NCBI GenBank assembly: GCA_021778845.1
Contig: JAJYBU010000002.1
Coordinates: forward strand, 62,001 to 126,000
Direction of reading: 5' to 3'
Length of the DNA stretch: 64,000 bases
From: Acidobacteriota bacterium
Lineage (GTDB): Bacteria; Acidobacteriota; Terriglobia; Terriglobales; Acidobacteriaceae
This document shows, piece by piece, positions 1-64,000 of the stretch. Position 1 is the first letter of the stretch. Every line of letters starts with the position of its first letter. A program made the translations under genes and the position numbers. Under the pieces are notes generated by a model. That model did no database searches, had not been told where the DNA came from, and worked only from the letters and a program-made list of their open reading frames with translations.

Positions 1-90
1 GAGGTCGGGTTTGGCGGCGGAGGCGGGGGAGACGATGGCGATGCGGCTTCCCTGCCTGAGTCTGGGGCGCGGTGTGACGAGTTCAGGCAA
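1..90 (-). CDS. LD-carboxypeptidase (S66 family), N-terminal fragment cut by window edge
   Basis: Only the first 30 codons lie inside the window. Read on the minus strand from a TTG at 90, they include the stretch RLRQGSRIAIVSPAS, which matches the usual opening of S66 peptidases (basic residue, G-D/S-x-I-A-I-V-S-P-A-S). Family members cut the terminal D-Ala from murein tetrapeptides during peptidoglycan recycling. The proposed TTG has a GAGG six bases upstream and overlaps the end of the dapF-like gene by 8 bp, so the two are probably co-transcribed. The catalytic Ser-Glu-His residues are outside the window, so the family call rests on this N-terminal motif alone. Confidence 0.55.
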   Translation of the reverse strand, partial: MPELVTPRPRLRQGSRIAIVSPASAAKPDL

Positions 91-895
91 AGTCTACCTC
101 GCCGGTGCAGATGATTTCGGCGGGGCCGGTGAGGAGCATCTCGCTGGAGTTCGCGGGCCAGACGACCTGCTGGGTCCCTCCCTGAGCGATGGCGGTGAGG
201 GAGCGGGCGGTGTTGTGGAGGAACATGGACGCGGCTGACGAAGCACAGGTGCCGGTGCCGCTGGAGGTGGTGGGACCGCAGCCGCGCTCGTAGATGCGGA
301 AGGCGATTTCGGTGGGCGAGAGGATGCGGACGAACTCGACGTTGGTGCCGTGGGGGAAGAGCGGGTCTACGGCGATGAGGGCGCCGAGTTGTTGCCACGT
401 GAGGCCGTGGGTGCTGAAGTCGGCGGAGTCTGGGAAGAGGACGAAGTGGGGGTTGCCGACGTTGACCATCGCACCGGAGATGGGGGAAAGCACACCGGGA
501 ATTTCGATGGTGCGGGGCATCACGCGGGGGACGCCCATGTTGCTTTCGATCCAGTAGTCGACGTCGTCGCGGCGGATGAGACGGCAGGTGCGGACGCCGC
601 CGTGGGTGGCGAGTGCGACTTCGTGAAGACCTTCGCTGGCGGCCAGCCAGGCGGCGACGCAACGGGTGCCGTTGCCGCTGAGTTCGGCTTCGGAGCCGTC
701 GGCATTGAAGAGGCGGAGGAAAAAGGAATTGTCGGGGCGGCGGTCTAGAAACTCGATGCCGTCGGCACCGATGCCGGTGTTGCGGCTGCAGAGTTTGCGG
801 GCGAGGGCGGCGTGGTTGCCGTGGGCAAGGCTCTCTTCGATGATCAGAAAGTCGTTGCCGCAGGCGTGCGCTTTGACGAAGCCGATGCGGCTCAT
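83..895 (-). CDS. dapF: DapF-fold protein (diaminopimelate epimerase-like) with both catalytic Cys replaced by Ser
   Basis: The protein has 270 residues, the normal DapF length, and shows the family landmarks in order: ACGNDFLII near residue 12, GIGADG near 41, NADGSEAE at 64-71, GNPHF near 147, GTNVEFV near 183 and ERG at 203-205. DapF interconverts LL- and meso-diaminopimelate for lysine and peptidoglycan synthesis, using two cysteines as acid and base. Here the first, normally in C-G-N-G, is Ser73 (LSGNGTRC), and the second, normally in A-C-G-T-G, is Ser212 (TTSSGTGTC). Substrate-binding residues look intact. The start ATG overlaps the mgtC stop (ATGA). It could be a degenerate, altered-function or unusually working epimerase; the fold assignment is firm, the activity is not. 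Confidence 0.85.
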   Translation of the reverse strand: MSRIGFVKAHACGNDFLIIEESLAHGNHAALARKLCSRNTGIGADGIEFLDRRPDNSFFLRLFNADGSEAELSGNGTRCVAAWLAASEGLHEVALATHGGVRTCRLIRRDDVDYWIESNMGVPRVMPRTIEIPGVLSPISGAMVNVGNPHFVLFPDSADFSTHGLTWQQLGALIAVDPLFPHGTNVEFVRILSPTEIAFRIYERGCGPTTSSGTGTCASSAASMFLHNTARSLTAIAQGGTQQVVWPANSSEMLLTGPAEIICTGEVDFA

Positions 896-1668
896 TCTTC
901 CTCCGAGTCTGGGAACATGATGACCTGATCGGCTTCGTCGCTGGCGCGCAACTGGTTGAGCAGGTGCTCGTGTTGTCGGGCTGTGGTCTTGAGGGTGAAG
1001 GAGACGCGCTCGATGCCGGCGACGTTGTCGCGGTCCTGCACGGTGAGGCGCTGGCCGGAGGCGTCGAGGACCTTGAGGATGGCGAGTTGCATGCGGTTGC
1101 GGGCGGCGGAGATGTCTGCGGCGAGAGCCTCGGCGCGGGCGGCACCAACGATGTTGTCGGGAAGCATGGAGCCAACGTCGGCACGGACTTCGTAGATCAT
1201 TGGATAGCGCTTCCAGCCGAGTCGGCTCTCGAAAGCGCCAATGAGTTGCAGCGCCACGAGGACGAGGAGGGTGGCGAGTGCGGCGACGATATACAGGCCC
1301 GCGCCGCAGGTCATGCCAATGGCCGCAACGACGAAGACGGTGGCGGCGCTGGTGAGGCCGAGGACACGATTTCTAGTGTGCAGGATGAGGCCCGCACCGA
1401 GAAAGCCGACGCCCTGCACGATGTTGGAGGCGACCTGGCCCTTGTTCGGGGAGTTATCGCCGGCGAGAACGACGCTCATGATGGTGAAGAGAGCCGAGCC
1501 CATACAGATGAGCATATTGGTGCGGAGGCCGGAATCCTTGTGCCGCCACTCGCGCTCAAGGCCGATGGCGCCGCCGAGGGCGCAGGCGGTGAGCAGACGC
1601 TCGATTGATGGCCGGGAGAGGACCAACTGCTCGAGTGCCGAAAAATGGATGCCGTTGGTGTCCACCAT
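892..1668 (-). CDS. MgtC/SapB family membrane protein
   Basis: This 258-residue protein has about five hydrophobic segments between residues 25 and 150, then a soluble C-terminal domain of about 100 residues, as in long MgtC-type proteins. Recognisable conserved stretches are GGAIGLEREW near residue 33, GLRTNMLICMGSALF near 47 and GVGFLGAGLI near 86. In Salmonella and Mycobacterium MgtC is needed for growth in low magnesium; its biochemical role elsewhere is unclear. The C-terminal part resembles the ACT-like tail of MgtC. Its stop overlaps the dapF-like start by 4 bp, so the two are translationally coupled. The functional link between them is not known. Confidence 0.85.
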   Translation of the reverse strand: MVDTNGIHFSALEQLVLSRPSIERLLTACALGGAIGLEREWRHKDSGLRTNMLICMGSALFTIMSVVLAGDNSPNKGQVASNIVQGVGFLGAGLILHTRNRVLGLTSAATVFVVAAIGMTCGAGLYIVAALATLLVLVALQLIGAFESRLGWKRYPMIYEVRADVGSMLPDNIVGAARAEALAADISAARNRMQLAILKVLDASGQRLTVQDRDNVAGIERVSFTLKTTARQHEHLLNQLRASDEADQVIMFPDSEEE

Positions 1669-1831
1669 CGAGTCAGGATACTACTGCTAATGGTGGAGAT
1701 TACTGCATCGTTAGATGGTCAGGCCGCTTCCGTAGTCTTGTGAGCTGGACAACCCATGTGATGGCCACTTTTTCGTGGCGAAAGGCACATAGAAAGTCGA
1801 GGCTTCGAATGACACAGATAGGGAGACCGCA

Positions 1832-3634
1832 TCAGTGGTGAGGGGACGGCGTTTGCGAGGTCGGAGTCCAGGCGAGGGACTGGTAGATGTGGGCGCAGGG
1901 CTGGCCGGTGGTGCAGATGACTTCGATCTCGTTGAGACCGTCGGGGTGGGCGGCTACGGCTTTGGCGACGGGGTCGCCGGCGATGGCGATGACGTAGGCG
2001 GCGTGGTGGGCGGGGTCCTTGAGTGCTATCTGCCAGGACTGGTCGTCGTTCTCGCTGACCATGCTGCGAAGGGTGCGGCCGACGGTCTGGACGGCACCGA
2101 CGTGGTTGGTGAGTGACATCATCACGGGGACGTTCTGGGGCATCTCTTCGAGGGCGAAGGAGAGATCGGTCTCGAAGGAGATGCGGGTTTTGGCGTTGAC
2201 GATTCCCTCTTTGAGGACCAGAGGGACGAAGTACATCATGGCGACGCAGTTGGCTACGCAGAGAAACATGGCGGTGGGCTGCCAGATGCGGGTGGCAATG
2301 CGCGCCCATGCGGTGGTGTGGGACTGGAAGAAGATTTCGAGGCGCTCGGCGGAGAGTGCGGCGTAGAGGGAGAGAGCGGGCAGGAGTTCCATGCCGTAGC
2401 GGGCGTTGTAGTAGGCGTGCGGCCAGAGTTGCGGGATGAAGATGGGGACCGAACCGTAGGCGATGGAGTAGATGTAGAACGGAAGCGGAATCCAGAGGAG
2501 GAGAGCGAAGGATTCTGCGCGGGCGTGAACTGCGGAGGTGGTGCGACGCTTGAAGGAGAGCCAGGCGCCGTAGAGCGAGGCGGCCATGAGGGCGAAACCA
2601 GTCTCCCAGGCGGCGGCGTCGATCTGAGCGGTGCGGGTATAGAAGAGTGCGGCCCAGCCCATGTTGTGCCAGCCGCGATAGTGCTGACCGGGAGGCGCGG
2701 TGCGGCGCTCGATTTGCGCGGCGGAGTAGGGGCCTCGCATGAAGTCGAGCCAGTCGCCTTCGAAGTGGGCGTTGTACCAGAACCAGAGCAGCGGACCCGC
2801 GACACAGACAAGCGTGAAGAGAATGAACCAGGGGCGCATGCGGCGGCGCAATGCGGGGTCGGAGGTGAAGATGGCCCAGGCGAAGCAGAGCCAGAGGATG
2901 GCGCCGATGATCCAGCCGTCGTAGCGTGTGAAGACCTGGCCGAGGATGAGGAGGCCGGCGAGCACCATGCGGGCGCGGGCAGTGACGGCGTCGTTGGCGC
3001 GGAGAGCGGAGATGCCTTCGGCGGTGGCGACGACGGACCAGATGAAGAGCGCGAGGAAGAGCGCCTCGGTCATGGCAGTCGTGGAGAGAAAGAGGAGATT
3101 GGCGTTGAGGGCGTAGAAGGTGGTGGCGACGAGTGCCCAGCGGAGACGCATGAGGCGGCGCGAGAGTCGCCAGATACCGGCGACGCTGGCGGCGTAGCTG
3201 AGCATCGACATGGGAGCGGCGGCGAGGCCAGTCTGCCACATGCGCAGGTTCATGATGAACGGCACCATGAGGATGTGCGGGAGTGGCAGCCAGACGCCAC
3301 CGAGTTGGGCGAGGCCGGGCCACTTGGCGTCGAGGATGCGGCGGGCGATGGCCAGGTGTGCGACGGCATCGCCGTAGAGCAGAAGGTAGCCATGGCGGTA
3401 GCAGACGAGCAGAGCGACGAAGGAGATGAGAATGCCTGCGACGAAGAGCGGATAGGTTTCGCCGGGGACGACTGGGCGCACGGCTTCGGGGTCGCCGGGA
3501 ACCCAGATGGGGGTGTCGCGGAAGGAACTCTTGCGCGGAGTGTTGCGGCCGATGATGACCTTGCCGATCTTGATCTCGCCGGGCTTTTTGGGCTCGCTCG
3601 GATTGGGGAGTGGCTTTGAGGGCGATTTTGCCAT
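1832..3634 (-). CDS. Multi-pass membrane glycosyltransferase (GT-C/PMT-like)
   Basis: The 600-residue protein has a basic, proline-rich cytosolic N-terminus of about 60 residues, then roughly ten or more membrane helices, and a soluble C-terminal tail of about 120 residues. GDAVAHLAIARR at 88-99, in the first loop after TM1, resembles the acidic motif of GT-C enzymes that take sugars from polyprenyl-phosphate donors. A second conserved-looking segment is TTAMTEALFLALF. It probably moves a sugar onto a lipid or protein outside the cytoplasmic membrane; donor and acceptor cannot be inferred. It stands alone, with a hairpin repeat upstream and a 160-bp spacer without a gene downstream. Confidence 0.65.
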   Translation of the reverse strand: MAKSPSKPLPNPSEPKKPGEIKIGKVIIGRNTPRKSSFRDTPIWVPGDPEAVRPVVPGETYPLFVAGILISFVALLVCYRHGYLLLYGDAVAHLAIARRILDAKWPGLAQLGGVWLPLPHILMVPFIMNLRMWQTGLAAAPMSMLSYAASVAGIWRLSRRLMRLRWALVATTFYALNANLLFLSTTAMTEALFLALFIWSVVATAEGISALRANDAVTARARMVLAGLLILGQVFTRYDGWIIGAILWLCFAWAIFTSDPALRRRMRPWFILFTLVCVAGPLLWFWYNAHFEGDWLDFMRGPYSAAQIERRTAPPGQHYRGWHNMGWAALFYTRTAQIDAAAWETGFALMAASLYGAWLSFKRRTTSAVHARAESFALLLWIPLPFYIYSIAYGSVPIFIPQLWPHAYYNARYGMELLPALSLYAALSAERLEIFFQSHTTAWARIATRIWQPTAMFLCVANCVAMMYFVPLVLKEGIVNAKTRISFETDLSFALEEMPQNVPVMMSLTNHVGAVQTVGRTLRSMVSENDDQSWQIALKDPAHHAAYVIAIAGDPVAKAVAAHPDGLNEIEVICTTGQPCAHIYQSLAWTPTSQTPSPHH

Positions 3635-3650
3635 CTCTTGGATTCCCTCA

Positions 3651-3700
3651 GCGGCTAAAGCCGCGATGCAAACATTATCAAATGGCGGGACTAAAGTCCC
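3651..3700. repeat. Twin palindromic hairpins with TAAA loops (REP-like)
   Basis: Two short perfect palindromes stand 22 bp apart: GCGGCTAAAGCCGC at 3651-3664 and GGGACTAAAGTCCC at 3687-3700. Each has a 5-bp stem and a TAAA loop. They fill the spacer between the PfkB gene and the glycosyltransferase. The paired design is typical of REP-type elements dispersed in bacterial genomes. A weak terminator is possible, but there is no T-tract. Confidence 0.6.
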
Positions 3701-3731
3701 ACCCCTTCAAAGCGGATGGGGACCCCGGTCT

Positions 3732-4658
3732 CTACAGGTGGGAGATTTCCTTTAGGTGGTCGAAGCGCTGGTTGATTTCGGCGCGGGTGGTGCGCTGGAG
3801 GCGGTCGGTTCCGAAGGCTTCGACGGAGAGAGAGCCGAGGACGCAGCCGTAGAACATGGCGCGACGGAAGACTTCCGGGGTGAGCTTGCCCTGGGAGGCG
3901 ATGTAGCCATAGAAGCCGCCGGCGAAGGAGTCGCCTGCACCGGTGGGGTCGACAACCTCTTCCTGCGGCGTGGCGGGTGCACGGAACTGATTGCGCTGGG
4001 CTCCGTCGCCGAAGCTGTGCGGGGAGAAGTAGGCAGCGGAACCGTGCTCGGCGTACTTGACGACGAGAGATTTAGGGCCGAGAGCGAGGACGCCTTTGGC
4101 GGCGCGGATGTTGTTGGTCTCGCCGGTGAGCATGCGGGCTTCGTTGTCGTTGATGATGAGGACGTCCAGCTCGCGGAGGACCTTGAGGAGGTTGTCGCGG
4201 TGGGCGGAGATCCAGTAGTTCATGGTGTCGCCGGCGACGAGCTTGGCGTGGGGCATGTGGGCGCGGACGCGGGATTGGAGGACAGGATCAATGTTGGCCA
4301 GGAAGAGGTAGTCGGTGTCGAGATAGCTGGGGGGAATCTTGGGCTCGAACTCGGCGAAGACGTTGAGATCGGTGGCGAGAGTTTCGGCGGCAGATAGGTC
4401 TTTGACGTAGCTGCCGGTCCAGTGGAAGCTCTTGCCGGGGACGTGCTCGATGCCGGTGGTGTCGATGCCGCGGGAGGTGAGGACGGCTTCGTGCTCGGGG
4501 AGGAAGTCGTCACCGACGACGCCGACGACACGGACCTGGGTGAAGAAACTGGCCGCGAGTGCGAAGTGCGTGGCGGCGCCGCCGAGGACGCGCTCGCGCT
4601 TGCCGCTGGGAGTTTCGAGGGTGTCGAAGGCTACGGAACCTACTACGAGAATGGACAT
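3732..4658 (-). CDS. PfkB-family carbohydrate/nucleoside kinase
   Basis: A ribokinase-fold kinase of 308 residues when started at the ATG at 4658, which gives MSILVVGSVAFDTL and has GGAG just upstream. A longer in-frame start at 4715 would add 19 uncharacteristic residues. The first PfkB motif appears as RVLGGAATHFA near residue 23. The second, DPTGAGDSFAGG, lies near residue 240 and carries the anion hole and catalytic Asp. These enzymes phosphorylate a hydroxymethyl group of sugars or nucleosides with ATP. It sits 100 bp downstream of methylthioadenosine phosphorylase, so a purine nucleoside or a salvage sugar is a possible substrate, but this is only context. Confidence 0.85.
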   Translation of the reverse strand: MSILVVGSVAFDTLETPSGKRERVLGGAATHFALAASFFTQVRVVGVVGDDFLPEHEAVLTSRGIDTTGIEHVPGKSFHWTGSYVKDLSAAETLATDLNVFAEFEPKIPPSYLDTDYLFLANIDPVLQSRVRAHMPHAKLVAGDTMNYWISAHRDNLLKVLRELDVLIINDNEARMLTGETNNIRAAKGVLALGPKSLVVKYAEHGSAAYFSPHSFGDGAQRNQFRAPATPQEEVVDPTGAGDSFAGGFYGYIASQGKLTPEVFRRAMFYGCVLGSLSVEAFGTDRLQRTTRAEINQRFDHLKEISHL

Positions 4659-4708
4659 GGGTCTCCGGGATGGGGGCTTTGTGATGGTGGAGAGCTGAGC
4701 TGCAGGTC

Positions 4709-4745
4709 TCTCCACTGCGCTTCGCTTCGGTCGAGATGACAGAGT
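4709..4745. repeat. Short dispersed repeat-like spacer
   Basis: The spacer between the PfkB gene and mtnP contains CTGCGCTTCGCTTCGG followed by TCGAGATGACAGAG. Part of it (CTTCGCTTCG...GATGAC) recurs in altered form near 60236-60260 (CTTCGCTTCGCT...GGATGAC). This suggests a small dispersed intergenic element rather than a regulatory site. Confidence 0.35.
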
Positions 4746-4758
4746 AATGAAAGTTTGG

Positions 4759-5622
4759 CTACCAGTATTTGCCGTAGAGGAGGTTTAGCTTGGCTTTGGT
4801 TGCGGCGGGGATGGCGGCGCGATCGGTCATGATGGCGAATCTGGCAGCGGTCTGTGCGGGGCTGGCGCTGAGGTCGGTGGGCATGAGACGGACGGCTGCT
4901 TTGACGACCTTCTGGGCGTTGCCGGAGTTCTGATGCATGACGGCGATGACCTGCTCGATAGTGACGTCGTCATGGCCTTCGCGCCAGCAGTCGTAGTCGG
5001 TGACCATGGCGAGGGTGGCATAGCTGATTTCAGCTTCGCGGGCGAGCTTGGCCTCCTGGAGGTTGGTCATGCCGATGATGTCGGCACCCCAACTGCGGTA
5101 GAGGTTGGACTCGGCGCGAGTGGAGAACTGCGGACCCTCCATGCAGACGTAGGTACCGCCGCGCTTGGCGACGACGCCGACCTCGGCGCAGGCCTGGGCA
5201 AAGACGTAGGAGACGATGGGACAGACGGGATCGGCGAAGGCGATGTGGCCGACGACACCCTCTCCGAAGAAGGTAGAACTGCGGGCGAAGGTTCGATCGA
5301 TGAACTGGTCGGGGATGACGAAGTCGGTGGGCTTGTGCTCTTCCTTGAGGCTGCCGACGGCGCTGACGGAGAGGATGCTGGTGACGCCGAGAGACTTCAT
5401 GGCGTAGATGTTGGCCTTGAAGTTGAGCTCGCTGGGGAGGATACGGTGGCCTTTGCCGTGGCGTGCGAGGAAGGCGACCTGGCGGCCTTCGAGGGTGCCG
5501 AGGACGAAGACTTCGCTGGGGTCTCCGAAGGGTGTTTCGATGCGGTGCTCAGAGACGTTGGTGAGACCGTCCATGTTGTACAGCCCGCTGCCGCCGATGA
5601 TGCCGATCTCTGCCTTCGCCAA
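4759..5622 (-). CDS. mtnP: S-methyl-5'-thioadenosine phosphorylase
   Basis: This 287-residue purine-nucleoside-phosphorylase-fold enzyme splits methylthioadenosine with phosphate into adenine and 5-methylthioribose-1-phosphate, recycling the polyamine/SAM by-product. Visible signatures are GIIGGSGLY at the N-terminus, FLARHGKGHRILPSELNF near residue 51, MEGPQFSTRAES near 150, GMTNLQEAKLA near 177 and the base-specificity segment TDYDCW. The start is a TTG at 5622 with GGAG six bases upstream. It lies between a PfkB kinase and a UbiD decarboxylase. A side role on aminodeoxyfutalosine is possible if the organism uses the futalosine menaquinone route, but nothing in the sequence proves it. Confidence 0.9.
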   Translation of the reverse strand: MAKAEIGIIGGSGLYNMDGLTNVSEHRIETPFGDPSEVFVLGTLEGRQVAFLARHGKGHRILPSELNFKANIYAMKSLGVTSILSVSAVGSLKEEHKPTDFVIPDQFIDRTFARSSTFFGEGVVGHIAFADPVCPIVSYVFAQACAEVGVVAKRGGTYVCMEGPQFSTRAESNLYRSWGADIIGMTNLQEAKLAREAEISYATLAMVTDYDCWREGHDDVTIEQVIAVMHQNSGNAQKVVKAAVRLMPTDLSASPAQTAARFAIMTDRAAIPAATKAKLNLLYGKYW

Positions 5623-5683
5623 ACCTGTCTCCTCATGGTGCGCGTTGCGATTGAGTGCGCCTCCAGCAGTATATCGTTCGGGG

Positions 5684-7267
5684 TTAGAAGCCGAGGGATT
5701 TGCAGAGTGCGTCTACCTTGGATTTTATTTCGGTGGGCATGGTCAGCATGGCGGGCCAAGGGCGGGTGAAGCCTTCGGCGGGCCACTTGCGGGTAGCGTC
5801 GATGCCCATCTTGCTGCCGTAGTTGGGGAGGCGGCTGGCGTGGTCGAGGGTGTCGACGGGGCCGAGGGTGAACTGGATGTCGCGCTCGGGGTCGATGTTG
5901 TTGCCGACGCGCAGCATGACCTCAGAGACGTCCTGGACGTCGCAGTCTTCGTCGACGACGACGATGCACTTGGTGAACATGGCCTGGCCGAGGCCCCAGA
6001 TGGCGTGCATGACCTTGCGCGCGTGGCCGGGGTAGCTCTTGCGGATGCGGACGAGCATGAGGTTGTGGGCGACGCCTTCGGCGGGGAGGTTGATGTCGAG
6101 GATCTCGGGGAGAGTGAGCTTCATGAGTGGAAGGAAGATGCGCTCGACGCCCTTGATCATCCAGGTGTCTTCCATGGGCGGGCGGCCGACGACGGTGGCG
6201 GCGTAGATGGGGTTTTTGCGGTGCGTGATGCAGGTGATGTGGAAGACAGGGTAGTCGTCCTGCATGGTGTAGAAGCCGGTGTGGTCGCCGAAGGGGCCTT
6301 CGGTGCGGAGTTCGCCGAGTTCGACGTAGCCTTCGAGGATGATCTCTGCGTTTGCGGGGACGTCAAGGTCTACGGTCTCGCAGCGAACGAGTTCGACGGC
6401 CTGCTGGCGGAGGAAGCCGGCGATGAGGTACTCCTCGACTTCGGGGGGCGCCGGGACGATGGCGGAGAATGTGGTGGCGGGGTCGGTGCCGATGGCAACG
6501 GCGACTTCCATGCGCTCGCCGCGGATCCTGGTGGCGACGAGTTGGGGGACGGTGTTGGGGGCTGCGGAGGCGGTGCCGCCAGCGGTGAGGGCCATGAGTT
6601 CGACCTGGCCGGCTTCATCGGGAGTAGCGGCGCGGAGGCGGTCGCGGAGGTGCTCGGCGGCGTTCTTCTGGCGCTGCCAGTGCATGCCGGTGGTGTTGGC
6701 GTCGTAGACCTGCATGCGGTACATACCGAGATTGCGCTTGCCGGATTTGGGGTCGCGCGTGGTGACGAGCGGGAGGGTGATGAAGCGGCCACCGTCGTCG
6801 GGCCAGGTCTGGAGGACGGGAAATTTGAGGACGTCGATGTCGTCACCGCGGAGGATGACTTCTTTGCAGGGAGCCTTCTTTGCGTCGATGGTTTTGGGGA
6901 AGAAGCTGCCAACTTCGGCGAGCATGGGGAGAAGCTTGAGCTTGTCCATGATGCCAGTGGGGGCGACGGGGTGGAGGAGGGTTTCGATGCGCTTGGCGAC
7001 GTCGTCGAGGGAGGCGACGTCGAGGGCGAGACGCATACGGCGGTCGCTGCCGAACTGGTTCATCAGGACCTGCGCGCCCTTGTAGCCGGTGATGTTCTCG
7101 AAGAGAAGAGCGGGGCCTCCGGCTCGGGCAGTTCCCTTCCCGGATTTGGAGGCGCGGTCGGCGATCTCTGCCATCTCGAGAATGGGCGAGACTTCGGCTG
7201 TGACGCGTTTGAGTTCGCCGGCTTTGTCGAGAGCTTTTATCCAGTCGCGCAGACTTTCGTATCCCAC
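5684..7267 (-). CDS. ubiD: UbiD-family prenyl-FMN-dependent decarboxylase
   Basis: At 527 residues this has the full UbiD length. It carries family stretches such as PALLFENITGYKG near residue 52, EGPFGDHTGFYT near 304, a PGHARKVMHAIWGLGQ segment near 391 and a C-terminal MGIDATRKWPAEG. UbiD enzymes decarboxylate aromatic acids using prenylated FMN made by UbiX and are used in ubiquinone or menaquinone synthesis. No ubiX is in this window. The start is GTG at 7267 with AGAGGG upstream. The 427-bp upstream spacer holds one copy of an intergenic repeat. Whether the substrate is a quinone precursor or another aromatic acid cannot be told from sequence. Confidence 0.85.
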   Translation of the reverse strand: MGYESLRDWIKALDKAGELKRVTAEVSPILEMAEIADRASKSGKGTARAGGPALLFENITGYKGAQVLMNQFGSDRRMRLALDVASLDDVAKRIETLLHPVAPTGIMDKLKLLPMLAEVGSFFPKTIDAKKAPCKEVILRGDDIDVLKFPVLQTWPDDGGRFITLPLVTTRDPKSGKRNLGMYRMQVYDANTTGMHWQRQKNAAEHLRDRLRAATPDEAGQVELMALTAGGTASAAPNTVPQLVATRIRGERMEVAVAIGTDPATTFSAIVPAPPEVEEYLIAGFLRQQAVELVRCETVDLDVPANAEIILEGYVELGELRTEGPFGDHTGFYTMQDDYPVFHITCITHRKNPIYAATVVGRPPMEDTWMIKGVERIFLPLMKLTLPEILDINLPAEGVAHNLMLVRIRKSYPGHARKVMHAIWGLGQAMFTKCIVVVDEDCDVQDVSEVMLRVGNNIDPERDIQFTLGPVDTLDHASRLPNYGSKMGIDATRKWPAEGFTRPWPAMLTMPTEIKSKVDALCKSLGF

Positions 7268-7382
7268 GTTGTTCCCTCTTCCTGATCTTGCTGATCCTCT
7301 TCTATTGTGACGCGGGTGGAGGATTTGTGCAGACGCGGAGGGATGCCTGAGAAGCGCCGGGTTGGGTGGTCGTGGGTGGGGG

Positions 7383-7590
7383 CCTCCCCCCGTATACTTT
7401 TCAGCCCAAAGTATTGACCGGAGGCGGCTTAGGCTTGGACTTGTGGAAGTCTGCCTTCCCGGTTTTGAGGCTGAAGACGAGAGCGTGTCAGGTGGCAGGC
7501 TGGGGTGGAATTGGGCTCTGCGTTGATTTTAAATTTGGCGCTACTTCAATTATAGGGAGTTGGGCAGGGTAAGTATGCCAGGTTTTGAAA
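7383..7590. repeat. Intergenic repeat element, copy 1 (upstream of ubiD)
   Basis: About 208 bp within the 427-bp spacer between ubiD and the NagX-like gene. It starts with a C-run and a palindrome (TACTTT...AAAGTATTGA at 7396-7417), carries ACTTGTGG at 7439-7446 and ends with CAGGGTAAGTATGCCAG at 7565-7581. The same blocks occur in the same order and orientation at 58808-59080. The middle is diverged. No gene is visible here; the rest of the spacer shows nothing recognisable. Confidence 0.6.
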
Positions 7591-7694
7591 ATATAAATCG
7601 CCAGTGTTTGCAAGGGTTTCGGCAGCTTTTGGTGGTTACGGGGGCTTGACATCTGCACGCGGCGGCGGAGGTCGGGTTGGTGGCGGAGCAGGCG

Positions 7695-8978
7695 TCAGAT
7701 TTTGAGGAAGATCCTGCGACGCCAGAGGAACAGGTTGGGAAGGAAACAGAGGATGACGATGCTGATGGCGAAGGCAAGGGAGGTCCAGTTGGTTGAGGCG
7801 GTGCGGGCAAAGACGGTCTTGTAATAAAGGAGCCAGAGGGTGCGCTTGAGGCCGTCGGGGCCGGTGATTTTGATGAAGAGGCAGGTTTTGACGATGATCA
7901 CCGAGACGACATAGGCGGCGATGGCGTTGGAGCCGAAGACGAACCAGGGCCAGGTGGAGATGCGGAGCCAGCGCGGCCAGGGTTCGGGACGGCGGTCGAC
8001 GAGGAGGGAGAGTGCGGCAAGGGCGAGGGCCGCCCAACCTGCGGATAGCAGGACATAGCTGGAGGTCCAGAGGTTCTTATTGATGGGGAACCACGGGGAC
8101 CAGAGTTCTCCGGCGAGGACGGCGGCAATTCCACCGAGGGCGAGAGCGAGTTGCATGCGGCGGAGAGGGTGGCTGTTTCGCTGGGTGGTGCTCCCCTGGA
8201 CTCCGCGGGTGTGGCGCATCCAGAGACCGGTGAGCGCGCCGAGCAGGGTGGTGGCAACAGCCGGAAGCGTGCTGAGCAGGCCTTCGGGGTCTCGGGTCTT
8301 GAGATAGAGCACGCCGGTGTGCAGCCAGCGCTGTGTCCAGACCATGGTGGCGCGATCGAGCCAGGAGGTGAGGTTGAGGTTCTTGTCCATGAAGGGGATG
8401 TCGCGGCCGGGGAGACCGACGCCGGGGACTGGCACCCAGCGGAGTAGTACCCAGTAGCCGATGAGGAGCACGGCGGTGATGCCCACCAGGATCGGGACGC
8501 GGGAGTTGAGCTTCATGGTGGCGATAAGGATCAGGCCGGCAAAGAGATAGCAGAGGGCGATGCGCGGGAGGACGCCGTAGAGACGCATCGAGGTCCAGTG
8601 CATGGCCGGGAAGAAGACGAGGAGGTATTGCAGGAGGAGGATTTTCGCGGTGCGGAGAAAGATGTGGCCGGAGAGGGTCTTGCGGCAGTCACCTTTCTTG
8701 GCGCGGGAATCGAGAGAGAAGATGATGGAGGCGCCGACCAGAAAGAGGAATGTCGGGAAGACGAGGTCGGTGAGTGTCCACCCGTTCCAGGGGGAGTGGT
8801 CGAGGGGCTCGAAGACGTGGGACCAGTCGCCGGGATCGTTGACCAGGATCATGAAGGCGATGGTGATGCCGCGCAGAATATCTACGGAGAGGATGCGCGT
8901 GGGGGCGGTGGTGGTGCGGCCGGTCGGTTCAGGAGCGGGCGCGTCTGAGGAGCCCGAGACTGGGAGCATGGTGGACAT
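7695..8978 (-). CDS. NagX/HGSNAT-like membrane acyltransferase (DUF5009 type)
   Basis: The 427-residue protein has about ten hydrophobic helices and opens with the family signature RILSVDILRGITIAFMILVN near residue 28, followed by WTLTDLVFPTFLFLVGASI near 67. Proteins of this kind are related to the membrane domain of heparan-alpha-glucosaminide N-acetyltransferase and to the NagX proteins found near amino-sugar catabolic genes. They are thought to transfer acyl groups across the membrane onto sugars. No amino-sugar genes are adjacent, so the substrate is open. The first 28 residues are polar and probably cytosolic. It is transcribed alone between two long spacers. Confidence 0.75.
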   Translation of the reverse strand: MSTMLPVSGSSDAPAPEPTGRTTTAPTRILSVDILRGITIAFMILVNDPGDWSHVFEPLDHSPWNGWTLTDLVFPTFLFLVGASIIFSLDSRAKKGDCRKTLSGHIFLRTAKILLLQYLLVFFPAMHWTSMRLYGVLPRIALCYLFAGLILIATMKLNSRVPILVGITAVLLIGYWVLLRWVPVPGVGLPGRDIPFMDKNLNLTSWLDRATMVWTQRWLHTGVLYLKTRDPEGLLSTLPAVATTLLGALTGLWMRHTRGVQGSTTQRNSHPLRRMQLALALGGIAAVLAGELWSPWFPINKNLWTSSYVLLSAGWAALALAALSLLVDRRPEPWPRWLRISTWPWFVFGSNAIAAYVVSVIIVKTCLFIKITGPDGLKRTLWLLYYKTVFARTASTNWTSLAFAISIVILCFLPNLFLWRRRIFLKI

Positions 8979-9044
8979 TGCAGACCATCATCTACCGGGA
9001 GGGATAGATTGCGCCACAAAAATCGTCAAATGAACGCAAAATGC

Positions 9045-10001
9045 TCAGATGAAGACGGCGTCGTCGACGGGGTAGCCAGCGTCCTTCCAGCCCTGGAGAC
9101 CGCCGCGGAGGGGGCGAACGCGGCGAATGCCCATGCGGTGGAGTTCGAGCGCGACCTTGGCGCTGGTCTCTTCGCTGGGACAGGTGCAGTAGAGGACGAT
9201 ATCGCGATCGGTGGGGATAATCTGCCGGCGCTGCTTGAGCTCATCGGGGCCGATGCGCAGGGCTCCGGGGAGAACAAGGGGGTCGGTGAGGACGTCGAGC
9301 GGATGGCGGAGATCGATGATGAAAGGGCGGTCGTGGCCTGCGCTTTCGGCGTCGGTGATCATGGCCCATAGTTGCTCGGGCTCGAGGCGGAGGCCCTCCA
9401 ACTGGGCGAGGAAGCGGCTGCGCTTGACCAGGCGGAAGATCACCAGGGTGAGGACAGTGAGCAGGACCAGTGCGATGCCAAAGTGGCCAAGTACGGCGAA
9501 AAAGTCACTGCTGCGGCGGGCGAGATCGCCGAAGAAGCGGCCGGCGAAGAGCCACGCACCGGCCCAGAGGAGAGAGCCGGCCATATCGTACAGGACGAAG
9601 GTGAGGTAGTCGATTTTGACCTGGCCGGCGATGGGTGCGGCTACGGTGCTGAGGCCGGGGACGAACTTGGCGAAGAGAAGGGTGAAGGCACCGCGCCTGC
9701 TGACCGTGCCGTGGGTGCGCTCGACGCAGGTTGCGGCCTCAAGCGAGAAGCGGCAGAGGACGTCGAGGACGCGAGAGCCGAAGTGCCGGCCGAGGAGGTA
9801 CCAGGCGGAGTCCGCGAGAAGACAGGCGAACAGGATGACGGGAATGGCGTAGGCGACGTGGAGCTTGTGCGCGGCGCTCATGGTGCCGACTGCGATCATG
9901 AGCGGAATGCTGGGAATCGGCAGGCCGCCCTGCTCGATCAACACCCAACCGAAGATCAGGGCGTAGGTGTGGTGGGTCAGCAGGCTCAGAACCGAATGCA
10001 T
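9045..10001 (-). CDS. DedA-family membrane protein fused to a C-terminal rhodanese domain
   Basis: Starting at the ATG at 10001 (purine-rich GGAGAGGATGAGG upstream) gives 318 residues; the longer reading frame adds 86 residues with no DedA features. Residues 1-200 form the DedA/VTT membrane domain, with IEQGGLPIPSIPLMIAVG near residue 21 and FAKFVPGLSTVAAPIAG near 108. Residues about 205-318 form a rhodanese domain, with IDLRHP and the active-site loop VLYCTCPSEETS containing the candidate persulfide Cys. DedA proteins are lipid scramblases/flippases needed for envelope homeostasis. The fused rhodanese suggests sulfur or redox input at the membrane, which is inference. Confidence 0.85.
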   Translation of the reverse strand: MHSVLSLLTHHTYALIFGWVLIEQGGLPIPSIPLMIAVGTMSAAHKLHVAYAIPVILFACLLADSAWYLLGRHFGSRVLDVLCRFSLEAATCVERTHGTVSRRGAFTLLFAKFVPGLSTVAAPIAGQVKIDYLTFVLYDMAGSLLWAGAWLFAGRFFGDLARRSSDFFAVLGHFGIALVLLTVLTLVIFRLVKRSRFLAQLEGLRLEPEQLWAMITDAESAGHDRPFIIDLRHPLDVLTDPLVLPGALRIGPDELKQRRQIIPTDRDIVLYCTCPSEETSAKVALELHRMGIRRVRPLRGGLQGWKDAGYPVDDAVFI

Positions 10002-10259
10002 CACCTCATCCTCTCCGCAGACGAAGGAAATCTCTGCTCTAGAGAGTAGATGATGGATTGTGCAGCGCGGTGCAGAAAGGTTGCAAGTGCAAAAATTGCC
10101 CGGACAGAGCCGGACTGTGGGGAATCGCTGCGGCGAGGGATTGAGGAAAGCTCTAAACCAGCTCCTTGCATTCCCCAGCGGCGAAAGCCTCGCCAGGCTG
10201 GCGGGAAGGTGTCCGGCACATTCAACACGACGAGGTAGAGCAGAGGTCTCGTGGGGCAA

Positions 10260-10297
10260 CAGAAAAGGCAGGAGGCTGAAGCCACCTGCCTTTTCTG
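10260..10297 (-). terminator. Strong hairpin after the emrA/tolC operon
   Basis: A 13-bp perfect inverted repeat, CAGAAAAGGCAGG at 10260-10272 with CCTGCCTTTTCTG at 10285-10297, encloses an inner GGCT/AGCC stem. It lies 26 bp past the emrA stop, in a 321-bp spacer before the DedA gene. The stem ends in TTTT on the minus strand, which suits termination. Nearby, 10165-10205 has a GCGGCGAAAGC segment resembling the REP-like hairpins; nothing else is visible in this spacer. Confidence 0.65.
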
Positions 10298-10322
10298 CAT
10301 AACCAAGAGCTCTGCGACGGTT

Positions 10323-11555
10323 TCAGTTCTTGACGTGCACCGTAGGAACGACGGACATGCCGATGCGAAGGGCGAAGTCCTTGTTCTCCTTGTCGAGGTT
10401 GGTGAAGTTGATGCGGACCGGGATGCGCTGCACCACCTTGACGTAGTTGCCGGTGGCGTTCTCCGGCGGGAAGAGGCTGAGGGAACTGCCGGTGGCGCCG
10501 CCGATCTCGTCTACGACGCCGGTGAACTTGCGGCCGCCGAGAGCGTCGACTTCGATGTCAACCTTCTGACCGGACTTCATCTCCTTGAGCTGGGTCTCCT
10601 TGAAGTTGGCGGTGATCCAGAGGTCGGTGAGCGGGACGATGGTCATCAGAGACTGCCCGACACTGAGATTCTGGCCGGAGGCGACGCTCTTGTTGCTGAC
10701 GATGCCGGTGACGGGCGAGAGGATTTTGGTGTAGCTGAGGTTCAGCCTGGCCTGATCGACTTTGGCCTGAGCTTCCTTGATGGCAGCGGCGGCGGCGACG
10801 GCGCGGGCCTGCTGTACGGCAACCTGCCGGGGAGCGTTCTTGACGCTCTGGACCTGCTGGGACTGCGACTGGGCGAGGCGCTGGCGCATCAGGCGGACGG
10901 AGTCCTCCTGAGCCTTGACGTCGCGCTCGGCGGCGTCGAGGGTGCCCTGGTCGGCGGCGGCCTGGGCTACGGCGGCGTCGAACTGCTGCTTCGAGATGAC
11001 GTCCTTGGAGACCAGCGGGGTGTAGCGCTGAACGTCAAGCTGCGAGCGAAGGGCCTGGGCTTTGGCGGATTGCACCTTGGCCCTTGCGACCTGGACCTGG
11101 GCTTCGGCCTGCTCGACCGAGGCCTGACTGCCGAGGACGTCGGAGGTGGAGGTCTGGACGGTGGTGGAGACCTGAACGTTGGTGATGGGGACGTTGACCT
11201 GGGCCTGCTCGTAGGCGGCCTGAGCGTTGGCGAGATTGGCCTGAGCCTGCTCGAGGGCTACCTGGAGGTCCTTGGGGTCGATCTCGGCGATGGGATCGCC
11301 CTGGTGGACGAACTGCTCCTCTTCGACGTCGACGTGGATGACCTGGCCGGAGACGCGCGAGCTGACCTGATAGAGGTTGCCGTCAATCTGCGCGTCGTCG
11401 GTGTCCTCGGTGAAGGTGGAGCGCCAATAGTAAAAGGCGGAGCCGAGGACAATCACCGCGAGGATGATGATGCCGATGAGCTTCTTGCCCGAGTGGTCGT
11501 TGGCGGGAGCGGCTGGCGTCTCCGTTTTTTGTACTTGTTCGGTCTGATCGGCCAC
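10323..11555 (-). CDS. emrA: EmrA-type membrane fusion (periplasmic adaptor) protein
   Basis: This 410-residue HlyD-family adaptor has a cytosolic N-terminus, one TM helix at about 25-43, the typical TDDAQIDGNLYQVSSRVSG lipoyl start near residue 51, long alternating Ala/Gln-rich coiled-coil arms (about 90-250) and a beta-barrel/lipoyl return at 255-360. It would link an inner-membrane MFS exporter to a TolC channel for drug efflux. The start is GTG at 11555 with a strong GGAGGAAAG partly inside the tolC end; tolC stops 2 bp upstream. An EmrB-type transporter is not in this operon, so the pump partner must be elsewhere. Confidence 0.9.
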   Translation of the reverse strand: MADQTEQVQKTETPAAPANDHSGKKLIGIIILAVIVLGSAFYYWRSTFTEDTDDAQIDGNLYQVSSRVSGQVIHVDVEEEQFVHQGDPIAEIDPKDLQVALEQAQANLANAQAAYEQAQVNVPITNVQVSTTVQTSTSDVLGSQASVEQAEAQVQVARAKVQSAKAQALRSQLDVQRYTPLVSKDVISKQQFDAAVAQAAADQGTLDAAERDVKAQEDSVRLMRQRLAQSQSQQVQSVKNAPRQVAVQQARAVAAAAAIKEAQAKVDQARLNLSYTKILSPVTGIVSNKSVASGQNLSVGQSLMTIVPLTDLWITANFKETQLKEMKSGQKVDIEVDALGGRKFTGVVDEIGGATGSSLSLFPPENATGNYVKVVQRIPVRINFTNLDKENKDFALRIGMSVVPTVHVKN

Positions 11556-11557
11556 GC

Positions 11558-13111
11558 TTACTTTCCTCCGAGATACTGTTTGTAGTTGGTCGACGCTACA
11601 CCCAGCGCCCGTGCCAGTGCGAGCTTGGCGACGTTGTGCTGGTAGAGCGCGCTGATGTACTGGTCTTCGGCCTGGCGGTCGGTGGCCAGCGCCTGGGAGA
11701 CGGAGAGACTGGAGTCCACGCCCGCCTTGAATCGTTGCTGCGCTTCGCTGAGAGCTTCGCGCGCAAGGTCTACGTTACTTTTGGTCGCTTCGACCAGCTT
11801 GGCCGCGGTCTGAATGTCGAGGATGGCGTCGCGGTTGTCGGCGTTGACCTGCTGGATCTGGTCGGAGAGCTTTGCCTTGGCCTGATCGAGTTGCGCGCCG
11901 GCGGTCTCCTGCTCGCCGCGCATACGGGCGATCTGGAGAATCGGCGCGGAGATCTGGCCGGTGGCAGTGTAGGTTCCGTGGGAGTGGGTGACGGTCTCGC
12001 CCATGTCACCGAAGTTTCCGTTCACGCTGACGACGGGAAGCTGGTCATAGACGGCGGCCTTCTTCGCAGCTTCGGCGGCTTTGGTCTGCTCGGCTGCGGC
12101 AGCGATGTCCTTGCGGTGTGCGAGTGCCTGCTGGAAGGCGGCATCGGGATCGGGCGTGTCGAATGCCTGATAGGGCGTGGTGTCGGCGAGATCAAATTTC
12201 TGGTCGAGTGGGAGACCGATGGCGCGGGCGAGCGAGAGCTTGTCCTTGGCCAACTGGTTGGTGGTGGCAATCAGGGTCTGCTGCTCGCTCTGGTAATCAA
12301 CCTGAGCGCGGAGGACGTCGAGGCGCGGGCTGGTGCCGGCTTCGTGCGCGGCGCTTGCCTGGTCGAAGGAGAGCTTGGAGCTGTCGAGCTCGGCTTGCAC
12401 GGCCTTGATTCTGGCCTCGTCCGCTATGCAGAGCAGATAGGCGTTGCCGACGGTGAGGACGACGAGATCGCGGGCGTCCTGTGCGGTGAGTTGAGCTGCC
12501 TGAAAGTTATGTTTGGAGGCGAGGTAGTTCTCGAACGCGCTGAGGTTGACGAGATTCTGGGTGAGGTAGGCGCGGAAATCCTCTACTTGAAAGGGGCCGA
12601 TGATGGGGTTGATTCCGGGGAACTTAAGGCCCTCGGCGGCGAGGTCGATCTGCTCCACGGTGATGGACACGGCGCCGGTGACGGTGGGGAGCAGCGACTG
12701 GAGCTGTTCGAGGCGCTGGCCGCCGGCCTGGCGCTGGCTGGAGCCTTGCAGGATGAGGCCGAGATTGTTCTGGAGGCCGCGCTGGATGGCGTCGTCGAAG
12801 CCCAGGGGTAGAACATCGGCGGTGGCCTGGCCGCGCACGAGGCTGCCGTGGAAGCTGGGGTCGATGCCGGTCTGGGTGGTGGTGCTGGAGGGACTGATGG
12901 CCGGGCCGGGAGCTGCGAGCTGCTGCTGCGTCTGGACGGCCACCCCGAGCTCGGCGTTGCCACCGTTGGCGGTGGTGCCGGTGCTTCCGCCCTGCGACGC
13001 GGGGGCCTGCGCGAGGGCGAGATGGGTGGTCGCCGCCAACATCAGCAGCACAGTTGCCCGCCCTATCGCGTTCGGGAACGCGCGTGTGTGGAATCGAGTC
13101 ATAGGTTTCAT
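11558..13111 (-). CDS. TolC-family outer membrane efflux protein
   Basis: The protein has 517 residues, with a Sec signal peptide (hydrophobic stretch ending near ALAQA at about 35), a low-complexity Ser/Thr/Gly/Gln linker to about residue 95, and two outer-membrane-efflux (OEP) repeats. The repeats are rich in Ala, Gln and Asp, as expected for the alpha-barrel (for example DARDLVVLTVGNAYLLCIAD in the first half). It forms the outer-membrane exit duct for the EmrA adaptor encoded 2 bp downstream. A spacer of 261 bp separates it from the divergent xylB and should hold its promoter; I could not assign a clear -35/-10 pair. Confidence 0.88.
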   Translation of the reverse strand: MKPMTRFHTRAFPNAIGRATVLLMLAATTHLALAQAPASQGGSTGTTANGGNAELGVAVQTQQQLAAPGPAISPSSTTTQTGIDPSFHGSLVRGQATADVLPLGFDDAIQRGLQNNLGLILQGSSQRQAGGQRLEQLQSLLPTVTGAVSITVEQIDLAAEGLKFPGINPIIGPFQVEDFRAYLTQNLVNLSAFENYLASKHNFQAAQLTAQDARDLVVLTVGNAYLLCIADEARIKAVQAELDSSKLSFDQASAAHEAGTSPRLDVLRAQVDYQSEQQTLIATTNQLAKDKLSLARAIGLPLDQKFDLADTTPYQAFDTPDPDAAFQQALAHRKDIAAAAEQTKAAEAAKKAAVYDQLPVVSVNGNFGDMGETVTHSHGTYTATGQISAPILQIARMRGEQETAGAQLDQAKAKLSDQIQQVNADNRDAILDIQTAAKLVEATKSNVDLAREALSEAQQRFKAGVDSSLSVSQALATDRQAEDQYISALYQHNVAKLALARALGVASTNYKQYLGGK

Positions 13112-13372
13112 GCTAAATCGTCGGCTGAACCCGCCGGTCAGTTTCGGCGTTTTCCCCTGTGTTTGAACAGATGCTTCGAGAAGGATGATGTATGCAAAAC
13201 TTGAGCAGAATATCCACAGGGAGGCTCAATTGCAGTTGTTTGCGGCAGAGCCTGTGGGCGAGGGAGTGCGAGCAGGGCGGCGCAAAGGCTTAGAGTTAAA
13301 TCGCTAAAACAAAGTAGGCCCCGACGCTTTACACTCTTGGATGCAGGCAGATTGCGCCCAGGGAGGGCCCTC

Positions 13373-14845
13373 ATGTTTCTTGGAATTGATGTTGGTACGG
13401 GCGGGACCCGCGCCATTCTTATTGACCGCGCGGGTAAGGTGCTGGCGTCACACGCGGCGGAGCATGCGGCGATCCGGTCAGAGCAGGTGGGATGGGCAGA
13501 GCAGGAGCCGGAGGACTGGTGGCGTGCGGCGCAGGAGGCGATTGCGGGGGCGCTGAAGTGTGCCGCCGAGGCGGGACATGTGGAAGCGGTGGAGGCCGTG
13601 GGGCTGACCGGCCAGATGCATGGATGCGTGATGCTGGATGCGGCGGGTGAGGTGCTGCGGCCAGCGTTGATATGGTGCGACCAGCGGACGCAGCCGCAGT
13701 GCGACTGGCTGAATGCAACGATCGGCTACGAGCGGATCATTGAGTTGACGGCCAATCCGGCGCTGCCCAACTTTACGCTGACCAAGCTGCTGTGGGTGCG
13801 CGAGGAACAGCCGGAGATCTTTGCGCGGATTGCACATGTGCTGTGCCCGAAGGATTACGTTCGGCTGCGGATGACGGGCGTGTATGCGATGGATATGCAG
13901 GAGGCGTCGGGGACGCTGCTGCTGGATGTGGCGCATCGGCGATGGTCGGCGGAGATGGCCGCGCTGACGGGGATTCCGATGAGCTGGCTGCCGGAGCTGT
14001 TTGAGGGGCCGGAGATCTGCGCGCGAATCTCGGAGGCGGGAGCGGCGGCGACGGGCCTGAAGGCAGGTACGCCGGTGGCGGCCGGCGCGGGCGACCAGGG
14101 TGCGGGCGCGGTAGGGATGGGGATTCTTGCGCCGGGATCGGTGTCGGCGACGATTGGGACCTCGGGGGTCGTGTTTGCAGCGACGGCTGAGCCTACGCTC
14201 GATCCGAAGGGGCGGCTGCACACGTTTTGCCATGCGGCGCCGGGAGTGTGGCATGTGATGGGCGTGACGAATGGCGCAGGGTTGAGCTTTCGGTATTTGA
14301 AGGACACCTTCTTCCCTTCCCGCTCCTACGACGAATTGACGGCGCTGGCGGCGGATGTTCCGGCGGGGAGTGATGGGTTGCTGTGGGCTCCGTATCTTTT
14401 TGGGGAGCGGACACCGCACCTGGACCCGAAGGCGAGGGCCGCGTTTGTGGGGATTACCGCATCGACTACGGGCGCGCACTTCGTTCGCGCTGTGCTGGAG
14501 GGCGTTGCGTTTTCGCTGCAGGACACGTTCACGCTGTTTGCAGAGTTGGGGATTCCGGTGGAGAAGATCCGGCTGGGCGGCGGCGGCGCGCGTGGGCCAC
14601 TGTGGCGGCAGATTCAGGCCGATGTGTATGGACGGCCGGTGGAGCTGCTGGAGGCGGAGGAGGGTGGAGCGTTTGGAGCTGCGCTGCTGGCGGGGACGGG
14701 CGTGGGAGCGTGGGCGTCGGTGGAGGCTGCTTGCGAGGCCACGGTGCGGGCTGCGGAGGCGATTGTGCCCAGGCATGCGGAGGTGATGGCAGAGGCGTAT
14801 GGGCGGTATCGGAGGATGTATCCGGCGCTGCGGACGATTGGCTAA
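13373..14845 (+). CDS. xylB: Xylulokinase (FGGY family)
   Basis: The 490-residue protein has the two ATPase lobes of FGGY kinases. Residues 1-245 contain LGIDVGTGGTRAILID, the substrate loop TGQMHG and LIWCDQRT. The second lobe contains GAGDQGAGAVGMGI, ATIGTSGVVF, GGGARGPLWRQI and EEGGAFGAALLAG. Xylulokinase phosphorylates D-xylulose to xylulose-5-phosphate, feeding the pentose phosphate pathway. The start ATG at 13373 follows GGGAGG with 6-bp spacing; an upstream in-frame ATG at 13337 lacks this. No xylose isomerase is adjacent. The TGQMHG motif favours xylulokinase over glycerol or ribulose kinase. Confidence 0.88.
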   Translation: MFLGIDVGTGGTRAILIDRAGKVLASHAAEHAAIRSEQVGWAEQEPEDWWRAAQEAIAGALKCAAEAGHVEAVEAVGLTGQMHGCVMLDAAGEVLRPALIWCDQRTQPQCDWLNATIGYERIIELTANPALPNFTLTKLLWVREEQPEIFARIAHVLCPKDYVRLRMTGVYAMDMQEASGTLLLDVAHRRWSAEMAALTGIPMSWLPELFEGPEICARISEAGAAATGLKAGTPVAAGAGDQGAGAVGMGILAPGSVSATIGTSGVVFAATAEPTLDPKGRLHTFCHAAPGVWHVMGVTNGAGLSFRYLKDTFFPSRSYDELTALAADVPAGSDGLLWAPYLFGERTPHLDPKARAAFVGITASTTGAHFVRAVLEGVAFSLQDTFTLFAELGIPVEKIRLGGGGARGPLWRQIQADVYGRPVELLEAEEGGAFGAALLAGTGVGAWASVEAACEATVRAAEAIVPRHAEVMAEAYGRYRRMYPALRTIG

Positions 14846-14882
14846 CAAAGCGGGCGGATCGTTCGTCGTAGGATGGAAGCCT

Positions 14883-15740
14883 ATGAGGATTTTGCTGAAG
14901 GATTTTTGCGTGTCTGCGGTGGTTGCCGGTGTGTTGTGTTCGGTGCCGCTGTTGGCGGTGGGGCAGGTGCAGCCGCCGGGGGCTGCGGTTGTGGCTGATG
15001 CGCAGAATCCGGCAGTGGTGCCAACTGACCGCCTGTCGGAGGGATGGTGGGCGGCACGGCATAAGGCGATTGTGGCCGAGGTGGCAAGCCATCCGGATGC
15101 GCAGTTGTTGCTGATTGGCGACTCCATTACGAATAACTACGACAAGACGGAGCCGGCGAACCAGGACTTTCAGCCGGTCTGGCAACAGTATTATGCGGCA
15201 CGCAAGGCGTTGAACCTTGGCTTCAGCGGCGATACGACAGCTAACGTGCTGTGGAGGCTGGATCACGGCGAGGTTCAGGGACTGCATCCGAAACTGGCCG
15301 TGGTGCTGATCGGCACCAACAATACGGGGTTCTTTGGAGAGACTGCGGAGGAGACCGAGAAGGGCATCGATGCGGTTATTGCGGACCTGCGGCATCGACT
15401 GCCGGAGACGAAGATTCTGCTTATGGGAATTCTGCCGACAGCGCTGCCGTCGAGGGAGCGGAACTTCGACGTGAACTCCTACCTGAGCAGCCACTATGCG
15501 GGCGGCGAAGACCCGCTGGTCTCCTACATTGATATTGGAGTGGTTTTTTATGCGCACGGGGAGTTGGATAGCAGTTTGTTCTATGACCCGACGTTGACGC
15601 CACCGCGCCCGGCGCTGCATCCGACAGCGATTGGGCAACGGCTGATGGCATCGGCGATTGAACCGGCGGTTGCACGACTGATGGGCGATGCGCCAGTGAA
15701 GCCTTCGACGACGCCGATCCGCGATGCCGCGCAACCCTGA
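14883..15740 (+). CDS. Secreted SGNH/GDSL hydrolase (PAF-acetylhydrolase-like)
   Basis: Starting at 14883, 37 bp after xylB, gives 285 residues with a signal peptide (MRILLKDFCVSA then a hydrophobic core ending near LLAVGQ). The SGNH blocks are present: LLIGDSITNN near residue 78 (catalytic Ser), LGFSGDTT near 112 (Gly), LIGTNNTG near 144 (Asn) and the Asp/His pair in YDPTL...ALHPTAIGQ near 240. Such enzymes deacetylate or deesterify sugars and lipids. This arrangement (GDSI, GTNN) is that of PAF-acetylhydrolase-like GDSL proteins, often acting on plant polysaccharide esters in soil bacteria. The substrate is not known. Confidence 0.85.
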   Translation: MRILLKDFCVSAVVAGVLCSVPLLAVGQVQPPGAAVVADAQNPAVVPTDRLSEGWWAARHKAIVAEVASHPDAQLLLIGDSITNNYDKTEPANQDFQPVWQQYYAARKALNLGFSGDTTANVLWRLDHGEVQGLHPKLAVVLIGTNNTGFFGETAEETEKGIDAVIADLRHRLPETKILLMGILPTALPSRERNFDVNSYLSSHYAGGEDPLVSYIDIGVVFYAHGELDSSLFYDPTLTPPRPALHPTAIGQRLMASAIEPAVARLMGDAPVKPSTTPIRDAAQP

Positions 15741-15797
15741 TGTGATTTAGCCTGCGGCGCTGCGACGTGATGCAGAAGGCCGTTGTAGGATGGACCG

Positions 15798-16895
15798 ATG
15801 TCACTGCCAATTCGCACTGCTGTTCTGGGTTATGGTTTTGCCGGGCGCATCTTCCACTCGCCGTTCGTGCATGCGGTTCCCGGGTTGGAGCTTTCGGTGA
15901 TTGTGCAGCGGCATGGAGACGATGCGGCTGCAGATTATCCAGCGACGCGCGTTGTGCGCTCGGTGGAGGAGGCGTTTCGTGATCCTGAGATCGATCTGAT
16001 CGTGGTGGCGACACCGAATGAGTCGCATGTGGAGCTGGCGCGAAGGGCGCTGGAGGCGGGCAAACATGTGGTGATCGACAAGCCGATAGCGGGGACGGCA
16101 GCGGAGGCGCGGGAGCTGATCACGCTGGCCACGCGGCAGGGGAAGGTGCTGGCACCGTTTCACAATCGGCGGTTCGATGGAGACTTTTTGACGGTGCGGA
16201 GGCTGCCTGCTGAAGGCCGGCTGGGACGCGTGGTGCGGGTGGTCTCGCACTTCGATCGCTTTCGGCCGATCCAGCGCGCGAATACGTGGAAGGAAGCGGC
16301 CGGCTCCGCGAATGGATTGCTGTTTGACCTGGGGCCACACCTGGTGGATCAGGCGCTGGCACTGTTTGGTGCACCGAAGTCCATTACCGCCAGCGTTCGC
16401 AGGGAGCGGGATGTGACGGCGATCGATGACGCGTTCGACATTGTGCTGGATTTTGTGCGGCCAGATGGACATGGGCTTCGCTATGAGTGCCATTCGACGA
16501 TGATTGCAGCGGAGGCGGCACCGCGTTTCCGGGTGCATGGAACGCTGGGGAGCTATGTGAAGCACGGGCTGGATCCGCAGGAGGCGGCGCTGCTGGGCGG
16601 GGCGCGGCCACCGGAGATGGGGTCGGCGAAAGCGTGGCTGCCAGAGGTAGAGGCGGATTGGGGAACGTTGACGCTGGCGGCGGACCCAGCCGAGCCGGGA
16701 CAGTTGGAGCGCAGCAAGGTGGCCAGCGAAGTGGGCGACTACCGCAAGTTTTATGCGAGCGTTCGCGATGCGATTCGGGGCGAGGCGCCGTTGGTGATAT
16801 CGGCCGAGGATGGCTATCGTGCGATCCGCCTACTCGAGTTAGCGGTGCAGTCGAGTGACCAGAATCACACCCTCGCAGTGGACTTCGCGGAGTAA
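15798..16895 (+). CDS. Gfo/Idh/MocA-family oxidoreductase
   Basis: This 365-residue NAD(P)-dependent sugar/inositol dehydrogenase-like protein has the Rossmann start VLGYGFAGRIFHSPF at 9-23, the conserved KPIAGTAAEA (EKP-type motif, here DKP) near residue 94 and the C-terminal beta-sheet domain with DLGPHLVDQALALFG near 178, which includes the usual catalytic-His position. Family members oxidise or reduce cyclic polyols and sugars. The FAGxxFHxPF opening is shared with YdgJ-type members. It follows the SGNH hydrolase by 57 bp and precedes the ccmE-like gene by 11 bp, so it may share their transcript. The substrate is unknown. Confidence 0.85.
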   Translation: MSLPIRTAVLGYGFAGRIFHSPFVHAVPGLELSVIVQRHGDDAAADYPATRVVRSVEEAFRDPEIDLIVVATPNESHVELARRALEAGKHVVIDKPIAGTAAEARELITLATRQGKVLAPFHNRRFDGDFLTVRRLPAEGRLGRVVRVVSHFDRFRPIQRANTWKEAAGSANGLLFDLGPHLVDQALALFGAPKSITASVRRERDVTAIDDAFDIVLDFVRPDGHGLRYECHSTMIAAEAAPRFRVHGTLGSYVKHGLDPQEAALLGGARPPEMGSAKAWLPEVEADWGTLTLAADPAEPGQLERSKVASEVGDYRKFYASVRDAIRGEAPLVISAEDGYRAIRLLELAVQSSDQNHTLAVDFAE

Positions 16896-16906
16896 ACTAA
16901 GGACGT

Positions 16907-17359
16907 ATGGCAAAGCAGAAATCAAACTCGATTGTGAAGTTCATCATAGCCGGCGCTGTTGTGGTGGCTACGGTTGCGTGGCTGGCTGTATCCGCGTCCG
17001 GTAACGCCAAGAGCTACTACGTCACTATCGCCGAACTGCAGGGCATGGGCAACAAGGCGTACAAGGTCAATCTGCGCGTTGCAGGCAATGTGGAGCCGGG
17101 CAGCATCACGCGCTTTGGACCCAACGCAAACTTCACGCTGATCGAGAAGGACAAGACACTCCGCGTGCGGTACGAAGGTGCGGAGCCGCCGCCGGACGAG
17201 TTCAAGGATGATGCGCAGACGCTGGCAATTGGAACCTATGGCCGCGATGGCACGTTCCACGCCACGCAGTTGCAGGCCAAGTGCGCCAGCAAGTATGCGC
17301 CGGCCAAGCCGGGTGCAGCGCCGACGGGAAATGTGGCCGCGCTGGCGCCGAAGTCCTAG
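16907..17359 (+). CDS. ccmE: CcmE-like haem chaperone with Cys-type haem motif
   Basis: A 150-residue protein with one N-terminal TM helix (about 11-30) and an OB-fold periplasmic domain of CcmE type: GNKAYKVNLRVAGNVEPGS near residue 48 and RVRYEGAEPPPDEFKDD near 88. CcmE carries haem covalently during cytochrome c maturation. The usual haem-binding His in H-x3-Y is replaced by Cys in LQAKCASKY near residue 125, giving C-x3-Y, the variant known from Desulfovibrio and archaeal CcmE. No other ccm gene is nearby; the gene sits 11 bp after a sugar oxidoreductase. The tail is Ala/Pro-rich. Confidence 0.8.
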   Translation: MAKQKSNSIVKFIIAGAVVVATVAWLAVSASGNAKSYYVTIAELQGMGNKAYKVNLRVAGNVEPGSITRFGPNANFTLIEKDKTLRVRYEGAEPPPDEFKDDAQTLAIGTYGRDGTFHATQLQAKCASKYAPAKPGAAPTGNVAALAPKS

Positions 17360-17414
17360 GCTCCGAAGTCATGCTCTGAAGTCGAGGGCTGCGGCACCAG
17401 TCGCGGCCTGAATG

Positions 17415-18842
17415 CTACCTGGTGAGCGCCTTCAGGTAGAGGTAGAAGAACTCCACACTTTTGTAGTACGAGTCGACGCTGAGGCGCTCGTCGCGGCCGT
17501 GCATGCGGTTGTCGTTGTACTCGATGGCAGCGCCGCCGATGCCGTAGCTGGGAATGCCGGCCTGCATGGTGTAGATCGAGTCGCTGGCACCGACAGACAT
17601 GCTGGGAATGACAACCATTCCGGGCCAGAGTTCGGCTGCAACCTGATGGAGTGGATCGAAGACGGCGGCGAGCAAGGGTGGTGGCGGCTGGCTCTCGCGG
17701 TTGGGAGCGGTGGGTGAGAGCGTGCCGTCATCAGCCATATACTCGACGGTGAGTTTGGGGTCGTCGAAGATTCCGATGAGGGTTTTGCGCGTGGCTTCCT
17801 GGGAGTGGCCGGGGAGGATGCGGCAGTTCACGTTGGCGTCTGCTTCGCCGGGCAGAGCGTTGGGCGCATGGCCACCCTTGAGCATGGTGGCTACGCAGGT
17901 GGTGCGGAGCATGGCGTTGTCTTCGGGGTCTTTGGAGAAGTCGGCGACGGCGGCGGGATCGGGCGGCGTCTGGAGGATGCCACGAATGTCGGCGGCGCGC
18001 TGCGGGGTGGTCACCTTTTCACTGGCTTCGAGCTGAGCACGTGTGACGTCGTTGAGTTCGACGGGAAAGGGTGAGGCTTCGAGCTTCAGGAGTGCGTGCA
18101 TGAGCTCGTAGATGGCGTTGTCGGGGCGAGGCTCGGAGCTGTGTCCGCCGCGGTTGGTGGCGACGATGTGGAAGTCTGCGTAGGTCTTCTGCGTGGCTTC
18201 GACGTCGAGTTCGGTTGGCTTGCCGTCGCGCAGGGTGGGTCCTTCGCCGTCGGGGTTGATGACGAAGGCGGCCTGCATGAGCTCGGGACGATTTTTAACC
18301 AGCCAGCTTACGCCGTTGGACTTGCCACCTTCTTCGTCGGCGGTGAGAGCGAGGGTGATATCGCGGTCGGGGACGTAGCCTTCACGCTTGAGGCGAATGA
18401 AGCTCTCGACGACGTCGGCGTCTCCGTCCTTCATGTCCTGCGTGCCGCGACCGTAGAAGTAGCCATCCTTCTCGACGAGGGTGTATGGGTCGGTGGTCCA
18501 GTCGGAGCGGCGGGCCTCGACGACGTCCTCGTGCCCGATGATGAGGATGGGCTTGAGTTGTGAGCCGGGGACGCCGTGATAGCGGACGACGAGGTTCTGC
18601 TTGCGGTCGTTAGGGCCGGCAAGGATGAGGTCGGCGGGAGCGAAGCCGGCCTTGAGCAACTCATTGCGCGCGGCGACGGAGACGGCGGTGACACTGCCGT
18701 TGGAGTCCTGTGAATTGGTCTCGATGAACTCCTTGAAGATTTGTCGTGCGAGGGCGCGGTCCTGCTGGGGCAACTGCGGACCCTGCGCAAATGACGTGCC
18801 GCAAAGTGTGACGGCAAGAACTCCGATAACACTGACTTTCAT
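17415..18842 (-). CDS. Secreted M20-family metallopeptidase
   Basis: The 475-residue protein has a signal peptide (cleavage probably after TSFA, residue 18). The M20 di-zinc site is visible as LIIGHEDVV (His ligand plus Asp), YGRGTQDMKDG (bridging Asp) and ALTADEEGG (catalytic Glu pair). The dimerisation domain follows, and GHSSEPRP marks the family. A second His ligand is likely in NRMHGRDERL near the C-terminus. It should be a periplasmic or extracellular aminoacylase, carboxypeptidase or dipeptidase. It is the last gene of a minus-strand run, 33 bp downstream of the DUF5996 gene. Confidence 0.87.
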   Translation of the reverse strand: MKVSVIGVLAVTLCGTSFAQGPQLPQQDRALARQIFKEFIETNSQDSNGSVTAVSVAARNELLKAGFAPADLILAGPNDRKQNLVVRYHGVPGSQLKPILIIGHEDVVEARRSDWTTDPYTLVEKDGYFYGRGTQDMKDGDADVVESFIRLKREGYVPDRDITLALTADEEGGKSNGVSWLVKNRPELMQAAFVINPDGEGPTLRDGKPTELDVEATQKTYADFHIVATNRGGHSSEPRPDNAIYELMHALLKLEASPFPVELNDVTRAQLEASEKVTTPQRAADIRGILQTPPDPAAVADFSKDPEDNAMLRTTCVATMLKGGHAPNALPGEADANVNCRILPGHSQEATRKTLIGIFDDPKLTVEYMADDGTLSPTAPNRESQPPPPLLAAVFDPLHQVAAELWPGMVVIPSMSVGASDSIYTMQAGIPSYGIGGAAIEYNDNRMHGRDERLSVDSYYKSVEFFYLYLKALTR

Positions 18843-18875
18843 GCACTCTCCGTGGATCTGAATTGAGATGATCTC

Positions 18876-19787
18876 CTATCGTACAGCCTGCCGCCGCTCG
18901 AGCGCCTTGCGGTCCCATTGGGCGAGATTGGCGGCTGCGTTGTAGGTGCTTTGGAGGAAGGCGAGTAATGTGTCGTCGGGTGAGGAAGAGCTGCGAAGGT
19001 CATCGTAGAGCAGGATGAACTCGCCGAGACTGGGATCGAAGAAGGCCTGCGCAGGCTGGATGCTTGCGGCGGCGAGGCCGGGAGGTGAGGGCGCGGCGTA
19101 ACAGTAGAAGGCTGCCTTGCCGTAGCCTCCGTTGCCGGGCCAGAAGCCGGCGCTGATGACCTCGTGCGAGTAGGCCTCGCGGGTGATGGCGTCGGCGCCT
19201 TCGCGGGGTGGAGCGAGACGGCCGGAGAAGCGCGTGACGGCGAGATCGAAGCTGCCCCAGAAGAAATGGACCGGGCTGATCTTGCCGAGGAAGCTGGAGG
19301 AGAACTTCTGGAGGACCTGATCGGCACGAATGAGAATTCTCCAGAAGCGATGCGCTGCGTCTGGATCGTAGGAGGAATGCTCGATGTCTTCGGCGAATGG
19401 AATCGGATGAGCGATTTCGACGGGTGTGGCGTAGATCGAGACGGGAATGCCGAGATCGGCGAGCGTCTTCTGGAACTCAGCGTAGAATTTGGCGACAGTT
19501 TGCGCGCGCAGCGGCGTGGATGCGCTGGCTCCGGTGCTGGTGCGGAAGAGCAGTTGGTGGTGGACGAAGTCGAACTCGATATCGAGAAACTCGTCGCCGT
19601 AGGGCATGGCGGAGGTGCTCAGGCCGCGCGCGCTGACATAGAGCGGAACGTTCCACCAGTGGGCCTGTAGCGGGCTGAGCGCGAGGCGAGTCTTGCCTGC
19701 GATCTGCGTCCACATGTGGAGGGTGTCGGCGGTGGCGGACCAGTCTTCCCAGCGAAGCTCTGGCCAGAGATTGCTTTCCGTTTGCAT
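18876..19787 (-). CDS. DUF5996 family protein
   Basis: The 303-residue soluble protein has no signal peptide. It begins with WPELRWEDWSATADTLHMWT, shows a conserved SPLQAHWWNVPLYVSARG stretch near residue 38 and has HFFWGSFDLAVTRFSGR near 173. These Trp- and His-rich segments match a conserved bacterial family of unknown function (DUF5996). The GF/W-PGNGGYGKAAFYCYAAP segment near 217 is also characteristic. It lies 21 bp downstream of the larger metH gene and may be co-transcribed with it, but nothing connects it to methionine synthesis beyond position. No catalytic residue can be named. Confidence 0.75.
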   Translation of the reverse strand: MQTESNLWPELRWEDWSATADTLHMWTQIAGKTRLALSPLQAHWWNVPLYVSARGLSTSAMPYGDEFLDIEFDFVHHQLLFRTSTGASASTPLRAQTVAKFYAEFQKTLADLGIPVSIYATPVEIAHPIPFAEDIEHSSYDPDAAHRFWRILIRADQVLQKFSSSFLGKISPVHFFWGSFDLAVTRFSGRLAPPREGADAITREAYSHEVISAGFWPGNGGYGKAAFYCYAAPSPPGLAAASIQPAQAFFDPSLGEFILLYDDLRSSSSPDDTLLAFLQSTYNAAANLAQWDRKALERRQAVR

Positions 19788-19808
19788 GGCTATCCTCCCG
19801 AGGGAGAT

Positions 19809-22553
19809 TTATACGCCGGACTCGTAGTTCAGGTTTTGCCCGAGCCAGCGTTCAACCTCTCCGACGCTGATGCCCTTGCGGGCGGCGTAGTCGGCGACCT
19901 GGTCACGGTCGATCCTGCCAAGGCTGAAGTATCGCGCGGCCGGGTGCGCAAAGTATAGTCCGCTGACGCTGGAGCCGGGCCACATGGCGAAGGACTCGGT
20001 GAGGATCATGCCGGTGTTCGCGTGCACATTGAGCAATTGCCAGAGCGTGCCCTTCTCGGTGTGGTCGGGGCAGGCGGGATAGCCCGGGGCGGGGCGGATG
20101 CCGCGATATTTTTCCAGGATGAGATCGGCGGGGGCGAGGCCCTCGTCGCGGCCGTAGCCCCACTCGTCGCGGACGCGCTTGTGCAGGTATTCGGCGAAGG
20201 CTTCGGCGAGGCGGTCAGCGATGGCCTCCGCCATAATTGCGTTGTAGTCGTCGTTGCTGGCGCGGAAGCTGTCGCACAACTCTTTGAGGCCGATGCCGCT
20301 GGTGACGGCGAAGGCTCCGATGTGGTCGGGGAGACTCGTCTCCCTGGGTGCGATGAAGTCGACGAGCGAGCGGCAGGGTTCGTTCCCTTCGCGGTTGGCC
20401 TGCTGGCGGAGAAAGTGGAATTTTGTAAGGACCGTGGAACGCGTCTCGTCTGTATAGAGCTCGATATCGTCGCCTACGGCGCTGGCCGGAAAGAAGCCGT
20501 AGACGCCGCGTGCCGTGATGAGGTTCTTCTCGATGATGGTGTCGAGGAGAGCGTTGGCGTCGTTGAAGATCTGACGCGCCTGTGCACCATGCTCTTCGTG
20601 ATCGAGGATGCGGGGATAGATACCCTTCATGCCCCAGGTGTGGAAGAAGGGCGACCAGTCGATGTATTCGCGCAGCGTGGCGAGCGGGAAATTATCGAGT
20701 ACACGGATGCCGGTGAACTCCGGTGTGGGGAGGTCTTCAATGCGCCAGTCGATGGGCGTGCGGCGGGATCGCGCGGTGTCGAGGGAGACAACCTGCTGGC
20801 GTGGAGCAGAGTGGGACTTGCGAAGTGCATCGTAGTCGGCTCGATGCTTTTCCACGAACGCTGCCTTGCCATCTTCGCTGAGCAGGCTGGTGGTTACGGG
20901 GACCGCGCGACTGGCATCGAGGACGTGGACGACGGGCTGGCTGTAGTGCGGTGCAATCTTGATGGCTGTGTGAGCACGGCTGGTGGTTGCGCCGCCGATC
21001 AGCAGAGGCACCTTGAAGCCCTGGCGCTCCATCTCTTTGGCGACATGCACCATCTCGTCGAGCGATGGCGTAATGAGGCCACTGAGACCGATGATGTCGG
21101 CCTTCTCGGCCTTCGCTCGTTCGAGAATCTTTTCGCAGGCGACCATCACGCCCATATCGATGACCTCATAGTTATTGCATGCGAGGACGACGCCGACGAT
21201 GTTCTTGCCGATATCGTGGACATCGCCCTTGACGGTGGCGAGGACGATCTTTCCCTGCGCCTTCACGACCTGGCCCGAAGCTTCGAGCGCTGCCTTCTCA
21301 GCCTCCATGTACGGCGTGAGATGCGCGACGGCTTTCTTCATCACGCGGGCAGATTTGACGACCTGCGGAAGGAACATTTTACCCGCACCGAAGAGGTCGC
21401 CGACGACGCTCATGCCGGCCATCAACGGGCCTTCAATGACCAGCAGGGGGCGACCGAGCTTGACGCGGGCTTCCTCGGCGTCGAGTTCGATGTAGGTGTC
21501 GATTCCCTTCACCAGTGCGTGCGAGAGACGCTCTTCGACGGTGCCGTCGCGCCATTCTTCGGCCTTCTTCTCGTTGACGGCCTTGCCTGCGCCCTTGAGC
21601 GTTTCGCCATACTCTACGAGACGCTCGGTGGCGTCGGGGCGACGGTTGAGAAGGACGTCCTCGACTAATACTTTAAGTTCCGGCTCGATCTCTTCGTAGA
21701 CTTCGAGCATGCCGGCATTGACGATGCCCATGTCCATGCCAGCGGCGATGGCGTGATAGAGAAAGGCCGAGTGCATGGCCTCGCGGACCTTGTTGTTGCC
21801 GCGGAAGCTGAAGGAGATGTTGGAGACGCCACCCGAAACTTTGGCGTGGGGAAGATTCTCCTTGATCCAGCGCGTGGCGTTGATGAAATCGACGGCATAG
21901 TTATTGTGCTCCTCCATGCCGGTGGCGACCGTGAGGATGTTGGGGTCGAAGATGATGTCTTCGGGTGGAAATCCGACTTCGTTGACGAGCAGGTCATAGG
22001 CTCGTTTGCAGATGCGGATCTTCTCGTCGTAGGTCGCGGCCTGGCCCTGTTCGTCGAAGGCCATGACGACTGCAGCAGCGCCGTACCTGAGCACGGTTGC
22101 GGCGTTGTGGAGAAACTTTTCTTCGCCTTCCTTGAGCGAGATCGAGTTGACGATTCCCTTCCCCTGAAGGCACTTGAGGCCAGCCTCGATGACCTCCCAC
22201 TTGGAGGAGTCGACCATGAAGGGGACCTTGGCGACCTCGGGCTCGCTGGCCAATAGTTGCAGGTAGCGGGTCATCGCAGAGACGCCGTCGATCATGCCCT
22301 CGTCCATGCAGATGTCGATGACGTTGGCACCATTTTCGACCTGCTGGAGGGCGATGCTGACGGCGTCTTCGAACTTGCCTTCCTTCACCAGTTTGGCAAA
22401 CTTCGGCGAACCAGCCACGTTGGTGCGCTCGCCAATCATGATGTAGACGCCGCGCTGCTGCGTGAAGGGTTGGCTGCCAGAGAGACGCAGCGGACTGAAT
22501 TCCATGCTCACATACGATGCGCCTGCGCTGACGCTTGATGCACCAGTGCTCAC
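19809..22553 (-). CDS. metH: Methionine synthase, folate/cobalamin/activation part (split MetH)
   Basis: This 914-residue protein equals modules 2-4 of cobalamin-dependent MetH. It has a pterin-binding barrel starting at [14 protein letters not shown] near residue 40, a cobalamin cap and binding domain with the DxHxxG motif GDVHDIGKN near 440, then the SAM-dependent reactivation domain with [12 protein letters not shown] near 810. It takes methyl from methyltetrahydrofolate onto B12 and on to homocysteine held by the partner protein. Start GTG at 22553 overlaps the stop of the upstream gene (GTGA), so the halves are translationally coupled. The first 16 residues are a Ser/Gly/Ala linker; ATG at 22505 is an alternative start. 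Confidence 0.92.
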
Positions 22554-23665
22554 GCTGCCACCTCGCGGTGCGCGAGTTCACGCGGATGCATGCCCTCGAG
22601 CGCCCTGGCAATGGCCGCTATGTGCTCGGGGGTGTTGCCGCAACAACCGCCGGCGATGTTGATGAGACCTCCACGAGCGAAGTCACCGAGGAAACGCGCC
22701 ATATCGTCGGGGCCAAGATCGAAGCCTGTCTCGGACAACGGATTGGGCAGACCGGCGTTGGGATAGCAGGAGATGGCGACGTTCGCTTTCTCGGAAAGCT
22801 CGCTGAGGAATGGGTACATGAGGTCAGGGCCGAGCGAGCAGTTGAGACCCACGGAGAGCGGCTTTACGTGCTTCACCGCGTTCCAGAAGGCCTCAGTGGT
22901 CTGTGCGGAGATGAGGGTTTCGCCGCCGCGGCCGACGGCGGCTGAGATCATGACGGGAAGTTCTTTGCCAGAGGCGGTGAGGCCGTCGGCATCGAAGACT
23001 TCGCGGATGGCGACGAGCGCCGCTTTGGCGTTGAGCGAGTCGAAGATGGTCTCGACGAGCAGAAGATCGACGCCGCCTGCGATGAGCGCGCGGACCTGGT
23101 GGGCGTAAGCGGTCTTTACCTGATCGAAGGTGACGACGCGAAAGCCTGCGTCGTCGGCGTCGGGGGAGTTGGAGAGCGAAACGGTGAGCGGACCGATAGC
23201 ACCTGCGACGAAACGCTGGCGGCCAGTGTCGCTGGCAACGCGGTCAGCCCACTCGCGGCACTGCTGCGCGGAGGTGTAGTTGATGTCCCACGCGAGGGCG
23301 TTGAGAGAGGCGTCTACGATGATCTTCTGGTAGAACTCGGGGTCCTTGCGGCCGCCGTGCTCGCGGGGGTCGTCTACGAAAAATTCGCTCTGGGTGATGC
23401 TGGTGGCGCCAAAGGTATTGGTCTCGATGATGTCGGCGCCAGCCTCGAGAAAGCGGCGATGGATGTCGCCAATCATCTTCGGCTGGGTGAGCGAGAAGAG
23501 GTCTCCGTTGTTGAGCAGATCCTTGGTGGAGTGCTGAAACCGGTCCCCGCGAATGTCGTTTTCGGTCATGCCGTAGGTGCGGATGGTGGTGCCCATGGCG
23601 CCGTCGATGATGGCGATGCGATGCTCGAGGATCGCCTCCAGCGGATGGTGGTGAACTTTTTTCAT
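22550..23665 (-). CDS. metH: Homocysteine S-methyltransferase part of split MetH
   Basis: The 371-residue protein corresponds to the first module of Met[15 protein letters not shown] near residue 19, ETNTFGAT near 80, the zinc ligand Cys in VGLNCSLGP and the paired Cys in [11 protein letters not shown] near 345. It binds and activates homocysteine through zinc. In most bacteria this module is fused to the rest of MetH; here it is a separate protein whose stop overlaps the next start by 4 bp. The order of the two genes matches the order of domains in the fused enzyme. The module ends cleanly and shows no sign of decay. Confidence 0.92.
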
Positions 23666-23710
23666 ATCTTTCCCGTTCCCGGCGCGAGTATTCAGCGCCT
23701 ATCGCACAAC

Positions 23711-23732
23711 GGCGAGCCAATCATGGCTCGCC
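23711..23732 (-). terminator. Hairpin between nuoI and metH
   Basis: An 8-bp perfect inverted repeat, GGCGAGCC and GGCTCGCC around a 6-base loop, lies 29 bp past the nuoI stop and 46 bp before the metH start. It fits a terminator for nuoI, although no T-run follows on the minus strand. No SAM or cobalamin riboswitch is visible in this 95-bp spacer. Confidence 0.45.
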
Positions 23733-23760
23733 GCTTACTGTGAATCTAAAACTTTAAGGT

Positions 23761-24258
23761 CTAGGCGAGCACTTCAACCTCTTCTTTAGCTGAATGCGGA
23801 AGACCCGTTGCCACTGGCACTAACAGGTCTTCCTTGCGCATGACCATGGTGGTGGCATTGAGGCTGGCAAGCTCGAAGCCGTGACCGTGGGTGATGGCGT
23901 CGGTGGGGCAGGCCTCCACGCAGTAGCCGCAGAAGATGCAGCGGTTGTAGTCGATGTTGTAGACCTTGGCGTAGCGGTCGGCCGAGGAGATGCGGGTCTC
24001 GGTGGTGTTGTCCGCAGCTTCGATATAGATGCAGTTGGAGGGGCAGGCCGCTGCGCAGAGGAAGCAGGCAACGCACTTTTCAAGGCCGTTCTCGTCGCGC
24101 TGCAACTGATGCTTGCCGCGGAAGCGCTCCTGAAACTGAGCGCCGCGCATGGGGCCCTTGCCGTCAGGGTAGTTCTCCACCTGGCTGGGCTGGAAGCCTT
24201 CCCGGAGCGTAATACTCATTCCCTTGGCGATGGCGGCGGCATTGCGAATGATCGACAT
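23761..24258 (-). CDS. nuoI: NADH-quinone oxidoreductase subunit I (8Fe-8S)
   Basis: The 165-residue protein has two typical 4Fe-4S binding runs: CVACFLCAAACPSNC near residue 61 and CIFCGYCVEACP near 106. The N-terminal segment (TLREGFQPSQVENYPDGKGP) is characteristic of NuoI/TYKY, the complex I subunit that carries clusters N6a and N6b between the hydrophilic arm and the quinone site. It stands alone, without nuoH or nuoJ, so the other complex I genes must be elsewhere. A ferredoxin with another partner is possible, but the N-terminal extension argues for NuoI. Confidence 0.88.
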   Translation of the reverse strand: MSIIRNAAAIAKGMSITLREGFQPSQVENYPDGKGPMRGAQFQERFRGKHQLQRDENGLEKCVACFLCAAACPSNCIYIEAADNTTETRISSADRYAKVYNIDYNRCIFCGYCVEACPTDAITHGHGFELASLNATTMVMRKEDLLVPVATGLPHSAKEEVEVLA

Positions 24259-24397
24259 AGATCCTCAGTATACGTCGATTTTCAGATGCGATAAACGTTT
24301 GGCCCAGGCGAAGTTGCTGTTTTCGGCAAGAAGCTCTCAATTCCCGCAGTGCGGCTGCAGGAACTGAGGACTAGAGAAGGGTGCGCAAAGCGTTCCC

Positions 24398-25957
<1,560 letters not shown>

Positions 25958-26159
25958 ACTGCCTCCATACCACTGATTGTAAGACTTAGTGTACGCAGTG
26001 GATGTTACCTGAGAAAAACGAGACGCACGGACCAGCATCCCGGCGCACCGCGGAGCATCCAACTGTATTGCTTAGGGTCTACATAACATTCGGGACTTTT
26101 CAGCAGATCCAGATAGTCTTAGATGTGGAGCGAAGATAAGGAGCTCTCGATACCAATCC

Positions 26160-27173
26160 ATGCCCAACTCTGCACAGAATGAACTTGCCGTCCTGCTCGA
26201 AGCTGCGGGCGTGGCTCCGATTACTGACTCTGCGTTCCTGCGCGTTACCGGCGCGGACGCAGCACGCTGGCTTAATGGGATGGTCAGCAACTCCATCCAA
26301 TCGCTGCAGCCCGGCGAAGGATGCTACAACTTCCTGCTCAATGCGCAGGGACGCATTCTGGGCGATTGCACGGTGTATCGCGAGACCAGCGAAGAGCCGG
26401 CGGAGTTTCTACTGGCGACCACGACTGCGCAGGTGGAGGCGATTCAGCAGCACCTCGACCACTTCATCATCATGGACGATGTGGAACTGACGCGGGCATA
26501 CGTGGAGGCGTCCGGGTTGCTGATTGTGGGCAAGGATGCGGCGGCGGTGATGGGTAGAGTGGGGCTGCCGGCGGTCGATCCTCTGCGGCTTGTTCACGCC
26601 GATACGGAGCATGGTCCGGTGCTGCTGCTAAGCTCGGTGGCAGGGCTGACGCCGAGGTACGAACTGCGGGCGACGACTGCAGCGGTGGACGGTCTGCGAG
26701 GGGCGATGGGGCTTTCCGAGGTGTCTGCGGAGACGCTTGAAGCTCTGCGCCTGATGGAGGCCCGGCCGCTGTTTGGGCAGGACATCCGCAATACCGAGAA
26801 AGCCCATGATCTACCGCAGGAGACGGCCCAGGCCCATGCGCTGCACTTTGCGAAGGGGTGCTATCTGGGCCAGGAGATCGTCGAGCGCATTCGGTCACGC
26901 GGGCAGGTGCATCGCCAGTTCATGGCGTTTCGGCTGACGGGCGAGCTGCCGGCAACGCTGCCTGTGCCGCTGGAGGCCGCGGGGAAACCCGCAGGCGAAC
27001 TCACCAGCGCGGCGCTGGTTCCGCTACCCGAAGGAGCGACGATGCTGGCGCTGGGCTATGCTCGACTGGAGGCCCTCCCGATCGGATCGGCGAGCGGACA
27101 GGCGGACAAGCCGGAGCTGACCTATCCCGGCGGGGTCGCGGTGCCGCATCGGATTCCACAACCAACGGTTTAA
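26160..27173 (+). CDS. ygfZ: YgfZ/GcvT-like folate-binding Fe-S maintenance protein
   Basis: This 337-residue protein has the GcvT aminomethyltransferase fold and the YgfZ signature KGCYLGQEIVERIRSRGQ near residue 237, including the conserved Cys. YgfZ proteins bind folate and are needed for the activity of some Fe-S enzymes such as MiaB. The absence of GcvH/GcvP partners and the KGCYxGQE motif separate it from glycine-cleavage T protein. It starts a plus-strand run (ygfZ, DUF1844, metallo-hydrolase, ribF). The last 30 residues vary and include a Ser/Ala-rich linker. Confidence 0.9.
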   Translation: MPNSAQNELAVLLEAAGVAPITDSAFLRVTGADAARWLNGMVSNSIQSLQPGEGCYNFLLNAQGRILGDCTVYRETSEEPAEFLLATTTAQVEAIQQHLDHFIIMDDVELTRAYVEASGLLIVGKDAAAVMGRVGLPAVDPLRLVHADTEHGPVLLLSSVAGLTPRYELRATTAAVDGLRGAMGLSEVSAETLEALRLMEARPLFGQDIRNTEKAHDLPQETAQAHALHFAKGCYLGQEIVERIRSRGQVHRQFMAFRLTGELPATLPVPLEAAGKPAGELTSAALVPLPEGATMLALGYARLEALPIGSASGQADKPELTYPGGVAVPHRIPQPTV

Positions 27174-27204
27174 CATCAAAGCAGACTGAGAGCTGAGAAT
27201 TTAT

Positions 27205-27873
27205 ATGGCAGACATCAAGGAATTCGTCATCAACGACCGTCGCAAGTTCACCGCAGAGGGCGACGTTCGCCCGGATGCACCGCCGTCAGAGCCGAAGCCG
27301 CCGCGGCCGGAGACGCTGCAACGGCCGGAGGACTCGGACGCTGCGCGACTGGTGGAGCACAAGGGACCGCAGGCTGTTCCGACGCCGGTTGCGGCGCAGG
27401 ACAGCGGTGCAGAGGGCGCACCCGGCGAGAGCGATGAGATGCTTCCCCCGGCACCGACGGCGGAGCAGGTGCAACAGGCCAGACGTGCGTTCGATGCTAC
27501 GGTCGACCGCCTGGATACGGCGATTCGCGCCACCAATCCGGGCATGGAACACCCTCCGAAGATCACGTTCGAGCGGGTGGTCCAGTCGCTCTACATGCAG
27601 GCGCTGATGCAACTGGGCGGCGCTGCGGGGCCGGGCCAACAGCCGCAGGTGGACCTGCTTGGCGCACGCCAGACCATCGACATGCTGGGGGTTCTGGGTG
27701 AGAAGACCAAGGGGAATCTGACCGACGCCGAGGCGAAGCTGCTGGACACGGCGCTGTTTGAGCTGCATATGGGCTTCCTCGAAGTAACGCAGGCGCTCTC
27801 GCGGCAGGCTGCCACGCGCAAGCCGGGAGCTGGCGTTCCACCAGCACCGGGCGGCCCGAGTATCGTTCGCTAA
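27205..27873 (+). CDS. DUF1844 family protein
   Basis: The 222-residue soluble protein has two parts. Residues 1-100 are polar, rich in Pro, Ala and Glu and probably disordered. Residues about 115-200 hold the DUF1844 core: ITFERVVQSLYMQALMQLG, then QTIDMLGVLGEKTKGNLTDA and LLDTALFELHMGFL. The family is small, helical and of unknown function, common in Acidobacteriota and Deltaproteobacteria. It sits 31 bp after ygfZ and 36 bp before a metallo-hydrolase, probably in one operon. Its presence is one of the taxonomic hints used for this window. Confidence 0.82.
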   Translation: MADIKEFVINDRRKFTAEGDVRPDAPPSEPKPPRPETLQRPEDSDAARLVEHKGPQAVPTPVAAQDSGAEGAPGESDEMLPPAPTAEQVQQARRAFDATVDRLDTAIRATNPGMEHPPKITFERVVQSLYMQALMQLGGAAGPGQQPQVDLLGARQTIDMLGVLGEKTKGNLTDAEAKLLDTALFELHMGFLEVTQALSRQAATRKPGAGVPPAPGGPSIVR

Positions 27874-27909
27874 TGACGTGCTGACGACGCACTGAGTACG
27901 AAGGCACGA

Positions 27910-28740
27910 ATGAACGCTACGCTCACTTTTCTCGGAAGTGGAACCTCGATGGCGGTTCCGACGCTCGGCTGCCCGTGCGCGGTCTGCGTGTCGGCATACG
28001 ATCCGGCGTCGCCGAACCGGCGCACGCGGCCTTCGGTGCTGGTTGCTTACGGTGGGCACAATGTGGTCATCGACACTGGGCAGGACTTCCAGATGCAGGC
28101 GGTGCGCGAGAACCTGAGCGCGGTGGACGCGGTGCTCTACACGCACGGCCATGCGGATCACGTGCTTGGTATGGATGACCTGCGCCCGCTCAGCTTTGCG
28201 CTGCCGGAGGGACTTCCGCTCTACGCCGACGATGCGACGGCGGATGTGATTGAGCGCATCTTCGAGTACACCTTCACCAAGGTCGATCGTTACCCGGCCA
28301 GCGCGCGCGTTGTGCTACACCGCACGGCGACGGCTGCAGGGACGGAGATTCCGCTGTTTGGGGCAACGTTCGTGCGTGTGCCGGTGATGCATGGACCCAG
28401 CACGATTGCGGGCTATCGCTTTGGCTCGGCGGCGTATCTGACGGACATGAGCGACATCCCGGAGGAGAGCTTTGCGCTGCTGGAGAATCTCGACATTCTC
28501 GTACTCGATGCACTGCGCCGCGAGCCGCATCCCAGCCACTCACATCTGGCGAAGTCGATCGAACTGGTGGAGAGGATTGGCCCAAAGCGCGCGTTCTTTA
28601 CGCACATCAGCCACGGCCTCGAGCACGCGAGCACGAATGCCTCGCTGCCTGAACACATACGCCTGGCACATGATGGGCTTAGACTTACGTTTAACATTTC
28701 AGACTCGAAAGACATTGTGGACTCGACAGATATCGCCTAA
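27910..28740 (+). CDS. MBL-fold metallo-hydrolase (PhnP-like)
   Basis: This 276-residue metallo-beta-lactamase-fold protein has TFLGSGTSMAVPTLGCPCAVC at the start, where the Cys cluster marks PhnP-like phosphodiesterases that carry an extra structural zinc. The active-site motif is YTHGHADHVLGMDDLR near residue 77. Further metal ligands are likely in VMHGPS, TDMSDIP and THISHGLEH. PhnP cleaves cyclic ribose phosphates; others in this group act on different phosphodiesters, so the substrate is unresolved. Its stop TAA overlaps the ribF start by one base (TAATG), which indicates translational coupling to ribF. Confidence 0.82.
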   Translation: MNATLTFLGSGTSMAVPTLGCPCAVCVSAYDPASPNRRTRPSVLVAYGGHNVVIDTGQDFQMQAVRENLSAVDAVLYTHGHADHVLGMDDLRPLSFALPEGLPLYADDATADVIERIFEYTFTKVDRYPASARVVLHRTATAAGTEIPLFGATFVRVPVMHGPSTIAGYRFGSAAYLTDMSDIPEESFALLENLDILVLDALRREPHPSHSHLAKSIELVERIGPKRAFFTHISHGLEHASTNASLPEHIRLAHDGLRLTFNISDSKDIVDSTDIA

Positions 28741-29711
28741 TGCAGATCTATCGTTCGCTCGCTGAACTCGGCTCGTACACGTCGTCCTCCGTGGTCACCA
28801 TCGGCAACTTCGATGGAGTGCACTGCGGGCATCGCATGGTGATTGCCGCAGTGCTGGAGCGCGCTCGCGAACGCAGCGCGAAGGCTATCGCTGTGACCTT
28901 CGACCCGCATCCCGCACGCGTGCTTCATCCCGAATCGCGGCTGCATCTGATTACACCGATGGATGAGAAACTGCGGCTGCTGGCGGAGACCGGGCTCGAT
29001 GCGGTGCTGGTGCTTCCCTTCACCGACGAGCTTCGACACTGGACGGCGCGCCACTTCGCTGAACGCGTGTTGAGCGATGCGCTGCGCGCCGTTGAGGTTC
29101 ATGAAGGCGAAACGTTCCGGTTTGGATATCAGGCGGAGACCGACATTGCCGGCCTGTCAGAACTGGGGCGCGAGCTGGAATTCGCGGTGCGGGCGTATGT
29201 GCCGAGGATTACGCGCGGCGCGGCCATCTCGTCGAGCCGCATCCGCGGGGTGATTGCAGCGGGCAGGATGAATGAGGCGCGGGCGCTGCTGGGCCGGCCG
29301 TTTTCGGTGCTCAGTACGCCAGCCGCTGGCCGCGGCTACGGGTCGCGCTACGCGGTTCCAACGATCAACATTGCAGCCTACGCAGAGTTGCTGCCGGCGT
29401 TCGGGGTGTACATTTCGACGTTGAGGATCGGGGCCGACAGCGTCTTTCGCGGCGTCACGAACGTGGGCAATCGGCCAACATTTGGAGCTGACTCGTTTGC
29501 GGTGGAGACGCACCTGCTCGACTTTGAGCCTCTCGCTCTGGATGAGAGCACGCCGCTGGAGTTGACCTTCCTGAGGCGGTTGCGGGAGGAGCGCCGCTTC
29601 GAGACGACCGAGGCGCTGCGTGATCAGATTGGACTCGATGTGAGGCGAGCGCTGCGCTATTTTGCGCTGGCCGATGTGATGAAGGTTCGCCTGGGAGCGA
29701 CAACGGCCTGA
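28740..29711 (+). CDS. ribF: Bifunctional riboflavin kinase/FMN adenylyltransferase
   Basis: The 323-residue enzyme has an N-terminal nucleotidyltransferase domain (TIGNFDGVHCGH near residue 20, FDPHPARVL near 57, ISSSRIRGVIAAG near 163) and a C-terminal flavokinase domain (GRGYGSRYAVPTINIA near 197, NVGNRPTFGADS near 240). It converts riboflavin to FMN and then FAD. The kinase entry motif, normally G-x-x-L-G-x-P-T-A-N, here has Y-G-S-R-Y-A before V-P-T-I-N, two residues longer than usual. The last 55 bp run head-on into the 3' end of the PBP1A gene on the other strand, with both stops inside the other's coding sequence. Confidence 0.93.
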   Translation: MQIYRSLAELGSYTSSSVVTIGNFDGVHCGHRMVIAAVLERARERSAKAIAVTFDPHPARVLHPESRLHLITPMDEKLRLLAETGLDAVLVLPFTDELRHWTARHFAERVLSDALRAVEVHEGETFRFGYQAETDIAGLSELGRELEFAVRAYVPRITRGAAISSSRIRGVIAAGRMNEARALLGRPFSVLSTPAAGRGYGSRYAVPTINIAAYAELLPAFGVYISTLRIGADSVFRGVTNVGNRPTFGADSFAVETHLLDFEPLALDESTPLELTFLRRLREERRFETTEALRDQIGLDVRRALRYFALADVMKVRLGATTA

Positions 29712-32170
29712 TGTGCGTAGGGATGCGGCGGATGCAGGACAACCGCTGAGCGCAGCTTCGGTTTGATCGACTTGAGGGGTGCTCGCAGGTTGTGTGTGGG
29801 TGCGGTGTGCAGTGCGACTGTGGTCGGAGATGATGGCGTATTCGGCGAGCCCTTATATTCGGGCACAGGAGTGTCTTCCGGGGCTGGTCGCGCTGGGGCG
29901 GGGATCGTGCCGATGTCGGGTTCGGCCGGGACCTGAAGCTGGCGCTTGGGGGCGTTCGGGGCTGCGAAGGCTTCGTTGGGTCTGTTCAAAGTCGCAACCT
30001 TCATGAAATCCATCCAGATGGGCAGCGCGGCGCGGGCTCCGGTCTCCTTTTCGCCCAGTGTCTCACGGTCGTCGAAGCCGATCCAGGTTCCGCATGTGAC
30101 CGACGGAGAGAAGCCGATGAACCACGCGTCGGTGAAGTTGTTGGTGGTGCCCGTCTTGCCGCCGAGGGCATGGTGCATCTGCTCGGCGACGCCAGCGGTT
30201 CCGTGCTGGACGACGGCCTCCAGCAGCACCAACATCTCGCGGGCGATGTTGACGGGAATGGCCTCGGTGACCTGCGCGCGCTCCTGCTGCAGAGGCTGGC
30301 CGTCGGGTTGCAGCACACGGCGAATGTAGTGGGGCGCGATGCGGATGCCGTCGTTGGGAAAGACGCTGTAGGCTCCGACCTGCTCGGCGAGCGTGAGGTC
30401 TGCGGCACCGATGGCGACTGGCAGAAACGCAGGGATGTCGCTGGTGACGCCGAAGCGGTGTGCGACGTCGATGACGCGCTTGATCCCGACCTTGTCGGCC
30501 AGACGCAGGGCCGGAATGTTGCGTGACTCGGCGAAGGCGTCGACCAGCGTCATGGGGCCGGCGTAGTTGGGCTCGTAGTCGTGCGGCGTGTAAGGGCCGC
30601 CGGCGGTGTAGAAGGTAGTTGGTGCATCGAGCACGGTGTCGTAGGGCGTCATGCCCTCCTCCATGGCCGCGGTGTAGACGTAGGGCTTAAAGGACGAACC
30701 TACCTGACGCTCGGCCTGCGTGGCGCGATTGAACTGCGAAAGCTCGAAGTCGCGTCCACCGACCATGGCAAGCACCTCGCCATCGGAGTTGTTGACGGCC
30801 ATCAGGGCGGCCTGTGCGCCGCTGTCCTGTTCCAGCATGACGCGGGGCGCTGCCGTGTTGGCTCCGCTCACGACCTTCACGTAGACGATGTCTCCGGGCT
30901 GCGCGAGGTCGGTCGCACTGACGAGGCCGGTCCACGCCCAATCGGACGGGATCATGGTGGCGGCGAGCCTGCCGATCTTCACGGTCAGATGCGATGGCGC
31001 GACGCTGGTGACGAGCGCGTGGACGTAGGCTCCGTCGGTCACGGATTGTGACCAGTCGGGATGCTTGTAGGTGTCGAGCGCTTCGCCGTCCCTCAGAACG
31101 TTGTCGAGATGGCCCTTCCAGCCGTGGCGGCGTTCATAGGCCGCGGTGCCGTCGAGGACGGCCTGGTTGGCTGCACGCTGCAGGTCAAGATCGAGCGTGG
31201 TGTAGACGCGCAGGCCAGCGCCATGGACCTCGTCGACGCCGTACGCGTGCTCAAGCTGCCGCCGCACTTCCTCGACGAAGTAGGGCGCTTCGCTGTTGGG
31301 CGGCGACTGCAGATGCAGTCCCAGCGGCGCAGACCTGGCCTGGTCTGCTTCCTGCTGCGTAATCTTGTGATCGTTCAGCATCTCCAGGAGGACGAGATTC
31401 CTGCGCCGCAATGCGCGGTCGGCAAAACGCACCGGCGAGTAGTACTCCGGGCCCTTGGGCAGGGCGGCGAGGAGTGCCGCCTCGGGGAGGGTGAGGTCGC
31501 GCGCATGCTTGCTGAAGTAGTACTCCGCGCCCGCCTCAAAGCCGTAGGTTCCGCCACCGAGATAGATCTGGTTGGCGTAGAGCGTAAAGATCTGCTGCTT
31601 GGTGAAGCGGCGCTCGATCTCCAACGCCAGAACAATCTCCTGCAGCTTGCGGCCGTAGGTCTTCTCCGAAGAGAGAAAGAGATTGCGCGCCAACTGCATG
31701 GTCAGCGTGGATGCACCCTGAACCTTGCCGTGGGTGTGCACGTCTTCGTATGCGGCCTTCACCACACGCACCAGGTTGATGCCGCTGTTGCCTTCGAAGT
31801 CCTTGTCTTCGATCGAGAGAATTGCGCCTCGCAACACAGGCGGGAACTCCGAGTACGGGACGACGATGCGGCGCTCCTGCGCGAAGGAGCCGAAGACCTT
31901 GCCGTGGATGTCGTAGAGGTCGGTGGTCGTGCTGGGGCGGTAACGTTCCAGATCCGCCATCTGGGGCAGGTTGATGGAATAGACGAGGATGAGGCCGAGC
32001 ATCACGCCAAAGAGCGCCGAGGCAGCCAGCAACGCCAGCAGCGCCGCGCGGGCCGCGAGCTTGCGGTTGCGTGTCTCTGGATCGCGGAACGGAAAGCGGC
32101 GCACTGCTCGCCACAGCATCGAACGCTGTCTGGGCGGCTTCGTGTCGTGAGGGCTCAGTGATTTCGGCAC
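29657..32170 (-). CDS. Class A penicillin-binding protein (PBP1A type)
   Basis: The 837-residue bifunctional peptidoglycan synthase has a cytosolic N-terminus, one TM helix near 45-67, a GT51 glycosyltransferase domain (IEDKDFEGNSGIN near 117, QGASTLTMQLARN near 148) and a transpeptidase domain with the three penicillin-binding motifs: GSSFKPY (SxxK), ESRNIP (SxN) and GGKTGTTNNFTDAWF (KTG). It polymerises lipid II and cross-links the glycan. The first GT motif carries Asn where His is common. The C-terminal 110 residues are Pro/Ala-rich, and the last 18 codons overlap ribF on the opposite strand. Confidence 0.93.
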   Translation of the reverse strand: MPKSLSPHDTKPPRQRSMLWRAVRRFPFRDPETRNRKLAARAALLALLAASALFGVMLGLILVYSINLPQMADLERYRPSTTTDLYDIHGKVFGSFAQERRIVVPYSEFPPVLRGAILSIEDKDFEGNSGINLVRVVKAAYEDVHTHGKVQGASTLTMQLARNLFLSSEKTYGRKLQEIVLALEIERRFTKQQIFTLYANQIYLGGGTYGFEAGAEYYFSKHARDLTLPEAALLAALPKGPEYYSPVRFADRALRRRNLVLLEMLNDHKITQQEADQARSAPLGLHLQSPPNSEAPYFVEEVRRQLEHAYGVDEVHGAGLRVYTTLDLDLQRAANQAVLDGTAAYERRHGWKGHLDNVLRDGEALDTYKHPDWSQSVTDGAYVHALVTSVAPSHLTVKIGRLAATMIPSDWAWTGLVSATDLAQPGDIVYVKVVSGANTAAPRVMLEQDSGAQAALMAVNNSDGEVLAMVGGRDFELSQFNRATQAERQVGSSFKPYVYTAAMEEGMTPYDTVLDAPTTFYTAGGPYTPHDYEPNYAGPMTLVDAFAESRNIPALRLADKVGIKRVIDVAHRFGVTSDIPAFLPVAIGAADLTLAEQVGAYSVFPNDGIRIAPHYIRRVLQPDGQPLQQERAQVTEAIPVNIAREMLVLLEAVVQHGTAGVAEQMHHALGGKTGTTNNFTDAWFIGFSPSVTCGTWIGFDDRETLGEKETGARAALPIWMDFMKVATLNRPNEAFAAPNAPKRQLQVPAEPDIGTIPAPARPAPEDTPVPEYKGSPNTPSSPTTVALHTAPTHNLRAPLKSIKPKLRSAVVLHPPHPYAHQAVVAPRRTFITSASAK

Positions 32171-32203
32171 GGTAAAACCAACCTTACCATGCTCCGGATG
32201 CGA

Positions 32204-33436
32204 TTAGGCGGAGGTCCTGGCCTTCAAAATATCGAGGGCCTTGTTGAGTTGATCGTCCGTCTTTGGCGCGGCGACCTTCGGCTCGGTATCGCCATCCTGC
32301 AGGTCATCCTCGGACCCCATGTTGGCCATGTCCGAACTCTCGGCCACGATGGTTTCCGGCGTCACGGCGTCGGCCTCAAACTGCTTGCCCGAAGGCGAGG
32401 CATATTTGGCAATCGACAGAATAACCGCTCCACCATCCGGCAGGTCGAAGGTCTTCTGTGTCGATCCCTCGCCAAAGGTCTTCTCGCCCACGAGCTGTCC
32501 GCGCTTGTCGTCCTGAATGGCGCCCGCAACCAACTCCGCTGGGCCGGACGTGCCGTGATTCACCAGTACCACCATCGGAGCGGAGGTATTGATGGCCTTG
32601 GCTGGATCGGCGGTAAATGTCTGCCTGGGGAACTTCTGGCCTTCGAGTGTTGCAATCGTTCCCGTGTTAACGAAGAAGTTGGCCATGCGAACCGCCTCGT
32701 TCATGTCGCCGGTGGAGACGTCGCGCAAGTCAAGCAGAATCTTGGTGTTTCCTTCCTTATTCATGGCCTTGAGCCGGGACTCGACCTGCTGTACGTGCTC
32801 GTGGTCGAGGATCATGGGCTTCAGATACAGGATCGAAGCATTCTCATAGAAGGTGTCGGCAACGGGCGGTTCGACCACCACGATACGCTTGAGCGTCATT
32901 TTGGCCGGCTTGGAGTTGCGGGGACCGATGACCGCGATCTGCAACTCGCTGCCGGGTGCACCTTCGAGCAGCAGACGGATCATGGCGAGCGAAAGCTCGC
33001 GGGTGTCCTGGGGACCAATGGCCTCGATGATGTCACCGTCGGTGAGGTCTGCCTTGTCGGCGGGCGAGCCCGGAACGACCGAGACCACGGTGGCATAACC
33101 GAAGCGCTTGGAGACGTTGATGCCGACCTGGGCCTTGCCGCCGTGGTCAGCCTGGAAGGCTTTGTAGTCTGCCGGCGTGAGATAGCTGGAGTCTGCGTCG
33201 AGCGACTCGAGCAGCCCACGCAGGGCGCCAGTGGTCACCTCGGGGATGTTCGGGACCTCGACGTAGTCGGACTGGATGTGCTGGAGCACCTCTCCGTAAA
33301 CGTTGATCTGCTTATAGGCATCCTGCGGCGCAGCATCAGCGGCTGCGCTCACACTATGCGCATTGACGCCGAGGAAGATGCAAAGAATAAGGGCTACCGA
33401 TACGGCGAGCAGTGAGATTTTGAGGCTCTTGGGCAT
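32204..33436 (-). CDS. S41 (CtpA/Tsp-like) fold protein with substituted catalytic dyad
   Basis: The 410-residue protein has an N-terminal signal/anchor helix (8-25), a PDZ domain (about 95-175, with VGINVSKRFGYATVVSV) and an S41 peptidase domain. In active C-terminal processing peptidases the serine lies at the third position of S-A-S-A-S-E and the lysine in T-F-G-K-G. Here the aligned stretches read TSGPAELVAGAIQDD and EKTFGEGSTQ: Gly298 replaces Ser, Glu323 replaces Lys, and Asp309 is kept. Ser297 and Lys319 are near but shifted. It may be a non-peptidase or use a rearranged site. It lies 33 bp upstream of PBP1A, hinting at an envelope role. Confidence 0.8.
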   Translation of the reverse strand: MPKSLKISLLAVSVALILCIFLGVNAHSVSAAADAAPQDAYKQINVYGEVLQHIQSDYVEVPNIPEVTTGALRGLLESLDADSSYLTPADYKAFQADHGGKAQVGINVSKRFGYATVVSVVPGSPADKADLTDGDIIEAIGPQDTRELSLAMIRLLLEGAPGSELQIAVIGPRNSKPAKMTLKRIVVVEPPVADTFYENASILYLKPMILDHEHVQQVESRLKAMNKEGNTKILLDLRDVSTGDMNEAVRMANFFVNTGTIATLEGQKFPRQTFTADPAKAINTSAPMVVLVNHGTSGPAELVAGAIQDDKRGQLVGEKTFGEGSTQKTFDLPDGGAVILSIAKYASPSGKQFEADAVTPETIVAESSDMANMGSEDDLQDGDTEPKVAAPKTDDQLNKALDILKARTSA

Positions 33437-33600
33437 AGTGCGGTGATGGACTCCGGGATCGGTTTTGAGGTTCAGCTACGAACGTGCTGTTCTTTAGACG
33501 CAGCTCAATAGCAGAATGATACTCCCACCGTTCCCAGCCGGCCGTTGCAGAAGTGCTATGGCCGGGTGAGATCGGTGGGAGTGATGAATCCCGCTTCCGT

Positions 33601-35013
33601 CTAATTACAACCAGTGAATGCTACGGTTGTTGCGGTTGTGGTACCGCCAGGGAGCAAGGTCAATGGCCCCGAGGGAACCATGGTGGTCACCTTAATCCCG
33701 CTGACGGAACAGTCCAGGACCCCGTCCGCGGTCTCCGCCCGAACGGCAACGGCAGCGGTTACAGGCACGGTTGTGGGCTGGCTGAACGTGGCTCCGGACG
33801 CAGCATAGGCGCCTGCATTCGGCCACGCGGCTGGCACCTGCAAGTTGTAGTTGACGCAGCCGGTTCCAGTGGGACAAGCGCTCCCCACTGCGGTTACATA
33901 CTCGCCAGAAGTAATGTTCTGTGACGGCAGCAAGGGGACGGTGACGAGCAGGCCTGCCGAATTGGCTTGTTGCAGCGCGGCAACCCTTGCGTCAATTGCG
34001 ATGGCGCCGTTGGTTGAACTTTGAGAGGTCACGAGACCGGTGATCGTAGCCTGGGTACCGGACGGTATCAAGGGAATATTCCCGGCTGCGTCCCCGGGTT
34101 GCAGGCCCGTCTCAACGCCAGCGGAATAGGCAGTTCCGGATCCATCGACCGCCACGGCGACGATGTCATAGTGGCCTGCCAGCAGAGGACAGAACACAAA
34201 GCCTCCAGTCGTAGGATCGGCAACGGTGGTCATCAACAACTGATCCACACCATTGCTGTCCGGCTGCTCCAGGGCAACAAGAACCGTGCCTCCGACGATG
34301 GGCTTGTTCGTCTTGGCGCTGACGATGGTGCCGTTGACGGAGGTTGAGGTGGTCGAAACCTGCCCTGCATGCATCACGGGCTTCAAGCGGTATTGTCCAT
34401 TCCCCTCCTGAAGAATTGAGGAACAGGTATCAAAGTTCACATCCAGATCTTCCGTCTGGCCGGTTCCTACGACGAACTGGCCACTTGCAATTTGCCCGGA
34501 GCTGATCTTCAAGCCTGTCTGGGCCTCGCTGGAGAGCGCCAGGTCGTGGACAGAGCCATCGCTCAGGACCACGCAGTTGGCATAAGAGCCACAGGCGTTT
34601 TGCGTAACAGAGCCAGCAGACGAGTCCGGCGCCAGCATGATCCGAAGCTGCTGATAATTTCCGGCGGGAAGTTCGCTGGTAGAGCCAAGGGTTGCCAGGA
34701 AGCAGTTATTGTTGGCCTGGCCTAGCAGATCAATCTGCATTGGCGCTCCCCCCTTCAGAGTTGGCGTCAGGTCGACAAAGCTCGAATCGCCGGGACCCGC
34801 GCTACCGTTGGTGCTGGCCTCGACGTCCGTCACCGTCACATAGACGTGCTTAAAGGCTCCGTTAGGCGCCTGGCAGGCTGCGGGATCGCTGATGGTCGTC
34901 GTGACCGTGGTGGCCTGTGATGTAACCGTGGACGTGTTTGATCCAGAGTTGCATCCGTACATCACGAAACCCAGAACCAGTATTCCAGGCAGAACTATCC
35001 TCTGTAGGCGCAT
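33601..35013 (-). CDS. DUF4382 lipoprotein
   Basis: Starting at the ATG at 35013 (GGAG eight bases upstream) gives 470 residues with a lipoprotein signal ending FVMYGC, so Cys21 would be acylated. Residues about 45-200 match DUF4382: FKHVYVTVTDVEAS, FVDLTPTLKGGAPMQIDLL and YQQLRIMLAPDS. A carboxypeptidase-regulatory-like beta-sandwich follows (VNGTIVSAKTNKPIVGGTV near residue 230). The C-terminus is Thr/Ala/Val-rich, likely beta-structured. Function is unknown; such lipoproteins are abundant in Acidobacteriota and Bacteroidota. The mature protein is very rich in Ser, Thr and Gly, typical of surface-exposed proteins. Confidence 0.78.
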   Translation of the reverse strand: MRLQRIVLPGILVLGFVMYGCNSGSNTSTVTSQATTVTTTISDPAACQAPNGAFKHVYVTVTDVEASTNGSAGPGDSSFVDLTPTLKGGAPMQIDLLGQANNNCFLATLGSTSELPAGNYQQLRIMLAPDSSAGSVTQNACGSYANCVVLSDGSVHDLALSSEAQTGLKISSGQIASGQFVVGTGQTEDLDVNFDTCSSILQEGNGQYRLKPVMHAGQVSTTSTSVNGTIVSAKTNKPIVGGTVLVALEQPDSNGVDQLLMTTVADPTTGGFVFCPLLAGHYDIVAVAVDGSGTAYSAGVETGLQPGDAAGNIPLIPSGTQATITGLVTSQSSTNGAIAIDARVAALQQANSAGLLVTVPLLPSQNITSGEYVTAVGSACPTGTGCVNYNLQVPAAWPNAGAYAASGATFSQPTTVPVTAAVAVRAETADGVLDCSVSGIKVTTMVPSGPLTLLPGGTTTATTVAFTGCN

Positions 35014-35043
35014 CGCTTTTCTCCAAAATATTAAGATAATCAC

Positions 35044-35398
35044 TCAACGGACATCACCGTCTAATGATGACGAGCTTGGTAGAAACCATTCCTCTATTTC
35101 ACGAGTTCAAACTCCGGCAAGATTAGAATCGGGTGCAATCGTACCCACTTCAGTAATCCAGTTAAACAGTTACCAAAGTGGATACTATTATTAAATTCTA
35201 AGATCCCACAACTGCATAGACGTCCCAACATTCACATCCAAGCTTGGATGCAACTAACCTGCCTGGAGTTACTCGCCTCAGTGCATCAATACGATGTTTC
35301 AGAGATAGACTGAATATTCCCGCATGGGGATAAGGGGATCCACGGATCACTCGTTCCCTGTAGAAACGTCCTGGAGGGGGATTGTATTGAAAGGAGAA
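35044..35398. other. AT-richer spacer without a gene
   Basis: This 355-bp stretch between the DUF4382 lipoprotein and the tRNA gene is clearly lower in GC than its neighbours. It should contain the lipoprotein promoter (minus strand), but no convincing -35/-10 pair was found. No conserved open frame, tandem repeat or attachment-site-like duplication of the tRNA 3' end was seen. Confidence 0.5.
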
Positions 35399-35475
35399 TG
35401 GTGGCGGTGATTGGAATCGAACCAATGACCTACGGGTTATGAGTCCGTCGCTCTAACCATCTGAGCTACACCGCC
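35399..35475 (-). tRNA. tRNA-Met (anticodon CAT, elongator type)
   Basis: Read on the minus strand, a 77-nt cloverleaf is complete: acceptor GGCGGTG pairs with CACCGCC, followed by A and an encoded CCA. The D-arm is GCTC/GAGC, the anticodon loop is CTCATAA with anticodon CAT, and the T-arm is ATTGG/CCAAT around TTCGATT. The first base pair is G-C and there is no GGG/CCC anticodon stem, so this is not the initiator. The sequence resembles elongator tRNA-Met; a lysidine-modified tRNA-Ile2 cannot be fully excluded from sequence alone. Confidence 0.93.
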
Positions 35476-35534
35476 GGGTGAAAGACTGCATCCAGCGACC
35501 ATCAGAACCCGGCCGCGACGACAGCCGCATAACC

Positions 35535-35563
35535 ATCATAAGTTTAGCAACTTCATAGGTCAA
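35535..35563 (-). promoter_or_regulatory. Sigma-70 type promoter of tRNA-Met
   Basis: On the minus strand TTGACC (35563-35558) and TATGAT (35540-35535) are separated by exactly 17 bp. Transcription would start near 35528, about 53 bases before the tRNA 5' end. The -35 box ends 2 bp from the ATG of the divergent small membrane protein gene. Confidence 0.7.
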
Positions 35564-35565
35564 AC

Positions 35566-35847
35566 ATGCTCAATGGTCTTGCAGATCGGACGCGGTTTCC
35601 CAGATGGTATTTTCTTGTGGCGGCGCTTGCTTTTGCGGGCGGAGCGGGCAATCCTTTACACGCGTCGGCGATCTCGTCCGTCCCTGACTGCAGTGCATCT
35701 GGAGGTGGCCTGGGGTGCTATCTCACCGGTGTACTCAAGTTTCTGTATGCGGCCGCAGGGGTGCTCGTGGTACTGCTGATCGGGGTCGTAGCGGTGGCGG
35801 TAAAGAGTTATCGTAAGAACAAAGACGACGAGAAAGTTGGCTCATGA
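35566..35847 (+). CDS. Small membrane protein coupled to kdsB
   Basis: A 93-residue protein with a likely signal peptide or first TM (WYFLVAALAFAGGAG, about 14-28), a short Cys-containing external segment (SVPDCSASGGGLGCYLTG, two Cys) and a second TM helix (about 61-82) before a charged, Lys/Asp/Glu-rich tail. I do not recognise the family. Its TGA overlaps the kdsB ATG (ATGA), so it is almost certainly translated with kdsB. The two external cysteines could form a disulfide. A link to Kdo or lipopolysaccharide synthesis is suggested only by position. Confidence 0.65.
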   Translation: MLNGLADRTRFPRWYFLVAALAFAGGAGNPLHASAISSVPDCSASGGGLGCYLTGVLKFLYAAAGVLVVLLIGVVAVAVKSYRKNKDDEKVGS

Positions 35848-36596
35848 GCACCACCTCTAACCGCATCGTAGGCGTGATTCCGGCGCGACTGGCCTCCACT
35901 AGACTTCCCCGCAAGGTGCTCCGCAGCATGGCTGGTGAACCGATGCTGGCCTGGGTGTACCGTGCCGCGAAGGCATGCAAGGCGTTGGATGAGGTCATTG
36001 TCGCTACGGACTCGGCCGAGGTACAGGCGCTGTGTGACGAACGCGGCTGGCGAAGCCTGCTGACTTCGCCGGACCTGCCCAGTGGCACCGACCGACTCTA
36101 CGCAGTTTCGCGAGTCGTCGACGCCGATATCTACGTCAATATCCAGGGCGACGAACCGCTGCTGCTGCCCGAACATATTACGGCGATTCTGGCGCTGTTC
36201 ACGTCGCCGGAGGTGGACGTGACTACCCCCAAGGTTCGCTGTACGGCGGAGGATATTGCCAATCCGAACGCTGTGAAAGTGGTGACGGCGATTGACGGCC
36301 GAGCGCTTTATTTTTCTCGCGCGACGATTCCGTTTGATCGCGATGGCCAGGGGAATGCGACCTACTGGAAGCACCTCGGCCTCTACGCCTACCGTCGCGC
36401 GGCGCTGGAACGCTTTGCCGCGCTGGCTCCGAGCGCGCTCGAGCTATCCGAGCGGCTGGAGCAACTGCGGCTACTGGAGAATGGCATCTCCATCTATGTT
36501 GCCGAGACGGCGGACGACACCATTGGCGTCGACACCGAAGACGATCTGCGCCGGGTAGAGGCGCTCCTGTTGGAGCGTGTTCGCGCCCAGGCGTAA
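35844..36596 (+). CDS. kdsB: 3-deoxy-manno-octulosonate cytidylyltransferase
   Basis: This 250-residue enzyme begins with the nucleotidyltransferase signature GVIPARLASTRLPRKVL near residue 9, followed by ATDSAEV near 53 and NIQGDEPLL near 97, and ends with DTEDDLRRVEAL. It makes CMP-Kdo from CTP and Kdo, the activated sugar added to lipid A, which shows that the organism builds a Gram-negative outer membrane. It overlaps the upstream small membrane protein gene by 4 bp and converges on a HAD phosphatase gene with 22 bp between stops. No kdsA or waaA is in the window. Confidence 0.93.
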   Translation: MSTTSNRIVGVIPARLASTRLPRKVLRSMAGEPMLAWVYRAAKACKALDEVIVATDSAEVQALCDERGWRSLLTSPDLPSGTDRLYAVSRVVDADIYVNIQGDEPLLLPEHITAILALFTSPEVDVTTPKVRCTAEDIANPNAVKVVTAIDGRALYFSRATIPFDRDGQGNATYWKHLGLYAYRRAALERFAALAPSALELSERLEQLRLLENGISIYVAETADDTIGVDTEDDLRRVEALLLERVRAQA

Positions 36597-36618
36597 CCGT
36601 GCAGCGCAAAGCAAGGAT

Positions 36619-37287
36619 TCAGAGCGTTGTCAGCGTGATCAAAAGACCGCCGGGCAAGGTTTGAGCGCGAACATCATCGAGCGACTGCACAATCCAGGTT
36701 GCACCAGCGGCGCGCAACTGCTCCTCGCTATGCGAGCCCAGAACACCCAGCACGCGACAGCCTGCTGCAACCCCCGCGCCTACGCCGCTGGGCGCATCTT
36801 CCACCACAATGCAGGCAGCAGGGGCAGCTTGAATCAGATCCGCACCGCGTCGATAAGGCTCTGGGTCTGGCTTGCCGCGTTCGACCATGTCACCGCTGAT
36901 GATCCGTTCCGGCAAGGGTAGTTCCGCTGCCTTCAATCGCCCCAGCAGTAGCCGGTACGTCGCTGAAGTAACAATCGCCCAACGCTCCGGCGGAAGGCTC
37001 TCCAGCAGCGCGCGCGCTCCGGGAAGCACCTGCAGGTCGGCTACGTCCTCGATCTCCATGTCCTCGATCAACTTCAACCCTTCGGCTACATCCAACTCCG
37101 GCGCCAACTGCGCAATCAGGTCGACTGCGCGGGTTCCATGCTCAATCCGGATGGTTGCGGCATTGGGTAGACCGTAGTGCTCAGCCCAGCGGGACCAGCA
37201 GCGATTCACGCTGCCAATAGAGCTGATCAGCACGCCGTCCATGTCGAAAAGAATGCCCGCGGCCTCGACAGTCACCAGCCCGCTCAA
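36619..37287 (-). CDS. HAD-superfamily sugar-phosphatase-like hydrolase
   Basis: The best start is a TTG at 37287, giving 222 residues, because GGAG lies seven bases upstream inside the phosphohexomutase gene and the TTGA overlaps that gene's stop; a GTG at 37275 is the alternative. The HAD motifs are FDMDGVLISS (I), IVTSATY (II) and the lysine/acid motifs in RGKPDPEPY and VVEDAPSGVGAG (III/IV). It is the small HAD-IA type that dephosphorylates sugar phosphates. Being third after manC and the mutase, it may act on a mannose or hexose phosphate, which is inference. Confidence 0.8.
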   Translation of the reverse strand: MSGLVTVEAAGILFDMDGVLISSIGSVNRCWSRWAEHYGLPNAATIRIEHGTRAVDLIAQLAPELDVAEGLKLIEDMEIEDVADLQVLPGARALLESLPPERWAIVTSATYRLLLGRLKAAELPLPERIISGDMVERGKPDPEPYRRGADLIQAAPAACIVVEDAPSGVGAGVAAGCRVLGVLGSHSEEQLRAAGATWIVQSLDDVRAQTLPGGLLITLTTL

Positions 37288-38717
37288 GCGGCGTCTCCGC
37301 GCAGCACGAAAGTTCTTGCGGCCTCGAGCACCTGCTGGACGCTCTCTATGCTGCAACTCTCGCAATAGACACGCAGCAGCGGCTCGGTGCCGCTGGCGCG
37401 CAGCAGCAACCACGTCTCCGCAGCGTTGGGCTTGCCGGCACAGGCGGGGTTGTCGAGGAAGAACTTGATGCCGTCGAGGGTCTCCACGCGCAGCACGCGC
37501 AGCCCGGCAAAATCTCTCACGCCAGCGCGAGCCCTGCGAATCGCCGACTGCTTCAGGTCGTCGCTGATGTGCATGTCGATGCGTCCGTACTGGTGCTCTC
37601 CGTACTCCTGCTGCAGCGCAGCGACAAGTTCTCCGAGCGTCATGTGCTCGTCGGCCATCACATTCGCGATTAGCAGGCTGTTCAACAGGCCGTCGCGCTC
37701 GGGCAGATGCCTGCTGATGCCGATGCCGCCTGACTCTTCGCCACCGACGAGAATCTCGCGTTCCAACATGAGGTCAACCACATACTTGAATCCGATGCCG
37801 TGCTCGATTAACTTGCGGCCATACTTCACAGCAATGCGATCGAGCATCTTCGTTGTATTGAATGCTCGCGTCACGTCTCCTGGCCACTGCTTGCGCTTCA
37901 GCAGCCATTGCAGAATGACAGCGAAGATCTTGTGCGCATCGACGACATTTCCGTGCTCATCGACAGCGCCGATGCGGTCCGCGTCGCCGTCGGTGATAAG
38001 GCCAGCATCGCAATGCTCGGCGACCACCGCTTCCTGTGTCGCAGCAATGTGGGGCAGGATCGGCTCAGGATTGATGCCTGGAAATGCAGGGTTCAACTCA
38101 CTGCGAAACTCGACGAACGGAATGCCTGCACGCGCAAAGATTCCCGCGATGTATCCCTTCCCTGCACCGTACATCGTGTCGATCAGGAATCGATAGCCCG
38201 ACTCCTTGATGGCCTTGAGATCAACGAACGCTTCGAGCGCTGCAATGTAGGGCGCAGAAAAATCTACCTCCTCGATAGCAGACGGGGTCTCGGCCAACGG
38301 CAGCGGCTTCAGTAGATAGCTTTCGATCGACGCGATGATGGCGGGACTGCCCGACCCACCGTAGCTCGCCTTGTACTTCACGCCATTCCACTCGGCCGGA
38401 TTGTGGCTTGAAGTAATCATCACGCCGCCGGCAGCTTTGCGACCGCGCACCGCAAACGAGAGTTCTGGTGTGGGCGTAATCTTACTCGCCAGCGCAACGG
38501 GAATGCCTGCGCACGCGAGCACCTCCGCAACAACACGCGCAAACGACTTCGATCCAAAGCGCGTGTCATAACCAACACAAACGCCGGCCTTCGCGTCCTC
38601 ATGCTCGAGCACGTAGTGCGCAATGGCACGTGCGGCCACGCGCACATTCTCATATGTAAAGTCGTCGGCGATGATGCCGCGCCAGCCATCGGTTCCAAAC
38701 TTAACCACTGTGCTCAA
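37284..38717 (-). CDS. Phosphoglucomutase/phosphomannomutase
   Basis: The alpha-D-phosphohexomutase motifs are all present: FGTDGWRG at the N-terminus, the phosphoserine loop TSSHNPAEWNG near residue 100, the metal loop DGDADRIG near 240, the sugar loop GGEESGGIG near 325 and the phosphate loop RASGTEPLLRVY near 440. The enzyme interconverts hexose-6-phosphate and hexose-1-phosphate. Next to manC it most likely supplies mannose-1-phosphate. The start is uncertain: TTG at 38717 overlaps the manC stop (TTGA), GTG at 38708 is the alternative, and both have weak ribosome sites. Length is 477 residues from the TTG. Confidence 0.88.
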   Translation of the reverse strand: MSTVVKFGTDGWRGIIADDFTYENVRVAARAIAHYVLEHEDAKAGVCVGYDTRFGSKSFARVVAEVLACAGIPVALASKITPTPELSFAVRGRKAAGGVMITSSHNPAEWNGVKYKASYGGSGSPAIIASIESYLLKPLPLAETPSAIEEVDFSAPYIAALEAFVDLKAIKESGYRFLIDTMYGAGKGYIAGIFARAGIPFVEFRSELNPAFPGINPEPILPHIAATQEAVVAEHCDAGLITDGDADRIGAVDEHGNVVDAHKIFAVILQWLLKRKQWPGDVTRAFNTTKMLDRIAVKYGRKLIEHGIGFKYVVDLMLEREILVGGEESGGIGISRHLPERDGLLNSLLIANVMADEHMTLGELVAALQQEYGEHQYGRIDMHISDDLKQSAIRRARAGVRDFAGLRVLRVETLDGIKFFLDNPACAGKPNAAETWLLLRASGTEPLLRVYCESCSIESVQQVLEAARTFVLRGDAA

Positions 38718-39862
38718 ATTAGATCCGTTCTGCCCAGGCTCTTGAGTTCCTTCACCACTTTGCCCACATCCTGCGAGCCCTGGCGCGTGGTGATCAACAT
38801 CGCATCCTCGGTTTCGACGACGACAATATCTTTCACTCCCACCAGCGCCACCATCTTGTTTGGTGCAAAGACGTAGCAGCCTGTTGACTCGACCTGCACC
38901 GTATTCTGCGCCTCGATGACGTTCTGGTTTTTGCACTCCCGCGTCTCCGCGAGGTGCTCATGAAGCGCTGCCCACGAGCCTAGATCGTTCCAAGCGAAGT
39001 CCGCCGGGAGGCAGTACAACTCCGACGCGCCCTCGCCTTTCGCAGAACGCGGCTCGAGGATCGCATAGTCGATCGAGATCGACTCACACTGGGGATACAG
39101 ATCGGCGTACACCGCCTCAAATGCAGGCGTTCCCCACGCTGCTGCAATCTTGTCCAGCAGCGGCGCCATCGCCGGCGAGTGCTCGCGGACAGCGTCGCAC
39201 AGCGTCTTCGCGCTCCATAAAAACATTCCGCTGTTCCATACGTAATTTCCTGAGCGCACGAATTTTCTTGCGCGGGCGCGATCGGGCTTTTCGGTAAATC
39301 TGCGCACACGGCGCACGGGAATAGCCTCGCCGCCTACTGTGGTTGGGGTCACCGCCTCGCCGAGTTCGATGTAGCCGTAGCCAGTCTCGTCTCGCGTGGG
39401 TGGGACGCCTAGCACTACAATCTTCGAGCCCGATGCCGCGAGTTTGATCCCCGCACGCAGAATCATGTGAAAGCGTGCGACGTTGCCAATCGTGTGGTCC
39501 GAGGGAAATATTCCGATGACACTTTCGGGATCTTCGCGCTCCAGCAAAAACGCCGCCAGAGCGCAGGCTGGTGCGGTATTGCGCGACTCCGGCTCGCACA
39601 GAATGCGGTTTTGAGGTATCTCGGGCAACTGCCCCGTGATCGTGGAGCAGAGCACATCGTTCGTGATTACCCAGACGGCGAGATCCTGCATGACATCGTC
39701 GAGGCGCGCGACGGTCTGCTGAATCATGGTGCGGTCGCCGTCCAGTTGCAGCACTTGCTTGGCTCGGGCACGCCGGCTGCGAGGCCAGAATCTCGTCCCA
39801 CTACCACCCGCGAGCACCACCGCCGCAAATGGATGCCGGGTCTTCATCGTTGCTGAGGACAT
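38714..39862 (-). CDS. manC: Mannose-1-phosphate guanylyltransferase
   Basis: From the ATG at 39862 (GGAG upstream) the protein has 382 residues; the longer open frame upstream is antisense to the aminotransferase and not real. Signature motifs are VVLAGGSGTRFWPRSR near residue 13 and RRFTEKPD near 178, with FPSDH near 120 and DYAILEPRS near 265. It makes GDP-mannose from GTP and mannose-1-phosphate for polysaccharides and glycolipids. The C-terminal isomerase domain of bifunctional AlgA/ManC enzymes is absent, so a separate ManA is expected. It heads the manC-mutase-HAD operon. Confidence 0.9.
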   Translation of the reverse strand: MSSATMKTRHPFAAVVLAGGSGTRFWPRSRRARAKQVLQLDGDRTMIQQTVARLDDVMQDLAVWVITNDVLCSTITGQLPEIPQNRILCEPESRNTAPACALAAFLLEREDPESVIGIFPSDHTIGNVARFHMILRAGIKLAASGSKIVVLGVPPTRDETGYGYIELGEAVTPTTVGGEAIPVRRVRRFTEKPDRARARKFVRSGNYVWNSGMFLWSAKTLCDAVREHSPAMAPLLDKIAAAWGTPAFEAVYADLYPQCESISIDYAILEPRSAKGEGASELYCLPADFAWNDLGSWAALHEHLAETRECKNQNVIEAQNTVQVESTGCYVFAPNKMVALVGVKDIVVVETEDAMLITTRQGSQDVGKVVKELKSLGRTDLI

Positions 39863-39884
39863 ACATCTCCATCCCACATTGCAA

Positions 39885-39911
39885 AGGCCGTCCCCATGGT
39901 TGGGACGGCCT
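39885..39911 (-). terminator. Rho-independent-like terminator after the aminotransferase gene
   Basis: A 10-bp perfect inverted repeat, AGGCCGTCCC and GGGACGGCCT, with a 7-base loop lies 13 bp past the aminotransferase stop and 23 bp before the manC start. On the minus strand it is followed by a short TTT. It would separate the two transcription units. Confidence 0.65.
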
Positions 39912-39924
39912 CTGTGCCTTACGT

Positions 39925-41121
39925 TCAGCCAAGTTTCGCGAAGAACTCGCGCATGCGTTCGATACCCTTGTCGATCACGTCTCCCGACACCGCATAAGAG
40001 AGCCGGATGTGGGCGTCGGTTCCAAAAGCCTCGCCTGGTACCACCACCACGTGCGCCTCGCTGAGCAGCCGGGCCGCGATGTCCGAAGCAGATTTGATTC
40101 CGCCCTTGCCGATGAATGCGCTCACGTTTGGATAGACGTAGAACGCTCCCTCGGGCACCGTGCAGGTGAGTCCGGGAATGGTCTTGAAGCCCTCCAGCAC
40201 TCGGTCGCGCAGCTTGATGTAGTCTGCACACATCTCCGCGACGCAGGCCTGCGAGCCCGTCAGCGCCGCAATTGAAGCGCGCTGCACCATGCTGGCGGCG
40301 TTCGAGGTGCTCTGCGACTGGAGCTTGCTCATCGCCGAGATGACCTGCTTCGGCCCTAGCGCAAAGCCCGCGCGCCAGCCAGTCATCGCATAGGTCTTGG
40401 AGAGCGATCCGAGAACGACTACATGCTCCTTGCAGTCGGTGAAGGTGCCGCCGCTGACGATCTTGCCGGTGAAGTTCAGATAGACGTAGCACTCGTCGAG
40501 CAGCAGGTAGATGCCATGCGCGTGGGCGAGACGAACGATCGCCTCAAGGTCCTCGGGGCTCACTACCGCGCCCGACGGGTTCGACGGCGTATTGAGGATG
40601 ATGACCTTGGTCCGAGGCGTGATGGCCGCCTCAATCATCCTGGCAGTGATGCGGAAGTTCTCCCGCTCGTCGCTCTCAACGAAGACCACCTTGCCGCCCG
40701 CATACTGGATGATGTCCTTGAAGCTGACCCAGTAGGGCACAGGCAGGATCACCTCGTCGCCGTGGTCCACCAGCACCTGGACGGCGTTGAACAGCGCCAG
40801 TTTTCCGCCAGTGGTGAAGACGCACTCCTCCACCGTGTAATTGGTTCCGAAGTCCGCAGCGTGGCGGTCGACGATCGCCTTGCGCACCTCAGGCGTGCCC
40901 GCAACGGCAGTGTAGCGGGTGACGTTGGCATTGATGGCTGCAATGGCCGCGTCCTTGATGTGCTGCGGCGTGGCGAAGTGCGGCTCGCCCGCGCCGAAGT
41001 CGGCGAGATCGATGCCCTGCGCCTTCAGCTTGAGCGCTTCGGCGGTGATGGCCATGGTGGCCGAAACTTCGATACGGTTGATGCGATCGGTCAATACCTT
41101 TGTAACAGTCGCTGTACTCAT
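39925..41121 (-). CDS. Class I aspartate-type aminotransferase
   Basis: The 398-residue PLP enzyme shows the type I fold landmarks: ADFGAGEPHFATP near residue 40 (substrate-binding Gly region), YTAVAGTPEVRKAI near 70, PYWVSF near 125, the Asn/Pro motif NTPSNPSGAV near 177 and the PLP lysine in SLSKTYAMTGWRAG near 237, with the conserved Arg in the C-terminal domain. It most resembles aspartate aminotransferases of the Thermus/Bacillus (Ib) group, which move amino groups between aspartate and 2-oxoglutarate and may also use prephenate. Exact specificity cannot be fixed here. Confidence 0.88.
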   Translation of the reverse strand: MSTATVTKVLTDRINRIEVSATMAITAEALKLKAQGIDLADFGAGEPHFATPQHIKDAAIAAINANVTRYTAVAGTPEVRKAIVDRHAADFGTNYTVEECVFTTGGKLALFNAVQVLVDHGDEVILPVPYWVSFKDIIQYAGGKVVFVESDERENFRITARMIEAAITPRTKVIILNTPSNPSGAVVSPEDLEAIVRLAHAHGIYLLLDECYVYLNFTGKIVSGGTFTDCKEHVVVLGSLSKTYAMTGWRAGFALGPKQVISAMSKLQSQSTSNAASMVQRASIAALTGSQACVAEMCADYIKLRDRVLEGFKTIPGLTCTVPEGAFYVYPNVSAFIGKGGIKSASDIAARLLSEAHVVVVPGEAFGTDAHIRLSYAVSGDVIDKGIERMREFFAKLG

Positions 41122-41167
41122 GTCTATAGTCTTTCAGATTTCGGGCTGGATAGAAAGAGGGTTCCGG

Positions 41168-41812
41168 CTACCGGGGTGGCGTGCGTTTGCGGACCACCCA
41201 GGTCGTCATGCAGCGGTAATCCTGCACGATTGTGGTCTTCAGCGGGTCGACCAGTACCCCGTTCATCTGGTCGGTCATACGCAGCAGCATCGCTTGATCC
41301 ACTAGAAACCACTCCGACCCATCGCCCACCCGATAGACGTTTCCGCGCAGCCGCTCGAAGTCCATCCCAATCCTCGACCCGAGGCGGCAGAAGAGCATTC
41401 CGCCTGGTCGCAGCACCCTCCACAACTCCTCCACCATGGCCAGAAAGTGCTGTTCGTCCCGCGCGAAGTGCAGCACGGAGTTGCAGATCACTACATCGGC
41501 AAACACATCCGGGAAATCCATGTGCTCGATTGCGCCCACACGGAAGTTCTCCGCTGGAAGCACAGGAGCCAACTCTCCGGCCAGCGCACGAACGTGCTCT
41601 ACACCCGCTTCGCTGGCGTCCAGAGCAAAGACCTCGCAGCCTTCGCGGAGCAGGTGTACCAGATTGCGGCCGTATCCACATCCCGCGTCGAGCACCCGCA
41701 TTCCCGGCACGATATTTCCGCGTAGAATCTGGTCGAAGACGTAAATGTCAATTTGGCCAAACTGATCCTGGAGGCTGAGGCGCGGTGCGGCCGGTTGCTG
41801 CGATTCCGTCAC
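41168..41812 (-). CDS. Class I SAM-dependent methyltransferase
   Basis: The 214-residue protein has the SAM-binding motif VLDAGCGYGRNLVHL near residue 40, the acidic motif II in VFALDAS near 61 and motif IV-like VVICNSVLHFARD near 105; LWRVLRPGGMLFCRLG gives the post-motif helix and strand. The acceptor is unknown. The start is GTG at 41812, overlapping the coaD stop (GTGA), so it is translated after coaD. CoaD neighbours in many genomes include small methyltransferases such as RsmD; this protein lacks the RsmD NPPY motif, so it is a different one. Confidence 0.82.
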   Translation of the reverse strand: MTESQQPAAPRLSLQDQFGQIDIYVFDQILRGNIVPGMRVLDAGCGYGRNLVHLLREGCEVFALDASEAGVEHVRALAGELAPVLPAENFRVGAIEHMDFPDVFADVVICNSVLHFARDEQHFLAMVEELWRVLRPGGMLFCRLGSRIGMDFERLRGNVYRVGDGSEWFLVDQAMLLRMTDQMNGVLVDPLKTTIVQDYRCMTTWVVRKRTPPR

Positions 41813-42330
41813 GAGATCTTCCCCAGCGCCTTGCGCTTCAGGCGCTGCATCACGTTGGGCGGCACCATGGAAGAAACATCGCCGCCAAGTTCAAAGACTC
41901 CCTTGACCAGTCGTGAGCTGACGTAGGTATAACGCTCGCCGGGAATCATGAACAGCGTCTCAATCTCCGGATCGAGCTTGCGGTTCATCATCGCCATCTG
42001 CAGTTCGTACTCATAGTCCGAGACGGCGCGGATGCCGCGCAACACAGCCTTGGCTCCCTGTGCCTTGGCAAAGTCCACCAGCAGCCCGTCGAAGGTGCTG
42101 ATCCAGACGTTCGGAATCTCGGTTGTCGCCTCGCGCAGCATCTGCTCGCGCTCCAGGAAGGTGAACAGAGGCTTGCCCTTGCCCGATCCGCCCTGCTCCG
42201 AGTTCCGATGCACGGCCACGACCAGTTCATCGACAATCTTGGCAGCGCGCGCAATCAGGTCGAGATGTCCGTTGGTCAGTGGATCGAACGTCCCGGGATA
42301 GATGACTTTGGTTTTCTTGGTTCTTAGCAT
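41809..42330 (-). CDS. coaD: Phosphopantetheine adenylyltransferase
   Basis: This 173-residue enzyme carries VIYPGTFDPLTNGHLDLI near residue 8, the nucleotidyltransferase motif with T/HxGH, plus LRGIRAVSDYEYELQMAMMN near 89 and YTYVSSRLVK near 125. It joins phosphopantetheine and ATP to dephospho-CoA, the penultimate step of coenzyme A synthesis. The ATG at 42330 gives the usual family start; a GTG at 42354 would add eight residues and has no ribosome site. It lies 46 bp downstream of hldD. Confidence 0.93.
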   Translation of the reverse strand: MLRTKKTKVIYPGTFDPLTNGHLDLIARAAKIVDELVVAVHRNSEQGGSGKGKPLFTFLEREQMLREATTEIPNVWISTFDGLLVDFAKAQGAKAVLRGIRAVSDYEYELQMAMMNRKLDPEIETLFMIPGERYTYVSSRLVKGVFELGGDVSSMVPPNVMQRLKRKALGKIS

Positions 42331-42375
42331 CGCTCCGCCAGAATACTCGTTCACGCTGCTGACGGGGTCAAAAAC

Positions 42376-43389
42376 TTATCCCTCGCGCGGAAGATAGTAA
42401 CTGGTAATGTACTCGCGCACGCCGTCTTCCAGACTGGTAAAGGGTTTAGTGTAGCCAGCCGCCCGCAGCTTCGCATCGCTGGCCTCGGTAAAGTACTGGT
42501 ACTTCCCCTGCAACTGCTGCGGCATCTCGATGAACTCAATTCTGGGCGGCAATCCCATGGCGCTGAACACCGCCGTCACCAGGTCGATCCAGGTACGAGC
42601 CTTGCCCGTTCCGCAGTTGAACAAGCCTCCAGGCGCATCGGCGGGCTGCAGGGCGAAGTGCAACGTTACGTCAACCGCATCCTTAACATAAATAAAGTCG
42701 CGCATCTGCTCGCCATCGTTATATTCGGGACGGTAGCTCTTGAAGAGCTTCACCACGCCGGTTTCACGAATCTGCTTGTAACTCTTCGACACCACCGAGC
42801 GCATGTCGTCCTTGTGGTCCTCGTAGGGCCCGAAGACGTTGAAGTACTTCAGCCCCACGATATTTGGGGCGTCCGTCTCGTGCGATCGATCGGCGGAGGG
42901 GTTGAAGAGGCGATGCTTCAGTGCCCAAAGGTCGAACATGTGCTTGGAGTAGCCATACATATTCAACGGTTTCAGCGACGGGGTCGCGGCATCAGCATCG
43001 TCATAACCCTGCGCCCCATCGCCATAGGTCGCAGCGCTGGACGCATACACAAAGCGAATCTCGTTGGCCAGCGCCCAGTTACACAGCACGCGAGTGTACT
43101 GATAGTTGTTGCGCAGCAGATATCCTGCGTCCTTCTCGGTGGTCGCACTGCACGCCCCAAGGTGGATCACCGACCTTGCATTGACAAATGCTCCGTCTTC
43201 AATCAACCCGAGAAACTCCTCCGGCGAGACGATATCTTCAAAGCGCAGGCCGAGCAGATTTTTCCACTTTTCGTCCTTACCCAGTTCATCGACGAGGATG
43301 ATCTCGTCCTCTCCGCGTGCGTTCAACTCGGCAACCATACTGCGCCCAATGAACCCTGCAGCTCCCGTTACAACAATCGGCCTTGCCAT
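42376..43389 (-). CDS. hldD: ADP-L-glycero-D-manno-heptose 6-epimerase
   Basis: The 337-residue extended short-chain dehydrogenase has the NADP-binding start IVVTGAAGFIGRSMVAEL, ILVDELG after the second strand, a Ser in ASSAATYGD near 119 and the YxxxK motif in MYGYSKHMFD near 143. HldD-type features are LGACSATTEKD near 77 and YFNVFGPYEDHKDDM near 184. It epimerises ADP-D-glycero-D-manno-heptose for the lipopolysaccharide inner core. Together with kdsB it shows a heptose/Kdo core. It is divergent from a decayed cytochrome gene. Confidence 0.92.
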   Translation of the reverse strand: MARPIVVTGAAGFIGRSMVAELNARGEDEIILVDELGKDEKWKNLLGLRFEDIVSPEEFLGLIEDGAFVNARSVIHLGACSATTEKDAGYLLRNNYQYTRVLCNWALANEIRFVYASSAATYGDGAQGYDDADAATPSLKPLNMYGYSKHMFDLWALKHRLFNPSADRSHETDAPNIVGLKYFNVFGPYEDHKDDMRSVVSKSYKQIRETGVVKLFKSYRPEYNDGEQMRDFIYVKDAVDVTLHFALQPADAPGGLFNCGTGKARTWIDLVTAVFSAMGLPPRIEFIEMPQQLQGKYQYFTEASDAKLRAAGYTKPFTSLEDGVREYITSYYLPREG

Positions 43390-43531
43390 CGACAGACTCT
43401 CTCCCCGTGCAGCTTCGCACGTTATCTCTCTGATACTACCCGCACATCACCGCCAGCTGCAGATGGAACGGCGTATATTGCGTCGTGATCGAAACTGTAC
43501 GATGATGCTATCGGCACAAAGGAGCACTTCT

Positions 43532-43851
43532 GTGAACATGAATCTGCGAAATGCGGCAATCCTTAGCTTAGCCGCAACGCTGGTCACGCCGGCATTCGCA
43601 CAGGACAATAGTGTGGATACCTGCAAACGAAGTATCAGATGTGCCACGGGGTAGACGGCATGGGCATGACACCGGCAGGCAAGGCCCTGAAGGCTGCGTC
43701 TTTCAAGACACCGGCGCTGGTGAATTCTTCAGACTCTGACCTGATCATCGCGGTCAAGAATGGCAAGAACAAGATGTCCGCCTATGCCGGCCAGCTCTCC
43801 GATGCGCAGATCCAGTCCATCATGAGCTATATTTGCACGATTCAGATGTAG
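43532..43851 (+). pseudogene. Decayed class I cytochrome c gene (frameshift plus lost haem Cys)
   Basis: A GTG at 43532 with AAAGGAG upstream opens a frame with a normal signal peptide (AAILSLAATLVTPAFAQDN), which runs into a TAG after about 40 codons. From 43624 the next frame reads TKYQMCHGVDGMGMTPAG, continues with KNKMSAYAGQLSDAQIQSI and stops at 43851. This is a small cytochrome c split by a one-base deletion near 43620-43626. The first Cys of CxxCH is also Tyr (TAT for TGT), so haem attachment is lost even if the frame is restored. Total length would be about 106 residues. Confidence 0.75.
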
Positions 43852-43892
43852 GTAACTCCGACAAGTAAAGCAAGGGGGCTCAGGGCAGGATT

Positions 43893-45302
43893 ATGGCCAA
43901 GGATCGGATCCTCGCATGCCAGCACTCGCTTGATGTGCTCGCCCGTGCGATTTTCACTCAAGCGCTCGCAGAGTGCAGCATCGAACGGGCCTTCGGACAA
44001 AAGATCCGCATCACGAATGCGGCGGACGGCACGGTCAGGCTTGGCCTCGGGGACGGAGTCGTCGATCTGGCACGCGTAGCACAGGTGCGCATCATCGCGA
44101 TCGGAAAAGCCGCGGGAACCCTGCTCGCGGCCCTGCTTCCGCGCCTACCGCTGCCTGCTCCGTGTGATGTTCAGGGCGTGTTGATCGCGCCCAAATCTCC
44201 TCCCCAACTGCCGATGGGATTTCAATTCTTTGCTGGGGGCCATCCCCTTCCCAATGAGGCGTCGTTCGACGGCGCGCGCGCGATCTTGTCCATGCTGAAC
44301 GAAGTGCCCAAGGTCAAGTCGAGTGTCGCCGAGTCGCTCTGCTTGTTTCTAGTCAGCGGCGGTGCCTCGGCGATGATGGAGCTCCCTCTCGACCCCACGA
44401 TTACGCTTGAGGACACCATCGCCTTTCACCGCATGCTGGTGCACAGCGGTGCCTCCATCGCGGAAATGAACTGTGTTCGCAAGCACTTCTCGGCAGTAAA
44501 AGGGGGACGCCTTGCCGCAGCCGCGCAGGGAGCCGAGTGCTTCTCGATCGTCGTATCCGACGTGCCTGCAGGTCATCTCGATAGCATCGCGTCTGGCCCG
44601 ACGGTGCCGGACACCTCCACGCTGGCGGAGTGCCGCGAGATTCTCCAACGCTACAAACTGCTCGAGCGCTTCCCTGCCTCTGTGCGGCAGTTCTTTACCT
44701 CCGCCGATCTGCCCGAAACCCCGAAGCCGCAAGACCTCGTGACGCATTCTCTGATGCTGCTCGATGCGGGCGACCTGGCCGATGCTGCGCGTAAGCATGC
44801 GGAGCAACTTGGATTCCACGTGGTGATCGATAATACCTGCGACGACTGGGACTACCGCGCCGCATCGGAGTACCTGCTGACGCGCCTGCGCGCGCTGCGC
44901 CGTGAGCAGGCGCGCGTGTGCCTGGTTTCTGTCGGAGAAGTCGCCGTCTCGGCAGCCAACGACAGCCTGATTGTTTCCGGGAACGGAGGCCGCAACCAAC
45001 ACTTTGCGCTGTACACGGCCACGCAACTCGAACCCAGCGACGCACCGATCGCAGTGCTATCGGCGGGTTCCGACGGCATCGACGGCAATAGCACGGCGGC
45101 AGGAGCAGTAATCGACGAGCATACGCTGAGCAGCCCCGACATTGGAGCGGAAGGAAGAAGCGTCGAGCAGTTGCGAACCGAAGCCGATGCGGCTTTGCAG
45201 CAGTTCTGTTCCTTCCCGTTTCTACAGAGCAGAGGGGCTATCCTGACGACCGGCCCGACGGGAAACAACCTTCGCGACCTGCGCCTCCTGCTGGCTGAAT
45301 AG
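43893..45302 (+). CDS. Glycerate 2-kinase (DUF4147/MOFRL type)
   Basis: The 469-residue protein has the N-terminal DUF4147 domain (AIGKAAGTLLAAL near residue 70, GGHPLPNEAS near 114, LVSGGASAMMELP near 151, HSGASIAEMNCVRKHFSA near 189) and a C-terminal MOFRL domain (VCLVSVGEV, SGNGGRNQHFALY, SAGSDGIDGNSTAAGAV). This is the GckA/TtuD class that makes 2-phosphoglycerate from D-glycerate. It handles glycerate from sugar-acid or hydroxypyruvate breakdown. It converges on rraA with 7 bp between stops, next to a set of sugar-catabolism genes. Confidence 0.9.
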   Translation: MAKDRILACQHSLDVLARAIFTQALAECSIERAFGQKIRITNAADGTVRLGLGDGVVDLARVAQVRIIAIGKAAGTLLAALLPRLPLPAPCDVQGVLIAPKSPPQLPMGFQFFAGGHPLPNEASFDGARAILSMLNEVPKVKSSVAESLCLFLVSGGASAMMELPLDPTITLEDTIAFHRMLVHSGASIAEMNCVRKHFSAVKGGRLAAAAQGAECFSIVVSDVPAGHLDSIASGPTVPDTSTLAECREILQRYKLLERFPASVRQFFTSADLPETPKPQDLVTHSLMLLDAGDLADAARKHAEQLGFHVVIDNTCDDWDYRAASEYLLTRLRALRREQARVCLVSVGEVAVSAANDSLIVSGNGGRNQHFALYTATQLEPSDAPIAVLSAGSDGIDGNSTAAGAVIDEHTLSSPDIGAEGRSVEQLRTEADAALQQFCSFPFLQSRGAILTTGPTGNNLRDLRLLLAE

Positions 45303-45309
45303 CCCCCGA

Positions 45310-45966
45310 TTAAAGATGTCCGTACTTTTCCAGCGCCACCAACAACGGTAGACCGGCGGTGATGTCCGCGCGCGCTCCCGTCTCCGTTCGCGACCATTCG
45401 ATGACCTTCGCAGTCACCTCAGTGAGAAGATGCTGCGGAACGACGATCTGGCCGTCTGCATCGCCCACGACGATATCGCCCGGAGCCACGCTGAGCCACT
45501 CTTCGAGTGCTCCGCGTACCTGCACCACGACCTCCGACGCCGTCACTCGCCATCGTCCTACGCCCTGCGCCGGGGTCTGGTAGCGCGCGATGACAGGCAT
45601 CCCAAGGCCCTGTAGAAATGCAGTGTCGCGCACACCGCCATCGACCACTGCGGCGATACATCTGCGAGCCCGCATCGCGCTCGCGAGCAGATCCCCAAAG
45701 CAGCACACGCCCTTCGCGTCCGCACTCGCCCACAGTGCAACGACGCCTGCGGGCATGGCGTCGATGGCGGCAAGCTTGGCACGATCCCCCCCAGTGAAGT
45801 GGACGGACTCGCCGGTGATCGTATACGCCGGCCCTGCAAAGCTCGACGCGGCGCCGACCGGTCGGAGGCTGTTGTCGAGCACTGGCGGCGTCAGTTGCAG
45901 TGAGTCAAACACATCCGAAATGACGGCCGTACCAGCGGCCTTCAGGTCTTCGAGGCTACTCTGCAT
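45310..45966 (-). CDS. RraA-family 4-hydroxy-4-methyl-2-oxoglutarate aldolase-like protein
   Basis: The 218-residue protein has the RraA/HMG-aldolase landmarks: AGPAYTITG near residue 44, CCFGDLLASAMRARRC near 86, VVDGGVRDTAFL near 105 with the conserved Arg-Asp pair, and APGDIVVGDADGQIVVP near 160. Members are divalent-metal class II pyruvate aldolases or oxaloacetate decarboxylases; others inhibit RNase E. The position between a glycerate kinase and a FucP-like transporter favours an aldolase that splits a keto-acid from sugar breakdown. Specific substrate unknown. Confidence 0.85.
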   Translation of the reverse strand: MQSSLEDLKAAGTAVISDVFDSLQLTPPVLDNSLRPVGAASSFAGPAYTITGESVHFTGGDRAKLAAIDAMPAGVVALWASADAKGVCCFGDLLASAMRARRCIAAVVDGGVRDTAFLQGLGMPVIARYQTPAQGVGRWRVTASEVVVQVRGALEEWLSVAPGDIVVGDADGQIVVPQHLLTEVTAKVIEWSRTETGARADITAGLPLLVALEKYGHL

Positions 45967-46039
45967 GTTCGATCCTTAACAATAGATTGCTTCTTCCATA
46001 GTATTCAGCACCCAGTCGGCTTGCTCGACGCGTGAGCAG

Positions 46040-47368
46040 TCAGTCGACGTTGACCACCGGCTCACCCTGCGTGCGCGATCCCAGTAAGCCATACAGGGCG
46101 ACGATGATATACGCCAGCAACACGACCGTGTATCCGCGGGCATAGCTGCCCGTTCGCTTGGCGATGAATCCGAGGAGGGGCGGGAAGATCGCGCCGCCCA
46201 CCACAGCCATCACAATTACCGAGCCGCCGAGCTTTGTATTCGGTCCGAGGCCCTTTACGCCCAGCGCGAAGATGGTCGGGAACATAATCGACATGAAGAA
46301 GCTCGTGGCGACGATCGCGCCAGCTCCCACTCTGCCCGGATGCACGATGCCCACGGCCACCAGCGCGATGTTGATCAACGCATAGGTCCCCATCATTCTC
46401 GCCGGAGAGAACCAGCGCATCAGGCCCGTCGACACGATGCGTCCCACCGCCAGCGCGACCAGATTACCCGTGAGAAACAGCGCCGCCGTGCGCTCCGTTA
46501 CGTTGGTGTATTGGAGCATATAGAAGATGAACGCGCTCCAGGTGCTGATCTGCGCGCCGCAGTAGCAGAACTGCGCCAGCACGGCCAGCCACAGATGTGG
46601 AAACTGAAATAGGTCGACGAACCGCCCCTTGTCGCCGCTGTCTTCGTGCTCGGACTCGATGTGGGGAAATTTCGTCAGTCCGATCCACAGCGCCCACAAC
46701 AGCACGACGCAGCCGAGCCCCACATAGGTAGGCACCACACGCATGATCTCCGAGTGCAGATATTTTGCCAGCGTTCCGCTTGCCCGCATGCTCGCCATCT
46801 TCGCCTGCGTCAGTGTCACGCCAGAGAAGATAAAAAAGGTGCCGATCAGCACGCCGGTAATCGTTCCCAGAGGATTGAACGACTGCGAAAAGTTCAGCCG
46901 GCGCTCGGATGTTGCCGCCGGGCCGAACTGCGCAATGAACGGATTGGAGGCTGTCTCGAGCGTTGCCGAGCCGCAGCCCACTACGAACAACGCGCACAGA
47001 AATGGTTCGTAGTGTCCCCAGATCGCGGCTGGCCAGAACATTAGCATGCCGCCTCCGAACAGACACAGCCCCGCGAGAATTCCGGCCTTGTAGCCCCAGC
47101 GACGCATGAAGACGGCTGCTGGCATCGCCATGCAGAAGTACCCCATGAAGACCGCCGTCTGCACCAGTTGCGCCTGCAGCGGCGAGAGCTCAAAGGATTT
47201 CCTGAACTGCTGCACCAGGATGTCCGTGAGATTGTTTGACATTCCCCAGAGAAAGAAGAGGACTGTCACCAGCACAAACGGCAGGAGATGCTGCTTCGGA
47301 AACACAGACGCTGGTGCATGATCCGACGGTGGCGCTGGGCGTTCCGTGTTGATGGGAGAAATCTGCAT
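46040..47368 (-). CDS. FucP-type sugar:proton symporter (MFS)
   Basis: The 442-residue protein has 12 predicted TM helices and the FucP-group signatures MSNNLTDILVQQF near residue 43 and GSATLETASNPFIAQFGP near 132. In E. coli FucP the acidic residues of these two segments (Asp46 and Glu135) drive proton-coupled L-fucose uptake, and both are conserved here. It likely imports L-fucose or a related hexose. It is followed on the same strand by rraA and preceded by a zinc dehydrogenase (28 bp apart), so the three probably form one operon read from 48413 downward. Confidence 0.87.
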   Translation of the reverse strand: MQISPINTERPAPPSDHAPASVFPKQHLLPFVLVTVLFFLWGMSNNLTDILVQQFRKSFELSPLQAQLVQTAVFMGYFCMAMPAAVFMRRWGYKAGILAGLCLFGGGMLMFWPAAIWGHYEPFLCALFVVGCGSATLETASNPFIAQFGPAATSERRLNFSQSFNPLGTITGVLIGTFFIFSGVTLTQAKMASMRASGTLAKYLHSEIMRVVPTYVGLGCVVLLWALWIGLTKFPHIESEHEDSGDKGRFVDLFQFPHLWLAVLAQFCYCGAQISTWSAFIFYMLQYTNVTERTAALFLTGNLVALAVGRIVSTGLMRWFSPARMMGTYALINIALVAVGIVHPGRVGAGAIVATSFFMSIMFPTIFALGVKGLGPNTKLGGSVIVMAVVGGAIFPPLLGFIAKRTGSYARGYTVVLLAYIIVALYGLLGSRTQGEPVVNVD

Positions 47369-47396
47369 CTGGTCCTCGTGTTTCGGTGCGTATTTG

Positions 47397-48413
47397 CTAA
47401 CTCACCTGCACCATGATCTTCGTAAACGCCGTTGGATTCTCGCTCCAATGGCGCAGCATCTCAGGGGCTTCCTCTATCGGCACGACCGCGGAGATCGCAC
47501 TGTCCACCGGAATTTTTTTCGCCTCCAGCATGCGGATCACCTCGCGAAAATCTTCCGGCAGCGCGTTGCGCGAGCCCATGATGTCGAGTTCCTTCTGGAC
47601 AAACAGACTGGTCTCGTACGCCACGGGCTCCTTGGCATAGCCGATGTACACCACGCGTCCCGTAAAGGCTACCTCCGCAACGCTGGCGCGAAAGGTCTGC
47701 GGCAGACCGATGGCCTCGATGACGCAATCGGGCCCATGGCTATTGGTGATTTCACTCAACCGCAGATGCACATCTTCCTTGCTGGAGTGCACGAGATGCG
47801 ACGCACCGGCTTTGCGCGCAATCTCCAGTTTCGCGTCGTCCATATCGATGGCGATCACGCGTGCGCCGCGAAACGCCGCTGCGGAGATGGCGCCCAAACC
47901 CACTCCGCCGCATCCGAAGACAGCAACCGTGTCATCCTTACTGACGCGACCACGCGCTGCCGCGTGAAATCCAACTGTGAGCGGCTCAACCAGACAGAGC
48001 TCTCGCAGGGAGAGTTGCGCTGCGTAGATTTTCTCTGCCGGCATGGCGATCCGCTCGGTGAGGGCGCCATCGCGTTGGACGCCGAGGGTCTGATTCGCTC
48101 GGCAGGCATTCGGGCGACCTCGCCGGCAACTGGAGCAGATACCACACGCCGTATAGGGTGCCAGCGTGACATCCGAGCCCACGTGCAGATCACCCGAAAG
48201 GCCGCTCCCCGGATGAAGGATCGTTGCAGCAACCTCGTGGCCCAGGACGCGCGGAAATGTAACCAGAGGATTCTTCCCTCGGAACGTATTCAGGTCCGTT
48301 CCGCACAGCCCAACCATTCTGACCTGGAGCAGCGTTTCATGCACGCCGGGATTCGGCTCCGGAATCTCTACTACCTTTGCGCTTCCCGGCCCTTCGACGA
48401 CCACTGCCTTCAT
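47397..48413 (-). CDS. Zinc-dependent medium-chain dehydrogenase
   Basis: The 338-residue protein has the catalytic-zinc motifs LCGTDLNTFRG near residue 36 and GHEVAATI near 60, the structural-zinc Cys set CGICSSCRRGRPNAC near 90 and the NAD site VFGCGGVGLGAISAA near 166. It belongs to the sorbitol/threonine/RspB-like group that oxidises secondary alcohols of sugars, polyols or sugar acids. It leads the operon with the FucP-like transporter and the RraA-family aldolase, and is divergent from an SDR across 167 bp, where shared regulation would sit. Substrate not determined. Confidence 0.87.
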   Translation of the reverse strand: MKAVVVEGPGSAKVVEIPEPNPGVHETLLQVRMVGLCGTDLNTFRGKNPLVTFPRVLGHEVAATILHPGSGLSGDLHVGSDVTLAPYTACGICSSCRRGRPNACRANQTLGVQRDGALTERIAMPAEKIYAAQLSLRELCLVEPLTVGFHAAARGRVSKDDTVAVFGCGGVGLGAISAAAFRGARVIAIDMDDAKLEIARKAGASHLVHSSKEDVHLRLSEITNSHGPDCVIEAIGLPQTFRASVAEVAFTGRVVYIGYAKEPVAYETSLFVQKELDIMGSRNALPEDFREVIRMLEAKKIPVDSAISAVVPIEEAPEMLRHWSENPTAFTKIMVQVS

Positions 48414-48580
48414 CCATATCCTCCGCGGCGAGCTATGCGTCCCAGACCGCAGCCCGACCTGCGCCGGCCACTGCGTACACCGGTCCGTCCCGTGAAAGCA
48501 TACCAGTCGAATTCCTTTATGTATGCAGATGAAATTGACATGGGCCTTCTCGTCGCGTAGAAAACGAGGCAGATGGAGGG

Positions 48581-49354
48581 ATGAATTTGTTACCGTTCAG
48601 ACTGGATGGAAAGCACGCCGTCATTACCGGCGGAGCGAGTGGTATCGGGCTGGCAACAGCGAGTGCGTTTGCCGAAGCCGGAGCGCAGGTTACGATTCTC
48701 GACCTGGTTGCAACGCAGGCGGCCGAGGCGGCCGACAGCCTCCCGGTTCCGGGATGCGGCATTGCCTGCGACGTGACCAACGCCGCCAGCGTAGAGTCCG
48801 CGTTCGCCGAAGCCGCCAAATCCGGACCGATTGAATTGCTGGTGAACAGCGCCGGTGTCGCCCATATCGGGACCCTGCTCACCACGACGCCAGAGGACTT
48901 TGACCGACTGTATCGCGTCAACGTGGTTGGGACCTACCTTTGCATGCAGGCCGGGGTGCGGCAGATGCAGCAGCACGGCGGAGGCGCCATCGTGAACCTG
49001 GCCTCGATTGCGGCGACGGCAGGTCTCGCTGACCGCTTCGCCTACTCGATGACGAAGGGCGCGGTGCTCGCGATGACGCTGTCGGTGGCGCGCGACTACC
49101 TCGCCGACGGGATTCGCTGCAACTGCATCTCGCCTGCGCGCGTGCATACACCGTTCGTTGATGGGTTTGTGGCCCGCAACTATCGGGGCCGCGAGACGGA
49201 GATGATGGAGAAGTTGGCGCAATCGCAGCCTATCGGGCGCATGGGACGTCCCGAAGAGATTGGGTGGCTGGCCCTCTACCTATGCAGCGAGGCCGCCAGT
49301 TTCATCACTGGGGTCGACTACCCGATCGACGGCGGCTACTTCAACCTCCGCTGA
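48581..49354 (+). CDS. Short-chain dehydrogenase, probably sugar or keto-deoxy sugar-acid dehydrogenase
   Basis: The 257-residue SDR has the cofactor motif VITGGASGIGLA near residue 14, NSAGVAH near 88, the catalytic Ser/Tyr/Lys set (NLASIAA near 135, YSMTK near 152) and a C-terminal FITGVDYPIDGGYFN. Its DFDRLYRVNV region and C-terminus resemble dehydrogenases of oxidative L-fucose or rhamnose pathways. The ATG at 48581 follows GGAGGG with no spacer; an in-frame TTG at 48587 would have normal spacing and may be the true start. It probably works with the divergent transporter/dehydrogenase operon. Confidence 0.85.
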   Translation: MNLLPFRLDGKHAVITGGASGIGLATASAFAEAGAQVTILDLVATQAAEAADSLPVPGCGIACDVTNAASVESAFAEAAKSGPIELLVNSAGVAHIGTLLTTTPEDFDRLYRVNVVGTYLCMQAGVRQMQQHGGGAIVNLASIAATAGLADRFAYSMTKGAVLAMTLSVARDYLADGIRCNCISPARVHTPFVDGFVARNYRGRETEMMEKLAQSQPIGRMGRPEEIGWLALYLCSEAASFITGVDYPIDGGYFNLR

Positions 49355-49492
49355 ACCCGCGGGCTATGAACATGGAGCAACCTGACCTCATCATTAGGTA
49401 TTAACTTATCCCCCACCCTGCAAAAAGATGCACACTGAAGGCCGTCCGGAGAGCCTTGTTGCGGAATATGGGGGATTTTTGCTCACAACGTT

Positions 49493-49508
49493 TGGCACGC
49501 TGACTGCT
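49493..49508 (+). promoter_or_regulatory. Sigma-54 (-24/-12) promoter upstream of the PEP-CTERM gene
   Basis: TGGCACGCTGACTGCT matches the sigma-54 consensus TGGCACG-N4-TTGCW at every fixed position except one (C for the first T of TTGC), with the invariant GG and GC correctly spaced. It lies in the spacer after the SDR gene and points toward the PEP-CTERM gene; the transcript start would be near 49520. Confidence 0.65.
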
Positions 49509-49911
49509 GATAGTGTGATATCCGTTGGATGTTGAAGGTCACTCGGGCTCCCTCCTCCATTCAAACTTCTCAAGCCTCTCAGGCTGCGACTTGAGGGAAC
49601 TTCATGGTGGATGGCAGAGAGGTTCCAGGCTTTCGATCGATAACGTGCAAATAGTCCGTCACTAGAGCATTCACCTGGAGGGACAGGAAGCCCGGGCGAA
49701 GCTCACTGGATGGGCAACACCGTTGTGCTCCATGCACCTCTCCCCGGCAGTTGCTTCGAGGCGGCCCACCGTTCACGTTGCCTAACGGCCGACAAATTTT
49801 CAAGAAACACCCAATGCCAACATTTCGAGAACTCGCCAGCCACGACTGCTCCATGACGGGGCATTAGCAACGAATTGAAACATCAAGGCACCTCCCAAGG
49901 AGAATTCAGAG
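49509..49911 (+). other. Long leader/spacer before the PEP-CTERM gene
   Basis: About 400 bp with lower GC than the flanks. If the sigma-54 promoter is used, most of it is a 5' leader of about 390 nt. A minus-strand open frame (49579-49854, 91 codons, ending STMKFPQVAA) looks more protein-like than most shadows, but I do not recognise it. A clear AAGGAG precedes the PEP-CTERM ATG. No known riboswitch or IS end was seen. Confidence 0.4.
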
Positions 49912-50529
49912 ATGAAATTATTACGTTATCTACCGTTGATTGCGATGGCTTTTGCGCTCAGTGGTGTAGTTCAGGCACACGCATTCAAACTAGGGGTTCT
50001 GGATGCCGGACCAGGCGTCGATTACTACGGTACCCCGTTGACGGACTTAATACTCGGTTCCTGCGGAACTGGAACTACGTCCACAGAGGGCTGCGTAACC
50101 ATCGAGAACGAGACAGGTTCGCTCCTGACAAGCTTCCAATTGACATTCTCGACGAGTAACCTCGGCCCCATGAACCAGACATTTACCTGCGGAACCGGCA
50201 CATTGTTCGCGGATTGCAGCGTGACTAACCTTGGCGGCGGGAACTACAGCTTAGTTTTCTCCGGCGGAACTGGCGTTCCATCCGATACGAATTCCATGAG
50301 CATGGAGGAAGACCAGAAAGAATCGCAAGATTCCGACGACTCCAGTGCTGACACCTTTACCATCCAGGAGAGCGGGTTGCCCTACTCGGACTTCGCTAGC
50401 ACACCATTCACCGTAGTGTCAGAGACTCCCGAGCCCAGTTCGATCTGGCTGATGTCTACCGGGGTGCTGCTGCTCGGTGGCTTCTTCTATTACACACGGC
50501 GCAGTGGGTTGGGTGGCCGGAGCCTCTGA
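49912..50529 (+). CDS. PEP-CTERM sorting-domain exported protein
   Basis: The 205-residue protein has a signal peptide (MKLLRYLPLIAMAFALSGVVQAHA) and a C-terminal sorting signal: ETPEPSS near residue 170, a hydrophobic helix (IWLMSTGVLLLGGFFYY) and a basic end (TRRSG). Exosortase recognises the PEP motif, cleaves it and releases the protein to the surface or matrix. The mature part is Ser/Thr/Gly-rich with four Cys and an acidic stretch (MEEDQKESQDSDDSS near 126). No exosortase is in this window. It is preceded by AAGGAG, a long leader and a sigma-54 promoter, and followed by a strong terminator. Confidence 0.88.
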   Translation: MKLLRYLPLIAMAFALSGVVQAHAFKLGVLDAGPGVDYYGTPLTDLILGSCGTGTTSTEGCVTIENETGSLLTSFQLTFSTSNLGPMNQTFTCGTGTLFADCSVTNLGGGNYSLVFSGGTGVPSDTNSMSMEEDQKESQDSDDSSADTFTIQESGLPYSDFASTPFTVVSETPEPSSIWLMSTGVLLLGGFFYYTRRSGLGGRSL

Positions 50530-50568
50530 CCCTCAACGGCCTGGATCTCTTAAACCGCGATCGCATAA

Positions 50569-50612
50569 AGAAGGAGAGGCCTTACTCTGTGGAGTAGGGG
50601 TCTCTCCTTTTT
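50569..50612 (+). terminator. Rho-independent terminator of the PEP-CTERM gene
   Basis: AAGGAGAG...CTTACTC and GAGTAGG...CTCTCCTT pair into a long stem (about 17 bp with one internal mismatch zone) with a TGTG loop, followed directly by TTTTTATTT. This is the clearest intrinsic terminator in the window and confines the PEP-CTERM gene to a single-gene transcript. Confidence 0.85.
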
Positions 50613-50770
50613 ATTTGCTGCTGAAATCCTGCTCGGTCGGGCTACAATTTGTCACCGGGGCATCACCTGCGGTCCGGCTATAGCGGATGGGCGCTCGGCT
50701 TCCGGTCGAATGCAACCACCAACGGGCGGACAGGCCCGAAGACTTGAACCCAGCTGTGGAAAGAAGCTTT

Positions 50771-52867
50771 ATGCGCCGTGCGGGACTGATGCTGCTGATG
50801 ATGCTGTGGGCGGGGACCCCGGATGCAACGGCCAGATCCACGACTGGTCCGGGTGCACCCATCAACTCGACACCGGCAGCCACCGGCGGCACGACGCCGT
50901 CGACGCCAACCGTGCAGGTGAAGCTGGGCGAATCGTCTGTGGATCTGACCGGGCCGTGGAAGTTCCACACCGGCGACAACATGGCGTGGGCGCAGGCGGA
51001 CTCCGACGATTCGACGTGGGGCAAGATGGACCTCGCCCCGCCCCCTGGGTCCGTGGATGAGACGGTCGGCGCCAGCGGAGATCTTCCTGGCTGGACGTCT
51101 CTCGGCTATCCCAACTACTCCGGTTATGCATGGTACCGGCTGCGAATCAACGTCGAGGGGGCCAACCGCCGCCTCGCATTGAAGATGCCTGATCAGGCAG
51201 ACGATGCCTACCAGGTCTTCGTCAATGGCGAGCAGATTGGTTCGTTTGGAAAATTTTCCGCCCATCACGTAACGGCCTACAGCACGCTACCTGAGGAATT
51301 CCGTCTACCCAAAGGAGTCGGCAACGGGACCATCACCATCGCCATCCGCATGTGGATGGACAGTGCCACTCTCTTCAGTTTTCCGGACGCAGGCGGTCTT
51401 CATGGCCCGCCGGTGCTCGGCTATGCATCGGACATAGGAACTCTCACTCAACTGGCCTATGACGAGAATGCCCGTGGCCTCGTCAGTGGTTTTGTTGAGT
51501 TGATGATCCTCTTCATGGCGTTGCTGATGACGCTTGCGCTGTTCTGGCTGGATCGCGAGGAGAAGGCCTACTTCTGGCTGGCACTCGTATGTCTGGCGAC
51601 CCTGCTCTCCAACGCAATCGCGCAATCGGCGAACTTTACCCCCTGGATTGGACAAACGCAGGCGGTCATCCTTATCGACGTCCTCTTTACCCCCCTGCGT
51701 ATCGGATTGTGGGTGATGTTCTGGGGCTACTGGTTCCGTATATCGAGGATGGCGAGGCTGCATGGGTTGGTTTGGACTCTGGTAGCGATTCTTGCGCTGG
51801 GGACGGCCATGCTGCGACCTCCGCTTTACGGGCTGCATGTTCCCATCCAATACAGCGCGTTGATCAATCCCGTGCTGCTGGTGGTGAAGTTGTGCCTCGG
51901 CGCGCTGCTCTTCTTTATTGCCTATCGTGGTCTGGCCCGGCAGAAGACTGAAGGATGGATGGCCGCCACTGCCGTGCTTCTCGTATTCGTCGCAAACTAC
52001 CAGCGTGAAATGCGTCTCATTCACATCCCAATCTTCTTCACGATTTTGGGCTTCGCAACTTACCTCGGAACGATCGCAACGGTGGTATCACTCCTCATCA
52101 TCACGGTCATGCTGCTCATGCGTTTCTTCAATAGCCAGCGGATGAAGGAGCAGTGGAAGCTTGAGATTCAGCAGGCGCAGCATGTGCAGCAAATCCTGAT
52201 ACCGAACCAGTTGCCCGAGATCCCTGGTCTCATGATCGAAAGCGAGTACCGACCGGCGCGCGAAGTGGGTGGAGATTTTTTTCAGGTGCTTCCCTGTGAG
52301 ATTCCGGGGTCTGCACTGATACTGGTGGGAGATGTAACGGGCAAGGGAATGCAGGCTGGAATGCTGGTAGCCGTCATCGTCGGCGCCGTCCGCGCTGCGG
52401 CACTGCACAGTTCTGACCCGGCGCGGATCCTCCATGACGTGAATGTGCAGCTGTGTGAACGCCAGCATGCGAGCGCGACCTGCCTGATGCTGCGCATCGA
52501 TCCCGATGGCAAGGTCACCCTCGCCAATGCCGGCCAACTCCCTCCGTACCTGAATGGCAGCGAACTCGAGATGGAAGGCGCCCTACCGTTGGGGACCATC
52601 CCGGACGCGGAGAATTCGATTACAACCTTCACGATGCAGCACGGCGACTCTTTGATTTTGATGTCTGACGGAATCGTCGAGGCACAGGACGCCCATGGAA
52701 ATCTCATGGGCTTCGAACGCATTAGTAAGCTGCTCGAAGAGACCACAACGGCCCAGGAGATCGCGAATGCGGCGCAGGCCTTCGGGCAGGAGGACGATAT
52801 CCTCGTGCTGCAGGTGCGCCGTAACATGCCACAGCATGCGAGCGAAGACGCTTCATCGGCCGCATAG
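50771..52867 (+). CDS. Membrane SpoIIE/RsbU-type serine phosphatase with extracytoplasmic sensor
   Basis: From the ATG at 50771 (GGAAAGAAG upstream) the protein has 698 residues: a signal peptide, an extracytoplasmic galactose-binding-like beta-sandwich (about 45-205, with VDLTGPWKFHTGDN and YQVFVNGEQIGSFG), seven or so TM helices (about 235-450), a short coiled linker (QQAQHVQQILIPNQLP) and a C-terminal PP2C domain with EVGGDFF, GDVTGKGMQAGM, NAGQLPPYL, MSDGIVEAQ and EDDILVLQV, so the metal-binding Asp residues are present. It should dephosphorylate a STAS-domain antagonist in response to an envelope signal. STAS and anti-sigma-type kinase genes follow. Confidence 0.88.
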   Translation: MRRAGLMLLMMLWAGTPDATARSTTGPGAPINSTPAATGGTTPSTPTVQVKLGESSVDLTGPWKFHTGDNMAWAQADSDDSTWGKMDLAPPPGSVDETVGASGDLPGWTSLGYPNYSGYAWYRLRINVEGANRRLALKMPDQADDAYQVFVNGEQIGSFGKFSAHHVTAYSTLPEEFRLPKGVGNGTITIAIRMWMDSATLFSFPDAGGLHGPPVLGYASDIGTLTQLAYDENARGLVSGFVELMILFMALLMTLALFWLDREEKAYFWLALVCLATLLSNAIAQSANFTPWIGQTQAVILIDVLFTPLRIGLWVMFWGYWFRISRMARLHGLVWTLVAILALGTAMLRPPLYGLHVPIQYSALINPVLLVVKLCLGALLFFIAYRGLARQKTEGWMAATAVLLVFVANYQREMRLIHIPIFFTILGFATYLGTIATVVSLLIITVMLLMRFFNSQRMKEQWKLEIQQAQHVQQILIPNQLPEIPGLMIESEYRPAREVGGDFFQVLPCEIPGSALILVGDVTGKGMQAGMLVAVIVGAVRAAALHSSDPARILHDVNVQLCERQHASATCLMLRIDPDGKVTLANAGQLPPYLNGSELEMEGALPLGTIPDAENSITTFTMQHGDSLILMSDGIVEAQDAHGNLMGFERISKLLEETTTAQEIANAAQAFGQEDDILVLQVRRNMPQHASEDASSAA

Positions 52868-52896
52868 GACGGCTCCGACAGCCCCGTCCTATGCGG
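52860..52896. terminator. Bidirectional hairpin spanning the phosphatase stop codon
   Basis: A 13-bp perfect inverted repeat (CCGCATAGGACGG at 52860-52872, CCGTCCTATGCGG at 52884-52896, 11-base loop) lies between the converging phosphatase and STAS genes and includes the phosphatase TAG stop in its left arm. It suits termination from both sides, though T-runs are lacking. Confidence 0.6.
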
Positions 52897-52914
52897 GTTG
52901 CTTCGTTACGTGAC

Positions 52915-53259
52915 CTACGCGAAGGAGGCCACAGCAGCGGCCTCATCGTCGCGAACATCAAAGACGGTGAGGAGTTTGGTAATCACCAGCAGGTCGCGGA
53001 CCTTGCTGGTCAGGTTCAGCAGCTTGAGCTCGCCGCCGGCATTCTTCACCGCCGTAAACGCGCTCACCAGTTCGCCCAGCCCGGAGCTGTCGATATAATT
53101 CACCCCGGCCAGATTCAGCAGAATCTTCTTTGACCCCGCAGTCACCAGGCTCCGCACCTCTTCGCGCAGCGTCAAGCCGCCCTCGCCCAGGGTAATCTTC
53201 CCACTCAAATCCACGATCGTAACTCCACTGACTTCCCGGGTGGTGAACTTCATGCTCAT
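52915..53259 (-). CDS. STAS-domain anti-sigma factor antagonist (SpoIIAA/RsbV-like)
   Basis: The 114-residue protein has the SpoIIAA fold signature: REVSGVTIVDLSGKITLGEG at the start and the phosphorylation loop NYIDSSGLGELV, with the candidate phospho-Ser58 directly after Asp57, exactly as in SpoIIAA. Unphosphorylated, such proteins bind and inhibit an RsbW/SpoIIAB kinase. It faces the SpoIIE-type phosphatase tail to tail and lies 300 bp from the divergent kinase gene, so it is the obvious substrate of both. A good GGAG precedes the start. Confidence 0.9.
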   Translation of the reverse strand: MSMKFTTREVSGVTIVDLSGKITLGEGGLTLREEVRSLVTAGSKKILLNLAGVNYIDSSGLGELVSAFTAVKNAGGELKLLNLTSKVRDLLVITKLLTVFDVRDDEAAAVASFA

Positions 53260-53560
53260 GGTTTGATCTCCTTCAAAATTCTGCGTTGGGACATCCGGAC
53301 AGTGCGGTCAGGATGCAACTTGAGAAAGTGTACTTCATCCGGGATGAGTCTCATTAGCAATTTCTCCAGCCCAAGCGAGGCAGAATCTATCACGAGCGCC
53401 CATCGGTACGAGGCCATGCCGGCTCGGGGCCCATCGTTTCATTCGAGGCTCACCCTTTGAGATTTTCCTTGCCGTATGGGGCCAGACTGCTACTCTACTC
53501 TGGCAGGCTGGCAAAGATGCGTTCTCAACGCCCAAAGGAGATCCCAGGCGGCGAGGGAGG
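53260..53560. other. Divergent spacer between STAS and kinase genes
   Basis: A 301-bp region that must hold promoters for the minus-strand STAS gene and the plus-strand kinase. A purine-rich GGAG run and a second AAAGGAG precede the two start codons. No confident -35/-10 pair, sigma-54 site, repeat or small gene was found. Confidence 0.5.
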
Positions 53561-54055
53561 ATGGCGTTGATCGATAAAGCGACTAGCAGCAACGATAAGC
53601 CGACCAGCGGCGACGATAACACGCAGAACAGCAGCATCGAGCTGCGCCTCCCCTCGCGGCTGGGCTACGAGAAGGTGGCCATGCACACGGCGGCCAGCGT
53701 AGCGCAATTGATGGGCTTCAGCGACGAACGCATCGATGATCTCAAGACCGCCGTCGCAGAGGCCTGCATCAACGCCATCGAGCACGGCAATAAGCTCGAC
53801 GACTCGCTCAGCGTCGGCGTCATTCTGTCCATGGACGCCAACTCGCTCGAGGTCAAGGTCACCGACACCGGCGAGGGCCCGCAGAGCAAGACCGAAGCTC
53901 CCGACATCGACAAGAAGATGCTCGGCGAAGAGGACGCGCGCGGCATGGGAATGTTCCTCATCCAGGCCCTGGTGGACGAGGCTGAGTGGGTCAGTTCCCC
54001 GCCCACAGGCAGCTATGCCCGCATGGTCATTCACCTCCACCTCGCCAACAGTTAG
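53561..54055 (+). CDS. RsbW/SpoIIAB-type anti-sigma factor serine kinase
   Basis: The 164-residue HATPase_c protein has a polar 27-residue N-terminus, then the GHKL boxes: N box AVAEACINAIEHGN near residue 64, G1 VTDTGEG near 100 and G2 ARGMGMFLIQALVDEAEW near 129. Such kinases phosphorylate STAS antagonists and hold sigma factors or other partners. No sigma gene is adjacent, so the output is open. The ATG at 53561 directly abuts GGGAGG; an in-frame TTG at 53567 gives better spacing. The next gene, a second STAS protein, begins 50 bp downstream. Confidence 0.88.
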   Translation: MALIDKATSSNDKPTSGDDNTQNSSIELRLPSRLGYEKVAMHTAASVAQLMGFSDERIDDLKTAVAEACINAIEHGNKLDDSLSVGVILSMDANSLEVKVTDTGEGPQSKTEAPDIDKKMLGEEDARGMGMFLIQALVDEAEWVSSPPTGSYARMVIHLHLANS

Positions 54056-54104
54056 AATCGATAGGTCCAGAAGTCTGACCTATCGAGCATTGGAGATAGA
54101 GCGC

Positions 54105-54467
54105 ATGTCGGAACTTGTTACCCGTGTCACCATCGAAGAAATCCCGTCCGCCAGCGGAGGCCCCATTACCGTGCTGCGGTTCTCGGGCGATATCACCAGC
54201 GCATCGCAGCCAGCCATCCTGGGCACCTACGAAGGACTTCCCGACCACGTCAAGCACATCCTGCTGGATTTTTCGAAGGTCGAGTATCTCAACTCCAGCG
54301 GTATCGCCCTGGTCATCCAGATGCTGATCGCCGCCAGCAAGCACGGCCAGACCATCCGGACCTTCGGTCTTAGCCCGCACTTCCAGAAGGTCTTTACGAT
54401 GGTGGGCATCACGAAGTACACGAGTCTCCACCCCGATCAGGCTTCCGCCTGCGTGGCTTTCGGGTAG
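54105..54467 (+). CDS. Second STAS-domain protein (anti-sigma antagonist-like)
   Basis: This 120-residue protein starts at the ATG at 54105 (GGAG nine bases upstream); an open frame continues upstream but is a shadow of the kinase gene. The STAS core is visible as ITVLRFSGDITSASQP and the loop KVEYLNSSGIALVIQM. The Asp before the phospho-Ser in SpoIIAA is Asn63 here, so phosphorylation control may differ from the 52915-53259 paralogue. It ends with a FTMVGITKYTSLHPD helix as in antagonists. It forms an operon with the kinase. Confidence 0.85.
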   Translation: MSELVTRVTIEEIPSASGGPITVLRFSGDITSASQPAILGTYEGLPDHVKHILLDFSKVEYLNSSGIALVIQMLIAASKHGQTIRTFGLSPHFQKVFTMVGITKYTSLHPDQASACVAFG

Positions 54468-54656
54468 CAGATATCCCCGTGACGCTCTGCGGTGGTGGAA
54501 ATCGGCGGAGCATCATCGCCTTGAGACGCATGGATAGCCGGTGATACACTCAGTGGTGGATCGGAGTATTGGCGCTGCGAAGCGTAGACTGCGGTTCTGT
54601 TTCGCACCATCCAACGATTTCGCCGCATGCGCGGCCCTAAGGCTAATGTTCCAACA

Positions 54657-54947
54657 ATGTTCATTCTTCTTGTGATTCTGCACATTATCGTCTGTCTCTT
54701 TCTCGTCGGTGTCGTTCTGATTCAACAGGGCAAGTCGGCAGATCTTGCTGGCGCCTTCGGCGGACAGGGTTCGCAGACTGCCTTCGGGCCACGCGGTGCA
54801 GCCAATCTGCTGACCCGCCTTACAACCTGGTCGGCGATTATTTTCATGCTCACATCGATCGCGCTCACCGTTGTCATGTCGCGCAGCACGCACAACGGGT
54901 CGGTGCTCTCTGACGTGCCCAGCCAGACGACCCCCGCGAAGAAGTAG
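54657..54947 (+). CDS. secG: Protein translocase subunit SecG
   Basis: The ATG at 54657 gives 96 residues starting MFILLVILHIIVCLFLVGVV, the standard SecG opening; an upstream ATG at 54627 adds ten atypical residues. A first TM helix (2-20), the family stretch VLIQQGKSADLAGAFGGQGS and a second TM helix (about 53-72) follow, then a Ser/Thr-rich tail. SecG is the accessory subunit of SecYEG that speeds SecA-driven export. It is a single-gene unit with a good terminator. Confidence 0.92.
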   Translation: MFILLVILHIIVCLFLVGVVLIQQGKSADLAGAFGGQGSQTAFGPRGAANLLTRLTTWSAIIFMLTSIALTVVMSRSTHNGSVLSDVPSQTTPAKK

Positions 54948-54967
54948 CCCACATCCTCTTCATCCGC

Positions 54968-55001
54968 GAAGCGCAGGCTGTTGGCCTGCGCTTCTGCTTT
55001 T
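54968..55001 (+). terminator. Intrinsic terminator of secG
   Basis: GAAGCGCAGG (54968-54977) and CCTGCGCTTC (54985-54994) form a perfect 10-bp stem with a 7-base loop, followed by TGCTTTTG. It lies 20 bp after the secG stop and before the next plus-strand gene. Confidence 0.75.
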
Positions 55002-55041
55002 GCAGGGAGCAATGAATGAATCTTGAGGGCAAGGAGTTCCG

Positions 55042-55668
55042 ATGATTCGCGACACATTTCCTGTCGGCATGCTGGGTTGCAACTGCACGATCCTCGGTGA
55101 TGAAGTATCCCGCGAAGCCATTGTGGTGGATCCCGGGTATGACATTCCCCGCATTCTGGCGCTGCTCGCGAAGCATAAACTGACCGTCAGGAAGATCGTG
55201 GTCACGCATGCGCATATTGACCATATTGCCAGCGCACAGAGCCTCAAGAAGATCACTGAGGCTCCTATCATTTATAACCAGGCCGACCTTCCGCTGGTCG
55301 CGATGATGGATGTTCAGGCCGGGTGGCTCGGCCTGCCGGTGCCCACCGTTCTTCCACCCGATCACTCCCCTGCGGATGGCGAGACTGTCAGTGTGGCCGG
55401 GATCACTGGGAAGGTGTTCTATACGCCGGGGCATACGGAGGGCAGCCTCTGTATGTACGTTCCGGACGAGCATCTGCTGCTGGCCGGAGATACGTTGTTT
55501 GCAGGCGGCGTCGGACGGACCGATCTGCCCGGTGGAAACTCCAGAAAGCTCCTTGTGAGTATCAGGGAGCGACTGCTGTCGTTGCCGGATTCTACGCTTG
55601 TCGTTCCGGGGCACGGTCCGACGACGACCATTGGCACCGAGCGCGTCCACAATCCGTTTCTGGTCTGA
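55042..55668 (+). CDS. MBL-fold hydrolase (GloB/YcbL-like)
   Basis: The 208-residue protein has MLGCNCTILGDE at the start and the glyoxalase II-type metal ligands VVTHAHIDHIAS near residue 53, YTPGHTEGSLCMYV near 131, LAGDTLFAGGVGRTD near 152 and PGHGPTTTIGTER near 190. The short C-terminus lacks the GloB substrate helix domain, placing it with YcbL-like type II glyoxalases or persulfide dioxygenase relatives. Possible substrates are hydroxyacyl-glutathione-like thioesters; nothing nearby narrows this. It follows secG by 94 bp, beyond a terminator, so it has its own promoter. Confidence 0.85.
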   Translation: MIRDTFPVGMLGCNCTILGDEVSREAIVVDPGYDIPRILALLAKHKLTVRKIVVTHAHIDHIASAQSLKKITEAPIIYNQADLPLVAMMDVQAGWLGLPVPTVLPPDHSPADGETVSVAGITGKVFYTPGHTEGSLCMYVPDEHLLLAGDTLFAGGVGRTDLPGGNSRKLLVSIRERLLSLPDSTLVVPGHGPTTTIGTERVHNPFLV

Positions 55669-55686
55669 GCGCGGGATCAACGCCTC

Positions 55687-56871
55687 TCAGTCGATGGGAA
55701 GACGCTTCAGGCCTGCGGCCCAGATCTCTCGCGGAGTCAGCAGACTGACAACGACTCTGCCGTCATCGAGGCCGTAGAACTCGCCGGATTGAACGAGAAC
55801 TCTGCGGTCCAGCGCTGCTTGCACGAACTCCTTGCCATCGACCGTGCGCGGGACGCGAAGCACGGCGGTCCAGCCACCCTGCATCGCGAAGCGCTGTGCT
55901 GAGGTTCCGCGTAGACGCTCGTCGAGCAACGCCAGGTTTTCCGTCATCCGCTGCCGGATCTGCTGCTGCATCGAGTGTCGAGCAGCAAGCCAATAGGGTA
56001 ATGCGTGTTGTACGGGAGCGTTCATCGAGAGGAAGGTATCGGCGATGATCTCGATGCGCTGCATGGCCTCGCTCACCAGAGGACGAGGGCCACACGCGGC
56101 GATCCACGAGGCCTTCATCTGCGGCAGGCCGCAGACTTTGCTGATGCCGCTGAGCACGAAGGTGAGGCAGGACGACTCGCCGGCTGCGAAGCTGCGTTGC
56201 GTGAGACCGAGCGGATAGTCGAGGAAGACCTCGTCCACGATCAGGGCAAGATGATGCTCGGCACAGATAGATTCAAGCGCGGTGCGCTCAAGCTGCGAGG
56301 CGAAGTTGCCCGTGGGATTGTTTGGATGCACGACAATCACGGCTCGCGTTTTGGCTGTGATGGCGGCCTTGAGCAGGTGCAAATCGATTGCCCAGCCGAG
56401 ACCTGAGGATGGGTCTGCGTTCGGATCGGTGTTCGGATCGTAGACGAGCGGATACTCGCGTAACTGGACATCGTCGAGTTGTGCGATGAAGTCGAAGAGC
56501 GGGTAACTGGGCCGCGCGACAAGGATCTCGTCGCCTGCGTTACAGAGCAGGCGGAAGAGAAAACTGTAGGCCTCGCTGGTGCTGGTGGTGAGACAGAGAC
56601 TGTCAATCGAGATCGCTGCACCTGCGTCGCGATAGTACGCAGCCACGGCTTCTCGAGCGGTCTTCATACCGAGCGGATCGGGCTCGTAGTGAAGCGCGGC
56701 AACGTTGGACAGAGGAGCGAGGAGCTTCGCGTCGTCGTAGGCAAACCCGCATTGGGTTGGATTCGATACGGTCAGATCGAACAACTCATAGCCGGATGCG
56801 CGCGCCTCGAGCACGGCAGTGGTGAGATCGTTCTCGGCAAGGTTCCAGTGGGTGCGTTGGGAAAAGTTCAT
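55687..56871 (-). CDS. PLP-dependent class I/II aminotransferase
   Basis: Starting at the ATG at 56871 gives 394 residues; the longer frame to 56967 has no family features. The fold type I landmarks are LTVSNPTQCGF near residue 33, TTSTSEAYSFLFRLL near 94, RPSYPLFDFIAQL near 117, VVHPNNPTGNF near 175, the Asp of LIVDEVFLDYP near 205 and the PLP lysine in SGISKVCGLPQMKASW near 235. It is distinct from the aspartate-type enzyme at 39925. Specificity is unclear. It is convergent with the GloB-like gene (18 bp) and divergent from a HAD gene. Confidence 0.85.
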   Translation of the reverse strand: MNFSQRTHWNLAENDLTTAVLEARASGYELFDLTVSNPTQCGFAYDDAKLLAPLSNVAALHYEPDPLGMKTAREAVAAYYRDAGAAISIDSLCLTTSTSEAYSFLFRLLCNAGDEILVARPSYPLFDFIAQLDDVQLREYPLVYDPNTDPNADPSSGLGWAIDLHLLKAAITAKTRAVIVVHPNNPTGNFASQLERTALESICAEHHLALIVDEVFLDYPLGLTQRSFAAGESSCLTFVLSGISKVCGLPQMKASWIAACGPRPLVSEAMQRIEIIADTFLSMNAPVQHALPYWLAARHSMQQQIRQRMTENLALLDERLRGTSAQRFAMQGGWTAVLRVPRTVDGKEFVQAALDRRVLVQSGEFYGLDDGRVVVSLLTPREIWAAGLKRLPID

Positions 56872-56944
56872 CAGGATTGTGTCAGCCTTCTCATGGTACT
56901 TCGATGTGATATGGATCTGAGTCAGCCAGATACAATTAGGAGCA

Positions 56945-57589
56945 ATGGCGAATGAATCTGGAAGCAAGATTAGCGCGGTGCTCTTCGACTATGGAATGGT
57001 GCTGAGCGACGTGCCGGAAGCGGCCGATTGGCGGCTGTTGGAACGAGTTTTGGATGTCGAGGAGGAAGCGTTTCAGGCTGCGTATTGGAAGTATCGCGAC
57101 GCGTACGATCGTGGTGCGCTGAGTGCCCAAACATACTGGGAGATTGTCGCTCGCGATCTTAATAAACCTATCGACGCTGCGATACTTCGGGCGCTGATTG
57201 ATGCAGATACCGTTGTATGGACACAGCCGAATCCGGTGATGATGGAATGGGCTGCGAGCCTGAATCGCTCTGGCATGAAGACCGGAATTTTATCGAATAT
57301 TGGGGATGCAATGGAGTCCGGGGTGCTCGGTCGGTTCCCTGCACTAGCTGAATTTACACACCATACTTTTTCGCATCGGCTTGGCATTGCGAAGCCGGAT
57401 GCGGCGATCTATCGGCATGCGGTGGAGGGGCTGGGGGTGCCGGTGGAGGAAATTCTGTTCGTGGATGATCGGGAGGAGAACATCCGGGCTGCGCGGGTGG
57501 CGGGGATGGTCGCGGTGCAGTACATCGGGCACGCGGCGTTTGTGGAGGAGATGCAGGGGATGGGGCTGGGGTGGTTGCTGGTGGTCTAG
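56945..57589 (+). CDS. HAD-superfamily hydrolase (YihX-like)
   Basis: The 214-residue protein has motif I as VLFDYGMVLSD, in which the second acid of DxD is replaced by Gly, as in the YihX and epoxide-hydrolase-N-terminal group. Motif II is GILSNIGD, motif III lies in GIAKPDAAIYRHAVEGLG and motif IV is LFVDDREENIRAAR. The helical cap spans about 20-85. YihX dephosphorylates glucose-1-phosphate; related proteins act on other sugar phosphates. The last four bases overlap the ribBA stop on the other strand. Confidence 0.83.
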   Translation: MANESGSKISAVLFDYGMVLSDVPEAADWRLLERVLDVEEEAFQAAYWKYRDAYDRGALSAQTYWEIVARDLNKPIDAAILRALIDADTVVWTQPNPVMMEWAASLNRSGMKTGILSNIGDAMESGVLGRFPALAEFTHHTFSHRLGIAKPDAAIYRHAVEGLGVPVEEILFVDDREENIRAARVAGMVAVQYIGHAAFVEEMQGMGLGWLLVV

Positions 57590-58794
57590 GGGGTGGGTAC
57601 GGGGGTGAGGGCGATCGGGACGCGCTCGACGATCTCGATGCCGAAGCCCTGGAGGGCGGGAACGTGCCGGGGGTGGTTGGTGAGCAGGCGGATCTTGCGG
57701 ATGCCGAGGTCGGAGATGATCTGGCCGCCGAGGCCTACCTGGCGGAGGATGCGCTGGTCGGGGGCACCAAGGGGTTCGGGTTCGGAGCCGCGGGCGGTGC
57801 GGTGGATGCAGAGCTTCGCAGGGTGCTCGGCGCGGTCGATGGTGAAGCCGCGCTGGGTGTGATGGAGATAGATGAGGGCTCCGACACCGGCGCGAGCGAT
57901 CTCACGGAGGCTGGCGTCAACGGTGGCGCGGCAGTCGCAGGCGGTGGAGCCGAAGACGTTGCCTGCGAGACAGTGGGTATGGACACGGACAAGGACGGGC
58001 GTGTCGGATTTGTCCGCGGCGGCGAGGTCGCCGAAGGTGAGGGCGATGTGGGACTCGTCTCCAGCGCCAAGGTCGTGCTCAACGGTCTGGATGTCGCTCT
58101 CGTAGGAGAACATGCGGAAGTCGCCATACGCGGTGGGAAGGAGGCCTTCGGCGATGCGGTGAGTGTAGCGCTCGTTGGCCATACGGTAGCGGATGAGGTC
58201 GGCTACGGTGACCATCTTGAGGCCGTGAGTCTGGCAGAAGACAGTGAGATCGGGAACGCGGGCCATGGTGCCGTCTTCGTTCATGATCTCGCAGATGACG
58301 CCAGCGGGAATAAGGCCGGCCATGCGGGCCAGGTCAACGGAGGCCTCGGTCTGTCCGGCGCGGACCAGGACTCCGCCTTTGCGGGCGCGGAGGGGAAAGA
58401 CGTGGCCGGGACGGGCGAGGTCGTGAGGACTGGAGTTGGGGCTGATCGCCACCTGGATGGTGTGGGCGCGGTCGGCTGCCGATATCCCTGTAGTGACGCC
58501 TTCGCGGGCTTCGATGGTCTCGGTGAAGGCGGTGCCGAAGCGCGAGGTGTTGTCCTGGGTCATGGGACCGAGGCGCATGTAGTCGGCTCGCTCCTCGGTG
58601 AGGGTGAGGCAGATGAGGCCGCGGCCGAAGCGGGCCATGAAGTTGATGGCTTCGGGGGTGCAGAACTCGGCGGCGATGGTGAGATCGCCTTCGTTTTCGC
58701 GGTCCTCGTCGTCGATGAGAACGATCATGCGGCCGGCGCGGAGTTCGTCGAGGGCCTCGGGGATGTCGATAAATCCAGCGTTGCGGTCGGGCAT
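57586..58794 (-). CDS. ribBA: RibBA-type protein with diverged GTP cyclohydrolase II half
   Basis: The 402-residue protein has an N-terminal dihydroxybutanone-phosphate synthase domain that looks complete: [19 protein letters not shown] near residue 20, [14 protein letters not shown] near 95 and [16 protein letters not shown] near 128. The C-terminal half keeps the zinc site of GTP cyclohydrolase II (HCLAGNVFG...CDC) and RLLTNHPRH, but the usual EGRGIGL, AYxLQ and DTVEAN stretches are replaced by [15 protein letters not shown] and [12 protein letters not shown]. So the first reaction of riboflavin synthesis may not be carried out by this protein. A copy of the intergenic repeat abuts its start. 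Confidence 0.85.
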
Positions 58795-58807
58795 ATAGAT
58801 GGGGTGC

Positions 58808-59080
58808 CCCCTCCCCCCCCGGTACTTATTGACTCAAAGTATTGAAAGGGTTTGGGTTAGCGGGTGACTTGTGGCCTGGCGTACTGTAACTGGTTGAAAA
58901 CGAATGAGTTGCCCCGCAAGGTATTCTATTTAGATGGGTTACGGGTAGAGTATTCATTTTATTCGGATTAGGTGGCATTTTGGAGGCTTTTGGCCCCATG
59001 TTGCCTCTGACCCGCTAGCCTCTGTATCCCCTACTTCTATTGTAGCTACTCGCGCAGGGTAACTATGCCAGATTTGGAGA
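58808..59080. repeat. Intergenic repeat element, copy 2 (upstream of ribBA)
   Basis: About 273 bp of the 350-bp spacer between ribBA and the small basic protein gene. Like copy 1 it runs C-run, TACTTA...AAAGTATTGA (58823-58844), ACTTGTGG (58867-58874) and CAGGGTAACTATGCCAG (59055-59071), in the same order and strand. The interior is AT-richer and longer. No FMN riboswitch pattern was found here; the spacer holds no gene. Confidence 0.6.
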
Positions 59081-59144
59081 AGAATTATCTGACGCGGAAT
59101 CAGCGGTTTAGGCTGAATTCCGGACAGCAGTGGGATTGACAGAT

Positions 59145-59372
59145 TTAGAGGGTGGACTCGATCTCAAAGCCCCAGGCCTCGAGGAGAGCTTCGGGGATGT
59201 ACTTGGAGTTCTTGTTGCGGCGGGCCCACTCGCGAAGGCGGGTGGAGCGGATGTACTGGTCGGGGGTGAGCTTGTATTCCTTGACGACCATCTCGAAGGA
59301 GGTGATGGTGGGGACGACGGGGCCAATGGGCTCCGGCTTGCCCCAGTTGGGATTGCCGCGGCGTTTTGCCAT
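59145..59372 (-). CDS. Conserved-looking small basic protein
   Basis: A 75-residue protein, basic in its N-terminal half (MAKRRGNPNWGKPEP) and ending WGFEIESTL. It has Pro/Gly-rich residues 1-25, then predicted helices (SFEMVVKEYKLTPDQYIRST, LREWARRNKNSKYIPEALLE). Codon use looks coding. No family name can be given; the helix pattern and charge suggest a small nucleic-acid- or ribosome-associated protein, but this is only an impression. A GAGG precedes the ATG at 59372. It is transcribed toward the repeat upstream of ribBA. Confidence 0.65.
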   Translation of the reverse strand: MAKRRGNPNWGKPEPIGPVVPTITSFEMVVKEYKLTPDQYIRSTRLREWARRNKNSKYIPEALLEAWGFEIESTL

Positions 59373-59582
59373 GGATTTATTTCCTCGCTATTCAGGCGGC
59401 TGCGTGCCGCAACACTTCATTTTATCATTTTTGAAGCTGGAGATGGGGTTGCGGATTGGGGTCGGCAAATGATCTCCCCCTTTGCAGAGGAAGTGCCTGG
59501 TGAAGGAGGCATTCTCAGGAAGGAAGCCCACTGATTTGGATGGCGATGAGAGCGGAGGCTGAGGACTTGGGGTGGGCACAGC

Positions 59583-60044
59583 CTAGCGCTGGTAGGAGAA
59601 GATGCCGCAGAGGGTGGCGGAGTTGGCGAGGGCGTCGGGGGTGAGGGTGGGGATGTGAGAGCCGGAGAAGAAGGCTAGCTGGAGGGTGTTGCCGGTGGCG
59701 TAGGCGGCGACCCACTGGGTGTCGTCGGAGCCGCAGAGGGTGTTCTTGTGGAGGAACTTCTTGTCGGCGGGGATGCTGAGGCGGTAGAGGTTGGCGGTGC
59801 CGCCGGCGCTGCTCTCAGCTGGGAAGGTGGCGTTGAGTTCGTCCGGGGTGAGGGTGCGGATCTGCGCGATCCAGAAGGGGGTGAAGTTAATCCAGAGCTT
59901 CTCGCGGGAGAAGGCGATGTCACTGGTGATGGTCTTGGCGGTGGAGCTGGCGGCGCGCCAGTCGCCTAGTTCCTGGGCTGCGCTGGGCATGGTGCCGATG
60001 AGGGCGAAGGCCATGAGGGCGCAAAGGAGAGAGAGTCGCTTCAT
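59583..60044 (-). CDS. Exported protein of unknown function
   Basis: The ATG at 60044 gives 153 residues with a signal peptide (MKRLSLLCALMAFALIGTMPSAAQ); a longer frame from 60080 adds 12 residues before it. The mature protein has two Cys far apart (TLCGSD near 104, TLCGIF near 147), which could form a disulfide, and motifs ITSDIAFSREKLWINFTPFWIAQI and AYATGNTLQLAFFSGS. I do not recognise the family; the pattern suggests a small periplasmic beta-rich protein. It lies just downstream of a repeat-containing spacer and the TolC gene. Confidence 0.6.
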   Translation of the reverse strand: MKRLSLLCALMAFALIGTMPSAAQELGDWRAASSTAKTITSDIAFSREKLWINFTPFWIAQIRTLTPDELNATFPAESSAGGTANLYRLSIPADKKFLHKNTLCGSDDTQWVAAYATGNTLQLAFFSGSHIPTLTPDALANSATLCGIFSYQR

Positions 60045-60099
60045 GACTTTAGGATGACACCTGCGCAGAGGTTTGAGCAAACGTGGGCGGGGCGAGGAC

Positions 60100-60321
60100 G
60101 GGCGCGCTTCGCGCTAGAGGCGGGTTTCCCGGTGCGCTCAGAATGGCCGATAGAGAGGCAGAGGCAGGAACAAAGACAGAAGCAGATTCCTGCGGAATGA
60201 CAACTAAAAAAGCAAGTGCAACAGCAAATACTGAGATCCTTCGCTTCGCTCTGGATGACGGCGAGAAAGCATTGGATGACGGCGAAGAACTGGCAAGGGC
60301 TGGAATGGGCGCGCTTCGCGC
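60100..60321. repeat. Spacer bracketed by two identical GC hairpins
   Basis: GGGCGCGCTTCGCGC occurs at 60100-60114 and again in direct orientation at 60307-60321; each can fold on itself (GCGCG/CGCGC). Between them TGGATGACGGCGA is repeated at 60252-60264 and 60273-60285, next to CTTCGCTTCGCT, related to the repeat at 4709-4745. No gene is visible; the block ends 5 bp before the tolC stop. Confidence 0.5.
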
Positions 60322-60325
60322 GGAG

Positions 60326-62446
60326 TTAGAGGGTTGGGGGTGGTGACGGGGTGTCGGAGAGGGGTTTAGGGGCGGCTTCGGGTTTGGGAGGGGTGAGGCC
60401 GGGGATGGTGGGGGCCTGGGCGATGCTGCCGGCGGCCGCGTCGGTGATGTCGATGTGGTAGCGGTCGAGAGTGGTGGAGAGGAGTTGCATGAGCGCGGCG
60501 CGGTCCTTGGCGTAGGCGGCGGTGGCGGAGATGAGGGAGTTCTCGGCAATGGCGAGGTTCCTTCCCTGCTGGAGGACGAGGGCGGTGGTGGAGGCGCCAA
60601 GCTTGTATTTTTTCTGCTCGGAGATGAAGCTTTGCTGGGCGTAGTCGCGCTGGGCCTGAGCGGCGGCGACCTGGGCGCGGTCGTTGGTGAGGGCGTAACG
60701 GCCGTTGATGACCTGGATGCGGATCTGGGTGTAGAGCTGCTGAAGGCGCATCTGGGACTGGCGAAGCTCCATCTGGGAGCGGGCTTCGTCGGCCTGGGCG
60801 GTGCGGTTACGCAGGGGGATGGAGATGTTGACGCCGACACCGTAGTCGGGGAATGAGTTATTCACGGTGCTCTTGAAGACGCTACCAAAGCCGGCTGTGG
60901 TGGGGCAGGCGGAGGCTGGATAACCGGCCTGCTGGGCCTGCAGGACGCACTCTGGGCTGACAAGTCCGCCGGCAGCTGCGGCACCGTAGAAGCCGTACGC
61001 ATCGACAGTGGGAAGAAGACCGTTCTTCTCGGCCTTGATGGTGATGCGGTTGTTCTTCATGTTGAGAACAGCCTGCTCGATCTGCGGGTTGTTGCGGTCG
61101 GCCTCGGTGACGAGGTCTTCGATAGGCATGTCCTCTTCGGGGAGGCGATCGAGTGCGACGCGATCAGTGGGGATGACGGGGGCGTTGGAGAGTTCAGGAT
61201 CGTTGAGGTTGCGGGCGATGGCCTGCTTCATGATGAGCTGCTGGTACTCGAGGTTGGTCTGCGAGGCGATGAGGGCCTGCTTGTCGCTGGCAACCGAGGC
61301 GTCGGAGTTGACGACATCGAGGGGAGCGAGGGTGCCAATGGCGAGCTGCTTGCGGTTGTCCTCGGTGAGTTGGGTGGACTGGGCGAGGGCGCGCTCTTTG
61401 GCCTGCTCATCCTCATAGGCAGAGACCAGGCCCCAATAGATATTTTCGACCTGATTGACGGTGTAGAGGAGCTGCTGGCGAAAGGCGGAGTCGGTGATGC
61501 GACGGTCGTTTTTGGCCTGGAGGATGAATCGGCCGTTGATGCCGGGGCCGAAGCCCTGGAGCAGATGCTGGGTGAAGGTGGCGCGGAAGTTGGAGGCCAG
61601 GGCGGGGTCGAAGGATGAGTACGGGTTGTCGGTAGTCAGGCGGCTGTTATCGAAGATGACGGCGAGCTGGGTGCCGGTGAGGAAGCCCTGGTTGTAGCCG
61701 AAGTTGTAGGTTGCGGTCTTGGTGTAGATGACGGGCAGGCCGGCGCTGAAGAAGAGGTTGGTCTGCTGGACGGAGGCGGACTCGTAGCTGAGCTGGCTGG
61801 TGATCGTGGGGTCGAGAACCTCTGGGACGGCGCCGCCGCCGTTGGTGCTGAGAACCAGGCCGGATGCACCTGCGCCACCTCCGCCGGTGCCGCTGGAGGT
61901 GCCGCCGGGACCGCCGCCGCCGGTGACTGTGGAGCTGGTGCCGCCGAGGGTGTTGGCGACGATTCCGGTGGAGACGCCGCGCAGGGTGGAGCCGGCTTTG
62001 GCGCGCAGGAGGTCGGCGTCGGCGATGTCGAGATTGATGCGGGCGATGGCGATGTCGTAGTTATTTTCGAGCGCGAGGGTGACGGCGTCGGAGAGGCTGA
62101 GATAGATCTTGCCGCCGGTGAGGAGCTCGTCGAGATGAGGGGTGTTGCTGAGACGCGGGGCGGGATAGCTGGTGGGGGTGTACCAGCGGAAGGGATCGGG
62201 GAGACCGAAGTGGCCGTTGCTGTAATCGCGGGCGGTGGGGCGAAGGAAGAGAGGCTCGGTAAGGATGGGCGTAGGGGCCTGGGGGAGACCGCTGGCGTCG
62301 AGAGTTACGGTGGCCTGGGGAGTTGCGGGAGCGGTGGCGCCAACCTGCTGGGCGATAAGACGGGCCTGCTGCGCGGTGCCCTGGGGGGCGGTGCTCAGTA
62401 ACGTAAGGGCTACACAGACGCTCGCCTGCCAATGCCTCAAATTCAC
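60326..62446 (-). CDS. TolC-family outer membrane protein (long form)
   Basis: At 706 residues this is longer than standard TolC. It has a signal peptide (ASVCVALTLLSTAPQGTAQ), an N-terminal extension to about residue 110, a Gly/Ser/Thr-rich insertion near 160-205 (GGGGPGGTSSGTGGGGAG) and two OEP repeats: SLSDAVTLALENNYDIAIARIN and LNMKNNRITIKAEKNGLLPT. The C-terminus is Pro/Ala-rich. It probably forms an outer-membrane duct for efflux or type I export. No adaptor or pump gene is next to it, so it must pair with parts encoded elsewhere. It is divergent from truA. Confidence 0.85.
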   Translation of the reverse strand: MNLRHWQASVCVALTLLSTAPQGTAQQARLIAQQVGATAPATPQATVTLDASGLPQAPTPILTEPLFLRPTARDYSNGHFGLPDPFRWYTPTSYPAPRLSNTPHLDELLTGGKIYLSLSDAVTLALENNYDIAIARINLDIADADLLRAKAGSTLRGVSTGIVANTLGGTSSTVTGGGGPGGTSSGTGGGGAGASGLVLSTNGGGAVPEVLDPTITSQLSYESASVQQTNLFFSAGLPVIYTKTATYNFGYNQGFLTGTQLAVIFDNSRLTTDNPYSSFDPALASNFRATFTQHLLQGFGPGINGRFILQAKNDRRITDSAFRQQLLYTVNQVENIYWGLVSAYEDEQAKERALAQSTQLTEDNRKQLAIGTLAPLDVVNSDASVASDKQALIASQTNLEYQQLIMKQAIARNLNDPELSNAPVIPTDRVALDRLPEEDMPIEDLVTEADRNNPQIEQAVLNMKNNRITIKAEKNGLLPTVDAYGFYGAAAAGGLVSPECVLQAQQAGYPASACPTTAGFGSVFKSTVNNSFPDYGVGVNISIPLRNRTAQADEARSQMELRQSQMRLQQLYTQIRIQVINGRYALTNDRAQVAAAQAQRDYAQQSFISEQKKYKLGASTTALVLQQGRNLAIAENSLISATAAYAKDRAALMQLLSTTLDRYHIDITDAAAGSIAQAPTIPGLTPPKPEAAPKPLSDTPSPPPTL

Positions 62447-62600
62447 GATTCACTTCTCCAGCGTGCAGCTTGAATGAGTTTGTAGATGCTGTCTAGATGC
62501 TGTCCGCACGTTTAGATACGGTTTGGTGAACGGATTGGTTCCAGACAAAGGGGTAAGAACGTTTCAAGTATATCGGGCGAGGGGTGAGAGGCTCTCTACA

Positions 62601-62678
62601 ATGGTAGCGATGAGGGTGCGGATGATGTTGCTGAGGACGGCGTTGACGATGGCGTTTATGACGGGCGCGGGACGATGA
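62601..62678 (+). CDS. Possible 25-codon leader frame overlapping truA
   Basis: An ATG at 62601 opens 25 codons (Met-, Arg- and Leu-rich: MVAMRVRMMLLRTALTMAFM) and ends at a TGA that overlaps the truA ATG in ATGA. The 4-bp stop/start coupling is the same as at other junctions in this window. There is no strong ribosome site, so this may be chance. Confidence 0.3.
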   Translation: MVAMRVRMMLLRTALTMAFMTGAGR

Positions 62679-63511
62679 GTTTCTGGAAGATTACGCTGAG
62701 CTACGATGGAACCGCGTTCCACGGATGGCAGGTGCAGCCGGGGCGGGCGACCGTGCAGGGGGTGCTGGCGGCGGCGCTGGAAAAGATGACGGGGGAACGC
62801 GTGCTGCCACAGGGATCGGGCCGTACGGACGCAGGAGTGCATGCGCTGGGACAGGTGGCGAGCTTTGCGCTGGTGACGGAGATTCCGGCGGAGAATTTGA
62901 TGCGTGCGCTGAATCGATCGCTGCCGGATAGTATTCGGGTGCTGCGGGTGGAGGCGGTGGGCGAGGGGTTTCATGCTCGGCACAGTGCGGTGCGGAAGAG
63001 CTATGAGTACAGAATCTTTGAGCGGAGAGTGGATGGGTCGGATGTGGAGAGGATCTGTTCTCCGTTTGTGGCTCGGTATGCGTGGGACTGCCGCTGGGCG
63101 GTGGATGCGGAGGTGATGGCCTGGGCGGCGTCGATGCTGTGCGGGACGCACGACTTTACTTCGTTTGCGGCGGTCGATCCGGAGATGGGACAGCGCGAGG
63201 GGATGGTGGCGGGGCCGAATCCGGTGAAGACGGTGGATGCGTCGACGGTGATGCGGGAGGAGGGGTTGCTGCGGTATCGCGTGACGGGGAGCGGTTTTTT
63301 GCACCACATGGTGCGGAATATTGTGGGGACGCTGGTGGAGATGGGGCGCGGGAGAATGCGGGCCGAGGATATGGAGAAGATTCTGGCGGCGAGAGACAGG
63401 TCGGCGGCTGGACCTACGGCTCCGGCGCAGGGGCTGTTTCTGGTGGAGGTGGAGTACGCCGAGGGCGCTGAGATTGGTGTGGTTGCGCCGAGTGCGCGGG
63501 AGCTGGCATGA
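62675..63511 (+). CDS. truA: tRNA pseudouridine(38-40) synthase
   Basis: The 278-residue enzyme has LSYDGTAFHGWQVQPGRATVQG at the N-terminus and the catalytic motif GSGRTDAGVHALGQVASF, with the nucleophilic Asp at residue 52. Further motifs are RHSAVRKSYEYRIF near 104 and GSGFLHHMVRNIVGTLVEMG near 207. It isomerises U38-U40 in the anticodon arm of many tRNAs. The C-terminus is extended by about ten residues. The stop overlaps the start of the next gene (ATGA), so the M20 peptidase is translated from the same message. Confidence 0.93.
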   Translation: MSFWKITLSYDGTAFHGWQVQPGRATVQGVLAAALEKMTGERVLPQGSGRTDAGVHALGQVASFALVTEIPAENLMRALNRSLPDSIRVLRVEAVGEGFHARHSAVRKSYEYRIFERRVDGSDVERICSPFVARYAWDCRWAVDAEVMAWAASMLCGTHDFTSFAAVDPEMGQREGMVAGPNPVKTVDASTVMREEGLLRYRVTGSGFLHHMVRNIVGTLVEMGRGRMRAEDMEKILAARDRSAAGPTAPAQGLFLVEVEYAEGAEIGVVAPSARELA

Positions 63512-64000
63512 GTTCGAGTGCGCATCGACGGATTGTGGGGCTGGCGAGCGACCGGGCGGTACACAGGGCGTTTGGCTGGCTGCATCTGCACGAGCCTCAG
63601 ATGCGACGGTGGCAGATGGAGTTTCTGGGGATTGCTGCGCCGCCATTTGGCGAGGCCGAGCGGGCGAAGTGGTTCTGCGAACGGTTTCACGAGATAGGGT
63701 TAGTCGGGGCGCGGGTGGATGCGGAGGGGAATGCGGTTGGGGAGTTGAGGGTGGAGAGTGCGGGGGCGGAGGAGCCGGTGGTGTTGCTGTCGGCACACCT
63801 GGATACGGTATTCCCTGCCGGGACAGAGTGCTCGCCGCGGGAGGATGGAGCGAAGATTCTGGGGCCGGGGGCATGCGATAACGGAGCTGGACTGGCGGCG
63901 CTGCTGGGGTTGGCGGCGGCGCTGCGGCATGCGGAGATTGCGCCGGCCTGCACGATCTTGTTTGCGGCAAATGTGGGCGAAGAGGGTGAGGGGGATCTGC
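63508..64000 (+). CDS. M20-family metallopeptidase, N-terminal part (runs off window)
   Basis: The ATG at 63508 overlaps the truA stop. The 164 codons present show an opening of about 30 residues, then the M20 metal site: VLLSAHLDTVFPAG (His and Asp), GPGACDNGAGLAALL (bridging Asp) and NVGEEGEGD (Glu pair). There is no signal peptide, in contrast to the M20 protein at 17415, so it is likely cytosolic, in the peptidase T/aminoacylase group. The zinc-ligand His and the dimerisation domain lie beyond the window. No frame break is seen. Confidence 0.8.
   Translation, partial: MSSSAHRRIVGLASDRAVHRAFGWLHLHEPQMRRWQMEFLGIAAPPFGEAERAKWFCERFHEIGLVGARVDAEGNAVGELRVESAGAEEPVVLLSAHLDTVFPAGTECSPREDGAKILGPGACDNGAGLAALLGLAAALRHAEIAPACTILFAANVGEEGEGDL

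Follow-up and report, generated by a model that had tools for sequence, protein, structure and literature searches.

Serine at both catalytic cysteine positions in a DapF-family protein found across a large part of the Acidobacteriota

The closest described relatives of the protein studied here are the diaminopimelate (DAP) epimerases, DapF (TIGR00652), in which two catalytic Cys stand on opposite faces. The H. influenzae DapF mutants C73S (2q9h) and C217S (2q9j) share the fold and carry Ser at one site each, but they are laboratory-made and single-site, whereas the present protein has Ser at both sites naturally. The DapF-like fold is also common to HisR, CntK and O-ureidoserine racemase, which use Cys/Cys unlike our protein; identity to our protein is 15–16% for HisR and CntK and 26–27% for O-ureidoserine racemase. 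For HisR, use of both Cys is reported from mutants (PMC11602996). In the proline racemase superfamily, the Ser/Cys 4-hydroxyproline epimerases and the Ser/Thr enzyme t3HypD have a related two-domain fold (distant Foldseek matches), and an epimerase of this superfamily is reported to use a single Ser as acid/base on other substrates (PMC4113996). The catalytic Ser of that superfamily is described as being positioned by an Asn three residues further on; as a candidate motif for our protein this was rejected, position 76 being Gly. The exceptions to the Cys pair named in one review have one of the two residues changed (PMC8142540). A natural Ser/Ser DapF was not found described in the open-access literature on DapF, the cell wall, lysine synthesis and the proline racemase superfamily, a scope outside which most subscription papers lie.

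The gene encoding our protein lies at one end of a 64,000-nucleotide stretch of DNA from an Acidobacteriota bacterium, the whole of which is referred to as the window. The gene and its two Ser codons are as follows.

83–895, minus strand: dapF-family gene, Ser/Ser variant, 270 aa (TIGR00652, PF01678, AlphaFold2 model)
677–679, minus strand (read 679-677): codon AGC for Ser73, replacing the first catalytic Cys (SGNG), from alignment to solved DapFs
260–262, minus strand (read 262-260): codon AGC for Ser212, replacing the second catalytic Cys (SSGTG), from alignment to solved DapFs

The first-pass annotation had read AGC codons at both catalytic Cys positions, and this was confirmed by translation, which gave a frame free of internal stops, and by alignment, in which Ser73 and Ser212 fall on the catalytic Cys of solved DapFs. 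The protein scored 198 bits against the DapF equivalog profile TIGR00652 (cut-off 114.65), so the NCBIfam naming profile rates a Ser/Ser protein as an ordinary DapF. Pfam at E 0.001 returned PF01678 and no other family; neither the proline racemase superfamily (PF05544) nor PhzF (PF02567) matched at this threshold, and the score against the bifunctional DapF/glutamate racemase profile NF038284 was 72.1 bits where the cut-off is 350. The top sequence matches among solved structures are DapFs. The AlphaFold2 model (mean pLDDT 97.1) has aziDAP-bound Anabaena DapF (9mro) as its best PDB match with a TM score of 0.86, and the top 26 PDB rows consist of DapF structures, some of them with RppH, and O-ureidoserine racemase. 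With 9mro our protein shares 32% identity, the fold, a similar length, the DAP-contact residues and the motifs GNPH, TNVEF and ERG; it differs from DapF in the two Ser, and most Ser/Ser rows also have Ala for Lys/Arg82. In the model, Ser73 immediately precedes helix 74–88 and Ser212 helix 213–227, and the Cys of solved DapFs are described at the same spots before helices (PMC12039745). We conclude that the protein is a DapF-family member by sequence and fold that lacks one defining feature, and have filed it as a Ser/Ser variant rather than an ordinary DapF.

A sequencing error or local decay of the gene was considered as an explanation of the two Ser, but nothing was found in its favour. In a first search for relatives, Ser/Ser was found in 53 of 54 proteins, that of the window included, the remaining one being cut before site 73; four copies of the window's gene (L001, L002, L057, L058) were left out of these early counts. 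A class-wide search gave a DapF match in 199 of 249 relatives, all at least 89% complete, and the best 30 loci from these 199 genomes, when read, encoded Ser/Ser in all 30 cases; the two sets share some genomes. Within the genus, dN/dS was 0.16–0.39 in seven of nine comparisons, dS being saturated in the other two. As Ser/Ser is conserved in independent genomes, chance and sequencing error are excluded, and its presence as the only type in 138 of 187 typed genomes refutes error or decay, to which we leave practically no probability. The earlier view of the gene as intact thus held up in the absence of internal stops, in the dN/dS values and in the fixation of Ser/Ser among relatives.

Among 267 distinct typed homologues, sites 73 and 212 were Ser/Ser in 161, Cys/Cys in 98 and Cys/Ser in five; three more had Ser at site 212 and were cut at site 73. 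Residues other than Ser and Cys were not seen at either site in this set. Ser codons of both classes, TCN and AGY, occur at both sites, with at least nine class switches on the tree at site 73 and at least three at site 212. A switch between TCN and AGY takes two base changes, and the occurrence of both classes at both sites therefore makes it appear that Ser itself is under selection. This bears on the possibility that the protein binds DAP without any catalysis, having kept the pocket for a role as sensor or partner. Such a role would fit the loss of both catalytic Cys, since Cys-to-Ser mutants of a relative, the DapF-like histidine racemase, are reported to be greatly slowed (PMC11602996), and E. 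coli DapF is reported to regulate RppH through direct contact (PMC4227774). Drift would then be expected, yet only Ser and Cys occupy the two sites and both Ser codon classes are used; moreover, the Ser/Ser pair arose twice (see below). We consider a dead protein improbable.

We then looked at the distribution of the variant. A DapF match was found in 290 of 297 genomes sampled over the phylum. Loci from part of these genomes were typed, so that the counts cover fetched copies only: of 187 typed genomes, 138 had only Ser/Ser, 41 only Cys/Cys, four Cys/Ser and two a protein cut at site 73, while G343 and G375 carried both Ser/Ser and Cys/Cys types. Several genomes, mostly of family f34, show two or three DapF matches, the extra ones lying outside the typed set. 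Some f34 genomes, e.g., G343 (L214, L282), have a Ser/Ser DapF together with a divergent Cys/Cys DapF-like protein. In a scan of titled genome records, which is biased toward proteins resembling that of the window, at least 580 stretches encode a relative. The best 80 of these comprised 23 Ser/Ser, 55 Cys/Cys and one Cys/Ser protein and one cut at site 73. Among these 80, 17 of the Ser/Ser records are Acidobacteriota and six carry no phylum (five Aminicenantes MAGs and L092, titled “bacterium”), whereas all 55 Cys/Cys records belong to other phyla. What looked like one odd gene thus extends over much of the phylum. Other Acidobacteriota have a Cys/Cys DapF of the same family (e.g., L181), the sole type read in most of their typed genomes; many of these proteins read GVPH at the GNPH motif and carry one additional residue within ERGVEGET, and they form a separate part of the tree.

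The tree was built from 141 rows after exclusion of rows shorter than 200 aa and rows with at least 62% identity to a kept row, the two trait columns being removed; support is SH-aLRT only. In it, a single clade unites 79 Ser/Ser rows (SH-aLRT 95; 94 in a thinned set) and sits among Cys/Cys DapFs of other phyla, apart from the Cys/Cys proteins of other Acidobacteriota. L261, another Ser/Ser protein, was placed in the latter part of the tree, near Cys/Ser proteins. With the set thinned to 69 rows and some long branches removed, the AU test rejected a single Ser/Ser origin including L261 (p-AU 0.009); the L261 grouping had been named after the first tree was seen. The Ser/Ser pair has a second, separate origin in L261. 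L287, which is cut at site 73, lies outside the Ser/Ser clade on a long branch. The five Cys/Ser DapFs (L222, L248, L262, L268, L133) are spread over two or more separate regions of the tree. All five have Cys at the first site and Ser at the second, and as they retain the first Cys, the second catalytic Cys may have been lost first.

Residues in contact with DAP have been given for Anabaena DapF as N14, N64, N75, N148, N185, E203 and R204 (PMC12039745). In 168 aligned Ser/Ser rows, which include near-copies (161 are distinct), N14 was kept in 167, N64 in 168, N75 in 162, N148 in 167, N185 in 168, E203 in 168 and R204 in 167. The residues that bind the distal amino acid of DAP (N64, N148, N185, E203, R204) are thus each kept in at least 167 rows, and the window protein has them in its sequence; N148 is replaced in 34 of 98 Cys/Cys rows, unlike in the Ser/Ser rows. 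The retention of these contacts across the Ser/Ser rows makes DAP the probable substrate. Asp takes the place of Asn75 in six Ser/Ser rows, which come from five f34 genomes. His150, termed essential in DapF (PMC5885031), is replaced in 38 of the 168 rows (Gln 33, Asn 4, Phe 1). We also compared 79 Ser/Ser rows with 20 Cys/Cys rows of other phyla, listing 28 positions. Besides sites 73 and 212, the strongest difference was at position 82, which is Lys/Arg in 19 of 20 Cys/Cys rows; 73 of the 79 Ser/Ser rows have Ala there. Arg113 occurs in just 28 of the 79 Ser/Ser rows, and the search for a base that could act beside the two Ser yielded no new conserved charged residue among the 28 positions.

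The main rival to an epimerase reading is that the protein is a DapF-fold enzyme with another reaction, such as a racemase of another amino acid, a lyase or an enzyme acting on DAP-peptides in wall recycling, with meso-DAP being made by an unknown enzyme. A predicted DapF is reported to have proved to be a histidine racemase (PMC11602996), and in the related superfamily Ser/Thr instead of Cys/Cys accompanies a dehydratase; wall-recycling genes neighbour dapF in the window's family, and one family of the class points to a DapF-less route (see below). Against these points stand the retention of the distal-DAP residues and the finding of Ser/Ser alongside Cys/Cys in only two of 187 typed genomes. 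The new DapF-like activity envisaged in the first-pass annotation accordingly stays as a rival, but with the DAP contacts kept it is less likely than was first thought, and we rate it as unlikely.

The earlier note had suggested that the genome may rely on another dapF and had proposed to look for one, or for a meso-DAP dehydrogenase; neither was found in the genome. In the window genome (G000, 89% complete), PF01678 finds the window gene only, as two half-matches. Profile A1 adds two weak places in G000. One, on contig C8 (L330:1270-2262, plus strand), encodes a PF05544 protein of the proline racemase/hydroxyproline epimerase type whose motifs read CGHG and CGTG, and the other a PhzF protein (PF02567; L329:1135-2052, minus strand). 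Exactly one DapF match was present in 196 of the 199 DapF-bearing class genomes. The meso-DAP dehydrogenase Ddh was not found in G000 by profile search and was over the cut-off in none of the 249 class genomes, 53 of which gave weak matches below it. At 89% completeness G000 taken by itself may miss a gene, but the relatives gave the same picture. On the demand side, lysA was matched in 242 of 249 class genomes, over the cut-off in 228, and G000 has lysA. The DNPR motif, which we take to be the mark of a DAP-type MurE, was present in murE at all 30 loci read (32 genomes searched, that of the window included). LysA and Mpl act on meso-DAP or meso-DAP peptides. DapL was tried as a candidate with TIGR03540, with none of 34 genomes over the cut-off and an alanine transaminase (PRK08175) as the best match in G000; with TIGR03542, one of 249 genomes was over the cut-off. 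In genus g23 of family f9 (e.g., G057, G065), a DapF match, Ser/Ser where typed, occurs with a weak lysA match (E 3e-18 to 3e-31). From this weak match, the g23 DapF might be needed for the cell wall only.

The pattern is different in f7, a family of the same class. By counts made by hand from tables, DapF is absent in 44 of its 50 genomes and Ddh is over the cut-off in none, while 41 of the 44 have a lysA match. In 12 DapF-less f7 genomes, a search with a broader DapF profile gave no match below E 0.09, and murE carries DNPR in the two DapF-less genomes read (G055, G078). Since f7 lacks DapF and Ddh yet keeps lysA, this class probably has a way of making meso-DAP that does not involve DapF. 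PF19328, the 2,4-diaminopentanoate dehydrogenase family amine dehydrogenase, was found in 49 of 50 f7 genomes versus seven of 199 others, for example at these two loci.

L331:3471-4487, plus strand: PF19328 protein in f7 genome G078
L334:2916-3929, minus strand: PF19328 protein in f7 genome G121

The PF19328 protein may be an unrecognised meso-DAP-forming dehydrogenase and the route of f7; the association comes from one lineage, and the six DapF-keeping f7 genomes carry PF19328 too.

The coordinates of the genes next to dapF are as follows.

892–1668, minus strand: MgtC/SapB-family membrane protein, upstream of dapF (NF007431, 103.6 bits, below the cut-off of 214)
1–90, minus strand, leaving the window (L057:11173-12090): start of an LdcA-type muramoyltetrapeptide carboxypeptidase ORF (NF008424, 102.2 bits, below the cut-off of 378)
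L057:9734-11434, beyond the window: mpl, two genes downstream of dapF (TIGR01081, 411.1 bits, above the cut-off of 388.7)

The mgtC ORF shares four bases with the start of dapF, and the LdcA-type ORF begins at position 90, within the tail of dapF. Both the coupling to mgtC and the LD-carboxypeptidase following dapF had been noted before. We surveyed the neighbours of dapF at 228 loci, of which 140 are Ser/Ser, 83 Cys/Cys, three Cys/Ser and two cut; at many of them the flanks reach 1.5 kb only, and 40 flankless loci (L211-L250) were excluded from the counts. Same-strand homologues of mgtC, ldcA and mpl were seen near dapF in 37, 34 and 45 loci, respectively. All of these loci encode Ser/Ser or cut proteins and most belong to the window's own family; in another Ser/Ser group, a Do-family protease gene adjoins dapF (17 loci, representative L188). 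As the neighbours are mostly confined to this family and differ elsewhere in the clade, genome context speaks for a function in the cell wall for the window's family but not for the clade as a whole. Elsewhere in the window, positions 46040-47368 (minus strand) encode an L-fucose:H+ symporter (TIGR00885, 355 bits, cut-off 280.4).

If the protein is an epimerase, DAP would bind as in other DapFs and the pocket would close and shut out water; a closed pocket excluding water has been described for DapF (PMC12039745). Placed at the N-end of one helix each, Ser73 and Ser212 would use their hydroxyls in place of the thiol/thiolate pair, one Ser removing the alpha-proton and the other supplying a proton to the opposite face. 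In other DapFs, helix N-ends and backbone amides may stabilise the thiolate (PMC12039745). In the Ser/Ser protein they could stabilise a partial Ser alkoxide instead. A Ser alkoxide is a stronger base than a thiolate, so the cost would lie in forming it. For a two-base epimerase with one Ser, the Ser/Cys 4-hydroxyproline epimerase of the proline racemase superfamily is a precedent (PMC4113996); no precedent for a Ser/Ser pair was found in the open-access literature. Several reports run counter to such chemistry. Besides the reduced turnover of the histidine racemase mutants mentioned above (PMC11602996), Cys-to-Ser mutants of DapF are reported to serve to hinder catalysis (PMC12039745), Cys-to-Ala mutants of C. 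glutamicum DapF are reported to lose almost all activity (PMC5296763), and the Ser/Thr member of the proline racemase superfamily, t3HypD, is described as a dehydratase. Another possibility is a poor epimerase whose slow turnover suffices in slow growers; the Ser pair would then cost some rate, which is tolerated, and might bring resistance to oxidation. In C. glutamicum DapF, the two Cys are reported to form an inactivating disulfide (PMC5296763), which is impossible for a Ser pair. Ser is conserved, however, and not variable, and we regard this explanation as very improbable.

Taken together, we think it probable that the window protein is the diaminopimelate epimerase of this bacterium and makes meso-DAP from LL-DAP, as needed for lysine and peptidoglycan, without catalytic thiols. 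The family, the predicted fold, the DAP-contact residues, the Ser kept at both sites over much of the phylum, the finding of a sole DapF and no Ddh, and the presence of lysA, a DNPR murE and mpl support this reading. Against it stand the absence of DapF in most f7 genomes, the replacement of His150 in 38 of 168 rows, the presence of both types in G343 and G375, and the lack of an LL-DAP source in the searches with TIGR03540 and TIGR03542. On balance, and slightly less firmly, we also favour the wider proposal that much of the Acidobacteriota makes meso-DAP by a cofactor-independent Ser/Ser epimerase that evolved at least twice, perhaps via Cys/Ser intermediates.

The Ser/Ser pair suggests either that the reaction can run without thiols or that these bacteria make meso-DAP by another route. 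Should the protein turn out not to be an epimerase, no known last step to meso-DAP would be apparent in 138 of 187 typed genomes, an equally noteworthy result. If it is one, there would be a natural, thiol-free form of a reaction for which a thiol/thiolate pair is considered necessary, and this form could not undergo the disulfide formation reported for C. glutamicum DapF (PMC5296763). Such an epimerase would mean that this chemistry can run on hydroxyls, and would allow the conversion of a weak acid into a strong base within a closed site to be tested directly.
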